Assembly (NCBI GenBank): GCA_016124895.1
Contig: WGMU01000019.1
Location: forward strand, 124,001 to 188,000
Direction of reading: 5' to 3'
Length of the DNA: 64,000 nt
DNA from: a bacterium
Lineage (GTDB): Bacteria > Planctomycetota > Planctomycetia > Planctomycetales > Planctomycetaceae
The notes under the pieces were generated by a model. The model did no database searches and was not told the DNA's origin. It saw nothing but the letters and a program-made list of their open reading frames with translations. Position numbers and translations under genes: made by a program. Every line of letters starts with the position of its first letter. Position 1 is the stretch's first letter. This document shows, piece by piece, positions 1-64,000 of this stretch.

Positions 1-1798
1 CGATCGTGTGCTGACCTCCGTACTGCTGATCGAGTACCACCTGCAGGCGGGTCTTCTCTGTCACGGCGACCGGTGACTGAAACAGAAACTCCGCCGTGTG
101 CGACTCAGCCATTTTGGGCGAGACAGCCCAGCCAGTCGTTGCCGGCTCGCCATCGAAGGCGTTCTCTGGCGGGAACTTCTCCTGAGCGAAGTCGGCCGTC
201 GCCGAACCCAGCGCGATCTTGTCTTTCGCCGCGAGTTTCTCGACCTCGCCCGCGTAAACACGAAGATCGCTCAGCACAAAGTTACCGTTCTGCATTCGAC
301 CGGCGCCCTTCGACGGGAGCCGCTCGTCCGGAATCGTCTCGATCTTCAATCCGGAAGCCGGCAATGCAGAATCGAGTTTCGGCAACTGCAGTTCCAGCGT
401 GTACTTGTCCTTATCCGGCGTCGCTCCTTCGACGAGATACGAGCCGTCGTCCTGCCGCACGAACTTCGCCTTCGAGGTCGCCTGCACTTCGTCGAACGTC
501 AGGACCTGCCACTCGATGGGTTGTGAGTCAGTTGCGGCAAGCTGCGTGCGAAATTCGGCTTCCCACCCGGCCAGTGCCGGAGCGAGCTTTGCCTTCTCTG
601 CATCAAACTCGCTCTGCAGTTCGGCCAGCTTCGCCGACCAGGCAGCGTGGTCCGTTTCGTATTTCGCGAGTGCCTCGTCCGAGATCGGCACGTCGGTGTT
701 CGTCTCGTCGCCGTTATTAAAGAACGCAAACAGCCGGTAGTATTCGCGCTGCGAAATGGCGTCGTACTTGTGCGAGTGGCAGCGGGCGCAGGTCAGCGTC
801 AGGCCAAGCCAGACGGTCGCAGTCGTCTCGACGCGATCGAAGCACGCTTCAACGCGAAACTGTTCCTGATCGGTACCGCCTTCGGTGTTCGTCAGCGTCT
901 GCCGGTGAAAGGCCGTCGCCAGCCGCTGCATGTCGGTCGCGTTCGGCAGCAGGTCGCCAGCGAGCTGCTCGACGGTGAACTGATCGAACGGCATATCGCG
1001 ATTCACCGCGTCGATCACCCAGTCACGCCAGCGCCAGGCATTCGGCCGGGTTCGGTCTTTCTCGTACCCGTCCGAGTCCGCATAGCGGGCCAGATCGAGC
1101 CAGTGCCGCCCCCAGCGTTCTCCGAAGTGCGGCGACTGCAGCAGGCGATCGACGAGCTTCTCATACGCGTTGGCTGACGAGTCGTTCACAAACGCGTCGA
1201 CGTCTTCAATCGACGGCGGCAGCCCCAGCAGATCGAGATACAGCCGCCGCACCAACGTGTACCGATCCGCTTCCGACGATGGCGTCAGCCCGACCACCTT
1301 GAGTCGTGCCCGGATGAACGCGTCGATCGGATGTAACGCTCCGGTTTTCTTCAGCGGCGGCGGTGGCGAAGCCAGCGGCTGATACGCCCAGTGATCGTTT
1401 CCGGCAGCGACATCGTCAGCACTCGCCGGCCAGTCCGCTCCCTGCTCGATCCAGCGTTTCAGGAGAGTAAGTTCTGTTGCGCTGAGCGGTTCTCCTTCCG
1501 GCGGCATCCGCTTCTCAGGATCGTCAGACGTCACACGTTCGAGCAGCTCGCCCTCGCCGCTCTTGCCCGGCACGATGGCGTACCCCGAATCGCCGCCCTC
1601 GAGCGCCACACTGCCCACATCGAGTCGCAAACCGCCTTCCTGAGCGTCGGCCCCGTGACACTCGACACACCGCTTCTGCAGCAGCGGTTTGATCTGGCGT
1701 ACAAAGTCGACCTTTTCGCCCGACGGTTCAGCGGCAGCCGCGGGCACCGTCAGACCGAGCAGCGTCGCGGCGAGAATGATCGACCGTCGCGTTGCCAT
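1..1798 (-). CDS. PSD1-type planctomycete cytochrome protein, N-terminal part (DUF1549 family)
   Basis: A reading frame opens at ATG 1798 and runs leftwards off the window without a stop, so about 599 residues of a longer protein (usually 800-1100) are seen. Residues 1-23 form a signal peptide ending in an Ala-rich stretch. A c-type heme motif CVECH lies at residues 44-48, followed by MPPEG near residue 99, the usual pattern of the PSCyt1 domain. The DUF1549 (PSCyt2) block follows, with GERWGRHWLDLARYADSDGY and a later CARCHSHKYD motif. The DUF1553 part would lie outside the window. Planctomycetes carry many paralogs, often beside DUF1501 or sulfatase genes; their biochemical role is not established, but an extracytoplasmic redox role in polymer degradation is generally assumed. 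The family call is firm and the function is not. Confidence 0.93.
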   Translation of the reverse strand, partial: MATRRSIILAATLLGLTVPAAAAEPSGEKVDFVRQIKPLLQKRCVECHGADAQEGGLRLDVGSVALEGGDSGYAIVPGKSGEGELLERVTSDDPEKRMPPEGEPLSATELTLLKRWIEQGADWPASADDVAAGNDHWAYQPLASPPPPLKKTGALHPIDAFIRARLKVVGLTPSSEADRYTLVRRLYLDLLGLPPSIEDVDAFVNDSSANAYEKLVDRLLQSPHFGERWGRHWLDLARYADSDGYEKDRTRPNAWRWRDWVIDAVNRDMPFDQFTVEQLAGDLLPNATDMQRLATAFHRQTLTNTEGGTDQEQFRVEACFDRVETTATVWLGLTLTCARCHSHKYDAISQREYYRLFAFFNNGDETNTDVPISDEALAKYETDHAAWSAKLAELQSEFDAEKAKLAPALAGWEAEFRTQLAATDSQPIEWQVLTFDEVQATSKAKFVRQDDGSYLVEGATPDKDKYTLELQLPKLDSALPASGLKIETIPDERLPSKGAGRMQNGNFVLSDLRVYAGEVEKLAAKDKIALGSATADFAQEKFPPENAFDGEPATTGWAVSPKMAESHTAEFLFQSPVAVTEKTRLQVVLDQQYGGQHTI

Positions 1799-1835
1799 GA
1801 TCAGCTCCGTTTCTCATTTCGAGGTGGGCAGGTTC

Positions 1836-1972
1836 TGACGCAAAGCCGCGAAGACGCAAAGGAGCGCAAAGTTGGAGATGAGCATTCGCACGTGACGTCC
1901 GACTTAATTGCAGGCTCTCTGATTGTTATTGTTTTTCTTTGCGAACCTCTGCGTCTTCGCGACGTTGCGTCA
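1836..1972. repeat. Imperfect inverted repeat with TGACGCAA ends
   Basis: Two 36-base arms at 1836-1871 and 1937-1972 are reverse complements at 31 of 36 positions, separated by 65 bases. Each outer end reads TGACGCAA, and the core contains CGCGAAGACGCA. The pair fills most of the gap between two minus-strand genes. A related pair lies at 15053-15078 and 15392-15417, so this looks like a dispersed intergenic repeat and not a gene-specific regulator. Confidence 0.75.
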
Positions 1973-2000
1973 GCTCAGCGTTTGCCGCGTTTCATGCGGC

Positions 2001-5000
2001 CTACTTGAACACGGCGTGGTCCGGGTTGCCACGAGCCTGCAGGTAGGCCAGCAGGTCGCGGATTTCCTCAATCGACATAGTGTTCAGCAGTTTCTCAGGC
2101 ATCAGGGAAATCGGCGAGGCCTGGCGGATGTCGATTTCGTCCTTCTGAATCACGATTGGTTCGCAGTTCTCGATTCCCAGCGGATTCGGCATCAGCGTCA
2201 GCGTTCTGTCGTCTTCGGCCACCATCATGCCGACGTATTGCTTGCCGTCTTCGGTCACAACGATCCAGGCCTGATACTTCTTGTCGATTTCCTTCGACGG
2301 TTCAGTCAGCGAGCGTGCGATGTGAGCGAGATCCTTCTTCGCCTCCAGCTTGCCGAGGTCCGGGCCGACACGGCCTCCGACGCCGTTCATCTGGTGGCAC
2401 GTGAAGCAGGCGATCGCGGTGAAGAGCTGCTTGCCGTTCGCGAACGACTGACCTTTCAGGTTTTTCAGTTCGCCTTCCAGTTCATCGAACTTCCAGTCGC
2501 GGACGAATGGACGCACTTCGCCGATCTCGACTGGTTCGGCAATCGGGTTCTCGGCGAGGTATGCGTCGACGTCGTCTACCACGTGCATGATGCCAGCCAT
2601 CGTCCGCCAGTGACCGGGAAACGTGCAGACGTACGGGTAATCGCCCGGCGCGGTCGGAGCGACGATGACCATGCGTTCGATCTCGCCTGCCTGCAGCAGT
2701 TTCGTCGAATGCAGAATCTCCTTTGATTCCGGAATGAAGCCTTTGGCAAACGCGTCCGGCGACGTCGCCATCCGCTCGGCCGCCAGCGCGACGTCCATCA
2801 TTTTGCCGGGAGCCGTGATCAGCAGGTTGTGCGGCATGATGTCTGTGTTTTCGAGCACGATCTCGACCGGCTTACCGGCCTGAACGGCGATTTCAATCCG
2901 GTCATAACGCATCCGATGCGGCACGGTCCGGATGGTGACGATGCGGACGCCCAGGTCGCCGATATCCGCCTTGATTTTCTTCGCTTCTTCGTCCGGCAGC
3001 AGAGATGTCAGGTCGTTCGCCAGTTGCAGCGAGGACCGCACAGCGAGCGTCGCACGTTCGGTCGCGTCGACGCCTTTTGCGTAATCGACCAGTGACGCCA
3101 CCAGCGGTCGGATCGTTTCGGCGTCCTTGGGCCAGCGGTAACGCGGGATGCGCTGAATGCCGCGGATGGACGCCGTACGAGCCTCGCCCTTCTGCACAAA
3201 GCCGGCCAGTGTGAGGAACGTTTCCTGATCGTGCCCCGGCACGTAAGTCACAGCGTTGATCGCCGCACGTCGGATCGCGTCCGCCGAGTCAGCTCCGACT
3301 TCAAACGTCACCGATTCCTTCGGCGCCGGGTTGCCCTTCTTCGAGAAGACGACTTCGCGGTCCTTGTTCAGCACGGTCAGCCAGAAGCCGTCGAGGCGAT
3401 CAACATACTTGCCGTTGTCCTCGCTGCGATTCCACACCGAGATGGACTCGATGGGGAACTCGGCCCCGAGATCAACTTCCCACCAGGGATCGGTTGAGTT
3501 CTCCGCCGTGTGCGTCTGCCCGCCTTTCGCGAACGCGCCGTCCTTGTTGCCATCGATAGCTCGCGCGGCTTCGCCGCCGTAGCCGGTGCTTGACTGCTTT
3601 GCCGAGCCCTTGCGCGCGACATTCTGCCCGCCGCTGATGACTTCGACTTCGGCAAGCGTCAGCACACGACGGCGGCCGGCCAGAGCAAGGCGGACGTACT
3701 GCCCGACAGTGCCTTTATCCTGCGCCGCCCTCTTCGCGAGCGATTCCGGCAGGCCGTGCAGCAGCGGTTCGACGCGACTGTGCAGCGTTCCGCGCAGCGT
3801 CGCGTCCGGGATGATCTGCACCGCGTCCAGGAAGTCGCGCATCGCTCGCGTCGAACCGAGCGCCAGCGCCCAGACTTTGTCGACCGACTGGTCCGCCATC
3901 ACGAGTGCCACGTAACCGATGCGGCGTGTGATCGAGCGTTTCGCCGACTTCGTCCACTGCTCGAAGAGATCGCGCGAGCCGACGAGTTCCGACGGATCGC
4001 GGCGGCTCAGCAGCAGCACCAGGTCGTAAATGACCTGAGTCGCTCCGGCGATGTCATTGCGGTCGACGTACTCGATCGCGCCGGTCAACTCGGCGAGTTC
4101 GTTCGAGCTTTTCGCCTTCGCCAGCCCATCGAGCGCTTCCAGCCGCTGCTGCTCGCGTACTCCCGGTCGCGTCAGCATCGCCAGATACACCGGTGCCGAC
4201 TTCGGCAGTTTGACCAGGTCCGCGGTCGGAATGCTGCCGAGGATGTAATCAATGCCAGCCGGATTGTTCGCCGCGAACGGCTGACCGGAACTGATCGCCG
4301 ACTTCCACAACGACTCGGCACCACGCATCGTTTCCGACAGGGAATAGTTGAGATAGTAGTCGCGTTCGTGCTTAACGATTTCCAGAGCGACTTCCGCTGC
4401 TGCCGCTGTGTTAACCCACGAGCAGGCTCGAACCGCTTCCAGTCGCACGCGCGGATGCTCGTCGTTGGCCTGGACTCGCAGCAGCACGATAACTTCGTCT
4501 GCCGGCAGCAGGTCGCGCCAGTGCGAGAGCACTCGCGTGGCCGCCGCTCGCGCCCGCGGTTCCGGTGATCGCAGCAGTGCGGTCAGCAGTTCACGGTCAA
4601 CTATGTTGTGATGCTGCTTGACCCAGAGAGCTTCGAGCAGATTGTGCTGGTAGCTCTCAGCGTTCTTATCCTGACCGACGAGCCACTTGCCGAGTGCGGC
4701 CTCGACGTCTTTCGCCGGGAACTCGCGGAGCTGAATGCGAGCCCGGTGACGGACGCGATCTTCCGGAGCTTCCAGTCGCGTGATCAGCTCGTCGAGCGGC
4801 AGCTTGGTCAGATCCTCGGGTTTCAGCAGCGGGCGGCTCGGATAAGTGATCCGCCAGATTCGGCCGTGCGTGTGGTCGCGATTGGGATCGCGGAGATTGT
4901 GCTGCATGTGGCCGATCAGCGGGTTGAACCAGTCGACGATGTACAGCGCGCCGTCCGGTCCAAACTGCAGGTCGGTCGGTCGGAAGTTGCGGTCGGATGA

Positions 5001-6959
5001 GAAGAGGATCGGTTCGATTTCCTCACCGACGAAGCCCGAACCGTCTTCCTTCACTGTGTGCTGCAGCACGCCCTGGAAACCGATGCAGTTATTGAGCAGA
5101 TAGTTGCCCTGCGCTTCCGGCGGAAAGTGAGCACTCGAAACGAGTTCGCAGCCGGCGGTCGGTCGGACGCGCTTCTTGAAGAACTGCTCCATCTGCTTGC
5201 GATAGACGAACTTGAACGGGCCGAAGTCGTCCTCGCCTTCATAATTCTTCGTCCACAGCGAGAAAGCTGTGCCGAAGTAGTTCGCTCCACCGGACGCATC
5301 GGCGACGAAGTTCTGCCCCCACCGGTCCCAGCAGTGGCCCCACGGATTCGCGAAGTTGTACGAGACGAACGTCTCGACTTTCTGACGTGTCGGATCAACG
5401 CGGTAGACAGCACCGTGTCCGTTGCGAGTGACACCGTAAGGCGTTTCGACCTGCGTAATGTGGAACGTGCCTTCGTGCATGTAGATGCCGCCGCCCGGTC
5501 CCCAGACGAAGGCACCAATCGCGTGGTGGCTGTCGCCCGAGTCAAAGCCGCCGAAGATGATGTGCTTTTCATCCGCTTTGTCGTCGCCGTCGGTATCAAC
5601 CAGGTGAACGAGGTTTGGTTCCTGAGCGACATACACTCCGCCATCGCCAACTTCAAAACCGGTCGGCAGGTGCAGGCCGTCGGCGAAGATCGTCTGTTTG
5701 TCCGCTTTGCCGTCACCATCGGTGTCTTCAAAGATCAGCAGCTTGTCATTCGGCTTGTGCGGCGGCTGATACTGCGGATAAGTCGGCATCGTCGCGACCC
5801 AAAGCCGGCCTTTCGCATCCCAGGTGAAGTTGACCGGATTCTTCAGATCAGGGAAGTCAATCTCGGATGCGAACAGATTGATTTCGTAGCCCTTCGCCAG
5901 CGTGAACTTCTTGACCGCCTCTTCGGGTGGCAGGATCACGATCGGCTCTTTGAAGTTCGTCGGCACCTCATAGACCTGCCGCGTGGGCGAATAGTCAACC
6001 GGGGACGCCGGTGGGTGGCCCTGAGCGGCGGCCCAGATGCGGCGGTCGACGATCTCACACATTTCGTCGAGCTTCCCACGCTCGTTTTCCAGCACGTAGT
6101 TGTCGGTGAACGGCGGGTTGCCGTTGTCCCGCTGCGACCGGCCGCCGTAGATGTAGAAGCCGTTGACCGCCCGGTAACGATGGAAGTACTGGAAGTCCTT
6201 CTCCGCGATTTCGGCCATCAGTTGCGGTGTAATGTCGTCGTACTTTGCCGACCTGCCGAACAGGGCTTCACACAGTGCCGGGGCGAAGACCTTGTACCCG
6301 TAATCGCTCAGGTGGATGCCGTTGGTCGTCAGTTTCCGCGGCTTGTCCGAACTGCCGTAGAGTCCGCGGCTCAGCTTGAAGAGGTCGACGAACGGCGTCT
6401 TCGTCTCCGCACAGACGCGAGCCATCGCTTTGGTATACAGCTCGAAGTTCGGATTCGTGGCTGATCCGTCCGGCAGATTGGGATTGCCGATATCCTCGTG
6501 AGCGATCGGCGAGAACAGCACGATTCGCGGTGCTCCCCTGCCCGAATAATCCTGCTGCCGTGTGTGCTCGATGAAGTCCTTCAGTTCCTGCTCGAACGTC
6601 GCCAGCCCGGCTTCGCCTTTGAACGATTCGCTGAAGCCGAAGAACGCCAGAATCACATCGGCGCGGGCCATCGTCAGGTGCTTGTCCGGCTCGCCGAAGT
6701 CCAGCGACCGCGGTCGGAAACGCACTTCATCGGCCGTGAAGCCCTGATTCCGCATCGAAATGTTGAGGTCCGGATGCGTCGCGTGAACCTGAGCCTCAAA
6801 GTGCCCGAAATACTGCTCGCGTTCCGCCAGAGCGTTGCCGATCAGAACGACCCGGTCACCCTTCTTCAGAGTCACAACACCGTCGGCCTGAGCAAACGAG
6901 TTCAGACCAGCAGCAACCAGCAGAGCCAGCGCAAGCGAGCGCACAGGAGAAACCGTCAT
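2001..6959 (-). CDS. Giant secreted SGNH / beta-propeller / HEAT / discoidin / cupredoxin / cytochrome c protein
   Basis: This 1652-residue protein begins with a signal peptide (about residues 1-25). Modules in order: an SGNH-hydrolase-like domain to about 235, with a divergent first block (LIGNALAE) and a late NGIHLSDYG block; a sorbosone-dehydrogenase-like beta-propeller at about 345-705 with several DTDGDGKAD-type loops; HEAT-like helices at about 720-1090; a discoidin (F5/8 type C)-like domain at about 1100-1225; a cupredoxin at about 1335-1463 with plausible copper ligands H1377, C1445, H1450 and M1454; and a C-terminal c-type cytochrome with CFTCH at 1518-1522. The last part matches the planctomycete/verrucomicrobial heme-binding domain family. 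The likely role is extracytoplasmic oxidation with electron transfer through copper and heme, which is inference. The TAG stop lies in a repeat that recurs at the stop of the gene ending at 10965. Confidence 0.93.
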   Translation of the reverse strand: MTVSPVRSLALALLVAAGLNSFAQADGVVTLKKGDRVVLIGNALAEREQYFGHFEAQVHATHPDLNISMRNQGFTADEVRFRPRSLDFGEPDKHLTMARADVILAFFGFSESFKGEAGLATFEQELKDFIEHTRQQDYSGRGAPRIVLFSPIAHEDIGNPNLPDGSATNPNFELYTKAMARVCAETKTPFVDLFKLSRGLYGSSDKPRKLTTNGIHLSDYGYKVFAPALCEALFGRSAKYDDITPQLMAEIAEKDFQYFHRYRAVNGFYIYGGRSQRDNGNPPFTDNYVLENERGKLDEMCEIVDRRIWAAAQGHPPASPVDYSPTRQVYEVPTNFKEPIVILPPEEAVKKFTLAKGYEINLFASEIDFPDLKNPVNFTWDAKGRLWVATMPTYPQYQPPHKPNDKLLIFEDTDGDGKADKQTIFADGLHLPTGFEVGDGGVYVAQEPNLVHLVDTDGDDKADEKHIIFGGFDSGDSHHAIGAFVWGPGGGIYMHEGTFHITQVETPYGVTRNGHGAVYRVDPTRQKVETFVSYNFANPWGHCWDRWGQNFVADASGGANYFGTAFSLWTKNYEGEDDFGPFKFVYRKQMEQFFKKRVRPTAGCELVSSAHFPPEAQGNYLLNNCIGFQGVLQHTVKEDGSGFVGEEIEPILFSSDRNFRPTDLQFGPDGALYIVDWFNPLIGHMQHNLRDPNRDHTHGRIWRITYPSRPLLKPEDLTKLPLDELITRLEAPEDRVRHRARIQLREFPAKDVEAALGKWLVGQDKNAESYQHNLLEALWVKQHHNIVDRELLTALLRSPEPRARAAATRVLSHWRDLLPADEVIVLLRVQANDEHPRVRLEAVRACSWVNTAAAAEVALEIVKHERDYYLNYSLSETMRGAESLWKSAISSGQPFAANNPAGIDYILGSIPTADLVKLPKSAPVYLAMLTRPGVREQQRLEALDGLAKAKSSNELAELTGAIEYVDRNDIAGATQVIYDLVLLLSRRDPSELVGSRDLFEQWTKSAKRSITRRIGYVALVMADQSVDKVWALALGSTRAMRDFLDAVQIIPDATLRGTLHSRVEPLLHGLPESLAKRAAQDKGTVGQYVRLALAGRRRVLTLAEVEVISGGQNVARKGSAKQSSTGYGGEAARAIDGNKDGAFAKGGQTHTAENSTDPWWEVDLGAEFPIESISVWNRSEDNGKYVDRLDGFWLTVLNKDREVVFSKKGNPAPKESVTFEVGADSADAIRRAAINAVTYVPGHDQETFLTLAGFVQKGEARTASIRGIQRIPRYRWPKDAETIRPLVASLVDYAKGVDATERATLAVRSSLQLANDLTSLLPDEEAKKIKADIGDLGVRIVTIRTVPHRMRYDRIEIAVQAGKPVEIVLENTDIMPHNLLITAPGKMMDVALAAERMATSPDAFAKGFIPESKEILHSTKLLQAGEIERMVIVAPTAPGDYPYVCTFPGHWRTMAGIMHVVDDVDAYLAENPIAEPVEIGEVRPFVRDWKFDELEGELKNLKGQSFANGKQLFTAIACFTCHQMNGVGGRVGPDLGKLEAKKDLAHIARSLTEPSKEIDKKYQAWIVVTEDGKQYVGMMVAEDDRTLTLMPNPLGIENCEPIVIQKDEIDIRQASPISLMPEKLLNTMSIEEIRDLLAYLQARGNPDHAVFK

Positions 6960-7080
6960 TCGTCAGTTCCGTCGAGAGAAATGTCGCGGGAGGGAAGCCG
7001 TCGAGGCAGGAAGCGAACCATCCTCGCGGGGCCATTCCCGAGTGTCCAGTGAACGGCGCCGGGGACCACTCCCGGATGCC

Positions 7081-7112
7081 GTAGGGTGGGTCGAGTACAG
7101 CGAGGCCCACCA
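7081..7112. repeat. Small palindromic intergenic repeat (GGTGGGTCGA type)
   Basis: Between the giant heme protein and the dus gene the sequence reads GGTGGGTCGAG, then TACAG, then CGAGGCCCACC, which can fold into a short hairpin. From memory, the same kind of unit is scattered between genes in many environmental bacteria. No T-run follows on either strand, so it is not an obvious intrinsic terminator. Confidence 0.5.
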
Positions 7113-7149
7113 GCAAACCTTCGACTGAGCAGTGAGGCGACACACACAA

Positions 7150-8223
7150 TCACTCGGAACCGTACGCTGTTTCGAGCACGGCGAGCCATGAATCACGGGA
7201 CATTGCTGCGGCAAACGCGTTGCGTGTCTCTTCAGGATGAGGGTGCAGGCGGGCGAATTTGACGGCGTGTTTGCGGATGGCCGCCAGTGCTTTCCTCTCA
7301 TCGTAGATCTGGAGACAGAGGTCGAATTGCATTTTGAGGACTCGGGCCTGTTCGGCGAGGTCGGGTGAGTACGGTTCGCGACCCGCGGCCAGATCCTGCG
7401 TTTGTCTGAAGATCCAGGGATTGCCGATCGCTCCTCGTGCGACCGAGACGCCGTCCACGCCGGTGTGACACAGCATGTCGAGGCAAGCTTCCGCAGTGAA
7501 GACGTCGCCGCTGCCGATGATCGTTCTCTCGCCAGCGTGCTGTTTGACTTCGCGGAGGAAGTCCCAGTTGCTCGGCCCGACGTACTTCTGCTCGACCGTC
7601 CGGCCATGAATCGTGACGCCGGCAACGCCGCGTTCAAACGCGCCGTCGAGGATCTCGAAGAAGCGGTCGCGACTCTCGTCCGAGTCGTCAATCCCGCGTC
7701 GCATCTTGACCGTGACTGGAACGTCGGACGGCACGGCGTCGCGGACGCGCGAGACGATTTCGAGAGCCGTTTCCGGCTGGCTCAGGTGGTATCCGCCGCG
7801 GCAGCCACCGACGGCAGACTTCACCGGACAGCCGAAATTGATGTCGATGACGTCAAACCCGGACTCAACGAGCCGCGTCGCTGCCGGACCGAAGTCCTTC
7901 GGTTCCGAGCCCATCAACTGAGCCCCGACCGGATGCTCCTCGTCGGTCACCCGCAGATGATGCTTCGTCCTCGCGCGGTCTTTGAGATCGAGCACGAAGC
8001 GATCAATGAGCACCTCGGCGATCGTGTACGGCGCTCCGAGTCGCCGCGCGATAACGCGCATCGGCCAGTCGCTGTACCCGCTGAGTGCGGCCTGCACGAC
8101 CGGAAAGCCGATCTCGACCGGTCCGATCTTCAGCGGCCGCGGCGCAGAAGGCACCGCCGCCGATTCGTCTCGCGAACAGATCGGCGGCGGCAGCAGTTTG
8201 AGATCAGAGTTGACGTTCGCCAT
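7150..8223 (-). CDS. dus: tRNA-dihydrouridine synthase
   Basis: A 357-residue FMN-dependent TIM-barrel enzyme that reduces specific uridines in tRNA to dihydrouridine. The family signature is clear: DINFGCP places the catalytic cysteine at C132, and later blocks include VTVKMRRG, ITIHGRTVEQ-like text (VTIHGRTVEQKY), IIGSGDV and VSVARGAIGNPWIF. The segment after the cysteine (VKSAVGGCRGGY) differs from the usual K-V-x-x-x-G-A-G pattern, so assignment to DusA, DusB or DusC is not safe. About 30 extra residues precede the barrel. The ATG at 8223 is the only well-placed start. It stands alone on the minus strand, flanked on both sides by repeat-bearing gaps. Confidence 0.93.
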   Translation of the reverse strand: MANVNSDLKLLPPPICSRDESAAVPSAPRPLKIGPVEIGFPVVQAALSGYSDWPMRVIARRLGAPYTIAEVLIDRFVLDLKDRARTKHHLRVTDEEHPVGAQLMGSEPKDFGPAATRLVESGFDVIDINFGCPVKSAVGGCRGGYHLSQPETALEIVSRVRDAVPSDVPVTVKMRRGIDDSDESRDRFFEILDGAFERGVAGVTIHGRTVEQKYVGPSNWDFLREVKQHAGERTIIGSGDVFTAEACLDMLCHTGVDGVSVARGAIGNPWIFRQTQDLAAGREPYSPDLAEQARVLKMQFDLCLQIYDERKALAAIRKHAVKFARLHPHPEETRNAFAAAMSRDSWLAVLETAYGSE

Positions 8224-8258
8224 CGCTTCGCGGTCTGTCGAAACCCATCGTTCAGAGT

Positions 8259-8363
8259 GGGTGGCCGGGGCTGGACTGAGCCTGCGAAGGAAGCCCCGGC
8301 ATCAGAAGAACCGGGAACGCAGACCGGGGCTTCGCTCGTGCCTCGCTCCAGCCCCGGCCACCC
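8259..8363. repeat. Inverted repeat with GGGTGGCCGGGGCTGGA arms
   Basis: Arms at 8259-8275 and 8347-8363 are perfect 17-base reverse complements. Inside them, a second GAAGCCCCGG-type complement is repeated. The element sits just upstream of the dus start, in its presumed leader. Confidence 0.75.
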
Positions 8364-8386
8364 GTCGCCAGCGAAGGACGTAAGTG

Positions 8387-8470
8387 GTAGCTGGATTCGC
8401 AAGAATTCAGACTTAAGAGGATACGCTGGACTCACGCAGAACTGGCCTGAATTCTTGCGAATCCAGCTAC
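8387..8470. repeat. Perfect 24-bp inverted repeat, 36-base spacer
   Basis: The left arm 8387-8410 and right arm 8447-8470 are exact reverse complements. The arms contain CTGGATTCGCAAGAATTC. The element lies between the stop of the PQQ-like gene (8479) and the dus gene. A degenerate copy with the same order of motifs occurs at 40720-40770. No transposase is present, so it is a candidate REP- or MITE-like dispersed element. Confidence 0.85.
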
Positions 8471-8478
8471 TCAGGAAA

Positions 8479-9699
8479 CTATTCAGCCGCGATTTTCCAC
8501 AAATGCCCGTCACTGCGGACGAACATTTCGTTGCCGGAAATGGCCGGGGTGCCGAGGATCGTTTCGCCGAGATTGTTCTCGCCGACAAGCTGACCTTCCT
8601 CGCCACTGATGTCGACGACCTGGCCGTCGCCCTTCTCGTTGAAAGCAATCAGGTGCTTACCCGCAACGACCGGTGTCGCACTGAATGGTCCGGTCAGCCG
8701 CAGCCGCCACAGGATATTGCCGGTCGTCATGTCTGCCGCCTGCAGCACGCCGGCTCGGTTGATGACGTAAACACGGCCATTCACAACGACGGGACTCGGC
8801 GTCGACGGGCCGAGGCGGTTGTCGTTCCACAGAATGTCCGACGGGTTGCCGTCGCCGGTTCGCAGCACTGTCAGACCGTTTGATGGAATGAAGACGTAAT
8901 CGCTCGACACGACAGACGACGGGATCGTCGCCGCGCCATCTTTGTACTCCCAGGCAGTCTTGCCCGTTTCCGGATCAACAGCCTCAATGCCCGCTGACGA
9001 CTGCAGCAGCGCGAGCGACGTACCGTCCGCGTTCTTCGCAAACGTTGGCGACGTCCAGTTCGCCCGTTTGGGGCGATCCTTCTTCCAGCGGGAGACGCCG
9101 CTCAGCACGTTGATTCCTGTCGCGAACGATTCGGCATCGTTTTCGACCTGCACGATCAGGGTATCGCCAACAACAATCGGCGAAGACGACATACCCAGGC
9201 TGTTGCTGGCATTCGGGAAGTCGTACGTCAGGCCGCGATACCACAGCAGGTTGCCGTCGAGGTCCAGGCACGCGAGGTCGTTGCTCGAATAAAACGCGTA
9301 GATTCGCTCGCCGTCACTGGCGGGCGTCGGCGTGGCGACGCACATTTTGGGATGCGTCATCGTCCGGCCGGTCGCCAGAAACTGACGATGCCACAGCGCC
9401 TTACCACTGGCCCGGTCGAAGCACAGAACGTGCAGCCGGTCCTGATGGAATCCGCTGCTGGCCGTTACGACCACTCGATCGCCAATGACGATCGGGCAGG
9501 ACAGGCCGCGGCCAGGCAGTTCGACTTTCCAGGCGACGTTTTTGTTTTCCGACCATGTCGCCGGAATGTTCGATTCGAGCGAAACGCCGGAGACGTCACT
9601 GCCACGAAACTGCAGCCAGTCAGCTCCCGTGAGACAGACCGCCGAGACGGCCGCGAAGCAGACCGGCAGAAACCGTCGAGTCATTGTCAAAGTCAGCAT
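8479..9699 (-). CDS. Secreted PQQ-like beta-propeller protein
   Basis: A 406-residue protein with an N-terminal signal peptide (MTRRFLPVCFAAVSAVCL) followed by WLQFRG, the usual opening of planctomycete PQQ-like propellers. Repeated blade motifs include GKALWHRQ, GNLLWYRG, GVSRWKKD, GKTAWEYK and GNILWRLR. No heme motif is present, and no clear set of PQQ-binding or calcium-binding catalytic residues was identified, so enzyme activity is uncertain and a structural or binding role is possible. The ATG at 9699 is chosen because it overlaps the stop of the upstream gene by one base (TAATG), implying translational coupling. Another in-frame ATG lies 15 bases further in. The partner gene is a HEAT/sugar-binding-like protein. 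Confidence 0.88.
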   Translation of the reverse strand: MLTLTMTRRFLPVCFAAVSAVCLTGADWLQFRGSDVSGVSLESNIPATWSENKNVAWKVELPGRGLSCPIVIGDRVVVTASSGFHQDRLHVLCFDRASGKALWHRQFLATGRTMTHPKMCVATPTPASDGERIYAFYSSNDLACLDLDGNLLWYRGLTYDFPNASNSLGMSSSPIVVGDTLIVQVENDAESFATGINVLSGVSRWKKDRPKRANWTSPTFAKNADGTSLALLQSSAGIEAVDPETGKTAWEYKDGAATIPSSVVSSDYVFIPSNGLTVLRTGDGNPSDILWNDNRLGPSTPSPVVVNGRVYVINRAGVLQAADMTTGNILWRLRLTGPFSATPVVAGKHLIAFNEKGDGQVVDISGEEGQLVGENNLGETILGTPAISGNEMFVRSDGHLWKIAAE

Positions 9700-10877
9700 T
9701 AGCGGGTGCCTCCCGTCTGAGCGGTCAGGTTTTTCTGAGAGTTTTGTGGCAGTGCGGCGGCCTGCCGATTCGACGCGGCTGAGTGAACGGCGACGCCGGA
9801 TGCGTCGGACACTCGGAACTGAAGCTGGTAACGCTGAGCCCAGTCTTCGGTCTGCTCGTTCTGGCACAGCTTGACCAGAATGACGTTCTGCCCCTGCTTC
9901 AGCGTGGCCGGCACAGTGTACTGGTCAATGGCCATGCCGCGGTGATACTCGTCGCGGCCGAACAGGTACTGGCCGTTGACCCAGATCTTCCAGGCGTTCG
10001 GCGTGCCAAACCGGAACTGCACATCGCGAGTGGCTGGCGAATCAAACGTCGTCGTCAGATACATGACGGCGCCCTTGTACGGCGAGATGGTCTTCGCGAT
10101 GTCGAGCACGCCGAATTCGTCGCCAGTGGTGATCTCGTCCCACTTCACCTCGCCGAGCTGACCTTCAAGCGTCGCGTCGAGGTCGATCTTCTTCTCCGGC
10201 GGATAGGTTTCCGCAAAGCCGACCAGACCACGGTTGTTGAACGGTCCAATGATTTCCCAGTCGGTCAGGAATCCGAAGTGCTGCACCAGACTGACGTCGT
10301 CGCCCAGGCTGCGAATGCCTTTCGCGAGTTCCTTCACCTGGTCCTCATCCGTCGCCCCCTGCATTGCCTTGCGGAACGTCGCGAGCTTCTGCTGCTTGTC
10401 GTCGATCGTTTCAGCCCGGTCGATGAGCTGCTGGACAGCGTCGCGGCGGAACTCGGGACTCGGGTCGAGCAGCAATTGCGGGATGATCTCACTGCTGACA
10501 TTGGAATCGACTTTCAGCAGCACTTCGTACGCCAGTCGGCGGGCTCGCGGGTCGAGCTTCGTATCAAAGATGACCGCTCGCAGTTTGTCAGCCGGCAGTG
10601 AGTGCCCGGCCGCGGTTTCGCGGTCCGCAACAGCCTCGACCACGTTTCGCAGATAGTTCGCGGCCAGCGGTGACGCTCCCGCGAACGCGTCGAGCAATGC
10701 CGGCAGGTCAGCGGCCGTGCTGCTTTTCTGCAGTTCAGCGACAGCGGCCAGAGCGGGTACGTTTCCGTTGCCTTCGTGTCCGACGGCCTTGATTGCTTTG
10801 ATCGAATCCGTTTGAGCCGCCTGAGCGAACGGCGGCGCGACGAACAGCATCAGCGACGCCGCGATAAGCCAGCGCAT
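9699..10877 (-). CDS. Secreted HEAT-repeat-like protein with C-terminal beta-sandwich
   Basis: A 392-residue protein with a signal peptide (MRWLIAASLMLFVAPPFAQA). Residues about 25-205 are alpha-helical and HEAT-like (LDPRARRLAYEVLL, PSPEFRRDAVQQLIDRA). Residues about 215-365 look like a carbohydrate-binding-type beta-sandwich: FLTDWEIIGPFNNRG, then YLTTTFDSP, AWKIWVNGQYLFG and QGQNVILVKLCQN. This combination is common in planctomycete secreted proteins, and its function is unknown. RBS-like GGAG precedes ATG 10877. It is the first gene of a coupled pair with the PQQ-like propeller, so the two products may act on the same extracellular target (inference). Confidence 0.85.
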   Translation of the reverse strand: MRWLIAASLMLFVAPPFAQAAQTDSIKAIKAVGHEGNGNVPALAAVAELQKSSTAADLPALLDAFAGASPLAANYLRNVVEAVADRETAAGHSLPADKLRAVIFDTKLDPRARRLAYEVLLKVDSNVSSEIIPQLLLDPSPEFRRDAVQQLIDRAETIDDKQQKLATFRKAMQGATDEDQVKELAKGIRSLGDDVSLVQHFGFLTDWEIIGPFNNRGLVGFAETYPPEKKIDLDATLEGQLGEVKWDEITTGDEFGVLDIAKTISPYKGAVMYLTTTFDSPATRDVQFRFGTPNAWKIWVNGQYLFGRDEYHRGMAIDQYTVPATLKQGQNVILVKLCQNEQTEDWAQRYQLQFRVSDASGVAVHSAASNRQAAALPQNSQKNLTAQTGGTR

Positions 10878-10908
10878 GGGAGTCTCCTTTGAGGTTGTGC
10901 TTTGACTG

Positions 10909-10968
10909 GTAGGCCGCGCGTAACGCGCGCAAACGTTCGGATTCAGCGCCGCGTTGCACGCGGCCTAC
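10909..10968. repeat. Inverted repeat GTAGGCCGCG, overlapping a stop codon
   Basis: Arms 10909-10927 and 10950-10968 are reverse complements at 17 of 19 positions. The right arm contains the TAG stop codon of the asparagine-synthetase-like gene (10965-10967). A similar GTAGGCCGC hairpin supplies the TAG stop of the giant gene ending at 2001. Confidence 0.7.
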
Positions 10969-12323
10969 GATGCGAAAACCTCCGCGAACGCGTTGCGGTA
11001 AGTGATCTCGTTTGGTGGGAAGGTTTCGTCAAACGTTGACCGTTCGGCGGCGCCGTGCTGGAACCGACGTTTCTCGAACACGGGCATCGTGATGCCGGTA
11101 ATTGCTTCAACGCCGCGACGGACGACTTCGCCTTTGAGCGCATACAGTTTTTCGTGGTCCCAGTCCGTCAGTTCAATAAACGGTATACCTTCGGCGACTT
11201 CGATCACATTCGGCAGAGCGAACGGACTGAAGCCGCTGAATCTGAAGTGCCGCGCCGGTGCTGACGTCCGCACGTGACCGCGGCTCTGACCGCCGGAGAA
11301 CGTCAGCGAATGCTTGATCGCGTCGACGCCCCAGCCTTCGTGATACAGCATCTGATTGTTGAGCACGCTGCGAATCGTCAGCTCGGGATTCTCTTCGATC
11401 GGATAGTCCTTCAGGTTCTCATCACCACCGTCGCCGTCCGCCAGGTACTTCCACTCGGGATAACGCTGTCGAATACCACGGCACAGAGCGATGGCCATTG
11501 TCGCCGACTGAACGTCGAGCGGTTTGTAGTCTTCGATGATGCGGATCGTCTCGCGGTAATCGAGTTCACTCCGCGGCACGCAAACGACTTCACCGAACAT
11601 ACTCAGATCGGTCTCGTCGAGAAACCTCAACGCCTGCTGCGCGTCGGCGCAGAGATCCTCAGGCTGGCCGTCTTCCATGACTGACAGCGTGAACGCCTTC
11701 AGCCGTGACAGATTGCCGCCGCGTTCCCGCAGCAGGTGATACAGCGTCAGGAAGACGGCGCCGCTGTCGATGCCTCCGGAGAAGAGCACACCGATCGGCT
11801 GCGTTGGATCGTCCGCGTCAATCCGGTCGAGCCACTTTGAGCATTCATCGGCGAGCGCTCCGATATACTGCCGGCCGATTTCGTTGAGGTCGGTGCTCAG
11901 GCGATTGCGCTGCGGATCGAAGTAGCGGGTCAGTTTCGGATTCGGATCCGGGCAGCCGACGAGAGCCAGCTCGACAATGTGATGTGCCGGCACCATCCGC
12001 GTGTAGGACGGATGAAACTGACCGTCGAGACCTTCCTGCCTGAGCCATGCGGCGATTTCATCAATCCGCTCGGCGACGATCAGGCACGGGCCATCGATCA
12101 GCTTCGCCAGGAAATACCGCAGCGGCCGCCCGATCGATCGCGCCAGGCGAACGGTCTTGCCGTTCCGATGCAGCAGCGCGAACTGGCCGTCGATCGCACG
12201 GACCTGAGCCGCGTCGCCGGAGCCGACGCGTTCAATCGCGTCCTCGACAGACATGTTGAAAATGACGTTGCCGGCTGGATCGAGCAGATTGACCAGTCGT
12301 TCAACGTACGCATGATTCTGCAC
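10965..12323 (-). CDS. Asparagine synthetase-like protein (AsnB/beta-lactam synthetase superfamily)
   Basis: A 452-residue protein. The synthetase half is clear: the ATP-pyrophosphatase loop SGGIDS lies at residues 182-187, and a GDGGDE motif follows later. Residues 1-170 resemble a degenerate glutaminase (GATase II) domain (DGQFALL, GRPLRYF). It does not start with the Met-Cys needed for the N-terminal nucleophile, so glutamine hydrolysis is unlikely. It may use free ammonia or catalyse another ATP-driven amide or ring-forming reaction, as in beta-lactam synthetase relatives. The GTG start at 12323 is chosen because AAGGAG sits seven bases upstream. Upstream in-frame sequence runs into palindromic repeats and looks non-coding. 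It is divergent from the alcohol dehydrogenase gene. Confidence 0.85.
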   Translation of the reverse strand: MQNHAYVERLVNLLDPAGNVIFNMSVEDAIERVGSGDAAQVRAIDGQFALLHRNGKTVRLARSIGRPLRYFLAKLIDGPCLIVAERIDEIAAWLRQEGLDGQFHPSYTRMVPAHHIVELALVGCPDPNPKLTRYFDPQRNRLSTDLNEIGRQYIGALADECSKWLDRIDADDPTQPIGVLFSGGIDSGAVFLTLYHLLRERGGNLSRLKAFTLSVMEDGQPEDLCADAQQALRFLDETDLSMFGEVVCVPRSELDYRETIRIIEDYKPLDVQSATMAIALCRGIRQRYPEWKYLADGDGGDENLKDYPIEENPELTIRSVLNNQMLYHEGWGVDAIKHSLTFSGGQSRGHVRTSAPARHFRFSGFSPFALPNVIEVAEGIPFIELTDWDHEKLYALKGEVVRRGVEAITGITMPVFEKRRFQHGAAERSTFDETFPPNEITYRNAFAEVFAS

Positions 12324-12634
12324 GGTGTGTCTCCTTCGGAACCATCGCAGTGAAGCGAAAGAGCGTAGTTGGCAGTCGCGACTCGTGCGAGTATCCGCAG
12401 CCTGGCAGCCCGTCCAATGGCTCGGCGAATTGAAGCTGTCGCTTGGCGAGCCTTTTTCGACGGTCCTAGAATCCACGGTTCCCACCTCGTTCCCATGCTC
12501 TGCATGGGAGTGCAAACTTCGGCGTTCTGCGCCGATGCCTCAGACCGGACGCGGAGCGTCCTGTGCTGTGTTCCTACGCGGAGCGTAGGAACAAGATCGA
12601 CCTCCCGCCTGCCATCCTGCCACAGACCGTTTTT
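12324..12634. repeat. Divergent intergenic gap with a block of four palindromes
   Basis: This 311-base gap between divergent genes holds four short hairpins in series: CCCATGC..GCATGGG (12492-12508), CGGCG..CGCCG (12520-12534), GGACGC..GCGTCC (12547-12561) and GTTCCTACGC..GCGTAGGAAC (12570-12592). Two of them share the loop GGA. This resembles the GTTCCCACGC/GCGTGGGAAC palindrome class recalled from many environmental genomes. Promoters for both flanking genes should lie here, but none is convincing. Confidence 0.7.
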
Positions 12635-13831
12635 ATGACGACCGACACCGCACTGCCTTCCAGTGCCGAACTCGCCGCCTTCGACTTTGATCCCCGCACG
12701 CGCGTGATTTACGGAGCCGGTGTGCTGTCACGGTTGGGCGAGCTGAGCCGGTCGTTCGGCTGTCGCGCGTTTCTGGTCACGGACAAAGGACTGAAAGCGG
12801 CTGGGCACGAGGAGCACGCACTCGGATTCCTGCAGCGGGCTGATGTCGAAGTCATTTATTACGATGACGTGCATCCCAATCCGACGACCGACGATGTTGG
12901 GCGTGCGCTGCAGGTGGCCCGCGATGCGAAAGTTGATCTAATCATCGGACTCGGCGGCGGCAGCAGTATGGACTGCGCGAAGGGCGTCAACTTTCTGCTG
13001 ACCAACGGTGGGAAGATGGAAGACTACTGGGGCATCGGCAAAGCCACGAAAGCGATGCTGCCGATGATCGCTGTCCCGACCACCGCTGGGACGGGCAGCG
13101 AGGCGCAGTCGTTCGCGCTGATCGCGGACTCGCAAACGCATATGAAGATGGCCTGTGGCGACAGGAAAGCGGCCTGCTCCGTCGCACTGCTCGATCCGGA
13201 ACTGACCGTCACGATGCCCAGTTCCGTGACCGCCGTGACCGGCATCGATGCCGTCAGCCACGCCGTCGAGACTTACGTCACAACAAAACGGAACGCAGTC
13301 TCGCAGCTTTTCAGCCGTCAGGCCTGGAAGCTGCTGGCAACGTCCTTTCCACGAGTGCTCGCCGAGCCGACGAATCTCGACGCGCGCGGCGGAATGCTGG
13401 TCGGGGCTCATTTTGCCGGAGCGGCCATTGAGAACTCGATGCTCGGCGCGACGCATGCGCTGGCGAATCCGCTGTCGGCTCACTTCAACCTGACGCACGG
13501 CATCCCGATCGGCGTTATGCTGCCCCACGTGATTCGGTTCAACGCGGAAGTCGTTGGGGCTCTGTACGGAGACCTCGCTGCTGACATCGGGCTCTGCCGG
13601 AGCAGTGATCCGGAAGCTCCCGGTTTTCTGGCCGATTTCGTACAGGAACTCGTCGCGAGCTGGGGGCTGCCAACCAGTCTGAAAGCCTGTCATGTCAGTC
13701 GCGATCTGATTCCCACAATGGCTGCCGAAGCGGCGAAGCAGTGGACGGGAACGTTCAACCCGCGTCCCTGCACCGTTGACTCATTTCAGGAGTTGTACTC
13801 ATGCGCGTTCGACGAGAGTTCGACAAACTGA
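12635..13831 (+). CDS. Iron-containing alcohol dehydrogenase
   Basis: A 398-residue group III (Fe-ADH) oxidoreductase. The dinucleotide-binding region shows [13 protein letters not shown] near residue 105. The metal region shows [12 protein letters not shown], then [11 protein letters not shown] and NLTHGIPIG, supplying the Asp and three His ligands typical of the family. [12 protein letters not shown] block is also present. The substrate cannot be read from sequence. ATG 12635 is preferred to upstream in-frame codons, which lie in palindromic repeat DNA. The 3' end overlaps the Tat-exported propeller gene by 31 bases in another frame, so the two genes are probably co-transcribed. Confidence 0.92.
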
Positions 13832-15039
13832 ACCGGCGGCAGTTTCTCCGACAGGCCAGTGTGGCCGCAGCCGGTGCGAGCGCGGCAAGTCTTGCCGGAG
13901 CCGGTCTGCTTCCAGGTGTCCCTCAAATCGCCAGCGCGGCGAAGCAGGTCGCCGAAACCGGCCCGAGTGCCTGGCCTTCGTTCCGTAACGGCAACCAGTT
14001 GCGCGGTATCGCGGGCAGTTCGCTACCGGATTCGCTTGAACTGTTGTGGAAAGTCCCGGTCGACGACGGTGTGACGGCGACGGCTGCAATCGTCGGCGAC
14101 CGCGTTTACGCAGGCACGTTCGGCGGCGAGCTGATCTGCTTCGACCGGAAGACCGGCGAGCGTATCTGGACTTACTTCTCGGCGGAGAAGAAGAAGCCGA
14201 ACGACTTCATCCCGGGCTTTCAGTCATCGCCCACAGTCACCGGCGATCTGGTCGTCATTGGTGACGAGGACGGCATTTTCCACGCCGTCGATCGCGCGAC
14301 CGGCAAGCAGCGGTGGAAGTACGAAACCTTCGCCGAAGTCATCAGTTCGGCGGTCGTAGTTGGCGAACGGATCGTTTTCGGATCGTACGACTCGACGCTG
14401 TACTGCCTGAACGCTGCCGACGGAAAGGAACTCTGGAAGTTCGAGACGGCCGACCGGATCAACGGCTCGCCCGCCGTGTCCGGAAACATCACATTCGTGA
14501 CCGGCTGCGACACACACCTGCGGGCGATCAATATCGACACCGGCAAGGAAGAGTTCGACATGCCGCTCGAACGCTTCCTGATCGCCTCGCCCGCAGTCTT
14601 CGACGGAATGCTGTATGTCGGTTCGCACGAGAGTGAGTTCCTGGCGATCGAGATCGCGAAGCAGGAGATCGTCTGGCTGTTCAAGAACGAGAAGAGCGAA
14701 CTGCCGATCCACTCGTCCGCTGCCGTCACCAACGAGGTCATCGTCTTCGGCGGCCAGGACAAGCAGTTGCACTGTCTGGACCGAAAGACCGGCAAAGAGA
14801 AGTGGGCCTTCTCGACGCGCGGCCAGATCAACAGCTCACCGGTCATCGTTGACGGCGACCGCGTGTACGTCGGCTCGAACGACGGCAATCTCTACGAAGT
14901 CGGACTCACCGACGGCAAACAGCGCTGGAAAGAAAAACTCGGCCGCGCCGTCTCCGCCTCCCCTGCCGTCGGCGAAGGCTGCCTGGTCATCGGCGCGGAA
15001 GGCACCGAAGGCGAGATTTACTGCTTTGGTGCGAAGTAA
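13801..15039 (+). CDS. Tat-exported PQQ-like beta-propeller protein
   Basis: A 412-residue protein. The N-terminus carries a twin-arginine signal (NRRQFLRQ, residues 11-18) followed by a long Ala/Gly-rich hydrophobic stretch, so it is likely exported folded. The rest is a propeller with repeated blades: [69 protein letters not shown] and [20 protein letters not shown] lies nine bases before ATG 13801, supporting this start inside the end of the dehydrogenase gene. No heme motif is seen. Tat export suggests a bound cofactor, perhaps PQQ, but specific PQQ ligands were not identified. Confidence 0.9.
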
Positions 15040-15329
15040 CGATGCGAGAATCTGACGCAAAGAGGCGAAGAGGCAAAGATCCGCAACGGCCCGCGGAGAG
15101 CAACGGAACGCACCCTGCAACTACACATCTTTCCGCTCGTCAAATCTCTTTGCGTTGCTCACCAGCAGCAACGTGTTTTTCTGACAGGAAACCTGTTGCC
15201 TGGGGTGCCACTGCTGGCTTGCCCAGCAGTGTGGATTCGAGTGCCTGCAGAGCACTGCTGGGCAAGCCAGCAGTGGCACCCAACAGACCAGTCAGGAATT
15301 TGTGCCGACATCGTTTGCTTAAACCATTT
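15040..15329. repeat. Repeat-rich gap with a perfect 29-bp inverted repeat
   Basis: After the propeller gene comes a TGACGCAAAG arm (15053-15078). A perfect 29-base inverted repeat follows, with arms at 15203-15231 and 15253-15281 built around GTGCCACTGCTGG. After that comes a CCGTGTTCATCTGTGGCT segment at about 15339, which looks like another dispersed repeat. The complement of the first arm lies at 15392-15417, inside the start region of the next gene. An open frame crosses the whole block, but its composition is that of repeats and not protein. Confidence 0.75.
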
Positions 15330-18300
15330 GTGGGACTCCGTGTTCATCTGTGGCTGAGATTCCTGCCGGACGGCTCCGCCGCGCTGTGGAACTCTGCGCC
15401 TCTGCGACTTTGCGTCAGCCTCGTGCTTCTTCTGCTGCCAGCGCATGCCTGCTTCGGCGACATCTTCAAACCCGACGAACGCTTTCTCGGGATGCTTACC
15501 AATGGTGAGTACGTTCACGGGGACCGTCTGCATGACTGGCATGACGCAGCCGCCGAGCCGAAGCTGGCGGGGAGGGCGATTTTTGATGGAGGGAATCCGT
15601 TTCGCTGGGTGATCGATCAGGGCGTGACGTTCGGGCCGCCACCGAATGCACTCATCGAGTTCTACGGTGGCGATTGTCTGCCGGGCCGCGTCGTCGATTA
15701 CGAGGCCGCTGAGTACGACTCGTTTGACGCTCACGACGAGTATCTCGTTGTCGAACCGGCAATCGTCGTCGACCGCCCAGGCGAAAAACGGACGCCGTTT
15801 TTGCGGATCAGCACGCGGTGGCTTAAACGAGTTGTCTTTGAGCGGAAGCTCGGCGTGCCCAGCGAGTGGCGACCGGGCACTGCGTTTCTACATGACGGCA
15901 GTGCCGTCCGGTTTCGCGGAGTCCGCTGGGCGAAGGGTGCCGTCGCCGTGCTGACTGACGACGGCGTCAAGACGCTGCTGCATTCGCAGATCGCTGAGCT
16001 GCATCTGCCGGATCGTGATGGCTGGGAAAACTGGTTCGAGCAACTGGCGGTTCTGTCTCCGGACTTGAAGTCGCGGCTGCTGCAGATCGAGTGCGAGAGC
16101 GGTCTGCGTCTGACCGCATCGACGACTCGTTACCGGCCGGAATTTGCCGGTGATCAAAGCGTGTCGAGTGACTGGTACCCGGTGTTTCACCCTGCCTGGA
16201 GTCTCGACCCGCTGACGATTCCGTTTCCGTCGATTCGCGTCTGGCGGTTCTTTGCACCGACGCAGGTTCCCGCGACGCTGCTCGAACCAACGGCCGAGCG
16301 CGACGGCGTCGTGTTCAGCTCGGGCTGGAACTGGCAGCGCGACCGCAGCGTGCAACAGACGACCGCCATCAGCGGACAGAGGCACCTCGGTTGGGGCTTT
16401 GGGACACACGCTCCGTCGCAGTTGAGGCTGCCGCTGCACGGCGCCGTGACTGCGTTCCGAACGCGCGTCGGTCTTGATCAACTTGTGCGTACGGGCGGCT
16501 GCGCGCGAGCCTCGCTCGCGTTTGCCGCGAATCCCAGCGCCGCCGTCTGGCGGAGTGTGACGCTGATCGGTTCTGAGAAGACGTTCGATTCCGGCTGGCA
16601 GAACGTTCCGAACTCGAACGCTCCCGATGCGGCACTGCTGCTGACGTCCGACCCACTGATCAACGAGCGTCCGCGCGGTGCCGACCCGTTCGACATCCGC
16701 GACTGTGTTGACTGGATCGAACCCGAGTTCCGGCTTGACGCAACAAAGCTGCAGCAGGAAGTGGCTCGACGACGAACGCTGACGCTGCCGGCGCTACACG
16801 ACTGGAAGCTGACTCAGTCACTGCCGCCAAAGTCCAGTGAAGCGGATACAGGAAACGAAACATCGGCCGAAAATGGTTTGGCAGACGACACCGGTGCGAC
16901 CGGACTGCGATCTGGCAGCGTCTGGAGCGAGAGCGTGCCGAATGACGAACGCTTCGGCATTGTGGCGTCGATCAACGGACCCTTTGCCGCGTTCACCCGC
17001 GAGCTGCGCGTCAAAACCAATCATCGCTGGCTGGCGATCTCGATCGATCGTCCGGAACTGAAACAGCCAGCGCCGAACGAACTGCGACCGCTTGATGCGA
17101 TCGTCCGACTCGGTGGACGCACCGTTCTACAGCAGCCTGTTCCGCAACGTTCGGGTCAGAACATCGCCGACCCGATCCTCGTCCCGCTGACCGGCCTGCA
17201 GAATCAGAAGGTCCGCTGCGAGGTCATTCTCTTCTCACCAGCCGGAGCCGATCCAACCGTCAAGCCCACCGACGAAGCCATGTCGCTGGTGAATTCGTTT
17301 GAGTGGCTCGGTGCGGAACTGACCGAACGCCCGCCGGGAATTGCTGTCGTCTTCGACGAAGATCGGGAGTTCGTCGACGAATTAACCGATGGCGAGGGCA
17401 TCCTCGAACTCGCAACGTCTGACGTCTCGTCAGGGTCCGCCGCGTTGAAGGTCAGCGGTGGCGAACGGTCGAATCCATTGATCAAAGGTGTCGAACTGCC
17501 GCTGCGTGAGTATCCGCGCCTCGGCGAGTTCCGGTATCTTCGCTTTGCGTGGAAGAAGCCCGATGGCGAACTGGTCGCTCTGTCGATTGCTCACGACGGA
17601 CTTCTGGGACTGCCCGAGATGGCGTTTGACGGACCGCGTCCGCAGGCGTTTCGGCCAGCAGCCGCACGGCGCGAGTTTGAGAAGCAGCGGAGCAATCCTC
17701 GACGCGTCATTCAGTCCGATGATCGCGGAGCAAAGTACGCGTACCAGTACGACAGCGGGACGCTGAAGACCGAACAGCCGGTCCTGCGGCTTGATCGGAG
17801 ACTGCCGACCGACTGGGTTGCTCATACGCGCGATCTGTTTGCCGAATTCGGCGCATTCACGCTGACCGGGATTGGCATTCAGAGCCGCGGGGGCGGCGCC
17901 GCGATGTTCGACCAGATTTACCTCGCGCGGACGCAGGCCGACTTCGACTGGATTCCGCACCTCAATGGGACATCACCGACAAAGTCACCCGATGAGAACG
18001 TGCTCGCCGAACCTCGACGTCCGCGCGACCTTGGCCAGACTGTCGCGAAGATCGCACCGCAGTTTGCACTGACGCAGACGAATGACTCCGTTCTTCTACT
18101 GCGTGAGTCAGGCGGAAGAGCGAACGTGCTGCGGACTCATCCGCAGGCGCAGGACAAGCCCGCCGTGTTCCGCTCGCCGGTCTCGATCCGCGCGGGAAAA
18201 AAGACCGAATTGCACATCAGCACGACTCACCATCCCGACGCCGACTGGGAACTGCTCGTCCGCGCCGCTGGTCAGGACCTGCATCGGCAGGCGGTTTCAA

Positions 18301-18449
18301 AGGACACCGTCAAAGACGGCTGGCTCGACGTCAGCATTGACCTGTCGCGCTTCGCCGGGCAGAACATCGTGCTGGAAGTTGTGCATCAGCCGACTGGCTG
18401 GCAGAACGAATTCGCCTACTGGAGCCGACTGGAAATCACCGAGCAGTAA
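15330..18449 (+). CDS. Large secreted protein with NPCBM-like domain, function unknown
   Basis: From GTG 15330 the product is 1039 residues; the true start is uncertain. Open frame extends back to ATG 15042 across repeats. No good RBS is seen, and the next ATG would remove the hydrophobic segment. A signal-peptide-like stretch (LCVSLVLLLLPAHA) ends near 15460, with Cys directly after it. In the middle, GWGFGTHAPSQLRLPL, then RTRVGLDQLVRTGGCA, matches the NPCBM-type carbohydrate-binding fold. The C-terminal part has galactose-binding-like beta segments, such as RYLRFAWKK, and ends in NEFAYWSRLEI. No catalytic motif was recognised. It is followed after seven bases by the ThiF-like gene. Confidence 0.8.
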   Translation: MGLRVHLWLRFLPDGSAALWNSAPLRLCVSLVLLLLPAHACFGDIFKPDERFLGMLTNGEYVHGDRLHDWHDAAAEPKLAGRAIFDGGNPFRWVIDQGVTFGPPPNALIEFYGGDCLPGRVVDYEAAEYDSFDAHDEYLVVEPAIVVDRPGEKRTPFLRISTRWLKRVVFERKLGVPSEWRPGTAFLHDGSAVRFRGVRWAKGAVAVLTDDGVKTLLHSQIAELHLPDRDGWENWFEQLAVLSPDLKSRLLQIECESGLRLTASTTRYRPEFAGDQSVSSDWYPVFHPAWSLDPLTIPFPSIRVWRFFAPTQVPATLLEPTAERDGVVFSSGWNWQRDRSVQQTTAISGQRHLGWGFGTHAPSQLRLPLHGAVTAFRTRVGLDQLVRTGGCARASLAFAANPSAAVWRSVTLIGSEKTFDSGWQNVPNSNAPDAALLLTSDPLINERPRGADPFDIRDCVDWIEPEFRLDATKLQQEVARRRTLTLPALHDWKLTQSLPPKSSEADTGNETSAENGLADDTGATGLRSGSVWSESVPNDERFGIVASINGPFAAFTRELRVKTNHRWLAISIDRPELKQPAPNELRPLDAIVRLGGRTVLQQPVPQRSGQNIADPILVPLTGLQNQKVRCEVILFSPAGADPTVKPTDEAMSLVNSFEWLGAELTERPPGIAVVFDEDREFVDELTDGEGILELATSDVSSGSAALKVSGGERSNPLIKGVELPLREYPRLGEFRYLRFAWKKPDGELVALSIAHDGLLGLPEMAFDGPRPQAFRPAAARREFEKQRSNPRRVIQSDDRGAKYAYQYDSGTLKTEQPVLRLDRRLPTDWVAHTRDLFAEFGAFTLTGIGIQSRGGGAAMFDQIYLARTQADFDWIPHLNGTSPTKSPDENVLAEPRRPRDLGQTVAKIAPQFALTQTNDSVLLLRESGGRANVLRTHPQAQDKPAVFRSPVSIRAGKKTELHISTTHHPDADWELLVRAAGQDLHRQAVSKDTVKDGWLDVSIDLSRFAGQNIVLEVVHQPTGWQNEFAYWSRLEITEQ

Positions 18450-18456
18450 CCGGCCG

Positions 18457-19239
18457 ATGGAACCCGCATCAATGACTGACCGAGTGCCTCTGACAGACGA
18501 AGAACGAGCCACTTACGAATGGCAGATCTGGGTCGATGACTTTGGCGAAGCCGGACAGGAAGTTCTGAAAAACTCGTCGGTGCTGGTATCCCGCCTTGGA
18601 GGACTCGGTGGAGTCGTTGCTTACGAACTTGCGGCGGCCGGCGCCGGCAAGCTCGTCCTTGCACACGCGGGCAATGTCAAGCACAGCGACCTGAACCGGC
18701 AACTGCTGATGACGCACGACTGGCTGGGCAAGCCGCGGATTGAATCGGCCGTGCGTCGCCTGCGGGAACTCAACCCGCGACTGGAGATCGTCGCGGCTGG
18801 CGAGAACATCTGCGAAGACAACGCCCGGCGACTGGTCAACGAAGCCGACCTGATCATCGACTGCGCGCCGCTGTTTCCTGAACGCTTTGCGATGAACCGT
18901 CAGGCCATGTTGCAGAACAAGCCTCTGATCGAGTGTGCAATGTTCGACCTCGAAGCAACGCTGACGACAATCCGCCCCGGTCAGACACCGTGCCTGGCCT
19001 GCCTGTATCCTGAGAAACCGCCAGAATGGCGTCGCGAGTTTCCCGTCTTTGGAGCCGTGTCGGGCGCCATCGGCTGCCTGGCCGTCATGGAAGCCATCAA
19101 AGTGCTGGCTGGCTTCGGCGAAACTCTCGACAGTGAACTGCTCAGTTTCGACTTGCGCGACATGACGTTTTCGAAACGACGCATTCAGCGTAATGAAAAC
19201 TGTCCCGTCTGCGGTTCGCTCAGTAGCCCGCTCGCATGA
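18457..19239 (+). CDS. ThiF/MoeB/HesA-family adenylyltransferase-like protein
   Basis: A 260-residue E1-like protein. The nucleotide-binding region reads SRLGGLGGVVAYELAAAGAG, followed by HSDLNRQLL, the usual S-N-L-N-R-Q block. The canonical Asp pair after the second beta strand (normally L-V-D-x-D) is replaced by LVLAHAGNV. Two CxxC pairs (CLAC and CPVC) should bind zinc as in ThiF and MoeB. Known relatives adenylate the C-terminus of ubiquitin-like sulfur carriers. No ThiS- or MoaD-like partner is adjacent, so the substrate is unknown. ATG 18457 lies seven bases after the preceding stop; a second ATG at 18472 is equally possible. The 3' end overlaps dprA convergently by 20 bases. Confidence 0.87.
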   Translation: MEPASMTDRVPLTDEERATYEWQIWVDDFGEAGQEVLKNSSVLVSRLGGLGGVVAYELAAAGAGKLVLAHAGNVKHSDLNRQLLMTHDWLGKPRIESAVRRLRELNPRLEIVAAGENICEDNARRLVNEADLIIDCAPLFPERFAMNRQAMLQNKPLIECAMFDLEATLTTIRPGQTPCLACLYPEKPPEWRREFPVFGAVSGAIGCLAVMEAIKVLAGFGETLDSELLSFDLRDMTFSKRRIQRNENCPVCGSLSSPLA

Positions 19240-20407
19240 TCATGCTGCCCGGCAGGCGGCGAACGAGGCGCTTCATTTCGAGAACCGTCAGGGTGGCCAG
19301 GACGCGCGATGGTTCAATGCCGGCGTCGCGGATAACTTCATCGACGAGACGCGGGTCGGTTTGGACGCAGTTGAGGACCGCTCGTTCCTGATCGTTGAGC
19401 GTCAGCTCGCGCGTGCTGCGGACTTCGCCCGTCTCTTCGGATGTGACGGGCTCGATCAATGGGCCAAGAGCGTGCAGGACATCGTCGGCATCGCGGATCA
19501 GAGTGGCTCCGTCGCGAATCAGATCGTGGCAGCCTTCGCTGGCGAGACTGTCGACGCGGCCGGGCAGCGCCATTACTTCTCGACCCTGCTCGTTCGCATG
19601 TCGTGCTGTATGGAGTGCTCCGCTCTTGCGGTTCGCCTCGACGATAATCACGCCCAGCGAGATGCCGCTGATGATTCGGTTCCGCTGCGGAAACAGCCCG
19701 GCATTCGGTTTCTGTTCAAGCCGGTTCTCCGACAGGATCGCACCAGACTCAGCGATCTGGGCGGCCAGGTCCTTGTGCTCGGGCGGGTAAACTTCCAGCA
19801 GTCCGGTTGCTGACACCGCGATTGTTCGGCCACCAGCCGCGAGGGCTCCGCGATGCGCTGCCCCGTCGATGCCTCGGGCCAGTCCGCTGACGATGGTCAG
19901 ACCAGCCATCGCAAGTGCTCGTCCGAGTCGCTCGGCCTGCTGTTGGCCGTAAACAGTACAGCGTCTCGCACCGACGATCGCGACGGCCATGTCGTCGCGT
20001 TTGAGCACTTCGCCACGACAACGCAGTAGTCGCGGCGCGTCGGGAACCTGATCGAGGTTGGTCGGAAAGACCGGCGTGCCGCGTTCGAGAAACCGAAATC
20101 CGTGCTCGCAGGCAAGCCGCCATTCGTTCTCAGCGGCCTTGGAATGCCTTGCGGTCTGAATCAATCGAGCGAGCTTCGGTCCGATCCCGGAAACGTGTTC
20201 GAGTTCGGCAAGACTCGCCGCGAGCACCTCATCCGGTCCGCCAAAATAGTCAAGCAAGGACGTCAGATGCCGCGGCCCGATACCCGGAACAAGGCTCAGC
20301 CGCAGATGACTGATCAGGTCGGCTGACGGTTCTCGTCGTACAACCGGTCCGGCAGACGCATCGACGGTCGACTCTTCGGCAGGAAACAGTTCGGCAGGCT
20401 CAGTCAC
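19220..20407 (-). CDS. dprA: DNA-processing protein DprA
   Basis: A 395-residue protein. In other bacteria DprA loads RecA on incoming single-stranded DNA during natural transformation. An N-terminal helical region with PGIGPRHL and VSGIGPKLARLI (helix-hairpin-helix) leads into the Rossmann-like core: AIVGARRCTVYG, TIVSGLARGIDGAAHRGAL, FPQRNRIISG and EQGREVMALPG. A winged-helix-like C-terminus (about 60 residues) completes it. GTG 20407 is chosen because GAGGA lies nine bases upstream; an upstream in-frame ATG at 20572 would add 55 low-quality residues. It converges with the ThiF-like gene and has a 450-base gap upstream. Confidence 0.94.
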   Translation of the reverse strand: MTEPAELFPAEESTVDASAGPVVRREPSADLISHLRLSLVPGIGPRHLTSLLDYFGGPDEVLAASLAELEHVSGIGPKLARLIQTARHSKAAENEWRLACEHGFRFLERGTPVFPTNLDQVPDAPRLLRCRGEVLKRDDMAVAIVGARRCTVYGQQQAERLGRALAMAGLTIVSGLARGIDGAAHRGALAAGGRTIAVSATGLLEVYPPEHKDLAAQIAESGAILSENRLEQKPNAGLFPQRNRIISGISLGVIIVEANRKSGALHTARHANEQGREVMALPGRVDSLASEGCHDLIRDGATLIRDADDVLHALGPLIEPVTSEETGEVRSTRELTLNDQERAVLNCVQTDPRLVDEVIRDAGIEPSRVLATLTVLEMKRLVRRLPGSMIMRAGY

Positions 20408-20857
20408 GACTGGTGTTCCTCGGTGGGCAGCTTCGAATGCTCTACAGACCCGTGGCTCAGAGGTTATCGAAGACTGTCCATCCTGACATGTCACTGCTCC
20501 ATCAACACCGCCATTACTGAGTCCGGTCGTCACTGAGGCTGCCGACCGGAGGCAGTGCCGATACCACGGCACGGCTGACGGACACGTCGTCCGTAGCGCT
20601 CAATCGGTCCCAAAAGCCATATTGACCGGTTGTACGGGCTGAAATAAGCTCGCCTCACGTTCGCCGGATTCTGCTGCGCGGACGGCGAAAACCTCTCCCC
20701 TGCCGGCTCGTGGCAGGTTCTGAATCCAGTCAAATCCCCATCACATAAAGACGATCATCGAGAACGGTTGAGTGAGTCGGGGCCGTTGGCTGCCTCTGGT
20801 CAGGTTGACCTCAGGTGATTTCGGCCCGGCGTGATCACGACGGTCGCGGGAAGTCAC
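20408..20857. other. Divergent intergenic region between dprA and ispE
   Basis: This 450-base stretch must hold the promoters of both dprA (minus) and ispE (plus). No convincing gene, tRNA or repeat was seen. A weak plus-strand candidate promoter has TTGACC at about 20622 and TAAGCT after 17 bases. Confidence 0.5.
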
Positions 20858-21781
20858 ATGCGACTTCACAAGTCAGGTCAGTCCTGGGTTCTACACACTC
20901 CGGCAAAGCTCAATCTGTTCCTGGAGGTTCTGGGAAAACGGGACGATGGTTTTCATGAGCTGCAGACGCTCATGGTCACTGTCAGCCTGTTTGACACACT
21001 GGTTTTCACAGAGGAGTCGACACCCCACGTTTCACTGCGTTGCCACGACGCCGGTTGTGCCCTGCGAACGGACGCCAGAACGGGCCGCTCGTCTTCGATG
21101 AGTATCCCGGAGGGTGCGGACAATCTCGCAGTGCGGGCGGCGGAACTGCTGCGGTCGAGAATCGGTGTCCGAAACGGCATTCACATCGACCTCTACAAGC
21201 GGATTCCGGCCGCTGCAGGACTGGCAGGAGGGTCGAGCAACGCCGCCGCAACTCTCTTTGCCCTGAATCGGATTCATGGCCTCGGTCTGAGTCGTCAGGA
21301 ACTGCAGCAGTTCGCATCTGAGATTGGCAGCGACGTCAGCTTCTTCCTGTCTCCGTCTTCCACCGCATTGTGCGAAGGTCGAGGTGAGATCACTCGGCCA
21401 GTCACGCTCTCTTCCCGCCTGTATTTCGTCATCGCCAAGCCTGCCAGCGGACTGTCCACAACGGACGTCTTCCGTAACTGCCGGCCGGAATCGTCGCCTC
21501 GCGGTGCCGCAGCTTTGCTGCAGAGCCTGCACCAGGGCAATCTGCAGAAGGCGGGGAGTCAGCTCTTCAATTCGCTGCAGGCTCCGGCCGAGGCATTAAA
21601 CCCGGAGCTTCAGCGACTGAAACGGAACTTTGCCCGGCAGCGATTTGTCGGACACATGATGAGTGGAAGCGGAACCGCGTGGTTCGGTGTCTGTCGGCAT
21701 CGACACGAAGCTATGACGGCTGCCGCGCGGCTGAGGGCATCAGGCCCGGACCGCGTCTTTGTGGCGGAAACGTCGCTCTGA
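20858..21781 (+). CDS. ispE: 4-diphosphocytidyl-2-C-methyl-D-erythritol kinase
   Basis: A 307-residue GHMP kinase that phosphorylates the 2-hydroxyl of CDP-methylerythritol in the non-mevalonate isoprenoid pathway. The opening TPAKLNLFLEVLGKRDDGFHEL is typical of IspE. The ATP loop IPAAAGLAGGSSNAAAT and the third motif MMSGSGTAWFGV are present. The substrate-region GSDVSFFL is also intact. A 20-residue segment near residue 75 (after SLRCHDAG) is longer than in many homologs. ATG 20858 is chosen, with GGGAAG a few bases upstream; an in-frame GTG at 20831 would add nine residues. spoVG follows after 26 bases. Confidence 0.93.
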   Translation: MRLHKSGQSWVLHTPAKLNLFLEVLGKRDDGFHELQTLMVTVSLFDTLVFTEESTPHVSLRCHDAGCALRTDARTGRSSSMSIPEGADNLAVRAAELLRSRIGVRNGIHIDLYKRIPAAAGLAGGSSNAAATLFALNRIHGLGLSRQELQQFASEIGSDVSFFLSPSSTALCEGRGEITRPVTLSSRLYFVIAKPASGLSTTDVFRNCRPESSPRGAAALLQSLHQGNLQKAGSQLFNSLQAPAEALNPELQRLKRNFARQRFVGHMMSGSGTAWFGVCRHRHEAMTAAARLRASGPDRVFVAETSL

Positions 21782-21807
21782 CGTGGAGAGTTTCAGGAGG
21801 GACGGCT

Positions 21808-22452
21808 GTGGAGATCACCGAAGTCCGCATCAAACTCATGGACGATCCCAATGATCGCCTGCAGGGATTCTGTTCGATCACCTTTGACGGCTGCTTCGTC
21901 ATTCGTGACCTGAAGATCATTCAGGGAGCGAAAGGAGCTTTTGTCGCGATGCCCAGCCGCAAGCTGACCGACCGCTGCGGCGACTGCGGCGCAAAGAATC
22001 ACCTGCGCGCCGCCTACTGCAACGAATGCGGGGGCGAACTCGAACCCGACCGCGCGGTCAAGGATGGTGACGGGCGTGCGAAGCTGTATGCTGACATCGC
22101 GCACCCAATCAACTCGCGCTGCCGGGACATGATCCAGACCCGCGTGCTGGACGCTTTTGAGAACGAAAAGATTCTCGCAAAGAAGCCCGGCTACGTTTGC
22201 ACGTACGACGATTACGGTGAAGATCGCATCGCGACGGTCAAACGGCGACCGGGTTCAACGGCGACCGAATCGGCCAGCTCTGACAGTTCGCCATCTGGCC
22301 GGACGATTCGTATCGACGGCCCGGACGGCCAACAGCGGCGGATCGACATACCGGGCGGTGAGACTGCCTCGCGGCCGCACCACCTCGATACGCCTGACCG
22401 AGCCCGAGAGGCAGCCGGTGACGCGGACGAAAGTTTCGGAGTCGGCGTCTAA
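21808..22452 (+). CDS. spoVG: SpoVG-family regulator with inserted zinc ribbon and long tail
   Basis: A 214-residue protein, about twice the usual SpoVG length. Residues 1-52 match SpoVG (EITEVRIKLM, SITFDGCFVIRDLKIIQG, FVAMPSRK). A four-cysteine zinc ribbon is inserted between the two core halves (C57, C60, C71, C74). The core then resumes with DIAHPINSRCRDMIQTRVLDAF. The last 80 or so residues are polar and probably disordered. SpoVG proteins in other bacteria bind DNA or RNA and control cell division and surface genes. GTG 21808 is supported by AGGAGGGAC upstream. ispE lies upstream, as in Bacillus, where ispE and spoVG are close neighbours, and a DnaA-like gene follows. Confidence 0.9.
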   Translation: MEITEVRIKLMDDPNDRLQGFCSITFDGCFVIRDLKIIQGAKGAFVAMPSRKLTDRCGDCGAKNHLRAAYCNECGGELEPDRAVKDGDGRAKLYADIAHPINSRCRDMIQTRVLDAFENEKILAKKPGYVCTYDDYGEDRIATVKRRPGSTATESASSDSSPSGRTIRIDGPDGQQRRIDIPGGETASRPHHLDTPDRAREAAGDADESFGVGV

Positions 22453-22519
22453 CCGGTTGTTTCGCGGCGCCCAGCCAGTCGACTTCAGTGATCACACATC
22501 CGGGAAGCAGCTTGATTCG

Positions 22520-23611
22520 ATGAGTCGTCCGCGTCGTTCAGGACCGGCTTCCGGAAATGCCGTTCCGTTTCTCGTACTCGATGAGAACCGGCTTGCCTGG
22601 ACCGGCATCCAATCGCTGGTCACGGAGTCGGGGTCGTCTGGCAGACTCGGCCGTTGCGTACTGATTTACGGCCCGGCCGGCTGTGGCAAATCGCACTTGT
22701 GCGACGTGCTGATCCGCGAGCAAACCGGCAGATCCGCGGCCCGCTGCGAACGACTGTCAGCGGCCGACTTCCGGGAGATTCGCAGCGGCTGGACACATTC
22801 AGAGACTAACACTGATTCAGACGGCGAACTGAGCGACGACGGTCAACCGGCAGGGGCCTTTGAGTTGGCTGGCTGGCTCAACCGACTGACGCGGTGCGAT
22901 CTGGTCGTTGTTGAAGATATCCAGCAGCTCGTTCGTCACGCGGCTGCGCAGCAGTTGTTCCGGGCGTTGTTTGACTCGCTGCGGCAGTCAGGAACAGACC
23001 TTGTTGTGACATCGCTGCAGACGCCCGGCGATCTGAAGGGGCTGCAAGGCAGAATTGTCAATCGGCTGCGCGGCGGGTTATGCGTCGGAGTAAAGCGTCC
23101 CGGTCCGACATCGCGCGAACGGCTGCTCGGGCACTTCTGCTCACACCTGCAGATCACGATTCCACAGCCAGTCCTGAAAGCGTTTGCGAAACTACTCGCC
23201 GTTTCACCGCGCGAACTGCTCGGCACGCTGCTGCGGTTCGACGAAATCGCCCGGCAGCAGCGACGAATGCCGGACATCGAACTCGCCCGCGCCTTTCTGC
23301 GGCAGGAGATTCTGCCGACGAAAGTGACGATCGAATCCGTCGCGAAAGCTGTCGCCCGTGAATTCGGGGTCAAGCTCGCAGAGATGCGGTCAACCTCGCG
23401 CGATCACGTCGTCGCGGTGCCTCGCCAATGCGCCATGTACCTCGCCAGGGAACTGACGAGCGAGCATCTCTCGACGATCGGCGACTACTTCAGCGGACGC
23501 AGCCACAGCACGGTTCTGCACGCCTGCTCGCGCATCGCTGAGCAGATTGAAGAAGACGCCGCTTTACGGCAGCAGATCGTCGCGGTGCGGCGAGTGCTCA
23601 ATGTCCCCTAA
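22520..23611 (+). CDS. DnaA-like replication initiator ATPase (domains III-IV only)
   Basis: A 363-residue AAA+ protein. Walker A (GPAGCGKSH) lies at residues 51-59 and a Walker B-like VVVEDIQ at about 129-135. RIVNRLRGGLCVGV resembles the DnaA box VII arginine-finger region. The C-terminal domain IV has the DnaA signature region, with AMYLARELT and DYFSGRSHSTVLHA, which binds DnaA boxes. The N-terminal domain I that recruits helicase is missing; only about 45 residues precede the AAA+ core. It could be the main initiator of this lineage or a paralog. ATG 22520 is 67 bases after spoVG; upstream TTG codons are also open. Confidence 0.87.
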   Translation: MSRPRRSGPASGNAVPFLVLDENRLAWTGIQSLVTESGSSGRLGRCVLIYGPAGCGKSHLCDVLIREQTGRSAARCERLSAADFREIRSGWTHSETNTDSDGELSDDGQPAGAFELAGWLNRLTRCDLVVVEDIQQLVRHAAAQQLFRALFDSLRQSGTDLVVTSLQTPGDLKGLQGRIVNRLRGGLCVGVKRPGPTSRERLLGHFCSHLQITIPQPVLKAFAKLLAVSPRELLGTLLRFDEIARQQRRMPDIELARAFLRQEILPTKVTIESVAKAVAREFGVKLAEMRSTSRDHVVAVPRQCAMYLARELTSEHLSTIGDYFSGRSHSTVLHACSRIAEQIEEDAALRQQIVAVRRVLNVP

Positions 23612-23763
23612 CTTCGTCGCAACGGCGTACGGCGGTCCTGCGGACGCGCGCGAAACAGGTTCCTGGCTTAAACGTTGCCAATCAGCCCGGCACTTTGGTG
23701 AAACGCAGGGGGTCAGAATAAATGAGCAGAGTAATCCGGAGATATCTGTCTCGGACACGTTTC

Positions 23764-24531
23764 TTACTTCTTCTGCCGCCTCTTGACGATCCCTTCGAGT
23801 TTCTTGCGTTCGGCTTCCAGAACGGCTGCCGGAATCTCAGCCGGCTCGACATCGTTATGCTCGATCATTTCTTCAGCCGGGATTGAGCGCATCCGGATGC
23901 TGCGATACCAGACCGGGTCGCCGTGATCCTGCAGGAACAGACTGCCGGCGCGGGCATTCAGGTCGGCGCCGCGCTGTCTGAGCAGTTCGACGTTGAAGAC
24001 CCATTTGGGGTCGGAGTAATCGAAGTCGATGACCTTCTTCCCGTTCAACCAGTGTTGAATGATTGAACCTTTGCAGACGATGCGGCCTGCGTTCCACTCG
24101 CCGACGGGAGCAGTCGCGTCATGCGAGGGCGCCATGCAGAAGTAGAGCGACGCGGCACTGGTCCGCGGGTTCTTTCCGTCGGCGTGAACGGCGTTGTCGA
24201 GGATCTGATACTCGTACTGCCCCGGCCGGTAATAGACGCCGCTGTTGCTCCCCTTCGCGACCTTCCACTCAAACCGCAGCTCGAAATCGTCCGGTACTTT
24301 CTTCACGTCGTACGTCAGACTGCCGCCGCGACCTTCCCGCGTAATGACTCCATCGGCGACCTTCCAGTTGCCGCTGTGTTTCCAGCCAGTCAGATCGCGC
24401 CCGTTAAACAGCAGTTCGAAACCGGCCTGCTTTTCCGAATCCGACAAGTGATTCATGTCGGCGGCGTTTGCCGGACGATCGGAACGGGAGGCCATCAATA
24501 CAATCAGCAGCAGCAAAACGAAACGAACCAT
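23764..24531 (-). CDS. DUF1080 protein (3-keto-disaccharide hydrolase family)
   Basis: A 255-residue secreted protein with a signal peptide (VRFVLLLLIVLMASRS). It has the DUF1080 lectin-like fold: GFELLFNGRDLTGWKHSG, DFELRFEWKVAKGSNSGVYYR, YEYQILDNAVH and GEWNAGRIVCKG, ending in FLQDHGDPVWYRSIRMR. DUF1080 proteins are abundant in planctomycetes; some members hydrolyse 3-keto-glycosides, but this copy could also be binding-only. The C-terminus adds a charged tail ending in KRRQKK. ATG 24531 has GGGAGAG upstream and is preferred to the GTG at 24558. It is downstream of the terminator of the neighbouring minus-strand gene, so it needs its own promoter. Confidence 0.9.
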   Translation of the reverse strand: MVRFVLLLLIVLMASRSDRPANAADMNHLSDSEKQAGFELLFNGRDLTGWKHSGNWKVADGVITREGRGGSLTYDVKKVPDDFELRFEWKVAKGSNSGVYYRPGQYEYQILDNAVHADGKNPRTSAASLYFCMAPSHDATAPVGEWNAGRIVCKGSIIQHWLNGKKVIDFDYSDPKWVFNVELLRQRGADLNARAGSLFLQDHGDPVWYRSIRMRSIPAEEMIEHNDVEPAEIPAAVLEAERKKLEGIVKRRQKK

Positions 24532-24657
24532 GTGGGGCTCTCCCAATGAAATCTTCACGTGAACACGACCACTGAATTTCGGAACCGGGCAGAGTATCTC
24601 TGATTCAACTTACCGGCTTCAAACAGGCAGACAGCGTTCCCTGGATCCGGCACGATC

Positions 24658-24690
24658 GAAAAAGCCCCGGCAGGATGGCCTGCCGGGGCT
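24658..24690 (-). terminator. Intrinsic terminator of the gene at 24723-26516
   Basis: Arms 24663-24674 and 24679-24690 form a perfect 12-base stem (AGCCCCGGCAGG) with a four-base loop. On the minus strand the hairpin is followed by TTTTTC. It lies 32 bases after the stop codon of the upstream minus-strand gene. Confidence 0.9.
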
Positions 24691-24722
24691 GTGCAGTGTT
24701 TGTCAGTCGTCAGCCGCACAAA

Positions 24723-26516
24723 TCAGAAGCCCTGATTACCCTGCTGGGCCTGACGCTGGAAGAACGCGACGATGGCCATGATGCCTCGGCCCGTGCCGGC
24801 AGAAATCTGCGTTCTGCAGCGCAGTCCCTGCGGTTCCGTACCGATCGAGAAACCCACATAACTGGGCTGCACCTTGACGTCTTCGATTCCGTCCAGCGGA
24901 ACCGGAATCGGAAGCTGACCGGTCTTTGACGCGATCGTCAGACCTTTGATCGCCAGCATCGGCAGGTCAATCAGCCCGACGAAGTTTGCCTGTTCGAGCA
25001 GTCCGTTGCGGGCCTTCTGAGAAACCGACAGTGTGGTCGAATCGGCAGGCGCCTCGAACGCAGCGAGCAGTTCCTTCATTTCTTCCTGTCCGCCACCAAG
25101 CGTCTGTATGACGTGATCACCCTTGATGACGACACGTTGGACGGTGCCTCCTTCGCCATACATCAGCTTCTGCAGTTCCCGCTGCATTCCCAGCGGATCG
25201 ACTTCGTCTGAGAACTCCTGCTTGACACGAATGATGTCAGCGGACAGGTCGCCGTACTTTTCTGCGGCAGGTTCAACAGTGATCTCCTGCTTGATTCCCG
25301 GCAGTTCGATCTTTCCAAGTCCACTCATTTCGCGAGTGATCTCGCGCATCTTTTCGGCGGGTTTGGCTTCGGAAACGGTATAAGCCTGCAGAATGCCAGC
25401 CTCGGCGTCTTTCAGTCCGAACGCCCAGGCCGCCGAACCGAGTTCAACATCGTCAAACTTGCCGATCATGCCTTTGAATTTGCCGATCATTTCGGCAACC
25501 TGTTTCAGCTTTTCATCGTCCGAGTCCTTTGTGCCTTCCACGAATTTGTCGGCGACGTTCAGACCCCATTTCAGCACGGCTTTCAGATCCATCTGAATCC
25601 CCATGTAGCCCAGCTTGTCCTGTGGCAGACGATTGAGGATCGCCAGGTCACCGGGCTTATGGACCTGAAGGTAGGTGTCGGTGCCGCTGTTCGCCTTGAC
25701 GAGAACCAGCTCTTCGATCGTGATCGCTTCGTTGGTCACAGCGATGCCCGCCGAGAACGACTCGGAATCACGCACGGCCTGAAGCAGGCCTTTCGCCATG
25801 TCGCCGTAGATGTCGAAGATCGGGCCAAGATTCAGCCCCTGCTGTGGAGGAATCTGCGCCTTCAGACCTTCAAGGAAGAGTTCCAATTGCTCATCCGCCT
25901 GAGCAAGCTGATCCTTGTAAGTGTCGGTAAGCTTTGCAGCGTTAACGTAGACGGAAATATCGCCGCCATCGAAGACGCCAGCGGCGCGACGTTCCATGGC
26001 GAGCGACTGACCAGTCCCGTCAGCCAGGTCTTCAACGAGTTCGATGACGGCCTCATCCTGCGAATAGACCGCCCAGGCATCCTTCGAAGTGAAAGTGAAG
26101 CCGTCGCCAATCGCACCCTTCAATGCGTCGGCATCGGTGGTCGGTACGACAAAGATGACTGCAGGTGCGGCATTCACGACGGGGAAGACGGCGATGTGCC
26201 AGTCCTGCTTCAGATCGACGCCAGCGAGCGTCGGGTTAGAGATCAACAGCCCCAGAGCCGACGCCTGTCCCTGCACCATGAAGCCCAGACCGGGCTGAAT
26301 CTGGTTGGCAAAATTACCGACTTTGGTGATTGTCGCGTCGGGATTTCTGAGGCGAACGACGACGCCCGCACTGGCGGGGATCAGGTCGAGAGGACCGGCT
26401 GCCAGCGCCGCCAGACTGCTCGACAGAACGACTGCGACCGCCACTGTAGCACTGGCTATCCGCTGAATCGTTCTGCCGGAATTCTGGAAAGATGACCGAA
26501 ATACGAGCCTCAACAT
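24723..26516 (-). CDS. Secreted protein of unknown function, DUF3352-like
   Basis: A 597-residue protein. The N-terminus has a long signal peptide (TVAVAVVLSSSLAALA) followed by GPLDLIPASAGVVVRLRNP. That opening is characteristic of planctomycete proteins whose family I associate loosely with DUF3352. The body alternates beta strands and helices, with FVVPTTDADALKGAI, VYVNAAKLTDTY and a region rich in Lys/Met (QVAEMIGKFKGMIGKFD). No catalytic motif or cofactor site was recognised. ATG 26516 is preferred, with AGGA upstream; an in-frame codon at 26576 is also possible. It is a single-gene unit closed by a strong terminator. Confidence 0.8.
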   Translation of the reverse strand: MLRLVFRSSFQNSGRTIQRIASATVAVAVVLSSSLAALAAGPLDLIPASAGVVVRLRNPDATITKVGNFANQIQPGLGFMVQGQASALGLLISNPTLAGVDLKQDWHIAVFPVVNAAPAVIFVVPTTDADALKGAIGDGFTFTSKDAWAVYSQDEAVIELVEDLADGTGQSLAMERRAAGVFDGGDISVYVNAAKLTDTYKDQLAQADEQLELFLEGLKAQIPPQQGLNLGPIFDIYGDMAKGLLQAVRDSESFSAGIAVTNEAITIEELVLVKANSGTDTYLQVHKPGDLAILNRLPQDKLGYMGIQMDLKAVLKWGLNVADKFVEGTKDSDDEKLKQVAEMIGKFKGMIGKFDDVELGSAAWAFGLKDAEAGILQAYTVSEAKPAEKMREITREMSGLGKIELPGIKQEITVEPAAEKYGDLSADIIRVKQEFSDEVDPLGMQRELQKLMYGEGGTVQRVVIKGDHVIQTLGGGQEEMKELLAAFEAPADSTTLSVSQKARNGLLEQANFVGLIDLPMLAIKGLTIASKTGQLPIPVPLDGIEDVKVQPSYVGFSIGTEPQGLRCRTQISAGTGRGIMAIVAFFQRQAQQGNQGF

Positions 26517-26749
26517 GGTGCTGTCCTGTGCTGAAGGAGATGGCAGCCGGAAACGCCGCACGACGATCGCGTCCAACCGGCCATGGATCTGTTTCTGAGT
26601 CGTCGCCCATCTGACGGAATTCTTTCAGCCGTCGCGTACCTGTCAGGTCTGCAAAGAGTGTCAAATCGGCTGAACTGCGACACGGGCGGAGTATAGCGAC
26701 GCGTTGACGAATTGGATCTTCACCTGCCCGATTTGACCGGACGGAAACG

Positions 26750-26970
26750 CGACCTATGTTTGCCTCAATCTGCAGATCTGGCGGGTGGGGAGCGTTCGCT
26801 TGTTCAATCCTGACTGGCTTGAATCGTTCTGACGGTCTCTGCTTGTGTCCGTTTGGAACGCAGCGCAGATTGCTGGTCACATCGTTGGTAAGGCGGTGAG
26901 ACACATTTGGCGTCATGAGGCGTGACAGGGAGAGCTAGGAGCTTTGAGGGGACCCTGTCACGCCTTTTTT
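26750..26970 (+). ncRNA. Candidate small RNA ending at an intrinsic terminator
   Basis: No protein fits this stretch, yet it ends in a textbook terminator on the plus strand. The 5' end is unknown; 26750 is a placeholder. It could be a stand-alone sRNA or the end of an antisense transcript from the neighbouring gene. No match to a known RNA family was recognised by eye. Confidence 0.3.
26918..26970 (+). terminator. Orphan intrinsic terminator
   Basis: Arms 26919-26930 and 26953-26964 form a perfect 12-base stem (GGCGTGACAGGG), followed by six T residues at 26965-26970. The loop of 22 bases contains a small AGCT..AGCT inner pair. Confidence 0.85.
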
Positions 26971-27230
26971 GCGCGCCGGGATTCGATGGCCCGACCGTGG
27001 CCCGCAGTTGCCGTCGTTCCTTGCGAACTGTTCCCGCCCTTTAGTCTGAGAAGTTTGGGTGGACTTTTTGGGTTCTTCCGAATCTGCTGATTCTCCGGGT
27101 TTTGACACGCCGATTCAGAGGATGGTGGCGTCAACGCGCCATCGGGGTCTGCGTGCATTTGAGCGGAAATCCGTCAGCCAGCGCAGCCCTGATTTCGACA
27201 AACAGGGGCGATTGCGGACGGAGCTGCACT

Positions 27231-29927
27231 GTGAAGAACGGATCATTTGACCTCGCCTTTCGCACAATGACCATCGGCCTGCTGATGTTCCTGGTGCTGA
27301 GCATCGTCAGCGTCGGCATCCACAATCTCCGACCAGGCGGTGGTCCGCCGATTGGACCGCTCGCCGGAAACACGAACTCGCCAAACAGCAGTGCGGTCGT
27401 GCAGACGCCATGGATTGATGACCCGGCGCGAGCGACCGACGAAATTCGTCGCGAGTTTGCATCGAGCCTTGCTCGTGTTTCGGACCGGCTGGCCGGCATC
27501 GAACAGCGGTTTGCAACACTGACTCCAGCGCGAACCGACGTCCCGACGGTGGACGATCAGCGGTTGCGGGCGGCAATCGAGACCACGCATCGACGCCTGG
27601 AACAACTCGGCGACCGCCTCACAGATCGCATCCAGTCGGTCAGTGTGGCGAGCGAGGTCGAACTGCGGGATCTGAACCGGCAGCTCACACATCTGCTCGA
27701 CGAGCAGCAGCAGATTCAGGAGCAGATGGTCGACGTCCGCGTTGCGGCTGAGCACCGGCTTCGTCCGACGCGACTGGCTCAGAATCGCCCCGAACAGAAT
27801 CCTGCTCAGCAGAATCCGTCGCCGCGACAGACGCGGCAGGACCGGCTGACGCAGAATCTCGAAGCAATGGTGACGGAACTGGCGTCGCTGCGCGAACAGC
27901 TTCAGCAGGTCAGAACGGCTGCTGCCGTAATCGCTCCACCAGACAACCGCCAGACGGATGAACGCGTCGCCGTCTCATTGAAAGTTCCGCAGAGCGGATC
28001 GACGCCAACAGGTCGTAATGAACCGGAATCGCCGGTTGATAAGACCGTGCCCGCTCCGGCGGATCTCGATGTTCGGCCGAGGTCCGAGCCAGCCTCGTCA
28101 GGCAATGGATCAGCCGCGGATGACGGTGCCTCCATCGCAGAAGACACCTCAGCGGCTGACGCTCTCGAAAGCACCTCGATAACGCCGGGCAGTTCGTTTC
28201 GAACGCAGGAAACCGAACGATCAGCCAACGGACAGCCGGCAGTGACAAACCCGTCAGCGACATCGGCTCCGGCAAAAAATACGGAGGCGTCATCAGGTTC
28301 CGCCGCTGCGGAAAGTTCAGCAACTCCTGAAGAGACGGATATCTCAACGTCGCTGGATGATCACTGGCAGGTGCCGGTTGCCGCTCGACCCGTCAGCACG
28401 ATTTTTCCGGCAGATAAACGCCCCGGCAAATCGACCGGGACTCCGCGAGGCAAGACGCTGACACCACGTCAGCCGCCGGCACCGGCTGATCACAACCCGT
28501 CGGAGACTCGAAACGAACCGAACAGCGAGTCGAGTATTCGGATTGCGCTGCCCGTTCCGGCGCCAATCGCCACACACGCAGTCCAGCCAGCACTGCCGGC
28601 TCCGCGACCATTTCCGGCCATCGTCGCTGAGATTGTAGAACCGGCTGCGCCGGCGCCGCAGCCTCTGACTCCGGCGGTTCCGGCTGCTCAGGAACCTCGT
28701 CGTATTGGTCGCGACGTTCCCACGAATGCTCAGCGGGCGCCACTGCGGCTGGCTGATGCTCCGGTTGTACGACCATTTGAAGTACCGACGCGTCATCCGA
28801 ATCAGGAAGCTGCTTCAGCCGAAACTGCAAAACGCGAGTCACCGTTCGCAAAGCTGGCGCTGACGTCTTCCAATTCGCCTGACGAAAACAAACCCGCGGT
28901 CCGCGGCGTCACGAACGCAAAATGGCGAGGCGCCCGCAACGAGTCCGACAGCGAAGAGCGTCCGGCATTGCGTGACTCACGCAGTCTGTTTCCGACCGTG
29001 CGCAAGACGCCTTCAGACTCTTCGGCACCGCATCCCACAGAGAGTCGGGCCGCAGATTCGCAGATTCCGCAACCATTGCCGCTGCCGCAGAATCTGGTGC
29101 CGAGTGACCGGACCTCGGACAGCGTCAGTGCGCCGGCACTGATCGATCCCGTCAGTGCGGAGATCGCCGGGCCGCAGCGGACATTCGCCATTCAGGCCAG
29201 CGTGCTGCACGTGACCGCTGACGATCTGACGTCTGTCGATCGAGCCGGTGTGAAGACGCTTGCCGTGATGGGTGGTCATGACTTCCGCGTTAACCAGATC
29301 CGGCAGGCCGTGCGAGCGTCCGATTCGGTCGTCGCAATCTACTCTGGGACGGTTACGGCAACTGGCGGAGTCCCGACTCGAATTCCGATCGGCTGGTTGT
29401 GCCCGCACTGCAATTCAGAAAAGGGTGTCGCAAGCGGTGACCAGCTTGTCGTGACGCTGCCGTACCGCAGCGGCGACAGCTCGGCGAAGATTTACGTCGA
29501 ACAGGCTGACGGCACCGGCCGCTCGGAATCGTTTGCCGATGCGACGTCCATGCTCATTCCGGGAGCTTCGGTCCAGATCACCGAAGCTGCTCAGGATGGA
29601 ACAGTCGAAACCGACGATGCGGACAGGACCATGCTCACACGGTTGCCGCTGATTGGCGAAAAATTCGACCGGAAGTCGGCGCAGCGACAGATCATGCAGC
29701 GCATCATCGTGCTGACGATTCGCGAAGTCCGCTCGCCGATACCGCAGCCGATCCAGCAGCTCTCCGCCCGGCAGACCGCGGCGGACCCGCTGGTCGTTCA
29801 TGCCGATCTGACGGCACCAGTCGCGATGGGAACCCGCCGCCAGTACTTCGTACCGGATTCGAGCGGCGCTACGGAACGAAGCGCCGGGTTCGCCAATCCT
29901 CGTCCTGCACCGCCCGTTGAGGAATGA
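27231..29927 (+). CDS. Membrane-anchored secretin-like envelope protein
   Basis: An 898-residue protein. A transmembrane segment near the N-terminus (LLMFLVLSIVSVGI) is followed by a coiled-coil region with many Arg/Gln (about 60-190). A long Pro/Ala/Ser-rich linker extends to about 620. The C-terminal 230 residues resemble a divergent secretin: FAIQASVLHVTADDL, then LPLIGEKFDRKSAQRQ and IIVLTIREV, comparable to the E-V and P-L-L-G-D blocks of GspD/PilQ. A CPHC pair near residue 721 is unusual. GTG 27231 is chosen because GGAG lies upstream and it keeps the anchor at the N-terminus. A TPR lipoprotein gene follows after six bases, suggesting a joint envelope complex. Confidence 0.75.
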   Translation: MKNGSFDLAFRTMTIGLLMFLVLSIVSVGIHNLRPGGGPPIGPLAGNTNSPNSSAVVQTPWIDDPARATDEIRREFASSLARVSDRLAGIEQRFATLTPARTDVPTVDDQRLRAAIETTHRRLEQLGDRLTDRIQSVSVASEVELRDLNRQLTHLLDEQQQIQEQMVDVRVAAEHRLRPTRLAQNRPEQNPAQQNPSPRQTRQDRLTQNLEAMVTELASLREQLQQVRTAAAVIAPPDNRQTDERVAVSLKVPQSGSTPTGRNEPESPVDKTVPAPADLDVRPRSEPASSGNGSAADDGASIAEDTSAADALESTSITPGSSFRTQETERSANGQPAVTNPSATSAPAKNTEASSGSAAAESSATPEETDISTSLDDHWQVPVAARPVSTIFPADKRPGKSTGTPRGKTLTPRQPPAPADHNPSETRNEPNSESSIRIALPVPAPIATHAVQPALPAPRPFPAIVAEIVEPAAPAPQPLTPAVPAAQEPRRIGRDVPTNAQRAPLRLADAPVVRPFEVPTRHPNQEAASAETAKRESPFAKLALTSSNSPDENKPAVRGVTNAKWRGARNESDSEERPALRDSRSLFPTVRKTPSDSSAPHPTESRAADSQIPQPLPLPQNLVPSDRTSDSVSAPALIDPVSAEIAGPQRTFAIQASVLHVTADDLTSVDRAGVKTLAVMGGHDFRVNQIRQAVRASDSVVAIYSGTVTATGGVPTRIPIGWLCPHCNSEKGVASGDQLVVTLPYRSGDSSAKIYVEQADGTGRSESFADATSMLIPGASVQITEAAQDGTVETDDADRTMLTRLPLIGEKFDRKSAQRQIMQRIIVLTIREVRSPIPQPIQQLSARQTAADPLVVHADLTAPVAMGTRRQYFVPDSSGATERSAGFANPRPAPPVEE

Positions 29928-29933
29928 GTCACG

Positions 29934-31028
29934 ATGGCGAGGACGGTGTCGTGCGTTCTGCTGACGCTGCTGGCCGGATGCCAGACGATCGCTTCACTGC
30001 AGACCTCGGAAGACGCTGCGCGCGCGGCGCGGCTGCGTGAGCGACTCAGCAGGCTCGAACTGCAGAACACCGTCGTCAGTGAGAATTCGGCACAGGCAGC
30101 GACCAGCGCCCCGCTTCAGGAAGCCGTTGAGCTGATGCAGGCTGGCCGTGACGAAGACGCGCTGACGGTGCTGGCTCGCATTCTGCAGGAGGATCCCGAA
30201 AACGTTGCGGCGATTCGTCTGACGGCGACGACGGCAAGGCGGCTCGGCGACTGGCGACTGCAGAATGCAGCGCTGCAGCAACTGATCGACCAGAACGACA
30301 ATTCGCCGCTTGTCCTGAATCAATGTGGCCGGCTGTTGCTGCAGAGTCTGCCGCAGGTTGAACCGTCGACAACAGGCTCATCGGACGCGTCTCAACTGAC
30401 TGACAAGGCGCTTGCTGCGCTGCGACGTTCGGTCGAACTCGCGCCGAACAATCCGCGATTCGCGCAGGAGCTGTTCGTCGCTCTGGCCGAACGGGGTCAC
30501 GACGCCGAGGCGGAAGCTGTCCTGTCTCAGGCCATCCGGAACTGCCCGCAGGATTCGCTGCTGCCAATGGCTGCGGCCCGCTATTTCGAGGCGCAGGGGC
30601 GCTGGGCGGACGCAGTTCACCAGTATGATACGGCGTTGCAGATTTCTCCTCGCAACCGGCTCTGGCGCCGACAGCGGGGAATCTGCCACGCTCGGCTGCA
30701 GCACTGGGACAAGGCCTGCGATGATCTGCAGCCTGCTCTGCGCGACACGCCAGTCGAACCTCAAATGACCGAGTTTCTGGTCTGGGCTGACGCTGCATTT
30801 CACGCAGAGCGGTTCGCCGCAGCCATCGAGATTCTCGACGTGCTGCGCGAGGACGCCGACTATCGAACGCCGGAAACGGAAGTGCTGCGCGTGCGCTGCC
30901 TGACGAAACTCCGACAGTTCGACACGGCGACAGACGCGACTCTGCAGGCCGTGATTGACTGGCCACAGCACGCCGGTCTGCGACAGCTCGCCGCAGAACT
31001 CGAACAGTCACCGTCGGTCTCATCCTGA
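29934..31028 (+). CDS. TPR-repeat lipoprotein
   Basis: A 364-residue protein with a lipoprotein signal: a hydrophobic stretch ends in the lipobox LLAGC. The rest is helical and contains tetratricopeptide-like repeats, for example DEDALTVLARILQEDPENVAAI, AALRRSVELAPNNPRF, AEAEAVLSQAIRNCPQD and ADAVHQYDTALQISPRN. TPR lipoproteins commonly act as pilotins or assembly scaffolds. Its six-base spacing from the secretin-like gene supports that role here, but this is inference. It ends 55 bases before the convergent gene. Confidence 0.87.
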   Translation: MARTVSCVLLTLLAGCQTIASLQTSEDAARAARLRERLSRLELQNTVVSENSAQAATSAPLQEAVELMQAGRDEDALTVLARILQEDPENVAAIRLTATTARRLGDWRLQNAALQQLIDQNDNSPLVLNQCGRLLLQSLPQVEPSTTGSSDASQLTDKALAALRRSVELAPNNPRFAQELFVALAERGHDAEAEAVLSQAIRNCPQDSLLPMAAARYFEAQGRWADAVHQYDTALQISPRNRLWRRQRGICHARLQHWDKACDDLQPALRDTPVEPQMTEFLVWADAAFHAERFAAAIEILDVLREDADYRTPETEVLRVRCLTKLRQFDTATDATLQAVIDWPQHAGLRQLAAELEQSPSVSS

Positions 31029-31083
31029 CGGAGCGGCGCTACTGCCCTTGTTCGTCCTGTTCCCGGCACGATCGAATTGTCGC

Positions 31084-32793
31084 TCAATAGAAAACGAGGT
31101 CGACGATCCGGCCGGGGATCAGGCGAATGCGGCGCACGCCAAGTGTTCCGAGTTTGTCCTCGACGACCTTCTCAAACAGTCGCCCGTAGCGCCGTTCGTA
31201 CTCGGTGCGTTCGCGAATCAGCTCGAACGTGATGTCGTAGATGTGCGGCACCGTCGGCAGCAGCGGCTCCGACTCGAAGTGCCAGACTTTGTCGTCTCCG
31301 AGATAGCCTTCCAGCGGCTTGAAGTTGTTGTACATGTCGCGGGCGGTGACTTTGACTTTGACATCCGGCGCCAATCCAGTACGCACCGAATCAAGCACTT
31401 CGACATCGAGCATCCCGACGCGTGGCGGTTTGTCCCACGCGATCATGCGAGTCGGCCGCTGATAGGTCCGGCCGAGTGTTCCCGGCGGTGGCTTCGTGCC
31501 GTCATCATCGAATCCGTAAACGTATGCCCCACGATGAGGGATCGCCGTCGGAACGACCGGAGCCGGAGGTGCAGCGAGCTGTTGCGGCACCGCAAGCTGC
31601 TGCGGCATTGTGGCGTAAGGGACCGCCGCCGCGTTCGGTGTGACCGGCACAATTCCCTGGGCCTGCGGCACAGGCTGAGATTGCTGTTGAAGCTGCAGTT
31701 GCTGAGCCTGCTGCTGGAGTTGAAGCTGCTGCTGGATCTGAAACTGTTGAGCCTGAAGCTGCTGGAGTTGAAGCTGCAGTTGCTGCTGCTGAGCTTGTGG
31801 TGCAATCAAGACTCCAGCACCTGGCTGAGGCGGAGCACTGGCCTGAGGCTGGACGGGGTGTGATTGAACGGCCGGCGGCGCGACCGGCGCATTCGATGTG
31901 CCCTGCTGTTGCGGCTGTGCCGGAATCGGTGGCTGAGCCTGGCCAGCCGTCGCTGGAGTCTGGGCCGGTGGACCGGGATCGGCCGCAGCCGGAGCAGCCT
32001 GCGCCACGGTGTACTGCTGAAGCTGAATCGTCGCCTGGGGCGGAACCAGAACACCCGCTGCCGGCTGTCCGGGAACCACGTTCAGTGTATTTCCAGACGG
32101 TGCAGTTCCATACGGAATGGCCATGTTCTGAAGTGGCTGGGCCGGAAACTGCTGAAGCTGTTGCGGAGCCATCTGCATCTGAGGCGCGACCGCCTGCGGA
32201 TATGGCAGCGTGCCAGGATAGGTCGCCGGGCTGCTCGTCGTCAAAGCGGTGGGAGCCGCCCATTGCTGTACCGAAGCCTGAACCGGAATCACCGGGACGG
32301 TACCGGGTGGTCGAGCCCATTTCGGCGGAATGTCCGCCGGATCGGCACTCGCCTGTGGAACCTCACCGGGATAGCCAGTCGGAAGCATTGGAGCGACAGG
32401 AACAAAGCCCTGCATCGGCATGGCAGGGGCTCCGTATGCCGACCAGTATGGACTGTTGCGAAACGCGTAACCACCAGATGACCCACCGCTGCTTCCGCCG
32501 CTCGAACCACCCGACGAACCCCCGCGGAGCACGTAGGCGCCGCTACTCCCTCCGGATGAGCCTCCGCTGGAACCTCCTGATGATCCGCCACTGCTTCCAT
32601 AGCTGCCGAAGCTGACTGCGTAACCGCCACTGCTTCCCCCGGATGACCCGCCACTGGAGCCTCCACTTGACCCTCCGCTCGAGCCTCCAAACAGGCCGAG
32701 CAGATTCGCATGCGCGAACTGCTGGTCAAATCCGACGCACGCGGCCGCCAGGGCAGCAATGGTTGCGAGTTTCGTAAACGAGAGCCTGAGCAT
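31084..32793 (-). CDS. Secreted Gly/Ser-repeat and Gln-rich surface protein
   Basis: A 569-residue protein with a signal peptide ending near HA-N (residue 30). Residues about 36-112 are three blocks of tandem GGSS repeats, broken by Tyr-containing segments (GGYAVSFGSYG, GAYVLRG, GGYAFRN). A long Pro/Ala/Gln-rich region follows, with dense Gln/Leu runs near residues 330-375. The last 150 residues appear folded (GMLDVEVLDSVRTGLAPDV, RIRLIPGRIVDLVFY) and resemble a planctomycete surface-associated domain of unknown function. ATG 32793 is preceded by GGGGAA. The low-complexity composition suggests a flexible cell-surface or matrix protein. It is convergent with the TPR lipoprotein gene. Confidence 0.85.
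   Translation of the reverse strand: MLRLSFTKLATIAALAAACVGFDQQFAHANLLGLFGGSSGGSSGGSSGGSSGGSSGGYAVSFGSYGSSGGSSGGSSGGSSGGSSGAYVLRGGSSGGSSGGSSGGSSGGYAFRNSPYWSAYGAPAMPMQGFVPVAPMLPTGYPGEVPQASADPADIPPKWARPPGTVPVIPVQASVQQWAAPTALTTSSPATYPGTLPYPQAVAPQMQMAPQQLQQFPAQPLQNMAIPYGTAPSGNTLNVVPGQPAAGVLVPPQATIQLQQYTVAQAAPAAADPGPPAQTPATAGQAQPPIPAQPQQQGTSNAPVAPPAVQSHPVQPQASAPPQPGAGVLIAPQAQQQQLQLQLQQLQAQQFQIQQQLQLQQQAQQLQLQQQSQPVPQAQGIVPVTPNAAAVPYATMPQQLAVPQQLAAPPAPVVPTAIPHRGAYVYGFDDDGTKPPPGTLGRTYQRPTRMIAWDKPPRVGMLDVEVLDSVRTGLAPDVKVKVTARDMYNNFKPLEGYLGDDKVWHFESEPLLPTVPHIYDITFELIRERTEYERRYGRLFEKVVEDKLGTLGVRRIRLIPGRIVDLVFY
32458..32688 (-). repeat. Tandem GGSS-coding repeats
   Basis: A 12-base unit encoding Gly-Gly-Ser-Ser is repeated in three blocks within the surface-protein gene. 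Synonymous codons vary between units, so the array is old or under selection for the peptide and not a fresh DNA expansion. Confidence 0.85.
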
Positions 32794-33232
32794 GGTCGTT
32801 CCCCGTCGAATTTCCGGCCCGGCCGGACGCGACAATTCACGGACTGAATTTCACCGACTGATTCGCGTCAGACCGATCTGATCAACCGATTCGACCGATC
32901 GTCGAAACACTCAATTGAGGCACGTCTGCGCGACCGGACGATTGGGCGCAGCGGGACTCCGTCGAAAATCTTCCACCTGACACTACCACGAGCGGATTGC
33001 CGAACAACGACCGGTCTGCTACCTCCTGCCATTTCCGCCGTGCCGGCACACCGCGCGTCGCGAAGGCCGTCAGGTTGAGCGAATCATGCTTACGCGGAGC
33101 AATCGTTCGAGCCCGGATAACCGGGCAGAAGGGCCGAGGCAAAACGAACTCGGAAGTCGAAACTCCGAAGTCGGACCTGGCCGAGACCTTAACCAGTTTG
33201 TGATTTCCGCGTTCCGACTTCCGAGTTCGTCG
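32794..33232. other. Intergenic region with an inverted repeat ahead of the wecA-like gene
   Basis: No gene was recognised in this 439-base gap between divergent genes. It contains a perfect 15-base inverted repeat (CGAACTCGGAAGTCG) at 33145-33159 and 33215-33229. The right arm ends three bases before the ATG of the following gene. Confidence 0.6.
33145..33229. repeat. Inverted repeat abutting a start codon
   Basis: Two perfect 15-base arms with a 55-base spacer. The spacer begins with a partial second copy of the motif (ACTCCGAAGTCGG). The right arm occupies the position where a ribosome-binding site of the next gene would be expected. Confidence 0.8.
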
Positions 33233-34399
33233 ATGTTTTTCCTGATCGCTGCCTGTTTCAGTTCCGCCTTCGTCGTTTCGATCGTTGCGACGCGACTCGT
33301 GCAGCACTTTGCGCCGAGCTGGGGTCTTGTCGATCAGCCCGCCGCGCGCAAGGTTCACGTCGTGCCGACTCCACTCGGCGGCGGCATCGGCATCTGGCTG
33401 GGCGTTGTGCTGCCACTGCTCGCCGCGCACCTCAGCGTCTGGTGGCTTTCTCAACTCAAGCAGCCTCCGGACTGGCTGCCCGAAGAAATCCGGCCGTACC
33501 TCGCTGGCGTGCTGTCACGCACCGGGCTGATGTGGAGCATCATCGCTGGAGGCACGCTGCTGTCGGTCATGGGCCTGATCGATGACCTCCGCAATCTGCC
33601 GTGGCAGCCGCGACTGGTGATTCAGATTCTCGTGGCGTGCGGCCTCGCAGCGGCTGGCGTTCGCGCAAGCGTCTTCGCTCCGTGGCCGTGGATCGGGATG
33701 GCGATCTCCGTCGGCTGGATGCTGGTGCTCATCAACTCGTTTAATTTCCTCGACAATATGGACGGGCTGACCGGCGGCATCGGACTCGTCGCCTCGATTC
33801 TGTTCGCGGCGATCATGCTGACCTGCCTTTCCGAGCCGCGTTGGTTCATCGCCGCCGTGCTGCTGATTCTGGCCGGCTCGCTGAGCGGCTTTCTGTGGTG
33901 GAACTGGTCGCCGGCAAGCATCTTCATGGGCGATACGGGCAGTTACTTCATTGGTCTTCTGCTGAGTTCGATGACGATCGTCGGGACGTTTTACGAAGAG
34001 TCCGCCGAGATCGGCCGGCACGTCATGCTCGCGCCGCTGTGCGTTCTCGCGGTTCCACTTTACGACTTCACAACAGTCATGCTGATTCGTCTGAAGGAAG
34101 GCCGCAGTCCGTTCCAGCCGGACAAGAGCCACTTTTCGCATCGTCTCGTCGACCTCGGCCTGAAACCGAGAAACGCGGTGCTGACCGTCCACCTGGCGAC
34201 TCTGACCACCGGTCTGGGTGGGCTGCTGCTGTACCGGGTCCCCGACTGGAGTTCCGCCGCCGCGGTCGTCGGCCTCATCGTCTGCGTCCTCTTCATCGTC
34301 GCCATCCTCGAAACCGCCGGCCGAAATGCTCGGGCACGCGATGCAGAAGAAGCTCGCGCAGACACATCGAGGCGCGGAGACGAAAACGTTTCGGAGTAG
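33233..34399 (+). CDS. Polyprenyl-phosphate N-acetylhexosamine-1-phosphate transferase (WecA/TagO family)
   Basis: A 388-residue integral membrane enzyme with about ten or eleven hydrophobic segments. It should transfer a sugar-1-phosphate from a UDP-sugar to undecaprenyl phosphate, the first step of a surface polysaccharide. Family motifs are present: [28 protein letters not shown] (catalytic and Mg-binding Asp residues), [13 protein letters not shown] and the cytoplasmic [10 protein letters not shown] loop, the WecA/TagO-type counterpart of the His-rich motif. The acceptor-sugar specificity cannot be read. ATG 33233 is chosen by homology to the family N-terminus; no ribosome-binding site is visible because a repeat arm ends there. 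Confidence 0.92.
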
Positions 34400-34677
34400 T
34401 CGTCAGTCTGTCCTTCAGCTTCACTGTCTCGTGTGCCACTGACTCTGTCAGTGAATCAGTCGCAACGGGCATCAGCAGAGGCCAGTGGCTCACGTGGGCG
34501 TGGCGGCGCGGGCCACCGCAGCAAAAGGACAGAACTCATGTGCGAGTATCAAAGCCATCTCACCCTTCGGCGGGATCCCTCACCGCCACATTTCCACTGA
34601 TTCGCTGTTCGCCAACGTTTGGTCCCATCACAATTCAACATGCTGACATTGCCTTCTCCTCAAGGAGCCTGCGTCTT

Positions 34678-35412
34678 ATGCCTCGTGCAAGATCGTTCCT
34701 CGCCGCTCTGATCGTTCTCTCACTGACACTTTCTCATTCAGTCGCCAGTGAGTTTTCGCCGACGCAAACCGGCACGCTGATCTTTGAGGACAACTTCGAA
34801 CGCGACGAATCGACACCCGACAGGGAAGAGATTGGCAAAGACTGGTGGAGCAACAGTGCGTGGCGAGCGCAGGGGAAGAAGCAGGTCGATCTTGACAGCG
34901 GTGCGATGCACGTCACACGGGTGCCGGAAGCCGATCATGGTGTTGCCATCTTTCAGAAGGTCGAGTTTCAGGACGGAGTTGTTCAGTTGCGGTTCAAACT
35001 CGGCAAGGGCGACGACATCGGCCTTGACTTTGTCGACCGCGAACTGAAGACCGTTCACGCCGGCCATCTCTGCATCGCCCGCGTCCGCCTCAACAGCCTG
35101 CAACTGACGGACTCAAAAACCGGCACGATGGACCTGAAGATTCGCGAACGACGCCTCGCGGGCGACAAGTCACCCGAACTGGCCGCGTTGCTCAAAACCA
35201 GAACGACCAGCTTCCCGCTTGAGTTGAAAGCGGACACCTGGCACGAACTGCGAGTCACCGTCGCAGGCGACGTCATGCGAGCCGCGATCGACGGCACAGC
35301 AATTGGGCAGTTTCGCTCGCCCGGCATTGCTCACCCGACCAAGCGAATGATCACGCTGGCCGTCAACAAATCCGCGTGGGTCGACGACGTCAAAGTCTGG
35401 AAGCTGAAATAA
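34678..35412 (+). CDS. Secreted concanavalin-like protein, function unknown
   Basis: A 244-residue protein with a signal peptide ([18 protein letters not shown]). The body has a jelly-roll pattern: [46 protein letters not shown], then [26 protein letters not shown] and ending [12 protein letters not shown]. This resembles DUF1080/LamG-type lectin folds that bind or process sugars. No catalytic residue was identified. ATG 34678 is supported by AAGGAG ten bases upstream. It lies four bases before the ATG of the large LamG/propeller/cytochrome/ThuA gene, so they are probably one transcriptional unit. The 278 bases upstream hold a TGCCACTGAC..GTCAGTG hairpin and no gene. Confidence 0.85.
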
Positions 35413-35415
35413 GTC

Positions 35416-38400
35416 ATGCGCAGCCTGCTGTTTCTGCTGCTGTCTCTGGCCGGTCCGCTGCGCGCGGCGTCGGCTCAGGAAGACTGGGCCGATCGGCGGC
35501 TTGACGTTCGTAACGGTCTGCTCGTCTGGCTCGACGCGCAGGCTCAACCGGCGGCGTGGCAGGCGCATCGTTCGCGCGGACTGCCGCTGACCGATGGCCG
35601 GCCGGTCGACGTCTGGTTCGACGGTTCGGGCCGGAAGCGTCACCTGATTCAACGCGTGCCCGACTCGCAGCCAGCGTTTCGCCAGATCGGCGACCACTCA
35701 CTGCTTCGCTTCGACGGCCAGGAAGACTTTCTGGCGAGCACCGCCGCGACGGCTCCGGTGCAGGACTTTTCGGTCGTCGTCTTCGCAGGGCCGAAATCAA
35801 ACGCCGGAGGCTTTCGGGCACTGCTCGGTGCCGCGGCGTATGGCCAGAACGACTACACCAGCGGCTTCAACATCGATCAGAGCGGCTTCGGCTCGCCGGC
35901 GTTTCAGCAACTCAACGTTGAAGGCCCCGGCTTTGGCGGGGCTCGCGATCTGCTGGCCGAAACGTTTCCGTTTGGAGCGTTTCACCTGATCGAAGTCGTC
36001 GCGTCGGCCGAGTCCGTGCGCGTCGTCGTCGATGGTCAGTTGCCAGGCCAGTCGCGACCACGCGAGCGTCAGTCGCTGGCACTCGATGAACTCGTCGTCG
36101 GTGCGAGGCTGTACTCGAACGAGCCGCAGCCGGTTTTCGTACGCGGCTTTCTGGACGGCGACATCGCCGAACTGCTGCTTTTCGACCGGGCACTGACCGA
36201 CGAGGAACTCGCAAAGGTCCGCGTGTACCTGTTCGACAAATACCGCGGCATCAACGATTCGCTGGCAAGTGAGAATCTCGCGGGCGGGCATCTGCTGCAG
36301 CCGGTTGAGGATCCGCCGCCGGTGCAGATGCTCGTGCCCGGCTTCCGTGTCCGGCAACTGCCGCTCGACCTGCCGAACATCAACAACGTGCTGTACCGGG
36401 CCGACGGGACACTGATCGCGCTGGGCTATAACGGCAACATTTATCTGCTTCGCGATTCCGACGGCGACGGGCTCGAAGACCAGGCGGATACGTTCTGGGA
36501 AAATCCGGGCCGGTTGCAGGCGCCGATCGGCATGGACCTGACGCCGGCCGGGTACAAGCACGGTCAGGGAGTCTTCGTCGCGTCAAAAGGCAAGTGCTCG
36601 CTGATTGTCGATACCGACGGTGACGACCGGGCGGACCGCGAGATCGTGCTGGCCAGTGGCTGGCCGCAGCTCAATCACGGCGTCGATGCGCTGGGCGTCG
36701 CGTTCGATCGGTCCGACGGCAGTGTTTACTTCGGGCTCGGGACTGCCAACTACGCCAACGCGTACCTGCCTGATCCCAACGGCCGCTCCGGCTACGACCT
36801 CAACGGAGAACGCGGGACGATCCAGCGCATCGCTCCAGATCTGAAGAGCCGCGAGATCGCCTGCACGGGGATTCGATTTCCGGTGGCGCTGCGTTTCAAC
36901 GCGGCGGGCGATCTATTCTGCACGGACCAGGAAGGCGCGACGTGGCTGCCAAATGGCAACCCGTTTGACGAACTGCTGCACATTCAGCGCGGCCGGCACT
37001 ACGGCTTTCCGCCGCGGCATCCGAAGTTCCTGCCCGACGTAATCGACGAACCGAGCACGTACGACTACGGGCCTCAGCACCAGTCGGCCTGTGGACTGAA
37101 CTTCAACGAGCCCGTTGCGGGCGGTCGAGCGTTCGGTCCGACGGCCTGGCGCGGCGATGCGATCGTCACCGGTTACTCGCGCGGCAAACTGTACCGCACG
37201 CAGCTTGTCAAGACTCAGTCCGGCTACGTCGCACAGAGCCACCTGCTGGCGTGTCTGAACACGCTCACTGCCGACGCCTGCGTTTCGCCGAGCGGCGATC
37301 TGGTTGTCGCCGTTCACAGCGGCGGTCCCGACTGGGGCTCCGGCCCGGCCGGACACGGCACACTTTACCGGATCGAATACGCGGACAGTGAAACGCCACA
37401 ACCGGTTGCTGTCTGGCCGTCGAACGAGCGGGAAGTGCGGATCGCGTTCGACCGGCCGCTCGATCCGCAGTCACTGCGCGGACTTGGCGAGTCGCTCCGG
37501 ATCGAACACGGCGCCGCACTGGCCGCCGGGGACCGGTTTGAATCGATCCGTCCCGGCTATGCGGTCGTGCAGGCACAGTTGGCGACGCGGCGTTTTGACG
37601 TGTCGGTTCGCGGCGTTCAGGTCACACCGGATCGCCGCACGATCGTCGTCAGCACCGAATCGCAGAAGTCGCTCGAACATTACGGCGTCACTCTGCCGGA
37701 CGCTTCGGTGACTGCACGGTCTGGCGGGAACAGCGCGCTCGATCAGCGTCTCGAGGTCGATCTTGAATACTCGCTGAACGGTGTCGCGGCTGAGCTGACC
37801 GATACCGACGGCAGAGTGCTCGACGAAACCTGGCTGCCGCATCTCGATCTGACAGTTGCCGCCTCGTTCACGCGCGGCAGCAGTCAGCACGAAGCCTTCC
37901 ACAATCGGCAGAAGACAGCAGCAAAGCTGACGCTGCGGACACAGCTCGACCTGCAGAACATGCTGCGCGCGGCCGTGCAGCCGGGTTCACAGCTCGGCTT
38001 CGGGTATCCGCCCGAAACGGTGACGCTGGAGTTCCGCTCGCCGCAGCGGCTGACCGTCCGCTCGGACGCTCTGCAGATTGAAAGTGGCAAATCGGATCCC
38101 GCTGTACCTGCGCAGGAGTTTGTCGTCCGCGCCGTCGCGATGGCACCAGCCAGCGAGTTGATTCCTCTTGAAATCGTTCTGTCGAACACGGACTCCGCCG
38201 ATGAGTTTGCACTCGAGGTCGCCTGGCACACGGCAGAGGACGATCGAGAGCGGCCGGTGCCACTGCGACGGTTCTGCGTTCCGTGGGCGCGTCGCGCGGA
38301 GTCGAGCGGGCAGCCGTCCGAGGACCTCGCCGCGTTGCCGGACGAACTGCAGGGTGGAAGCTGGGGACGCGGTCGGAAGGTCTTTTTCGGCGAGAAGGCG

Positions 38401-39573
38401 CAGTGCTCGAAGTGCCATCGTCGTGAGGGTCGCGGTGGAACAATCGGAGCGGACCTCTCGAACCTCGTGCATCGCGACTACGCGTCGGTGCTGCGCGACA
38501 TCCGGCAGCCCAGCTTCGCGATCAACCCGGATCATCTGGCATACTCGATCATCCTGAAAGACGGCCGCGTGGTGTCAGGCGTCGTCCAGCGTGACGGCGA
38601 GTCTCTGCGCGTCGGCAACGCAAAAGGTGAGCTGATCGAAATCAAAACAGCCGACGTCGACGAGATGCTGCCGTCAGCGGCGTCCATCATGCCCGAGGGG
38701 CTCGATAAGCAACTCGGCCCCGACGCATTGCGCGACCTGCTGACGTTTCTGCTGACGCCGCCGCCGGGAATGCCGGCCGATCTCGACGGCGCGCCCGAGC
38801 CACGAAGCCTTGCGGAAGTCGAACGCGTTCTGGCCGGCAGCAAGAAATTCACGCTGCCGCTGCGACCGTTGAACATCCTGCTGGTGGCCGGTCCGAAGGA
38901 TCACGGGCCGGGCGAGCACGATTATCCCGCGTGGCTGACGATGTGGAGCCAGCTCCTGGAAGCTGCGGACAACGTCACTGTGTCGACGGCGCTGGACTGG
39001 CCGAGTACCGATCAGTTCGCCGTGACGGACGCGATCGTCTTCTACCAGCACGGTACGTTCGACGATGCCCGAGCCGCCGACCTCGACGCGTTTCTGCAGC
39101 GCGGTGGCGGCGTTTCATACATTCATTACGCCGTTGATGGGGGACAGCAGACTGCCGCCTTTGCGAAACGGATCGGCCTCGCCTGGCAGGGCGGTCAGAG
39201 CCGCTTCCGGCACGGCGGCCTCGACCTGATCTGCGACTCCAGCCACGCCGTCACCCGCAACTTCGACCGCATCCACTTTCACGACGAGAGTTACTGGCAA
39301 CTAACCGGCGACCCCGGCTCGATCCGTGTCCTCGCGACCGGCCTTGAGGACGCCGTTGCGCAGCCGCTGCTGTGGTGCAGCGAGCCCGGCGATGGCCGCG
39401 TCTTCGTCTCGATCCCCGGCCACTACTCCTGGACCTTCGACGATCCCCTGTTCCGCGTACTGCTCCTCCGCGGTCTCGCCTGGTCAGTCAGGGAACCCGT
39501 CGACCGCTTCAATGACCTCGTCACACCCGGAGCCCGCGTCACGGTTGGCCAGGAAGCGGGTGGCCGTCGCTGA
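35416..39573 (+). CDS. Giant secreted LamG / beta-propeller / cytochrome c / ThuA fusion
   Basis: A 1385-residue protein with a signal peptide (about residues 1-20). Modules in order: a LamG-like lectin domain (about 30-275); a sorbosone-dehydrogenase-type propeller (about 305-655) with DSDGDGLED and DTDGDDRAD loops; a beta-rich linker; a c-type cytochrome domain with CSKCH at 997-1001 followed by the SIILKDGRVVSGVV block typical of the planctomycete heme domain; and a ThuA-like domain (about 1150-1370) beginning LNILLVAGPKDHGPGEHDYP. ThuA is a glutamine-amidotransferase-like fold found in trehalose-utilisation clusters. The combination suggests sugar binding coupled to oxidation outside the cytoplasm, an inference. 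The preceding lectin-like gene is four bases away. Confidence 0.93.
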   Translation: MRSLLFLLLSLAGPLRAASAQEDWADRRLDVRNGLLVWLDAQAQPAAWQAHRSRGLPLTDGRPVDVWFDGSGRKRHLIQRVPDSQPAFRQIGDHSLLRFDGQEDFLASTAATAPVQDFSVVVFAGPKSNAGGFRALLGAAAYGQNDYTSGFNIDQSGFGSPAFQQLNVEGPGFGGARDLLAETFPFGAFHLIEVVASAESVRVVVDGQLPGQSRPRERQSLALDELVVGARLYSNEPQPVFVRGFLDGDIAELLLFDRALTDEELAKVRVYLFDKYRGINDSLASENLAGGHLLQPVEDPPPVQMLVPGFRVRQLPLDLPNINNVLYRADGTLIALGYNGNIYLLRDSDGDGLEDQADTFWENPGRLQAPIGMDLTPAGYKHGQGVFVASKGKCSLIVDTDGDDRADREIVLASGWPQLNHGVDALGVAFDRSDGSVYFGLGTANYANAYLPDPNGRSGYDLNGERGTIQRIAPDLKSREIACTGIRFPVALRFNAAGDLFCTDQEGATWLPNGNPFDELLHIQRGRHYGFPPRHPKFLPDVIDEPSTYDYGPQHQSACGLNFNEPVAGGRAFGPTAWRGDAIVTGYSRGKLYRTQLVKTQSGYVAQSHLLACLNTLTADACVSPSGDLVVAVHSGGPDWGSGPAGHGTLYRIEYADSETPQPVAVWPSNEREVRIAFDRPLDPQSLRGLGESLRIEHGAALAAGDRFESIRPGYAVVQAQLATRRFDVSVRGVQVTPDRRTIVVSTESQKSLEHYGVTLPDASVTARSGGNSALDQRLEVDLEYSLNGVAAELTDTDGRVLDETWLPHLDLTVAASFTRGSSQHEAFHNRQKTAAKLTLRTQLDLQNMLRAAVQPGSQLGFGYPPETVTLEFRSPQRLTVRSDALQIESGKSDPAVPAQEFVVRAVAMAPASELIPLEIVLSNTDSADEFALEVAWHTAEDDRERPVPLRRFCVPWARRAESSGQPSEDLAALPDELQGGSWGRGRKVFFGEKAQCSKCHRREGRGGTIGADLSNLVHRDYASVLRDIRQPSFAINPDHLAYSIILKDGRVVSGVVQRDGESLRVGNAKGELIEIKTADVDEMLPSAASIMPEGLDKQLGPDALRDLLTFLLTPPPGMPADLDGAPEPRSLAEVERVLAGSKKFTLPLRPLNILLVAGPKDHGPGEHDYPAWLTMWSQLLEAADNVTVSTALDWPSTDQFAVTDAIVFYQHGTFDDARAADLDAFLQRGGGVSYIHYAVDGGQQTAAFAKRIGLAWQGGQSRFRHGGLDLICDSSHAVTRNFDRIHFHDESYWQLTGDPGSIRVLATGLEDAVAQPLLWCSEPGDGRVFVSIPGHYSWTFDDPLFRVLLLRGLAWSVREPVDRFNDLVTPGARVTVGQEAGGRR

Positions 39574-39940
39574 GGCCGCTGAGTTCACGAGAATCCGTGG
39601 GACGATTTCAGTCGAGACATTCCTGCGTAGTCCGATCAGACCGTAGCGACGGTTCCCGCCGGCCGATAATCGTCTTCGCTCGGCCAGTGGGAACCGGCCC
39701 TGCAGCGACTGCAAAACACCAACCGGCTGCGACTCCACCGGGAATCGCGGCCGATTTCTTTTTTCAATTGATGATTTCAAGCATGCCCAGGTCGAACCTG
39801 CGTTTCGACCGGGCGGCACGTCCGTCGGCAAAGCACCGATCAAGCACGTCTGCGTGTGACGGATAATTGAGAATGCGGTCGCGTGACTTGAGCGTCCTGC
39901 CCGAAACAGCTATCTGAAATCGGCAGACTCGCGGAGTGGC
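39574..39940. other. Intergenic region with one copy of a 46-base dispersed repeat
   Basis: No gene was recognised. A 46-base segment at 39775-39820 (TTTCAAGCATGCCC...) reappears with a few changes at 40999-41043 in the same orientation. Confidence 0.55.
39775..39820 (+). repeat. 46-base dispersed repeat, copy A
   Basis: It contains TCGAACCTGCGTTTCG and ends in GGCACG. Copy B at 40999-41043 shares about 40 positions, including that whole core. The copies flank the methyltransferase gene. Confidence 0.75.
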
Positions 39941-40705
39941 GTGCGGGTTTCTGTTGATCATCACTCCGTTGCCGACACATTTCGGCCAGCAGTATTTCTG
40001 CAGAGGGGCGGGACTCCGTTGTTGCTCAGGCTGGTGTATCACGTTCGGCGCAGTATCGGGACGCACGGTCTGCTGCGAGCTTTCTCGATCGCCTGGTTTC
40101 ACAGTTGCGAACGCCTGGGTGACGCCTGGTTCGGGATTGAGACTCGGCAGCCACAGCCGCTTGATCTGGGGACACTGTGCTATGACTACGAAGCGACCGA
40201 CTACCGCGTGATCAAAGCTGGCTTGCGACTGATCAGCGCCCGGCACCGCGACGTCGTGTTTCTCGATTACGGATGCGGCAAAGGCCGAATGCTTGCCGTC
40301 GCCGCCACGCATTCGTTTCGTCGGATCATTGGTCTCGATGTTCACGCCGGGATGCTCGCCGCCGCAAAAGAAAACCTGTCCCGCATGAGGCGCCGCGCTC
40401 GTTGCGCTGACATCGAACTGGCCAACTCCGACGCGATGGTGTTCGAGGTCCCTGACGACGTGAACGCCATCTTCCTCTTCAACCCGTTCAGCCTGACAGT
40501 TCTCGAAGTCGTCATCCGGCGTATCAAAGAGTCGCTGGAGCGGACTCCACGGGAGATCACGATCCTGTATCTGCACCTCACCGACGAGCCCGATCCCTTT
40601 GCAGATCTGGACTGGTGCCGTGAGATCGCCGCGCTGCCGGTCGCCCGCCACCTGGCACTGCGGTGCCCTGTCCATCAGACATCAATCGATCGCAAGAGCG
40701 GTTGA
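39941..40705 (+). CDS. Class I SAM-dependent methyltransferase
   Basis: A 254-residue protein (from the GTG at 39941). The SAM-binding motif VFLDYGCGKGRML is clear, followed by RIIGLDVHAGML and a later NAIFLFNPFS in the motif IV position. The N-terminal lead (LLRLVYHVRRSIGTHGLLRAF) resembles other planctomycete methyltransferases of unknown substrate, in which homology starts near residue 28. The true start may therefore be a TTG at 40019 or the GTG at 40034. It is not clearly co-transcribed with the giant fusion, from which it is separated by 367 bases including a repeat. Confidence 0.83.
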   Translation: MRVSVDHHSVADTFRPAVFLQRGGTPLLLRLVYHVRRSIGTHGLLRAFSIAWFHSCERLGDAWFGIETRQPQPLDLGTLCYDYEATDYRVIKAGLRLISARHRDVVFLDYGCGKGRMLAVAATHSFRRIIGLDVHAGMLAAAKENLSRMRRRARCADIELANSDAMVFEVPDDVNAIFLFNPFSLTVLEVVIRRIKESLERTPREITILYLHLTDEPDPFADLDWCREIAALPVARHLALRCPVHQTSIDRKSG

Positions 40706-40719
40706 GTGCCACCAGCACG

Positions 40720-40770
40720 GGAATCGCAGGAATTCCGACCGCGGCCTGTCTGACGTCTTGCGAATCCAGC
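40720..40770. repeat. Degenerate copy of the CTGGATTCGCAAGAATTC inverted repeat
   Basis: The left arm (40720-40739) matches the 8.4-kb element at 17 of 20 positions. The right arm TCTTGCGAATCCAGC (40756-40770) matches it exactly over 15 bases. The spacer is shorter (16 bases). Confidence 0.65.
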
Positions 40771-40998
40771 GACGATCGAGCCGCCACCGCTCAACGAGAC
40801 TGGCCGATAACACCGCGGCGACGACACCGGCCTTCAGACAGCAACGTCCCGCGGCCGGCTTCTCGTTGATGACGATGAACCAGCGTTTGGCTGTTCGCGA
40901 CTGACGCCAGCTCAAAGTCGCCATCACGCTCCGGCATGATGAGCCGCCGTCACAGCAAGCGCTTCCGTTTTCGCTCGGCAATGAGAGCGGGATCACAC

Positions 40999-41043
40999 TT
41001 TCAAGCGTGCCCGAATCGAACCTGCGTTTCGCCGGGTGGCACG
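40999..41043 (+). repeat. 46-base dispersed repeat, copy B
   Basis: Same orientation as copy A at 39775-39820, with a one-base deletion and a few substitutions. Confidence 0.75.
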
Positions 41044-41515
41044 CCCAGAGCGTCCGGTGACGGGCGTGGTTGGCAAGTCGTTTGCGTTCCACATCGCAGC
41101 ACGCACGCCCTTCGCAAGCTCAGGGTCGTACCACCCGCGGACCAACTAGATGCCAGCGAACATCGCGGGCACCTGCTGGCCCAAGCCGCCGGTCTGCTCG
41201 CCACTGGGTGGACTGATCGCTCGCGGTCGAGTGCCGCAGGCACAGGACGCTACATCCTCGACATTCGGGTCTTGAGGCGTGCCGAAACTGACTGGATCGC
41301 GGATGGCCCGGACGGCCCGCGGCGCAGCAACCCTCGGCTGGGCGTCGGGACTTTGCTTTTTCCAAAGGCCACCGCCGCGAGCGAATCCACTGGGCTCCTT
41401 GAACACAGGCCTTGAATTTCGGCTCTCCTCCGCCGCCGTCCGAGCCGCCCGCCTGCCCCACCGCTCACCCGCTTCCAAGCTCACGCTTCACCGCCGCGAA
41501 GTCAAAGCCTTAATG

Positions 41516-42265
41516 GTTAGCTGGCTTTAGTCTTTGACCTCGTAGCCGCAAAAGATCCAAGCGTGACGTTGTCCTTTAGCAGTTTCGATGCAGAGTCACG
41601 TTCAAGAACGAGAACAGCACACGCAAAGACCAATCCTAACGCGAATTCGAACCTTGGACGACGTTCGTCAAGTTTTGCAGTCAGCTCTGGATGTTCCGAG
41701 AGGTGATCGATGACTTCCATGGGGTCATTGAACACTGTCGAACCATCATCTGAGAACGGGTTTTTGATTTCAAGAATCCGTGCCACGGCTGACCGAACGA
41801 GCAGTTCGTTTGCGAGATGATTGACACCAAGCGGAACTGTTGGCCCGATAGCCGCATACATCTTTCGGATTTCATCATCGTAATCAGCAAGCTTGAATTC
41901 ACCTGAGGAATGAGCGGCGTGGTTGCGAATCTTTCGAAGGTGGCCAATGGCTTCGTAGACGTTGGCTGAAATAAGTCGTGTCGTAAACGCGATATCGGCT
42001 TTGGCAGACAGGGACGAAAGCGGCCCCGGATAATCCAAGATTCGTTTCGATTGCGCCCGTGACATTGACTTCGGTGCGAGCCGTTCGAATACGGTCCGAA
42101 GAAACTCATCAACGTGTGCTGCGCCGATTAGCACTGCTCCACGGTCAGATTCACTGACAAGTGTGGTCAGCGCGGATTCGAAGAGCGGCTGGATCTCCGG
42201 ATGATCGAGAAAGTGGCGATCTGAATTGTCCGCAGATGCAGGCATAACTTCGATTGCCAGCTAAC
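41516..42265. repeat. Inverted 10-base flanks of the low-GC gene
   Basis: GTTAGCTGGC at 41516-41525 and its exact reverse complement at 42256-42265 bracket a single gene. The GTTAGCT/AGCTAAC cores approach, but do not fully match, the GTTRRRY/RYYYAAC sites of integron cassettes. Confidence 0.5.
41517..42245 (-). CDS. MltR/DUF4145-like protein with HEPN-type RNxxxH motif, probably acquired
   Basis: A 242-residue, mostly helical protein. The core VLIGAAHVDEFLRTVFERL, then LDYPGPLSSLSAKADIAF and IGHLRKIRNHAAHS, is the pattern of MltR-like proteins. The segment RNHAAH fits the R-x4-H motif of HEPN ribonucleases. Proteins of this kind include mannitol-repressor-like regulators and toxin or defence-associated RNases, and sequence alone does not decide. 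The gene is about 48-50% GC in sampled lines against 60-65% for neighbours, so it was probably transferred. It is bracketed by GTTAGCTGGC (41516-41525, containing its stop) and GCCAGCTAAC (42256-42265, ten bases before its start), resembling a mobile gene cassette. No other gene shares its strand nearby. Confidence 0.85.
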   Translation of the reverse strand: MPASADNSDRHFLDHPEIQPLFESALTTLVSESDRGAVLIGAAHVDEFLRTVFERLAPKSMSRAQSKRILDYPGPLSSLSAKADIAFTTRLISANVYEAIGHLRKIRNHAAHSSGEFKLADYDDEIRKMYAAIGPTVPLGVNHLANELLVRSAVARILEIKNPFSDDGSTVFNDPMEVIDHLSEHPELTAKLDERRPRFEFALGLVFACAVLVLERDSASKLLKDNVTLGSFAATRSKTKAS

Positions 42266-42279
42266 GAATTGCGATCTAT

Positions 42280-42930
42280 GTGGCCGGCGGGTTTGTTCGG
42301 GGGGCTTGTGGTGTGGCCGGGTGGGCCGCCGGACGCATGGATCGTGCGTTGAACATTGCCGCTTCGCGGTGCCTCGCCAGAGGCTCTGCGGATTCAATGA
42401 CGTCTCGAATGCGGCTCGGTGGGCAGCGTAACCACGAGCGGGCGGATTGTCAGGCTCAACCGGACGCGTGTTCTGTGGTCGGCTGGGCGGGTGGCTGCGG
42501 GTGTGTGGCTCGCGCGGCCGGGTGATTCCGGGATTTCCTGGCGGTCGGCGCGGACGGAGAGTGGGGCCGGCGGGTGGTGCAGGCCGGTTGCCGGGAGGTT
42601 GGCAGGTCGCCGTGTGGGGCAAAGGTCAGGCGTGACGCGGCCTCGTGTCCGGGGAGCCGGGAGACGGTGGTCTCGCGTACCACGCCGGGCGGTGGGGGCT
42701 GGCCATGATGTCCCGCCAGCTCGGACACGACCCGGCGGTGAGACGCTGCATGCGAACGCCGCAGGCCGGACACGCGGGAGCACGCCGGTCAGGGGGGCTC
42801 GGCGGCGTCCATGAGCGGACTGCTGCCAGGCTCGGTGTCCGGCTCGCCGGCGTGGACGTGCACCTCTTCTTTGGATTCAGATGGCTCCGGCTGAGTGAAG
42901 CCTTTCTAACCAGGCCGACAGCCCGGTGAA
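42280..42930. other. Strongly G-skewed high-GC stretch with a possible transposase remnant
   Basis: No intact gene was recognised. GC reaches about 78% in a sampled line (42541-42600), with G about 2.5 times more frequent than C on the plus strand. Open frames occur on both strands because stops are rare in such DNA. On the minus strand around 42700-42790 one frame reads APACPACGVRMQRLTAGSCP, a CxxC pattern similar to the zinc end of IS91-type transposases, without the rest of such a protein. A degraded mobile element or a non-coding G-rich structural region are both possible. Confidence 0.35.
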
Positions 42931-43016
42931 GGGCTGAACGGGTTTCGCAGTCGGGGCATCCTGTCCGGATTCTGGCCGATTGGCTGGTGATGAGTTCTCA
43001 ACCTGATCGCTGTGTG

Positions 43017-44426
43017 TCAGCGACTCGGTTTGCCGTCGGCAGGGACAACTGCCTGGCCCCAGATGGCGGGGACCTGGAAGTCGGCGGGTGGCTGGTTTGG
43101 AGGGATGTTGGGTTTCGCGGCCTGAGCGGCCAGGGCTGCTAACTGTTGTTTCAGACGAGCGAGAATCTCGGGCTTCTCGGTGCTGAGGTCGTGCTCCTCG
43201 CTGATGTCGGCTTTGATGTTGAACAGTTCCCAGGTTTCTTTATCACTCGCTGACGTGACGTTCGCGCCGACGTGGCCGTTGTGGATCAGTTTCCAGTCGC
43301 CGGCGCGGAGGGCTCCGTGGAACGGGGTCACGTTTAACAGGATGCTGTCATGCGGCGAGGGTTTGGCCTGCGAGATCGTTGGCCAGGCGTCGCGGCCGTC
43401 GAGGGGTTTGCTGCCCTCGGTGGTGCCTCCGGCCAGGTTCAGCAGCGTTGGGTACAGGTCGACGATGTGCAGCGGCTCGTCAACGATCGCTCCGGCTTTC
43501 ACGTGGCCGGGCCAGACGGCGACGGCGGGGACTCGGACGCCGCCTTCGTACAGCGAGCCTTTGCCGTCGCGCAGTTCGCGGTTCGAGCCCAGCTTGCGAA
43601 TGCCGCCGTTGTCTGAGCAGAAGAAGATCAGCGTTCGCTCGGCCGGGAAGTGGTGCTCGTCGAGTGCTCCAACAATCTGGCCGACGGCGGCGTCCATGCA
43701 GGCGACCATCGCGGCATACGTCTGACGGTTCTTCTGTTTGAAATGAGCGTACTTCTGCAGCCACTCCTGTGGAGCCTGCAGCGGTGTGTGCGGGGCGTTG
43801 AGGGGGACGTACAGAAACAGCGGTTTCACCTGGTCATGCTCGGCAATGATTTGCACGGCGGCGCGGCCGATCAGGTCCGTCGAGTAACCCTCGTCGTAAT
43901 TCGGCTGGTCGTTGCGATGCCAGTCGAAGCCGCCGTCGCGGATATGCGTGAAGTAGTCGAGGGCTCCGTTGTAGTGCCCGTACTGCAGATCGAAGCCGCG
44001 CCGCGTCGGCAGGTACTCGGGCTGAAAGTGCCCCAGGTGCCATTTGCCACAGATCGCGGTCGAGTAACCCGCCTCGCGAAGTGCCTGCGGCAGCGTGCGT
44101 TCGTCAAGCGACAGCCCGTGCTTCGCCCACGGCCGCACGACACCACACTGCAGCCCCAGCCGCATCGGATAGCGTCCCGTGAGAAACGCTCCCCGCGTCG
44201 GCGAGCAGACCGGCTGCACGTAAAACTGGTTGAGCTGCGTGCCTCGTTTTGCCAGATGGTCGATGTTCGGCGTCTCGATCCGGCTGCCGTGAAAGCCAAC
44301 GTCTCCCCAGCCCAGGTCGTCCGCAATCATCACAACGATGTTCGGCCGATCGGCTGCCTGCACCGCACCGACGACAAACAGCAGAATGGTCGCACTGAGC
44401 AATCCACGCAGCAGTTGAGAGTTCAT
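43017..44426 (-). CDS. Secreted sulfatase (formylglycine type)
   Basis: A 469-residue arylsulfatase-family enzyme with a signal peptide ending QAA-D at about residue 24. The metal-binding opening IVVMIADDLGWGD is followed by the CSPTR motif at residues 74-78, whose cysteine is converted to formylglycine. Further motifs are GKWHLGH, LNAPHTP and FFCSDNGG. Planctomycetes use many such enzymes on sulfated algal polysaccharides; the exact substrate is unknown. The C-terminus is shorter than in some relatives. ATG 44426 has GAGGAA seven bases upstream. It lies downstream of the complete PSD1 gene, but a hairpin-forming repeat separates them, so co-transcription is uncertain. Confidence 0.94.
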   Translation of the reverse strand: MNSQLLRGLLSATILLFVVGAVQAADRPNIVVMIADDLGWGDVGFHGSRIETPNIDHLAKRGTQLNQFYVQPVCSPTRGAFLTGRYPMRLGLQCGVVRPWAKHGLSLDERTLPQALREAGYSTAICGKWHLGHFQPEYLPTRRGFDLQYGHYNGALDYFTHIRDGGFDWHRNDQPNYDEGYSTDLIGRAAVQIIAEHDQVKPLFLYVPLNAPHTPLQAPQEWLQKYAHFKQKNRQTYAAMVACMDAAVGQIVGALDEHHFPAERTLIFFCSDNGGIRKLGSNRELRDGKGSLYEGGVRVPAVAVWPGHVKAGAIVDEPLHIVDLYPTLLNLAGGTTEGSKPLDGRDAWPTISQAKPSPHDSILLNVTPFHGALRAGDWKLIHNGHVGANVTSASDKETWELFNIKADISEEHDLSTEKPEILARLKQQLAALAAQAAKPNIPPNQPPADFQVPAIWGQAVVPADGKPSR

Positions 44427-44487
44427 CAGCAGTTCCTCAATGGAGTAAGGATGCGTGTTCGCGTCAGGCTTTGATTGCGGCCGCGAA

Positions 44488-44562
44488 GGGGTTGGGAGTC
44501 TTTTTCGGTGGGCAGCTCTGCGTATTGCTGTCAGCCGTGGACCGAAAAAGACTCCCGACCCC
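44488..44562. repeat. Inverted repeat with GGGAGTCTTTTTCGG arms
   Basis: Arms 44488-44509 and 44541-44562 are reverse complements at 21 of 22 positions. The element lies 15 bases after the PSD1 stop and ahead of the sulfatase gene, and contains TTTTT in one arm, so it might attenuate transcription between them. Confidence 0.8.
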
Positions 44563-44576
44563 CTGCAGTTCACGCG

Positions 44577-47500
44577 TCAATCGACGAAGACGAACTCGCT
44601 CAGGTTGAACAGGACGCGACTCAGGTTGGGGAGACCGTATTGCTGAGCGTACTGGATGAGCTGCTCGCGTTCGGTGGCAGTCGCTGAGCGGCCGGTGACG
44701 AGGCGGAAGGCGGCGTCGACCTGGTTCGGCAGTTTGTCGTGCTCGGCCGCGAGTCGTTCGGCGAAGTGCTTCGACATCGACAGACTGAAGCGGTTGTTGA
44801 GCAGCGACAGGGCCTGCAGCGAGGTCAGCGTTTCATCCCGACGCGGCGTGCTCTGCGACGAATCCGCGCAGTCGAGCGTTGTCATGTACGGGTCAGGCTG
44901 TGACCTCACAATAAAACGGTACACCGAGCGGCGGTGCGTCGTCGGGTCTTCCGGATCGAACAGGTGGTACTCGTAATGCGGCGAGTGCGCGGTCTTCTCC
45001 AGGACGAAGAGGTAGTAGCCGGGACCACCCATTGTCAGATCGAGCTTTCCGCTGACGGCCAGAATCGAATCGCGAATCTCTTCGGCGGACAGGCGGCGGC
45101 GGTCCATTCGCCACAGGTACTGGTTGCTGCCGTCGATCGCCGCGGCCTGCTCGTTATGAGCTGACGACTGCCGGTACGTCGCACTCGTCACGATCAGCCG
45201 GTGCAGCTCCTTGAACGACTGGCCGTTGTCGCGGAACTCAGTGGCCAGCCAGTCGAGCAGTTCCGGATGCGTCGGCAGTTGCCCCATGCGGCCGAAGTCG
45301 TTGGGCGAGGCGACAATGCCACGTCCGAAGTGGTACTGCCAGACACGATTGACGATCGATCGCCAGGTCAGCGGGTTGTCGTGACTGGTGATCCAGCGAG
45401 CCAGAGCCTCGCGACGCTCGCCTTCGCCGGCTGAGTCATCGAGAGCAAACTTCGCGTCCTCGGAACTCGACAGCGGCAGCGCTCCGGGAAACGTCTCGTT
45501 CTTCGGCTGAGTCACCTGGCCACGGTGCAGCAGCCGGATTTCGCGTGGCGTACCCTCAGTCGGTTTGAAGTTGCCTTGCGGGGTGAAGTGCGTTGCCGCG
45601 GCGTAAACCATGCGTCCCTGCGGCAGCGCGGCGAGTTTCGTACGCGTATCCGCCAACCGCTTTGCCACGACATCCTTTTTCATCGAGAGGGAAGCGATCT
45701 CTGGCTGGGCCAGAACTTTCGCCCGTTGCTTCGTTGCCAACGCGAGTTGCTCGAGTGCCTGTGGATCGGCCGCCTGTGCGAAAATGCCGTCGGTCAGATT
45801 CTTCTTTCCCCAGCGAACTGGAGCTTCGATCGAATCGAGTGCTGTAACGGTCGCTGCCCGTGCAACGTTGTTTCCATCAGCGTCGAACACCTGCAGTTCC
45901 GCCAGCGCGAAGATGAAGTCATTTTTGCGTTCGGCGAGTTTCGTTGCCGTGACGCGAATATGGCGGGCCGTGTGCGGCTCGATCGGGATTTCAAACGGAA
46001 CGAGCCCAGGATTCGGAACGTCGGCCTGTGAGTCGTCGGCGATCGTGATGGACGACGGCTTTTCGGAAGCTGCAGCGGGCTCGGCACCGGGAGTCAACTC
46101 GACACGAAACCGCACCGGGAAGCCGAAGCCGGCTCCGATACCCGCATAGTCGTCGTGGCACGGTCGCAGAACGATCTTTGAAATCGCAACGTCGCGGCCG
46201 AGATCGATCTCGATCCACTTCTCAGCGTCGGCCCGTGGGGCGATCGCGCTGTGATAACCGAACTCGGGCTGCTTGCCCTGCGGTTCGGCCTTCGGCTTCA
46301 GCTCGGCAATACGTTTTTCGAGGTCGGCAAGTTCTGCTCCGCCAGCCTGTTTGATCTGCTCGTCGATCGACTTCTGCTCGGCCTGCAATGCAGCGATCTG
46401 GGCATTCAGCTCACGACGCTGCCGTTCGATTTCAGGGTCGAGATCATACGGCCGCTCGGCCCGATCAACGGCAGCGAAGACAGCCTGCAGTCCGTAATAG
46501 TGCTGCTGCGTGAACGGGTCGAACTTGTGATTGTGACAGCGGGCACATTGAATCGTGACGCTGCAGAATGTGTTGAACGTGCTGCTGACCATCTCGTCGC
46601 GATCGAGATTGCGGGCGACCTTGCCGTCGATCTTCGATTCGGGAACCTCGACATGCCCGATGAAATCCCACGGTCCGGCGGCGATGAATCCCAGACCAAG
46701 AATGCCGTCGGGCTCGCCGGGGAAGAGAACGTCGCCAGCAATCTGCTCCTGCACGAAGCGGGCGTACGGCTTGTCGTCGTTCAACGAGCGGATCACGTAG
46801 TCGCGGTACGGCCAGGCGTTCGGGCGCAGCTTGTCCTTGTCGTACCCGCAGGTGTCGGCATAGCGGACGACGTCGAGCCAGTGCCGCGCCCAGCGCTCCC
46901 CATACCGCGGTGATTCGAGCAGTCGGTTAACCAGCCGCTCGTACGCCTGCGGTTGATCATCGGCGAGAAAGCGATCGACCTCATCCGGAGTCGGCGGCAG
47001 TCCGGTCAGGTCGTAAGTCAGGCGGCGAATCAGCGTGCGGCGGTCTGCTTCCGGTGACGGCTTGAGATCGTGCTCGACCAGCTTCTGCAGCACGAAGGCG
47101 TCGATCGGCGAGCGGACCCAGCGGGCGAGATCCGGCTGTGCGTCGAACGTCGGCACGGCCGGGCGTTCGATCGGCTGGTACGACCACCAGTCGAAGTCGT
47201 CGATGACCGGTTCTTCGAGAACGAGTCCTTCCGGCCAGTTTGCACCGTCAGCAATCCATTGCCGAATGACGGCGACCTGCTCGACGGACAGCGGTGCGCC
47301 GTCTTTCGGCATGCTCGGCTTTGCGCTGGGCGTCTCGGGGACCAGTGTCGAGAGCAGATGGCTCGCCGCCGCATCGCCGGCTTCGACGTACCCGCTATCA
47401 AACAACTCGTCGCGTCGCTGCAGAGCGAAGTCGCCTTTGTGATCCAGCGAGTTGTGACAGCTCAGGCATTTCTTCTCGAAGATCGGCGCAACGCGCGTCT

Positions 47501-47594
47501 TGAAAAAGTCGTCGGCAGAGGCGGTCGCCGACAGGCTGATCAGAATCGCAATCGCAGCCGTCAGCCGCACAGAGTTCGGAGGCGTCAGAGTCAT
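44577..47594 (-). CDS. PSD1-type planctomycete cytochrome protein (PSCyt1-DUF1549-DUF1553)
   Basis: A complete 1005-residue protein. A signal peptide (LTAAIAILISLSATASA) is followed by a c-type heme motif CLSCH at residues 43-47 and the PSCyt1 domain (to about 130). DUF1549 covers about 165-375, with GERWARHWLDVVRYADTCGY and CARCHNHKFD. A coiled-coil stretch (about 385-435) is followed by a discoidin-like insertion (KWIEIDLGRDVAISKIVLRP). The C-terminal DUF1553 has NPLTWRSIVNRVWQYHFGRG and LWRMDRRRLSAEEIRD. It is the same family as the truncated protein at the left edge. Adjacency to a sulfatase is a recurring planctomycete arrangement, suggesting a joint role in polymer breakdown (inference). 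Confidence 0.95.
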   Translation of the reverse strand: MTLTPPNSVRLTAAIAILISLSATASADDFFKTRVAPIFEKKCLSCHNSLDHKGDFALQRRDELFDSGYVEAGDAAASHLLSTLVPETPSAKPSMPKDGAPLSVEQVAVIRQWIADGANWPEGLVLEEPVIDDFDWWSYQPIERPAVPTFDAQPDLARWVRSPIDAFVLQKLVEHDLKPSPEADRRTLIRRLTYDLTGLPPTPDEVDRFLADDQPQAYERLVNRLLESPRYGERWARHWLDVVRYADTCGYDKDKLRPNAWPYRDYVIRSLNDDKPYARFVQEQIAGDVLFPGEPDGILGLGFIAAGPWDFIGHVEVPESKIDGKVARNLDRDEMVSSTFNTFCSVTIQCARCHNHKFDPFTQQHYYGLQAVFAAVDRAERPYDLDPEIERQRRELNAQIAALQAEQKSIDEQIKQAGGAELADLEKRIAELKPKAEPQGKQPEFGYHSAIAPRADAEKWIEIDLGRDVAISKIVLRPCHDDYAGIGAGFGFPVRFRVELTPGAEPAAASEKPSSITIADDSQADVPNPGLVPFEIPIEPHTARHIRVTATKLAERKNDFIFALAELQVFDADGNNVARAATVTALDSIEAPVRWGKKNLTDGIFAQAADPQALEQLALATKQRAKVLAQPEIASLSMKKDVVAKRLADTRTKLAALPQGRMVYAAATHFTPQGNFKPTEGTPREIRLLHRGQVTQPKNETFPGALPLSSSEDAKFALDDSAGEGERREALARWITSHDNPLTWRSIVNRVWQYHFGRGIVASPNDFGRMGQLPTHPELLDWLATEFRDNGQSFKELHRLIVTSATYRQSSAHNEQAAAIDGSNQYLWRMDRRRLSAEEIRDSILAVSGKLDLTMGGPGYYLFVLEKTAHSPHYEYHLFDPEDPTTHRRSVYRFIVRSQPDPYMTTLDCADSSQSTPRRDETLTSLQALSLLNNRFSLSMSKHFAERLAAEHDKLPNQVDAAFRLVTGRSATATEREQLIQYAQQYGLPNLSRVLFNLSEFVFVD

Positions 47595-47805
47595 CAGGCC
47601 GTTCCGCAGAGAAAATCTCGAAGCAAGGTCGTCCGAACATGATCAGCGACCGGAGAGCCGAGATCCATCGACTCGGAAAGTTGTGGCAATCTGCCTTCGA
47701 TTGCGAACAGAGCAGCAAGTCGGTTTGATGGCCGACTCGTTTGAGGCATCGAACGATCGCCGAACTCGCTTCACGCTCGCTGACCGACCACCGGGAGCCT
47801 TCCAC

Positions 47806-49101
47806 ATGAGTACCGCAACCACTCGCCGCCCGATTTACAAACGCGTTGGCCCAGGCCTGATCACGGCCTGCGTCGTCATCGGGCCGGGGAGTATCACGAC
47901 CAGTTCGAGCGTCGGGGCGAATAATGGCTACTCGATGCTGTGGGTCGTGATTGTCTCGGTCATCTTCATGCAGGTTTACATGGCGATGGGGGCGCGGCTG
48001 GGTGTTGTGGCGGCCAGTGCTCCGGGCGATCTGATTCGCGAGAAAGCCGGAAAGTGGCTCTCGGTGCTGGTCGGCTGCAGCGTGTTTTTTATTTCGGCCG
48101 CGTTTCAGTTCGGCAATAACGTCGGAGTCGCCGCGGCTTTCAAGGCGTTTTTCGACAACACGCCGCTGCTGGCCGGACTGGTCATCGGCTTCAACGTGCT
48201 GGCAATTTCGTTTCTGTTCCTGTTTCGGAATCTCTACCAGATGCTGGAACGTGCGATGATGGGCTTTGTCGCGCTGATGCTGATCAGCTTTGCGATCAAC
48301 CTGATCAATCTGAAGCCCAGCATCTCGGGGATGGCGGCCGGATTTGTCCCGAAGGCGGCGACGGTCGACCTGACACTGCTCGGTCTGGTCGGGACAACAT
48401 TCGTGGTTACGGCGGCCTTCTATCAGGCGTATCTGGTTCGTCAGAAAGGCTGGACTATCGCCGAAATGCGTGACGGTCTGATCGACGTGCGCGTCGGGTC
48501 CGTGATCATGGCGCTGATCACGATCATGCTGATGGCGACCGCCGCGGCCGGCCTGCACAACGGCTCGGAAGTCAAACTGGGCAGCCCGGTCGACATTGCG
48601 AAAGCACTGCAGGCAACCTTCGGAACCAGCGCGGAAATCATCTTCTGTCTGGGGCTGTTTTCCGCCGCGTACTCGTCGTTTCTGGTGAATTCGATGATTG
48701 GCGGGTTCATGTGTGCCGACGGGCTCGGACTGGGCAGCAAGCCCGCCGACCTGTGGCCGCGGCTGCTGACGACTCTGGCTCTGCTCACCGGAATGTCGGT
48801 CGGACTGGCGACGATTCTCTTCGGCTTCAATCCGGCTCCGGCGATTATCGCGGCCCAGGCCGTGACCGTTGTGGCGGCGCCTCTCGTCGCCGGAGTGCTG
48901 TTGTGGCTGACGAGTCGACGCGACATTATGGGCGACCAGGTCAACGGACCGGTGACAAAAGCATTCGCAGGGCTGGGACTGGTCCTGCTGTTTGCGATGG
49001 CTGGAAAGACGGCGTTTGTCGATATTCCGGCAAAAATTGATGCCCTGCGTCACCCGCCACAAACGGCGCAGGCAGACTCTCAGCGTGACACTCAGAAGTA
49101 A
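47806..49101 (+). CDS. NRAMP-like membrane transporter lacking the classical metal-site motifs
   Basis: A 431-residue protein with about eleven transmembrane segments and a LeuT-type layout. The opening GPGLITACVVIGPGSITTSSSVGANNGYSMLWV aligns with NRAMP TM1. The family's metal-binding DPGN is not present; SSSVGANNGY stands in its place. The TM6 MPHN-type motif is likewise replaced (VVTAAFYQAYLVRQKGW). It may carry another ion, such as magnesium, or work differently. ATG 47806 has GGGAG nine bases upstream; a longer open frame back to 47500 overlaps the divergent PSD1 gene and is not credible. It is a single-gene unit. Confidence 0.85.
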   Translation: MSTATTRRPIYKRVGPGLITACVVIGPGSITTSSSVGANNGYSMLWVVIVSVIFMQVYMAMGARLGVVAASAPGDLIREKAGKWLSVLVGCSVFFISAAFQFGNNVGVAAAFKAFFDNTPLLAGLVIGFNVLAISFLFLFRNLYQMLERAMMGFVALMLISFAINLINLKPSISGMAAGFVPKAATVDLTLLGLVGTTFVVTAAFYQAYLVRQKGWTIAEMRDGLIDVRVGSVIMALITIMLMATAAAGLHNGSEVKLGSPVDIAKALQATFGTSAEIIFCLGLFSAAYSSFLVNSMIGGFMCADGLGLGSKPADLWPRLLTTLALLTGMSVGLATILFGFNPAPAIIAAQAVTVVAAPLVAGVLLWLTSRRDIMGDQVNGPVTKAFAGLGLVLLFAMAGKTAFVDIPAKIDALRHPPQTAQADSQRDTQK

Positions 49102-49351
49102 CCTTCAGACATTAGATACTGCGGCGTCGCCGAGCCGGCTGATCGCAGCAGGCAAACGGAATGAGTGCCGTCGCAGATTGACGGTCTGAACAGCCTCGCT
49201 TATCGTCACCGCCGCAATTGAACAATTCCGGCACGATTTGCCGAACCGTTTGCTGGCGGCAGAAGCCTGCCGCCGATCGAACTGGCTCCGTCCCTGACGG
49301 CCATGCAGCCGCGGACCGCGAGCCGATCTCCGCAGAAAGTAAAAGATCCTG
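49102..49351 (+). other. Leader region of the DEAD-box helicase gene
   Basis: A 250-base gap with a perfect hairpin GGCGGCAG..CTGCCGCC (49255-49274) with an AAGC loop. Helicases of this type often have long structured leaders, but no T-run or known riboswitch was identified. Confidence 0.4.
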
Positions 49352-50551
49352 ATGAAGAAGAAGTCTGTCTCTGGTTTTGAAGACCTGGGACTCAGTAAGA
49401 AAATGCTTGCCGCCATTCACAAGGCGGGTTTTGAATCACCGAGTCCCATTCAGGCCGAGCTGCTTCCCGTTGCTCTCAACGGACAGGACTGTATCGGCCA
49501 GGCGCATACGGGTACCGGCAAAACAGCGTCGTTTGTCATTCCGATTCTGGAGCGCATCGACTTCAGCTCAAAACGGCCGCAGGCACTGATCCTGACGCCG
49601 ACGCGGGAACTGAGCGAACAGGTCGCCAACGAAGCCCGCAAGCTGTCGGCCAATCGCGACGACTGCCTGGTCGCGTGCATCGTCGGCGGCAAGTCGATCC
49701 GGGATCAGGTCGTTCAGCTTGACCGCGGTGCTCAGATTCTGGTCGGCACACCGGGCCGCATCATCGACATGCTGGGCCGTCGGCATTTCGATCCGCAGAC
49801 GCTCGATTTTGTCGTGCTTGACGAGGCCGACCGGATGCTCGATATCGGTTTTCGACCGGACATTGAGAAGATCCTGCGGCAATGTCCGACTGAACGGCAG
49901 ACGCTGCTGCTCTCGGCAACGCTGCCGCCTCCGGTCGAACGGCTCGCTCAGCGGTACATGAAGAATCCGCAGATGGTGGACCTGTCACAGGACGAAGTCG
50001 CCTCGCGAGATATCCGCCAGTTCTATGTGACGGTCGATAAGGATCGGAAATTCGAGACACTCGTCCGGCTGCTGGCCCAGGAGCAGCCGAAACAGGCACT
50101 CGTCTTCACGCGGACCAAACGTGGGGCTGACGCCCTGCACGGCCGCTTTGTGAAGCGCCTGCCGGACGTCGCTCAACTGCACGGCGACCTGCCGCAGCGG
50201 AAGCGGGACCGCGTGATGAAAGATTTCCGCTCGGGAAAAATCCGACTGATGATCGCGACAGACGTTGTCGGCCGCGGCATCGATATCAGTGGCATCTCGC
50301 ACATCATCAATTACGACATCCCTGAATTCTGCGACGACTACGTCCATCGGATCGGGAGGACCGGGCGCATGTCGTCTGACACGCCGGGTTGCGCGTTCAC
50401 GTTTGTAACACGCGAACAGGGCGGCGAACTGACGCGGATCGAGATCCGCATCAACAAGTTGATCGAGCCGTACGAGATCAACGGCTTCGAAGCCGCTCGT
50501 CCGAAGAAGGCTCAGGCTCAGGTTGTTGAAGCACCGCGGTCGTTTGGTTAA
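49352..50551 (+). CDS. DEAD-box ATP-dependent RNA helicase
   Basis: A 399-residue protein containing the complete two-domain core and almost no extension. Motifs in order: Q motif (FESPSPIQ), motif I AHTGTGKT, Ia PTRELSEQ, GG region, TPGR, motif II DEAD, motif III SAT, motif IV TRTKRGAD, motif V ATDVVGRGID and motif VI HRIGRTGR. Such proteins unwind structured RNA during ribosome assembly, decay or cold adaptation (RhlE/DeaD/CsdA-like); the short tail does not allow a paralog name. ATG 49352 begins MKKKSVSGFEDLGLS, the usual start of this family. It is a single gene with a structured leader. Confidence 0.95.
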   Translation: MKKKSVSGFEDLGLSKKMLAAIHKAGFESPSPIQAELLPVALNGQDCIGQAHTGTGKTASFVIPILERIDFSSKRPQALILTPTRELSEQVANEARKLSANRDDCLVACIVGGKSIRDQVVQLDRGAQILVGTPGRIIDMLGRRHFDPQTLDFVVLDEADRMLDIGFRPDIEKILRQCPTERQTLLLSATLPPPVERLAQRYMKNPQMVDLSQDEVASRDIRQFYVTVDKDRKFETLVRLLAQEQPKQALVFTRTKRGADALHGRFVKRLPDVAQLHGDLPQRKRDRVMKDFRSGKIRLMIATDVVGRGIDISGISHIINYDIPEFCDDYVHRIGRTGRMSSDTPGCAFTFVTREQGGELTRIEIRINKLIEPYEINGFEAARPKKAQAQVVEAPRSFG

Positions 50552-50945
50552 GCAGAGCCGAACAAAACTGTGGAAGCTGATCCGTGGGCCGGATTGCTAA
50601 TCCGTCCTGCTGCCTGGAGTGGATTCTCATCGAAACGGATCGGCGAACTGTCGCTGCGCGGCTTGAATCTGCGAGTCAGGTTGTTAACGTGTCGCACGTT
50701 TGCGCCGCCCCTCGAACGGACTCGCCCTGCTGTGCGTAACCGTGTCGTGGCATTTGACTTGCGTCGAATTCGCGACGCGGCGGGATGCCTCGCTCAGCGC
50801 CACCGGATTGCTTTCCGGCCCTGGTGCGCAAACGCAGCCATTTGACCGGCATGGTGCTCACCTGGGGCTGGGTGACCGCGCCGTCCCGGCAAGCCCTCAT
50901 TCCTGCTTTGCGCCTGCCGCAAGCCAGTCAACAGGACGACACACA
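50552..50945. other. Intergenic region upstream of carB
   Basis: This 394-base gap shows no repeat or gene. An open frame runs from 50700 into carB, but its translation is not protein-like before the GTG at 50946. Confidence 0.55.
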
Positions 50946-54230
<3,285 letters not shown>

Positions 54231-54656
54231 AAAAGCCTTCTTTCTTCGAACGATCCATTGCGAAGCGTGCCACCTCGTTTTCCTGCGCGAAAGTTGTCAG
54301 CGCAGGCCTGCAACACAAACGACTGCTGACTGTAAGGTTGGAATTGTAATTTCTGCCAAACTGCTCAGACGTGCGAAGATCAGCTTCAGACGCGTATTGA
54401 CCGGTTTCGCGGGCAAGCTCAATACTCCTCGTCCCGCCTCGCTTTGCGGTTCTCGCGAAGCTGGTTCACGATTCCAAACGTCAACACGATCTGGATTTTC
54501 GACAGAAAGCACTGCCGTCGCGACGTTCCGAGTCGTCACCTCTCCCGTTGAACTTTTCACCCGGACTGAGTTCGCGGAATCGTTTTCGTCCGGCTCGATT
54601 GAACAGCCGAGCGTCATGCTCACAGTGATCGCCAGAATTCAGGAAAGGAATTCCGA
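54231..54656. other. Intergenic region after carB
   Basis: This 426-base gap contains an 87-codon open frame (54397-54660) with no protein-like character. No clear terminator was seen after carB. The promoter of the following small gene should be near its end, where AGGAAAGG precedes ATG 54657. Confidence 0.5.
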
Positions 54657-55253
54657 ATGAAGGTGCGAAACGTTTTGAAGTCCGCACTGGCCGGTTTGGC
54701 CTGCTTTGGCACTCTTATCCCCCAGACCTGCCTGAACGCCGCTGACACGGTTTCGGAACCCAGCCCGCCGGTCGCCGCCACGTCGCAGCAGGCGAAAAAG
54801 ATCGCCGACATCGAACTCGATCAGCAAGGACGGTTGCTCGGCGTTCTCGTCGGCTCAAACAGCAAACCAGAAGCTCTGAAGAAGATCCTGGTGCAGCAGG
54901 GCAAGCAGACGCTGGCCGAAACAAAGACAGATAAAGACGGTCGCTTTCAGGTCAGCAAACTGCGCGGCGGCATCTATCAGATCGTCAGCGAAGATCAGGC
55001 GGCTATCGTTCGAGTCTGGTCGAACGGAACCGCTCCACCGAAAGCGAAAACAGCCGTCCTGCTGGTCACCGGCGACGTCACACGCGGTCAGGGCTTCGTT
55101 CCGCTGAACATGATCGGCAGTGGCCTCGGCTTCTTCGCAGGCGTCGCAGGACTGACTCTCTCGCTCGTAACGCTCAACGAACTGCATCACGTGAAGGATG
55201 ACAACCGAGCGCTTCAGGACCAGGTGAATCGACTCGAAAACAGCCTGCATTGA
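54657..55253 (+). CDS. Small secreted/membrane protein with carboxypeptidase-regulatory-like domain
   Basis: A 198-residue protein with a signal peptide (ALAGLACFGTLIPQTCLNA). Residues about 55-120 look like a small beta-sandwich of the CarboxypepD-regulatory type (GRLLGVLVG, TKTDKDGRFQVSKLRGGIYQIV). A hydrophobic, Gly-rich segment (MIGSGLGFFAGVAGLTLSLVTL) near residue 150 should cross the membrane. The last 30 residues form a short coiled coil (DDNRALQDQVNRLENSLH). The architecture suggests an anchored, oligomerising envelope protein; no enzyme activity is apparent. AGGAAAGG lies just before the ATG. Confidence 0.82.
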   Translation: MKVRNVLKSALAGLACFGTLIPQTCLNAADTVSEPSPPVAATSQQAKKIADIELDQQGRLLGVLVGSNSKPEALKKILVQQGKQTLAETKTDKDGRFQVSKLRGGIYQIVSEDQAAIVRVWSNGTAPPKAKTAVLLVTGDVTRGQGFVPLNMIGSGLGFFAGVAGLTLSLVTLNELHHVKDDNRALQDQVNRLENSLH

Positions 55254-55324
55254 GCGGCGGTGGCTGAGGCTCGCTCGCGAGAAAGGCCAAATTTCGCCCA
55301 GCCACGAACCGCCATCGTTGAATC

Positions 55325-55361
55325 AAAAAGCCCGGTCGTCACTATCGACGATCGGGCTTTC
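55325..55361. terminator. Bidirectional intrinsic terminator between convergent genes
   Basis: Arms 55327-55340 and 55347-55360 form a 14-base stem with one G-T pair (AAAGCCCGGTCGTC). On the minus strand the hairpin is followed by TTTTTG, which is strong. On the plus strand only TTTCTGCG follows. It serves the pilin-like gene mainly. Confidence 0.85.
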
Positions 55362-55377
55362 TGCGTTCCACAATTGC

Positions 55378-55875
55378 CTAATAAGGTCGAGCCGGAAGCG
55401 TTTGCAACTGTGACTGCGGCTGCACGTAGACTTTGCCAATCGTGCCAAGTGTCTGCGCAGGAACGGCTGCCTGGCCACACACGTCGCTCTGGACTCCAAA
55501 TGCCTGAGCGGTCACACCAACCGTCTGCAGATACTGTGTTTGAGCAGCCTGCATATCAATGCGCGGATCGGCCTGCTGGAACCCCGACGCTCCCGTCGTC
55601 ACGGCAAAACTGCTGGCGGCACCATTCGAAACGGCCGTCATTCCGGGCGCACCGCCGAGCCCGCCACGCATCGAGACATTTGTTCCACTAATTGAATAGC
55701 TCTGGTTGAAGCCGCGAAAAGCCTGGCCGAGCTGCAACAGCTCATCATTGACCGCACTGGTCGCGGTCGCGATTCCGGCGACGGCTCCGATCACACCCAC
55801 CGTTCCCACAATCATTGTCTCCGCGGAGACCACCAGACCAACTTCATCTCGCCATAATCTCTGAAACAGTCTCAT
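55378..55875 (-). CDS. Flp/Tad pilin-like protein
   Basis: A 165-residue protein. The N-terminal 45 residues (RLWRDEVGLVVSAETMIVGTVGVIGAVAG) resemble planctomycete Flp-type pilins: a short charged leader, an E residue in the processing region and one hydrophobic helix. The remaining sequence is Gly/Ala/Gln-rich and weakly folded, much longer than true Flp pilins, so it may be a pseudopilin or a surface protein using the same anchor. ATG 55875 has GAGGG upstream, and a near-consensus sigma-70 promoter lies 60 bases away. No Tad assembly genes are in the window. Confidence 0.75.
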   Translation of the reverse strand: MRLFQRLWRDEVGLVVSAETMIVGTVGVIGAVAGIATATSAVNDELLQLGQAFRGFNQSYSISGTNVSMRGGLGGAPGMTAVSNGAASSFAVTTGASGFQQADPRIDMQAAQTQYLQTVGVTAQAFGVQSDVCGQAAVPAQTLGTIGKVYVQPQSQLQTLPARPY

Positions 55876-55941
55876 GTTACGTCCCTCTCTCTCGAATAGA
55901 ACCGGAATGCCAGCGTCTCTCAAAACTGGCCGGAATGTCAC

Positions 55942-55970
55942 AATATAGGGATTTTGCGAATTATAGTCAA
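55942..55970 (-). promoter_or_regulatory. Sigma-70-type promoter of the pilin-like gene
   Basis: On the minus strand TTGACT (55970-55965) and TATATT (55947-55942) are separated by exactly 17 bases in an AT-rich island of an otherwise GC-rich genome. Transcription would start near 55934, giving a leader of about 59 bases. Confidence 0.7.
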
Positions 55971-55975
55971 TTTCT

Positions 55976-56198
55976 ATTCTGCGAGGGCGATGCTCCTCGA
56001 GGATCGCTGCGTCACCGCTGCCGCTGAGTCGCTCCCGGTTTCGGCCTCGCTTGCCGCCTTAATTCCGACACGCCATCATCGCATTCACGCCTCGCGATCG
56101 ATTCATTGCCCGCCCGGGTGCGGACAATTCGAGGTCGTCGCACCGCGAACTGGCAAATGCTCAGACGCAGTCCATTCCTGCCCCGAAAGTGACCGCTC
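55976..56198. other. Upstream part of the divergent gap before the MFS gene
   Basis: The gap between the pilin-like gene and the transporter is 323 bases in all. Apart from the promoter noted for the pilin-like gene, no gene or repeat was recognised. Confidence 0.45.
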
Positions 56199-57587
56199 AT
56201 GAATTCCCTGATTGCGCCCCGGCTGTCCGTGATGATGTTTCTGCAGTTCTTTATCTGGGGTGCGTGGTATGTGACAGCGCCGCGGGCACTTGGACCGCTG
56301 GGCTTCGCCCCGGAAGACTTCGGCTGGACGTATTCCGTCGGCCCCATCGCGGGAATGATCAGCCCGATTCTGGTCGGCATGATCGCGGACCGGTTTTTCG
56401 CAACCGAACGCGTGCTCGCAGTCATGCACCTGCTCGCTGCCGGGGCCATGTTCGCGGCCGTCAGCCTGATGGAAGCAGCGAATCCTTCTCCAAATGCGAT
56501 CAACGTCGCGTTCTTCGTTCACATGCTCTGTTACTTCCCGACGCTCGCCCTGACGAACAGCCTTGCAATGCACAACATGACGGACTCGGAAAAGCAGTTT
56601 CCGCTGATTCGCGTGTTTGGCACCATCGGCTGGATTGTGGCTGGCGTCCTTCTGAGTCTGCTGAACTGGGACAACAAACTCATGATGTTCCAACTGGCAG
56701 CCGGTTCGGGTCTGGCCCTGGGGCTCTACAGCTTTTCGCTGCCGCATACACCGCCTCCGGCCAAAGGCCAGACGTTCAAAATCGGTGACGCGCTCGGCCT
56801 CGACGCACTTGTTCTGCTGAAGAAACCATCCTATCTGATCTTCATGGTCAGCTCGTTTCTCGTCTGTATTCCACTGGCGTTCTATTACCAGATGGCGGAA
56901 CGCACGCTGGTGGCTGGTGGTGTCGAGGATACCGCATTCAAAATGACCTTTGGCCAGATGTCGGAAATCATCTTCATGCTGCTCATGCCGCTGTTCTTTA
57001 AACGGCTCGGCGTCAAGTGGATGCTGTTTGTTGGAATCCTGGCATGGGTGATTCGATACGGACTCTTTGCAGTCGGAACACCCAATGAAGTTGCCTGGAT
57101 GCTGCTGGTTGGCGTGACACTGCATGGTATCTGCTACGACTTCTTCTTTGTCACCGGGCAGATTTATACAGACCAGGTCGCTCCGAAGGAGATTCGCAGT
57201 CAGGCTCAGGGAATGCTGGTGTTGTTCACGCTGGGTCTGGGCATGCTCATCGGCGCTCAGACTGCCGGCAAAATTGAGGCGCGTTACACGCCGGCAGAAA
57301 CCGCTCAACTGGATGCTCAGGCCGGCGAGATTCGCAGCCGCATCGAAGCAGAGGGTGCTTCGCTGTCGAAGGATGAATCTGAGTCGCTCGAAACCGAGGC
57401 CCGTTCCCTGCAGCGGCAGGCACTGGCAAAGAAGAACTGGAAAAACATCTGGTCGATCCCGGCAGGTGGAGCTGCAGCGATCCTTGTCCTGTTTACGCTG
57501 ATGTTTAAGGACGAAAAGCGGGAAGTTCCTGATACCGGTGCTGGAAGTTCTGAGGAGTATCCAACCGGTGGGGAGCCGATTGTCTGA
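56199..57587 (+). CDS. MFS transporter of the nucleoside:H+ symporter (NupG-like) family
   Basis: A 462-residue protein with twelve predicted membrane segments. The first reads RLSVMMFLQFFIWGAWYVT, a hallmark of the NupG/XapB group. Other family features are IADRFFATERVLAVMHLL, LIRVFGTIGWIVAG and GICYDFFFVTGQIYTDQVAP. Between the last two segments there is a long charged loop (about residues 360-410, QLDAQAGEIRSRIEAEG), larger than in E. coli NupG. Nucleoside uptake is the likely role, but related planctomycete proteins may carry other sugars. ATG 56199 sits at the family start. The next gene begins 67 bases downstream. Confidence 0.9.
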   Translation: MNSLIAPRLSVMMFLQFFIWGAWYVTAPRALGPLGFAPEDFGWTYSVGPIAGMISPILVGMIADRFFATERVLAVMHLLAAGAMFAAVSLMEAANPSPNAINVAFFVHMLCYFPTLALTNSLAMHNMTDSEKQFPLIRVFGTIGWIVAGVLLSLLNWDNKLMMFQLAAGSGLALGLYSFSLPHTPPPAKGQTFKIGDALGLDALVLLKKPSYLIFMVSSFLVCIPLAFYYQMAERTLVAGGVEDTAFKMTFGQMSEIIFMLLMPLFFKRLGVKWMLFVGILAWVIRYGLFAVGTPNEVAWMLLVGVTLHGICYDFFFVTGQIYTDQVAPKEIRSQAQGMLVLFTLGLGMLIGAQTAGKIEARYTPAETAQLDAQAGEIRSRIEAEGASLSKDESESLETEARSLQRQALAKKNWKNIWSIPAGGAAAILVLFTLMFKDEKREVPDTGAGSSEEYPTGGEPIV

Positions 57588-57654
57588 CGGGGCGTTGCCC
57601 ATTCCGCTCAACGAACGTTCTGAGACTATCGTTTACCATTGCAGGTTCCGATCG

Positions 57655-58647
57655 ATGCGAACGTTGAAGCCGCACGTACGTTCTGTCGCAATGGTGTTCC
57701 TCGGAATCTTCCTGCTGAGCCTGTCGCAGACAGCGGTGGCGGACAGCCTTACGGAAGTCGAAAGCCGCAAGTCACAGAACGATTCGGAACTGCGGTACTG
57801 GCTCGAAAACCTGGTTCGTTATCACGGGTTCTCTGATGCAGAAGTCAGCGCGGCCACCGGGTTGACTGAAGGTGATGTGCGGCGGCGGCTTGACGAGTGG
57901 GGGATCAAACCCCAGTCGCAGAAGGGGCGTGAGTCGCTGCTCGTGCTGCCGTGGCCAGGAGGGCGGCATCCGCGGATCGGGTTTCTCGAAGGCGCCATTC
58001 GACCGCAGCGGGAAACGAAAATCAGCGTCTTTACGCCGTGGGGAGATCACGATTTCGTCGTCGTCGACGTGCCAGAGGCCATCTGGTCGAACCTCGGGCT
58101 GACATATCTCGCACATACGCATATTCCGACGGTCTTCGACAAACAGCGGATCACGCTCGAAAAGCTTGAGTGGAACCGGCACGACGACGGGTCGCTCGAT
58201 ATTGAGCGGGTGCTGCCGAACGGAATCCGGTTCGGAGCGGTCGTTCGTCCGCAGAAAGATCATGTGCGGATGGAGCTGTCGCTGACGAACGGGACGCCAA
58301 AGACGCTCAGTGATCTGCGCGTGCAGAACTGCGTGATGCTGAAATCGGCAGCCGGATTCGAGCGACAGACAAACGAGAACAAAGTCGACCGGAAGCCGTA
58401 CGCTCTGGCGAAAAGTGACGACGCTCGGCGGTGGATCATCACGGCCTGGGAACCGGTCAATCGTGTCTGGTTCAACGAACGCTGCCCGTGCCTGCATTCG
58501 GACCCGAAGTTTCCCGACTGCCCGCCGGGCAAAACGGTGCGACTGCACGGCTGGCTTTCGTTTTACGAAGGCTCAGACATCGACGCTGAACTGCGGCGCA
58601 TCGATGAGACCAACTGGCGGACCTCGTCGACGCCAGGTGGCCGTTGA
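57655..58647 (+). CDS. Secreted protein of unknown function
   Basis: A 330-residue protein with a signal peptide (VAMVFLGIFLLSLSQTAVA). Residues 35-80 look like a small helical region (LRYWLENLVRYHGFSDAEVSAA). The remainder is beta-rich, with PWPGGRHPRIGFLEGAIRPQRETK and RFGAVVRPQKDHVRMELSLTNGT, and contains a Cys-rich CPCLHSDPKFPDCPPG segment. No enzyme motif was recognised; it resembles a planctomycete-restricted secreted family. ATG 57655 is preferred. The stop overlaps a TTG from which the next frame could begin, so the two genes are likely co-transcribed. Confidence 0.8.
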   Translation: MRTLKPHVRSVAMVFLGIFLLSLSQTAVADSLTEVESRKSQNDSELRYWLENLVRYHGFSDAEVSAATGLTEGDVRRRLDEWGIKPQSQKGRESLLVLPWPGGRHPRIGFLEGAIRPQRETKISVFTPWGDHDFVVVDVPEAIWSNLGLTYLAHTHIPTVFDKQRITLEKLEWNRHDDGSLDIERVLPNGIRFGAVVRPQKDHVRMELSLTNGTPKTLSDLRVQNCVMLKSAAGFERQTNENKVDRKPYALAKSDDARRWIITAWEPVNRVWFNERCPCLHSDPKFPDCPPGKTVRLHGWLSFYEGSDIDAELRRIDETNWRTSSTPGGR

Positions 58648-58685
58648 ACTTCGGAACTGGTCGCGCGAGGCAGAACGGTGGCAGT

Positions 58686-59555
58686 GTGACTCCCTTTGAA
58701 GCCATCCAGCAGTCACGAAACCGGGAATCATCGACTGCCTGGGATCTGTACGAGCCACATCGGCGCCGGGTCACTTCACTGATTCTCGACGCCCTGCCGT
58801 CCGTCTCGAACGACAGCGCTCCACAGCCACGCGTCTGCCTGCTCGGCGCCGGCAACAGTAACGACATCGATCTCAGCGAACTGGCGACTCGATGCGAAGA
58901 AGTGCTGCTGGTCGATCTCGATGCGGCCGCGCTGCAGCAGGGCGTCGCCCGTCAGCAGCTCACGGAACATCCAGCGATCCGGCTTCGGGCCGAAATGGAC
59001 ATTACGGGGATCTTCGATCGACTGAACCCGGATAACGCGACGTCGAGATTGAATCACTCCGCAGAGATTGTCGAACTTGCCGAAATCGCGGACTCATTCT
59101 CCGGAAGCGGACTGCCCGACGGGTTCGACGTTGTTGCATCGATGTGCCTGCTCTCTCAACTGATCGACGCCGTGACCCACTGCTTTCCGGATCCGCACAC
59201 AGCTCTGCCACTGCTGCAGGCGATGCGGCGGCGACATCTGCGACTACTGCTCGAACAGTGTCGGCCCGGCGGGCGAGCAATCCTGTTCAGCGAAATCGTC
59301 TCCAGCGATACGTGTCCGGAACTCGCGGCAACCCCGGACGCCAGGTTACCGGACCTGCTTGCGCGATTGCTGGCCGAGCAGAACTTTTTCACGGGGCTGC
59401 ACCCGGGAATCATCGTTCAGGATCTGCGTTCGGAGTCCCGACTTCTGCCGCTCGTCGCGAATGTTCGACCGATTGCTCCCTGGAAATGGCCGTTCCTCAG
59501 TCGGACGTACGCCGTCACGGCGTTCGTGATTGAGCGGGCTGCCGTCGCCGGTTGA
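58686..59555 (+). CDS. Methyltransferase-like protein
   Basis: A 289-residue protein with a Rossmann-type SAM-binding start: RVCLLGAGNSNDIDLSEL, then VLLVDLDAAALQQG. A later FDVVASMCLLSQLID corresponds to motif IV, and RPGGRAILFSEIV to motif V. The acceptor is unknown. GTG 58686 is chosen as the start; TTG 58644, overlapping the previous stop, is an alternative adding 14 residues. It sits between a secreted protein and an esterase, and the spacing suggests one transcription unit. Confidence 0.8.
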   Translation: MTPFEAIQQSRNRESSTAWDLYEPHRRRVTSLILDALPSVSNDSAPQPRVCLLGAGNSNDIDLSELATRCEEVLLVDLDAAALQQGVARQQLTEHPAIRLRAEMDITGIFDRLNPDNATSRLNHSAEIVELAEIADSFSGSGLPDGFDVVASMCLLSQLIDAVTHCFPDPHTALPLLQAMRRRHLRLLLEQCRPGGRAILFSEIVSSDTCPELAATPDARLPDLLARLLAEQNFFTGLHPGIIVQDLRSESRLLPLVANVRPIAPWKWPFLSRTYAVTAFVIERAAVAG

Positions 59556-59628
59556 CCGCAACTCGGCAATTCAGTCTCGTACTTCTACTTCCATCAGCTT
59601 TGCCCAGTCCTCGTCGGAGTTACCTGTC

Positions 59629-60555
59629 ATGAAACGCCTGCTGCTTGTGCTTGTTCTAATTCCGATGCTCACGAGGTTTGCCGACGCCCAGCAGGCCAAC
59701 GGCCAGACGAAAACAAAGCCGACGTCGCAACCGTTTCGCTGGGTCAATCCGCTGCCGAAAGGCGACTGGCCGAGCGGTCTGAAGCACGCGACATTCCGCA
59801 GCCCGTCGATGGGCACCGATGTTGGCTTCTGTATCTATCTGCCACCGGGTTATGACTCGGCGGAGAACGCGAAGCGACGCTACCCCGTCGTTTATTACCT
59901 GCACGGTGGCCGGCCCGGCAGCGAGACAAAGAGCATTGGTCTGGTGCCGATGATCGACGCAGCCATGCAGAAAGGCGACGCTCCGCCGGCGATTTACGTC
60001 TTTGTCAACGGCGGCGAGGTCAGCCACTACAACTATCCACAGAAGAAGTCGATGGGCGAAGACATCTTCATTAACGAATTGATTCCGCACATCGACGCAA
60101 CGTATCGGACGATTGCAAAGCGCGAGGGTCGCGGCATCGAGGGCTTCTCGCAGGGCGGTCGCGGCACGACGCGGATCATGTTCCGCCATCCGGACCTGTT
60201 CTGCTCCGCCGCGCCAGGTGGAGCGGGTCACTCGACCGAGAAACGCATCTCGGAGGAAAACGGCCGCGAAAGTGAGACACTGGTTTTCGCACCTGGTTAC
60301 AACACCTGGGATCTCGCCCGCGAATACGCGAAGCATCCCGAGCCGAAGCTCACCATTCTGATCCACGTCGGCACGAAGGGCTTCAATTACGAAAACAATC
60401 TTGAGTACATGGCCTTTCTGGACTCGCTGAAGATTCCGTACCAGAAGCTGATTGTCGAGGGCGCGCCGCACAGTGCGAAGATTATCTACGAGAAGAAGGG
60501 CCTCGAACTGATGCGCTTCCACGCGCGGAATTTCGAACGGGCTCTCGGCCGCTGA
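59629..60555 (+). CDS. Secreted esterase of the alpha/beta-hydrolase fold (esterase D / PF00756 type)
   Basis: A 308-residue protein with a signal peptide (LLLVLVLIPMLTRFADA). Key hydrolase blocks are YPVVYYLHGGRPGS (oxyanion region), DIFINELIPHIDATYRT and IEGFSQGGRGT with the nucleophile serine in GFSQG. A C-terminal EGAPHSAK supplies the probable catalytic histidine. Members deacylate plant polysaccharides or siderophores; this one is likely to remove acyl groups from sugars outside the cell, an inference. GGAG lies nine bases before ATG 59629. Confidence 0.9.
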   Translation: MKRLLLVLVLIPMLTRFADAQQANGQTKTKPTSQPFRWVNPLPKGDWPSGLKHATFRSPSMGTDVGFCIYLPPGYDSAENAKRRYPVVYYLHGGRPGSETKSIGLVPMIDAAMQKGDAPPAIYVFVNGGEVSHYNYPQKKSMGEDIFINELIPHIDATYRTIAKREGRGIEGFSQGGRGTTRIMFRHPDLFCSAAPGGAGHSTEKRISEENGRESETLVFAPGYNTWDLAREYAKHPEPKLTILIHVGTKGFNYENNLEYMAFLDSLKIPYQKLIVEGAPHSAKIIYEKKGLELMRFHARNFERALGR

Positions 60556-60758
60556 GTTGCGTGGCATACCAAAGCCGCAGCGCCGGAATCTCCTGCCGTC
60601 TCCAGGCTTCGCCGTTGCGGCGCATGGCTGGTTTGCGTCTTTCGTTGTGTGGCCGTGTTCTGTCCGCCTCGCCTGTTGTGGCGAATTCTGCTGACTCGGC
60701 ACAATGAAACGCTGAACCGACCGTAAAACCATCCGTACTCGCAGCCCGAGGTGCCGAC

Positions 60759-61031
60759 ATGGCTCAGGCAATTGTCGATCCCATTCAGCTCCGCCAGTTC
60801 GCTCAGACGCTGAAGAAATTCAACGAGAACCTCATCGAACAGTCGACGGCCCTGGCCAGTCAGCTCGCCACGCTGAGCAACACCTGGCGCGACCAGGAAA
60901 ACAAGAAGTTCTGCGAGCAGTTTGAAGGCCACATGCGACTGCTCGCCCGGTTCATCGAATCCAACAATGAGCACATCCCCTACCTGCTGCGCAAGGCCGA
61001 GCACATCGAGGAATACCTGCAGCAGCGCTGA
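60759..61031 (+). CDS. WXG100-like small helical protein
   Basis: A 90-residue protein of two long helices with a central turn. It has W43 in the turn, but the following residues are R-D, so the W-x-G motif is replaced by W-R-D. Length, helical hairpin pattern and LSNTWRDQENKKF fit the WXG100/ESAT-6-like superfamily, whose members are exported by type VII secretion in Gram-positive bacteria. No EccC/EssC ATPase is in the window, so the export route is unknown. GAGG precedes ATG 60759. It heads a tight three-gene set with a membrane protein and a coiled-coil protein. Confidence 0.8.
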   Translation: MAQAIVDPIQLRQFAQTLKKFNENLIEQSTALASQLATLSNTWRDQENKKFCEQFEGHMRLLARFIESNNEHIPYLLRKAEHIEEYLQQR

Positions 61032-61049
61032 CCGACTGCGAGGTGTTCT

Positions 61050-61760
61050 GTGAGTCGCCGACCGGTTTCGATCTGGATCAGAGAACGCCTCAAAAGAGCC
61101 CGCTGGCTGACGCTGGCCGGAGCCGTTGGGCTGATTCTCGCCACAGTTGTTGCCTCTATTTACTCGTGGAGCCTGATCCACCAGATGGTTGACTTCTTCA
61201 ACGTATTCGTCTTCTCGGGTAATCCGATTCCGGCGGCGGTGGTGACTTCGATCATTCTGTTGAGTCTGTTTGCCTGGGAGCTTGCTTCAACCTGGCGACG
61301 CTCCAGCGCGTTGGAGCTGGATGGGCATGAAGTCTCGTTTTTCGATGGTCTACTGGTCGAATCCGCCAGCTATGGTTCGTCTTACGGGGCGTTCATGATG
61401 AGGCGGAAAATACTCTATCTGGCGATTGTTTTCTGGATCGTCTTTCTCGCGCCTCGGCTGCTGTGTCTGTCTCTGATGCTGCTTCGACGGTTTCTCGCAC
61501 TCAAACGGCTCGACGACAACACCGCAGAACGAGTCATCGCAACAATGATGAAAGGCGAATTCAGGTTGACGCTCGCTGAAATCCGCGAGCGGTTTCAGCC
61601 GGCTTCGGAGACCGAGCTGATCGGTGGCTTGACGGCGCTCGACGGTGTTGTGCTGATCGGAGCAGAAACGGAATCTCCCGCATTGACGGTCGCTCCGCGG
61701 CTGACTGAGGATTACAAAGACTGGCTGGCTGCTCGAAAGGAGCGGCAGGCTGCCCTCTGA
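61050..61760 (+). CDS. Membrane protein of the WXG100-like gene set
   Basis: A 236-residue protein starting at GTG 61050 with GAGGT upstream. Three hydrophobic segments are seen: about residues 19-40 (WLTLAGAVGLILATVVASIY), 60-78 (AAVVTSIILLSLFAWELA) and 117-142 (ILYLAIVFWIVFLAPRLLCL). The last 90 residues are soluble and could form a small winged-helix-like domain (RVIATMMKGEFRLTLAEIRERF). No family was recognised. It begins 18 bases after the WXG100-like gene and ends 15 bases before the coiled-coil gene, so the three are surely co-transcribed. Confidence 0.85.
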   Translation: MSRRPVSIWIRERLKRARWLTLAGAVGLILATVVASIYSWSLIHQMVDFFNVFVFSGNPIPAAVVTSIILLSLFAWELASTWRRSSALELDGHEVSFFDGLLVESASYGSSYGAFMMRRKILYLAIVFWIVFLAPRLLCLSLMLLRRFLALKRLDDNTAERVIATMMKGEFRLTLAEIRERFQPASETELIGGLTALDGVVLIGAETESPALTVAPRLTEDYKDWLAARKERQAAL

Positions 61761-61775
61761 ATTCGGACGCTCGTC

Positions 61776-62276
61776 ATGGCTGGTGCCAATGTCAAATCGA
61801 TCGAGGCGATCCGTAACTTCCGCGTTGCGCTGATCAGATTCACCGAGAAAGTGGCGGACGCCGTCGAGTCCATGAAGGACCAGGTGTTCCACGCCGTTTC
61901 CTGGGTCGAACTCGAACAGCCGCGGCACTGGCATCAGCAGGAGCTGACGGCGTATGACCGCGTCTCGGAAGCCAGAATTCAGCTCGAAGTCTCGAAGATG
62001 CGAAAGGAAACTGCTGACTTTCGGCCGTCGCTGATCGAGGAAAAACAGGCTCTGCGGGCCGCGAAGCGACGTCTCGAATACTGCCGGCAGAAAGTGCAGC
62101 TTGTTAAAGCGGCGGCGTTCAAAGTGCGACACGAAGCCGACGAATTCCAGGGTCGCCTGGGTCAGGTCGACCAGGTGCTGGAAACCGACCTGCCGAACAT
62201 GATCGCCATGCTTGAGAGAATGCTCACCGCGCTGGAAGCTTACGCGGAAGTGTCGACAAAGGACGTCGACGAGTAA
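61776..62276 (+). CDS. Coiled-coil protein of the WXG100-like gene set
   Basis: A 166-residue, almost entirely helical protein with no signal peptide. The central part (AYDRVSEARIQLEVSKMRKETADF, then EEKQALRAAKRRLEYCRQKVQ) has heptad-like spacing of hydrophobic residues; the ends are charged. It has the look of a WXG/LXG-type chaperone or scaffold, though no family could be named. It lies 15 bases after the membrane-protein gene and 43 bases before pdxH. Confidence 0.83.
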   Translation: MAGANVKSIEAIRNFRVALIRFTEKVADAVESMKDQVFHAVSWVELEQPRHWHQQELTAYDRVSEARIQLEVSKMRKETADFRPSLIEEKQALRAAKRRLEYCRQKVQLVKAAAFKVRHEADEFQGRLGQVDQVLETDLPNMIAMLERMLTALEAYAEVSTKDVDE

Positions 62277-62319
62277 CCCGCTCCCTGCATCCTCCCTCCC
62301 CGCCTGAGCCACACACAAG

Positions 62320-62931
62320 ATGTCCGATTCCGCCCCGCCTCTCTCCGACCCGCTGTATCTCGAAGCGCTGAACGCCTTCCGCGAAAAGTTTGCCCACACG
62401 AGTGAACTCGGTGTGCGCGAGCCGTCAGCGATGAGCATTGCCACGTGCGGCGCCGACGGCCAGCCGTCCGTTCGCACCGTCCTGCTGCGCGTCGTCGACG
62501 AACGTGGCTTCGTCTTCTTCACGAACTCGCAAAGCCGTAAAGGCCGGCAGCTCGCCGAGAATCCGCGCGCGGCTCTGACGTTTTACTGGGACGCCTGGGC
62601 CGAACAGGTGCATGTCGAGGGCCGCGTCGAAATCATCCCCGACGCCGAATCCGACGATTACTGGAAAACGCGTCGCCGTCTGAGCCAGATCGGCGCGTGG
62701 GCCTCGGACCAGTCACGACCGCTGGACTGCCGCGAAACGCTGATGAGTCGCGTGGAGCAATACGAACAGCAGTTCGAGGACCAGGACGTCCCCCGCCCAC
62801 CCCACTGGCACGGCTACCGAGTTATCCCGCACCGGATGGAACTCTGGAAAGGACACGAAGGCCGACTGCATGAACGCTACGTCTATCAGGCTGGCAGCGA
62901 CGGCTGGACAAAGCAGTTGCTGTTTCCATGA
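62320..62931 (+). CDS. pdxH: Pyridoxamine 5'-phosphate oxidase
   Basis: A 203-residue FMN enzyme that oxidises pyridoxine or pyridoxamine 5'-phosphate to pyridoxal 5'-phosphate. The family pattern is intact: PSVRTVLLRVVDERGFVFFTNSQSRKGRQL (FMN phosphate site), RAALTFYWDAWAEQVHVEGRVE, SQIGAWASDQS, and the C-terminal HWHGYRVIPHRMELWKG and RLHERYVY. The length is close to the family average of about 210-220. ATG 62320 follows a short gap after the coiled-coil gene. The 3' end faces a small minus-strand gene. Confidence 0.95.
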   Translation: MSDSAPPLSDPLYLEALNAFREKFAHTSELGVREPSAMSIATCGADGQPSVRTVLLRVVDERGFVFFTNSQSRKGRQLAENPRAALTFYWDAWAEQVHVEGRVEIIPDAESDDYWKTRRRLSQIGAWASDQSRPLDCRETLMSRVEQYEQQFEDQDVPRPPHWHGYRVIPHRMELWKGHEGRLHERYVYQAGSDGWTKQLLFP

Positions 62932-62967
62932 GTGACTCCTGACGAGCTGCAGGAACAGACCTGCATG

Positions 62968-63208
62968 TCAAACGTAAACTCGTCCAAATTCGTCGAGTTC
63001 CTCGATTTCCACCCCCCAGCAACGGGTGATCCTGGAGCCAGGCTCTCATTCGCTCTTTGAGTTCCTGATCAGACAACTCGGGTTTGTGCCTCTGGATGCT
63101 TTGCCGCATCATTGCGACAACGACATCGTGAATGTGAAAGGCAAGGACAAGGTGCCGACTTTCGCGGGAAATCTCACGCCAGCCTTCGGGAAACTTGAGA
63201 TTAGTCAT
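62968..63208 (-). pseudogene. Small helical protein gene with a frameshift in a six-C run
   Basis: From ATG 63208 the frame encodes MTNLKFPEGWREISRESRHL and continues as a well-formed helical protein for about 65 residues. It then meets a run of six C at 63012-63017 (G on this strand). Read as written, the frame continues into pdxH with poor sequence. If one base is removed, it continues VEIEELDEFGRVYV and stops at 62968-62970, giving a 79-residue protein and no overlap with pdxH. The second reading is far more protein-like. A sequencing error, a genuine mutation, or programmed slippage are the three explanations. The function is unknown. Confidence 0.6.
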
Positions 63209-63438
63209 CAGAAATTCACTTCCATGAACGCTGTCGTCTCGAAATACGACAGTCTATCGACCGGCTGCGGGTCGATCAGTACGATTCGCTGTATTCTGCA
63301 CGGCTGCCCCTATCCGACTGCCTGGGGCAGCCCGCCGGTTTGCGTTTCCTTTGACCGCCATCGCTGATCATTGCCGGTCAGTTACTGTCGCATCGGCGAA
63401 CCCTTGCGTGACGTTGACACTTGGATTGCGTTCCAAAC

Positions 63439-64000
63439 ATGGACACACAGCTCATCCGCAACTTCTCGATCATTGCGCACATTGACCACGGCAAGAGCAC
63501 GCTGGCGGACCAGTTTCTGCTGCAGACCGGAGCAATTACGCAGCGCGAGTTCAAAGAGCAGATCCTCGACGACCTGGACGTCGAGCGGGAACGCGGCATT
63601 ACGGTCAAGGCCCGGACCGTCGCGATCTACTTCAAGCACGAAGGCAGGACGTACGAGCTGAACCTGATCGACACGCCGGGACACGTCGACTTTCACTATG
63701 AAGTTTCGCGCAGTCTGGCTGCGTGCGAAGGGGCTCTGCTGCTGGTCGACGCGTTTCAGGGCGTGCAGGCGCAAACGGTCGCGAACACGTACGCCGCCAT
63801 CGAAGCCGACCTCGAAATCATCCCGGTCATCAACAAGATCGACCTGCCGGTGACGCGCGTCGAAGAGGTGATGGAGGAAATCGAAACAGTCCTCGGGCTC
63901 GACGGTCTGAACGCCATCCCGGTCAGCGCGAAAACCGGGCTGCATGTCGATAACGTTCTGAAAGCAATCGTCGAGAAAGTGCCGCCACCGTCCGGCAAGC
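63439..64000 (+). CDS. lepA: Elongation factor 4 (LepA), N-terminal part
   Basis: A GTPase that acts on stalled or mis-translocated ribosomes. 187 residues are visible; the full protein is about 600, and it continues beyond the window. G1 is HIDHGKST, the switch region [16 protein letters not shown]3 DTPGHVDF and G4 [35 protein letters not shown] is typical of LepA and not of EF-G. ATG 63439 matches the family start ([15 protein letters not shown]). It is divergent from the small gene, with a 230-base gap that shows no other feature. Confidence 0.96.

Follow-up and report, generated by a model that had tools for sequence, protein, structure and literature searches.

Introduction

In most descriptions, type VII secretion belongs to Gram-positive bacteria. 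Planctomycetota and Verrucomicrobiota are bacteria with an outer membrane. A WxG protein together with an FtsK protein has been described as a minimal type VII set, and HP0062/HP0066 were named as an example (PMC4978471). The gene for HP0062 is located near an FtsK/SpoIIIE gene (PMC3397514, PMC4978471). In its structure, HP0062 forms an antiparallel hairpin dimer in which WRD replaces WxG, and the protein was likened to the ESAT-6 family regardless (PMC3397514).

Another described relative is the module of the CoCoNuT loci. It contains an EssC-like ATPase with three domains, of which only the middle one is active; this ATPase has a long N-terminal coiled coil and no membrane helices (Bell et al. 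2024, PMC11090510). The module also possesses two WXG100 proteins, one of them without WxG, and a coiled-coil-nuclease protein (PMC11090510). For the CoCoNuT-linked ATPases, which are without membrane helices, a different mechanism was proposed by the authors (PMC11090510). Stand-alone versions of the module were reported by Anantharaman et al. 2012, as cited in PMC11090510.

Here we analyzed a planctomycete locus in a window of 64,000 nucleotides, the term window referring to the whole stretch of DNA that was analyzed. Two of its genes, A and C, belong with two genes on another contig, D and E, to a set that is a stand-alone, toxin-less, membrane-anchored variant of the known, little-studied WXG100-FtsK module. 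In the open-access papers searched, none on A-C-D-E in planctomycetes was found, and an earlier mention in subscription papers is possible.

Results

Three Genes in the Window

The following three open reading frames were reproduced with the sizes and the spacing given in the first-pass annotation. The gap between A and B is 18 bases, and that between B and C is 15 bases.

60759-61031, + strand: gene A, 90-aa WXG100 protein with W43-R44-D45 (PF06013, PDB profile matches, 26-member alignment)
61050-61760, + strand: gene B, 236-aa three-helix membrane protein with a GTG start (hydropathy)
61776-62276, + strand: gene C, coiled-coil protein of 166 aa, predicted as a long helical hairpin (AF2 model, position after A in relatives)

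The dN/dS values against the congener were 0.06 for A, 0.29 for B and 0.06 for C; the value for gene E (see below) was 0.11. Since A and C were recovered in dozens of genomes and dN/dS is far below 1 for all three, A, B and C are real genes. Judged from these ratios, A, C and E are under purifying selection.

Gene A Encodes a WXG100 Protein

The A protein matched PF06013 with 31.7 bits (E 1.9e-7; Pfam cut-off 27.3) and is the sole match to this family in its own genome. All of the 26 A relatives also matched PF06013 (E <= 0.01). In the alignment, W43 and D45 are invariant, and the motif is W-R-D or W-Q-D in 26/26 sequences, so that aspartate stands in the place of the glycine of WxG. Thus, the earlier assignment of A as a WXG100-like protein with Arg-Asp after W43 (...SNTW43-R44-D45-QEN...) was confirmed, the Pfam cut-off being passed. 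In the search of the A profile against PDB, the protein was most like Helicobacter pylori HP0062 (3fx7, 1.4e-9), followed by EsxB (1.3e-6) and Staphylococcus aureus EsxA (4e-5). Full-length homology at the profile level was found to the solved hairpins 3fx7 and 2vrz.

The YxxxD/E export signal was missing from A in the sequence and the alignment: the residue four positions after Y75 is K79, and that after Y86 is R90. Y86 is invariant in the 26-member alignment. Full-length homologues of A with 46-98% identity were detected in 41/59 relatives, the own genome included. The identity is still about 50% between phyla, and A differs in that from many exported effectors.

Two other properties of A were considered and set aside. 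The CAI of A is 0.84, above the 90th percentile of the 36 window ORFs, but ribosomal genes are not elevated by this measure in the genome, so that codon usage carries no information on the expression of A. The low synonymous divergence from the congener (7/34 fourfold sites) was not repeated against other genera.

Genes D and E on Another Contig

An FtsK-like ATPase, which WXG100 proteins normally need, had been noted as absent. This holds for the window but not for the genome: the search for an EccC/EssC ATPase elsewhere led to gene E on contig C90, where it stands together with a second small gene.

Contig C90, 32056-32295: gene D, 79-aa second small WxD protein
Contig C90, 32347-36861: gene E, 1504-aa EccC/EssC-like ATPase, together with D

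W-x-D is invariant in D, as in A. Comparison of D with A by hhalign over 37 columns gave P 5.4e-5 with a probability of 67%, and 4/27 D members reached PF06013 (E <= 0.1). On these values, D is likely a second WXG100-like hairpin, with less certainty than A.

The E protein consists of a coiled coil, two membrane helices, another coiled coil, a DUF-like domain and two FtsK-like domains. Its P-loop (GKTGSGKS) is present only in the middle domain; the DUF-like domain and the last FtsK-like domain are without one. A single Walker A of the GKTGSGKS type in the middle domain was found in 36/36 PVC E proteins, and at least two hydrophobic helices were found in the N-terminal part of 33 of these. The FtsK/SpoIIIE domain scored 120.2 bits in the own copy and 112.8 bits in the copy of another genome (G024). 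With NCBIfam, the EssC/EccC models gave 8e-32 to 2e-29 versus 1e-5 for FtsK. Because these scores are under the NCBIfam equivalog cut-offs, E is a relative of EccC and EssC and not one of them itself.

The structural model of E spans residues 431-1504, with three domains modelled. It aligned with the entire cytoplasmic part of EccC (4nh0_B; Z 22.9 at rmsd 13.6 for 733 residues), with ATPases 2-3 of EccC (4n1a; Z 23.3 at rmsd 7.0 for 487 residues), and with the DUF domain of EccC5 (8rin; Z 15.9 at rmsd 4.0 for 230 residues). The motor domain aligned with FtsK over 262 residues (Z 25.2, rmsd 2.9). Taken by sequence and modelled fold, E is predicted to be a membrane-anchored ATPase of the EccC/EssC type.

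Other Type VII Parts

YukC/EssB (PF10140) was not found in the genome, and the Bacillus subtilis control was positive. An LXG effector was also not found. EccB (PF05108) was unmatched in the genome, as it was in the controls.

The proteins might instead form a non-secretory intracellular machine, in which A/D dimers and C serve as clamps or regulators of E, and E moves DNA or remodels the membrane or the division site like other FtsK-HerA ATPases. The good alignment of the E motor with FtsK, the very strong conservation of A, the mostly vertical inheritance of E (see below), and the failure to find a secretion signal and other T7SS parts are in accord with this. However, by sequence E groups with EccC/EssC and not with FtsK, and a probable canonical FtsK is encoded separately in the own genome (G000:C108). 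Moreover, the sequence of A makes it a WXG100 protein, and E has an EccC-like DUF domain. We therefore consider an intracellular machine rather unlikely, and retain a type VII-like system as the preferred reading.

Co-inheritance of A, C, D and E

Planctomycetota: Of 343 genomes drawn, 48 carried A and 48 carried E; both genes were present in 46. The four mismatches are the incomplete genomes G328, G344, G270 and G382 (61-87% complete). Among the 181 good genomes (completeness >= 90%, contamination <= 5%), the carriers of A and E are identical, namely the same 26. The naive Fisher p for the association is 4e-52, with kinship ignored. A long E was detected in 10/10 tested A carriers, and a short FtsK-like match at most in 12/12 tested non-carriers. 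C occurred in 42/43 A-carrying genomes (as a single copy in 40 and as two copies in 2) and in 0/5 non-carriers; the counts for D were the same, 42/43 and 0/5. The sole A carrier without C and D is G163, which is 86% complete.

Gene order: C lies directly 3' of A in 23/30 relatives' loci, and B intervenes in the window and its congener. In the longer loci, the order A-C-D-E was observed in 13/20. The genes are also inherited together where they are unlinked. In the single-contig genome G005, A (2.50 Mb), C-D (4.30 Mb) and E (5.92 Mb) occupy three separate places; A-C-D and E lie at 4.23 and 3.51 Mb in G019 and at 2.77 and 2.29 Mb in G355, both again single contigs. In G029, A, C, D and E are on four separate contigs. 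This co-inheritance without linkage speaks for a joint function of the four proteins, beyond mere neighbourhood of their genes.

Wider distribution: Named relatives with the same operon belong to Isosphaeraceae, Gemmataceae and related lineages; among Verrucomicrobiota, Haloferula luteola (strain YC6886) is an example. Of the cultivated planctomycetes, Zavarzinella formosa DSM 19928 possesses A, C, D and E. A quick tree of E placed the five Verrucomicrobiota sequences in a single group and those of the own family in a different one, and the plasmid branches were long. Thus, the spread was apparently mainly vertical with losses.

Second sets: In two genomes of family f2, a second C-D-E set accompanies a single A (L202 1947-7127 in G050; L203 6050-10857 in G058). 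One A may therefore serve two ATPases.

Gene B

The predicted three-helix membrane protein is supported by three hydrophobic segments in the hydropathy profile of B (19-37, 60-78 and 121-139). B was found in only 8/59 relatives, repeatedly on a different contig from that of A, and its association with A among the relatives was not significant (Fisher p 0.41). On these values, B was rejected as a core part. In all genomes searched, B stands at the A-C locus in this genus only. The B homologues (L100-L105) belong to a small, fast-evolving family of planctomycete membrane proteins, which are solitary among unrelated genes; the C-terminal region of the family is conserved, and no Pfam match was obtained.

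The first-pass annotation had treated A, B and C as the unit and had offered a conserved envelope device as one of its roles. If A, B and C were such a working three-gene device and D-E unrelated to it, the tight spacing of the genes and the same order in one congener would be explained. However, most A carriers have no B, and G014 has B without A, C, D and E; B evolves fast, and the genes that are co-inherited are A, C, D and E. We regard a three-gene device as very improbable. The conserved co-occurring trio gives way to the unit A, C, D, E, in which B, to judge from its occurrence, is probably a passenger inserted between A and C and no working part of the system. What stands of the compact type VII-like set is a WXG100 protein in a type VII-like system; the stripped-down three-gene makeup does not stand, D and E being on contig C90.

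Gene C Encodes a Predicted Helical Hairpin

In the AF2 model of C (mean pLDDT 90.8), one long helix spans residues 7-79 and a second one residues 87-165, in agreement with the coiled coil proposed for it. No domain beyond the coiled coil was detected in C, and toxin fusions of C were not seen elsewhere in planctomycetes. The fold search returned common coiled-coil resemblances only (best Z 11.5), which have little weight for long helices. The C profile matched the N-terminal coiled coil of a Rhodococcus plasmid protein (3.3e-8), which is encoded in the corresponding gene set there. By this match, C resembles a carrier part without the enzyme. With the coiled-coil proteins of the Helicobacter and Caballeronia plasmids described below, C shares a likeness of layout only.

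Related Modules on Plasmids

Relatives of E were detected in only 5/72,556 plasmid records (1e-20).

Helicobacter plasmid pNHP190012_1 (L168 6740-11142): The genes encode a WXG100 protein, a coiled coil-nuclease, an SMI1/KNR4-family protein, a small protein and an ATPase. The coiled-coil protein carries a colicin-type DNase/WHH domain. Judged by these domains, the set is a candidate nuclease weapon with an immunity protein in a Gram-negative host. Unlike the PVC set, this plasmid has the DNase (WHH) and the SMI1/KNR4-family protein between the WXG100 and ATPase genes, and its ATPase, of 823 aa, is without the membrane-helix pair of the PVC E.

Caballeronia plasmid pSBC2-5 (L166 5513-15496): The module here has a WXG100 protein, a coiled coil with a C-terminal extra part and an ATPase; CARF, VWA, PP2C and kinase genes come next. 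The domains of the genes after the module suggest a TerY-P-like system.

Rhodococcus plasmids (L165, L169): EssC-like ATPases were found here, accompanied by small proteins of helical makeup and by possible enzyme domains. One ATPase adjoins TerD-family genes, and the other Hsp70/GrpE genes.

These relatives bear on a possible role of the planctomycete set in anti-phage defence or in conflict between bacteria, as a stand-alone form of the WXG100/EssC-like piece found in CoCoNuT/TerY-P loci. The TerY-type VWA, PP2C, kinase and CARF genes that adjoin the Caballeronia relative, the colicin-type DNase domain and SMI1/KNR4-family protein of the Helicobacter relative, and the same module in CoCoNuT loci (PMC11090510) are on its side, as is the patchy occurrence in planctomycetes (48/343). 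On the other hand, no nuclease or immunity gene was found within the set in the Planctomycetota and Verrucomicrobiota loci examined. PADLOC had no specific model; it matched E only as a generic ATPase of the FtsK/HerA type, and its coiled-coil matches were weak. The genes next to the set are ordinary and not conserved, the set itself is often dispersed and forms no island, and E follows the host groups. A conflict role is thus improbable, and for the anti-phage module suggested in the first-pass annotation we found no evidence of such a role.

Discussion

Among described systems, Helicobacter HP0062/HP0066 and the CoCoNuT WXG100/EssC-like module come closest to the planctomycete set. Like T7SSa and T7SSb, the planctomycete set combines a WXG100 protein with a membrane-anchored multi-domain FtsK-type ATPase that has an EccC-like DUF. 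Unlike in these systems, E has two FtsK-type domains where they have three, and a P-loop in just one of the two; the coiled coils flank the membrane helices of E, the set is without YukC/EssB or LXG, and the hosts are Gram-negative. The Type III-A CoCoNuT/TerY-P module is similar in having the counterparts of A and D, a coiled-coil C, and a three-domain E with Walker A in the middle domain and an N-terminal coiled coil. It differs in that the PVC E has two membrane helices and C is without a nuclease domain. Furthermore, the PVC set is without TerY, kinase, phosphatase and CARF, its genes are often unlinked, and E follows the host groups.

Secretion by A-C-D-E is predicted as likely. As to the window itself, we somewhat favour the reading that A and C make up half of a membrane-anchored, type VII-like ATPase system with four subunits and a predicted export-type function. 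By analogy with EccC and EssC, E would be hexameric and lie in the cytoplasmic membrane. The A and D hairpins may dimerise, with themselves or with each other, and the A/D dimers would bind the degenerate C-terminal ATPase domain of E. The one active domain of E would hydrolyse ATP and so drive complexes containing A, D and C into the membrane or across it. The C protein may be the exported cargo or an adaptor, since it fills the slot of the coiled-coil-nuclease protein in related systems. Because a toxin domain is absent, a housekeeping or envelope exporter is likelier than a weapon. That A is without YxxxD/E, and that neither YukC/EssB nor LXG effectors were found, are points against export. 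The high identity of A between phyla and the different mechanism proposed for the helix-free CoCoNuT-linked ATPases (PMC11090510) also count against our reading.

We tentatively propose, as a possibility short of our expectation, that Planctomycetota and Verrucomicrobiota own a dedicated type VII-like exporter of four parts, in which two WxD hairpins and a toxin-free coiled-coil cargo would serve the envelope and not warfare, with no Gram-positive accessory parts. The unit is kept in Gram-negative bacteria though it is scattered, and this yields a minimal parts list of two hairpins, a coiled coil and an ATPase. Such a minimal set lets one ask what the WXG100/EccC machine does alone, and whether toxin delivery or housekeeping came first.
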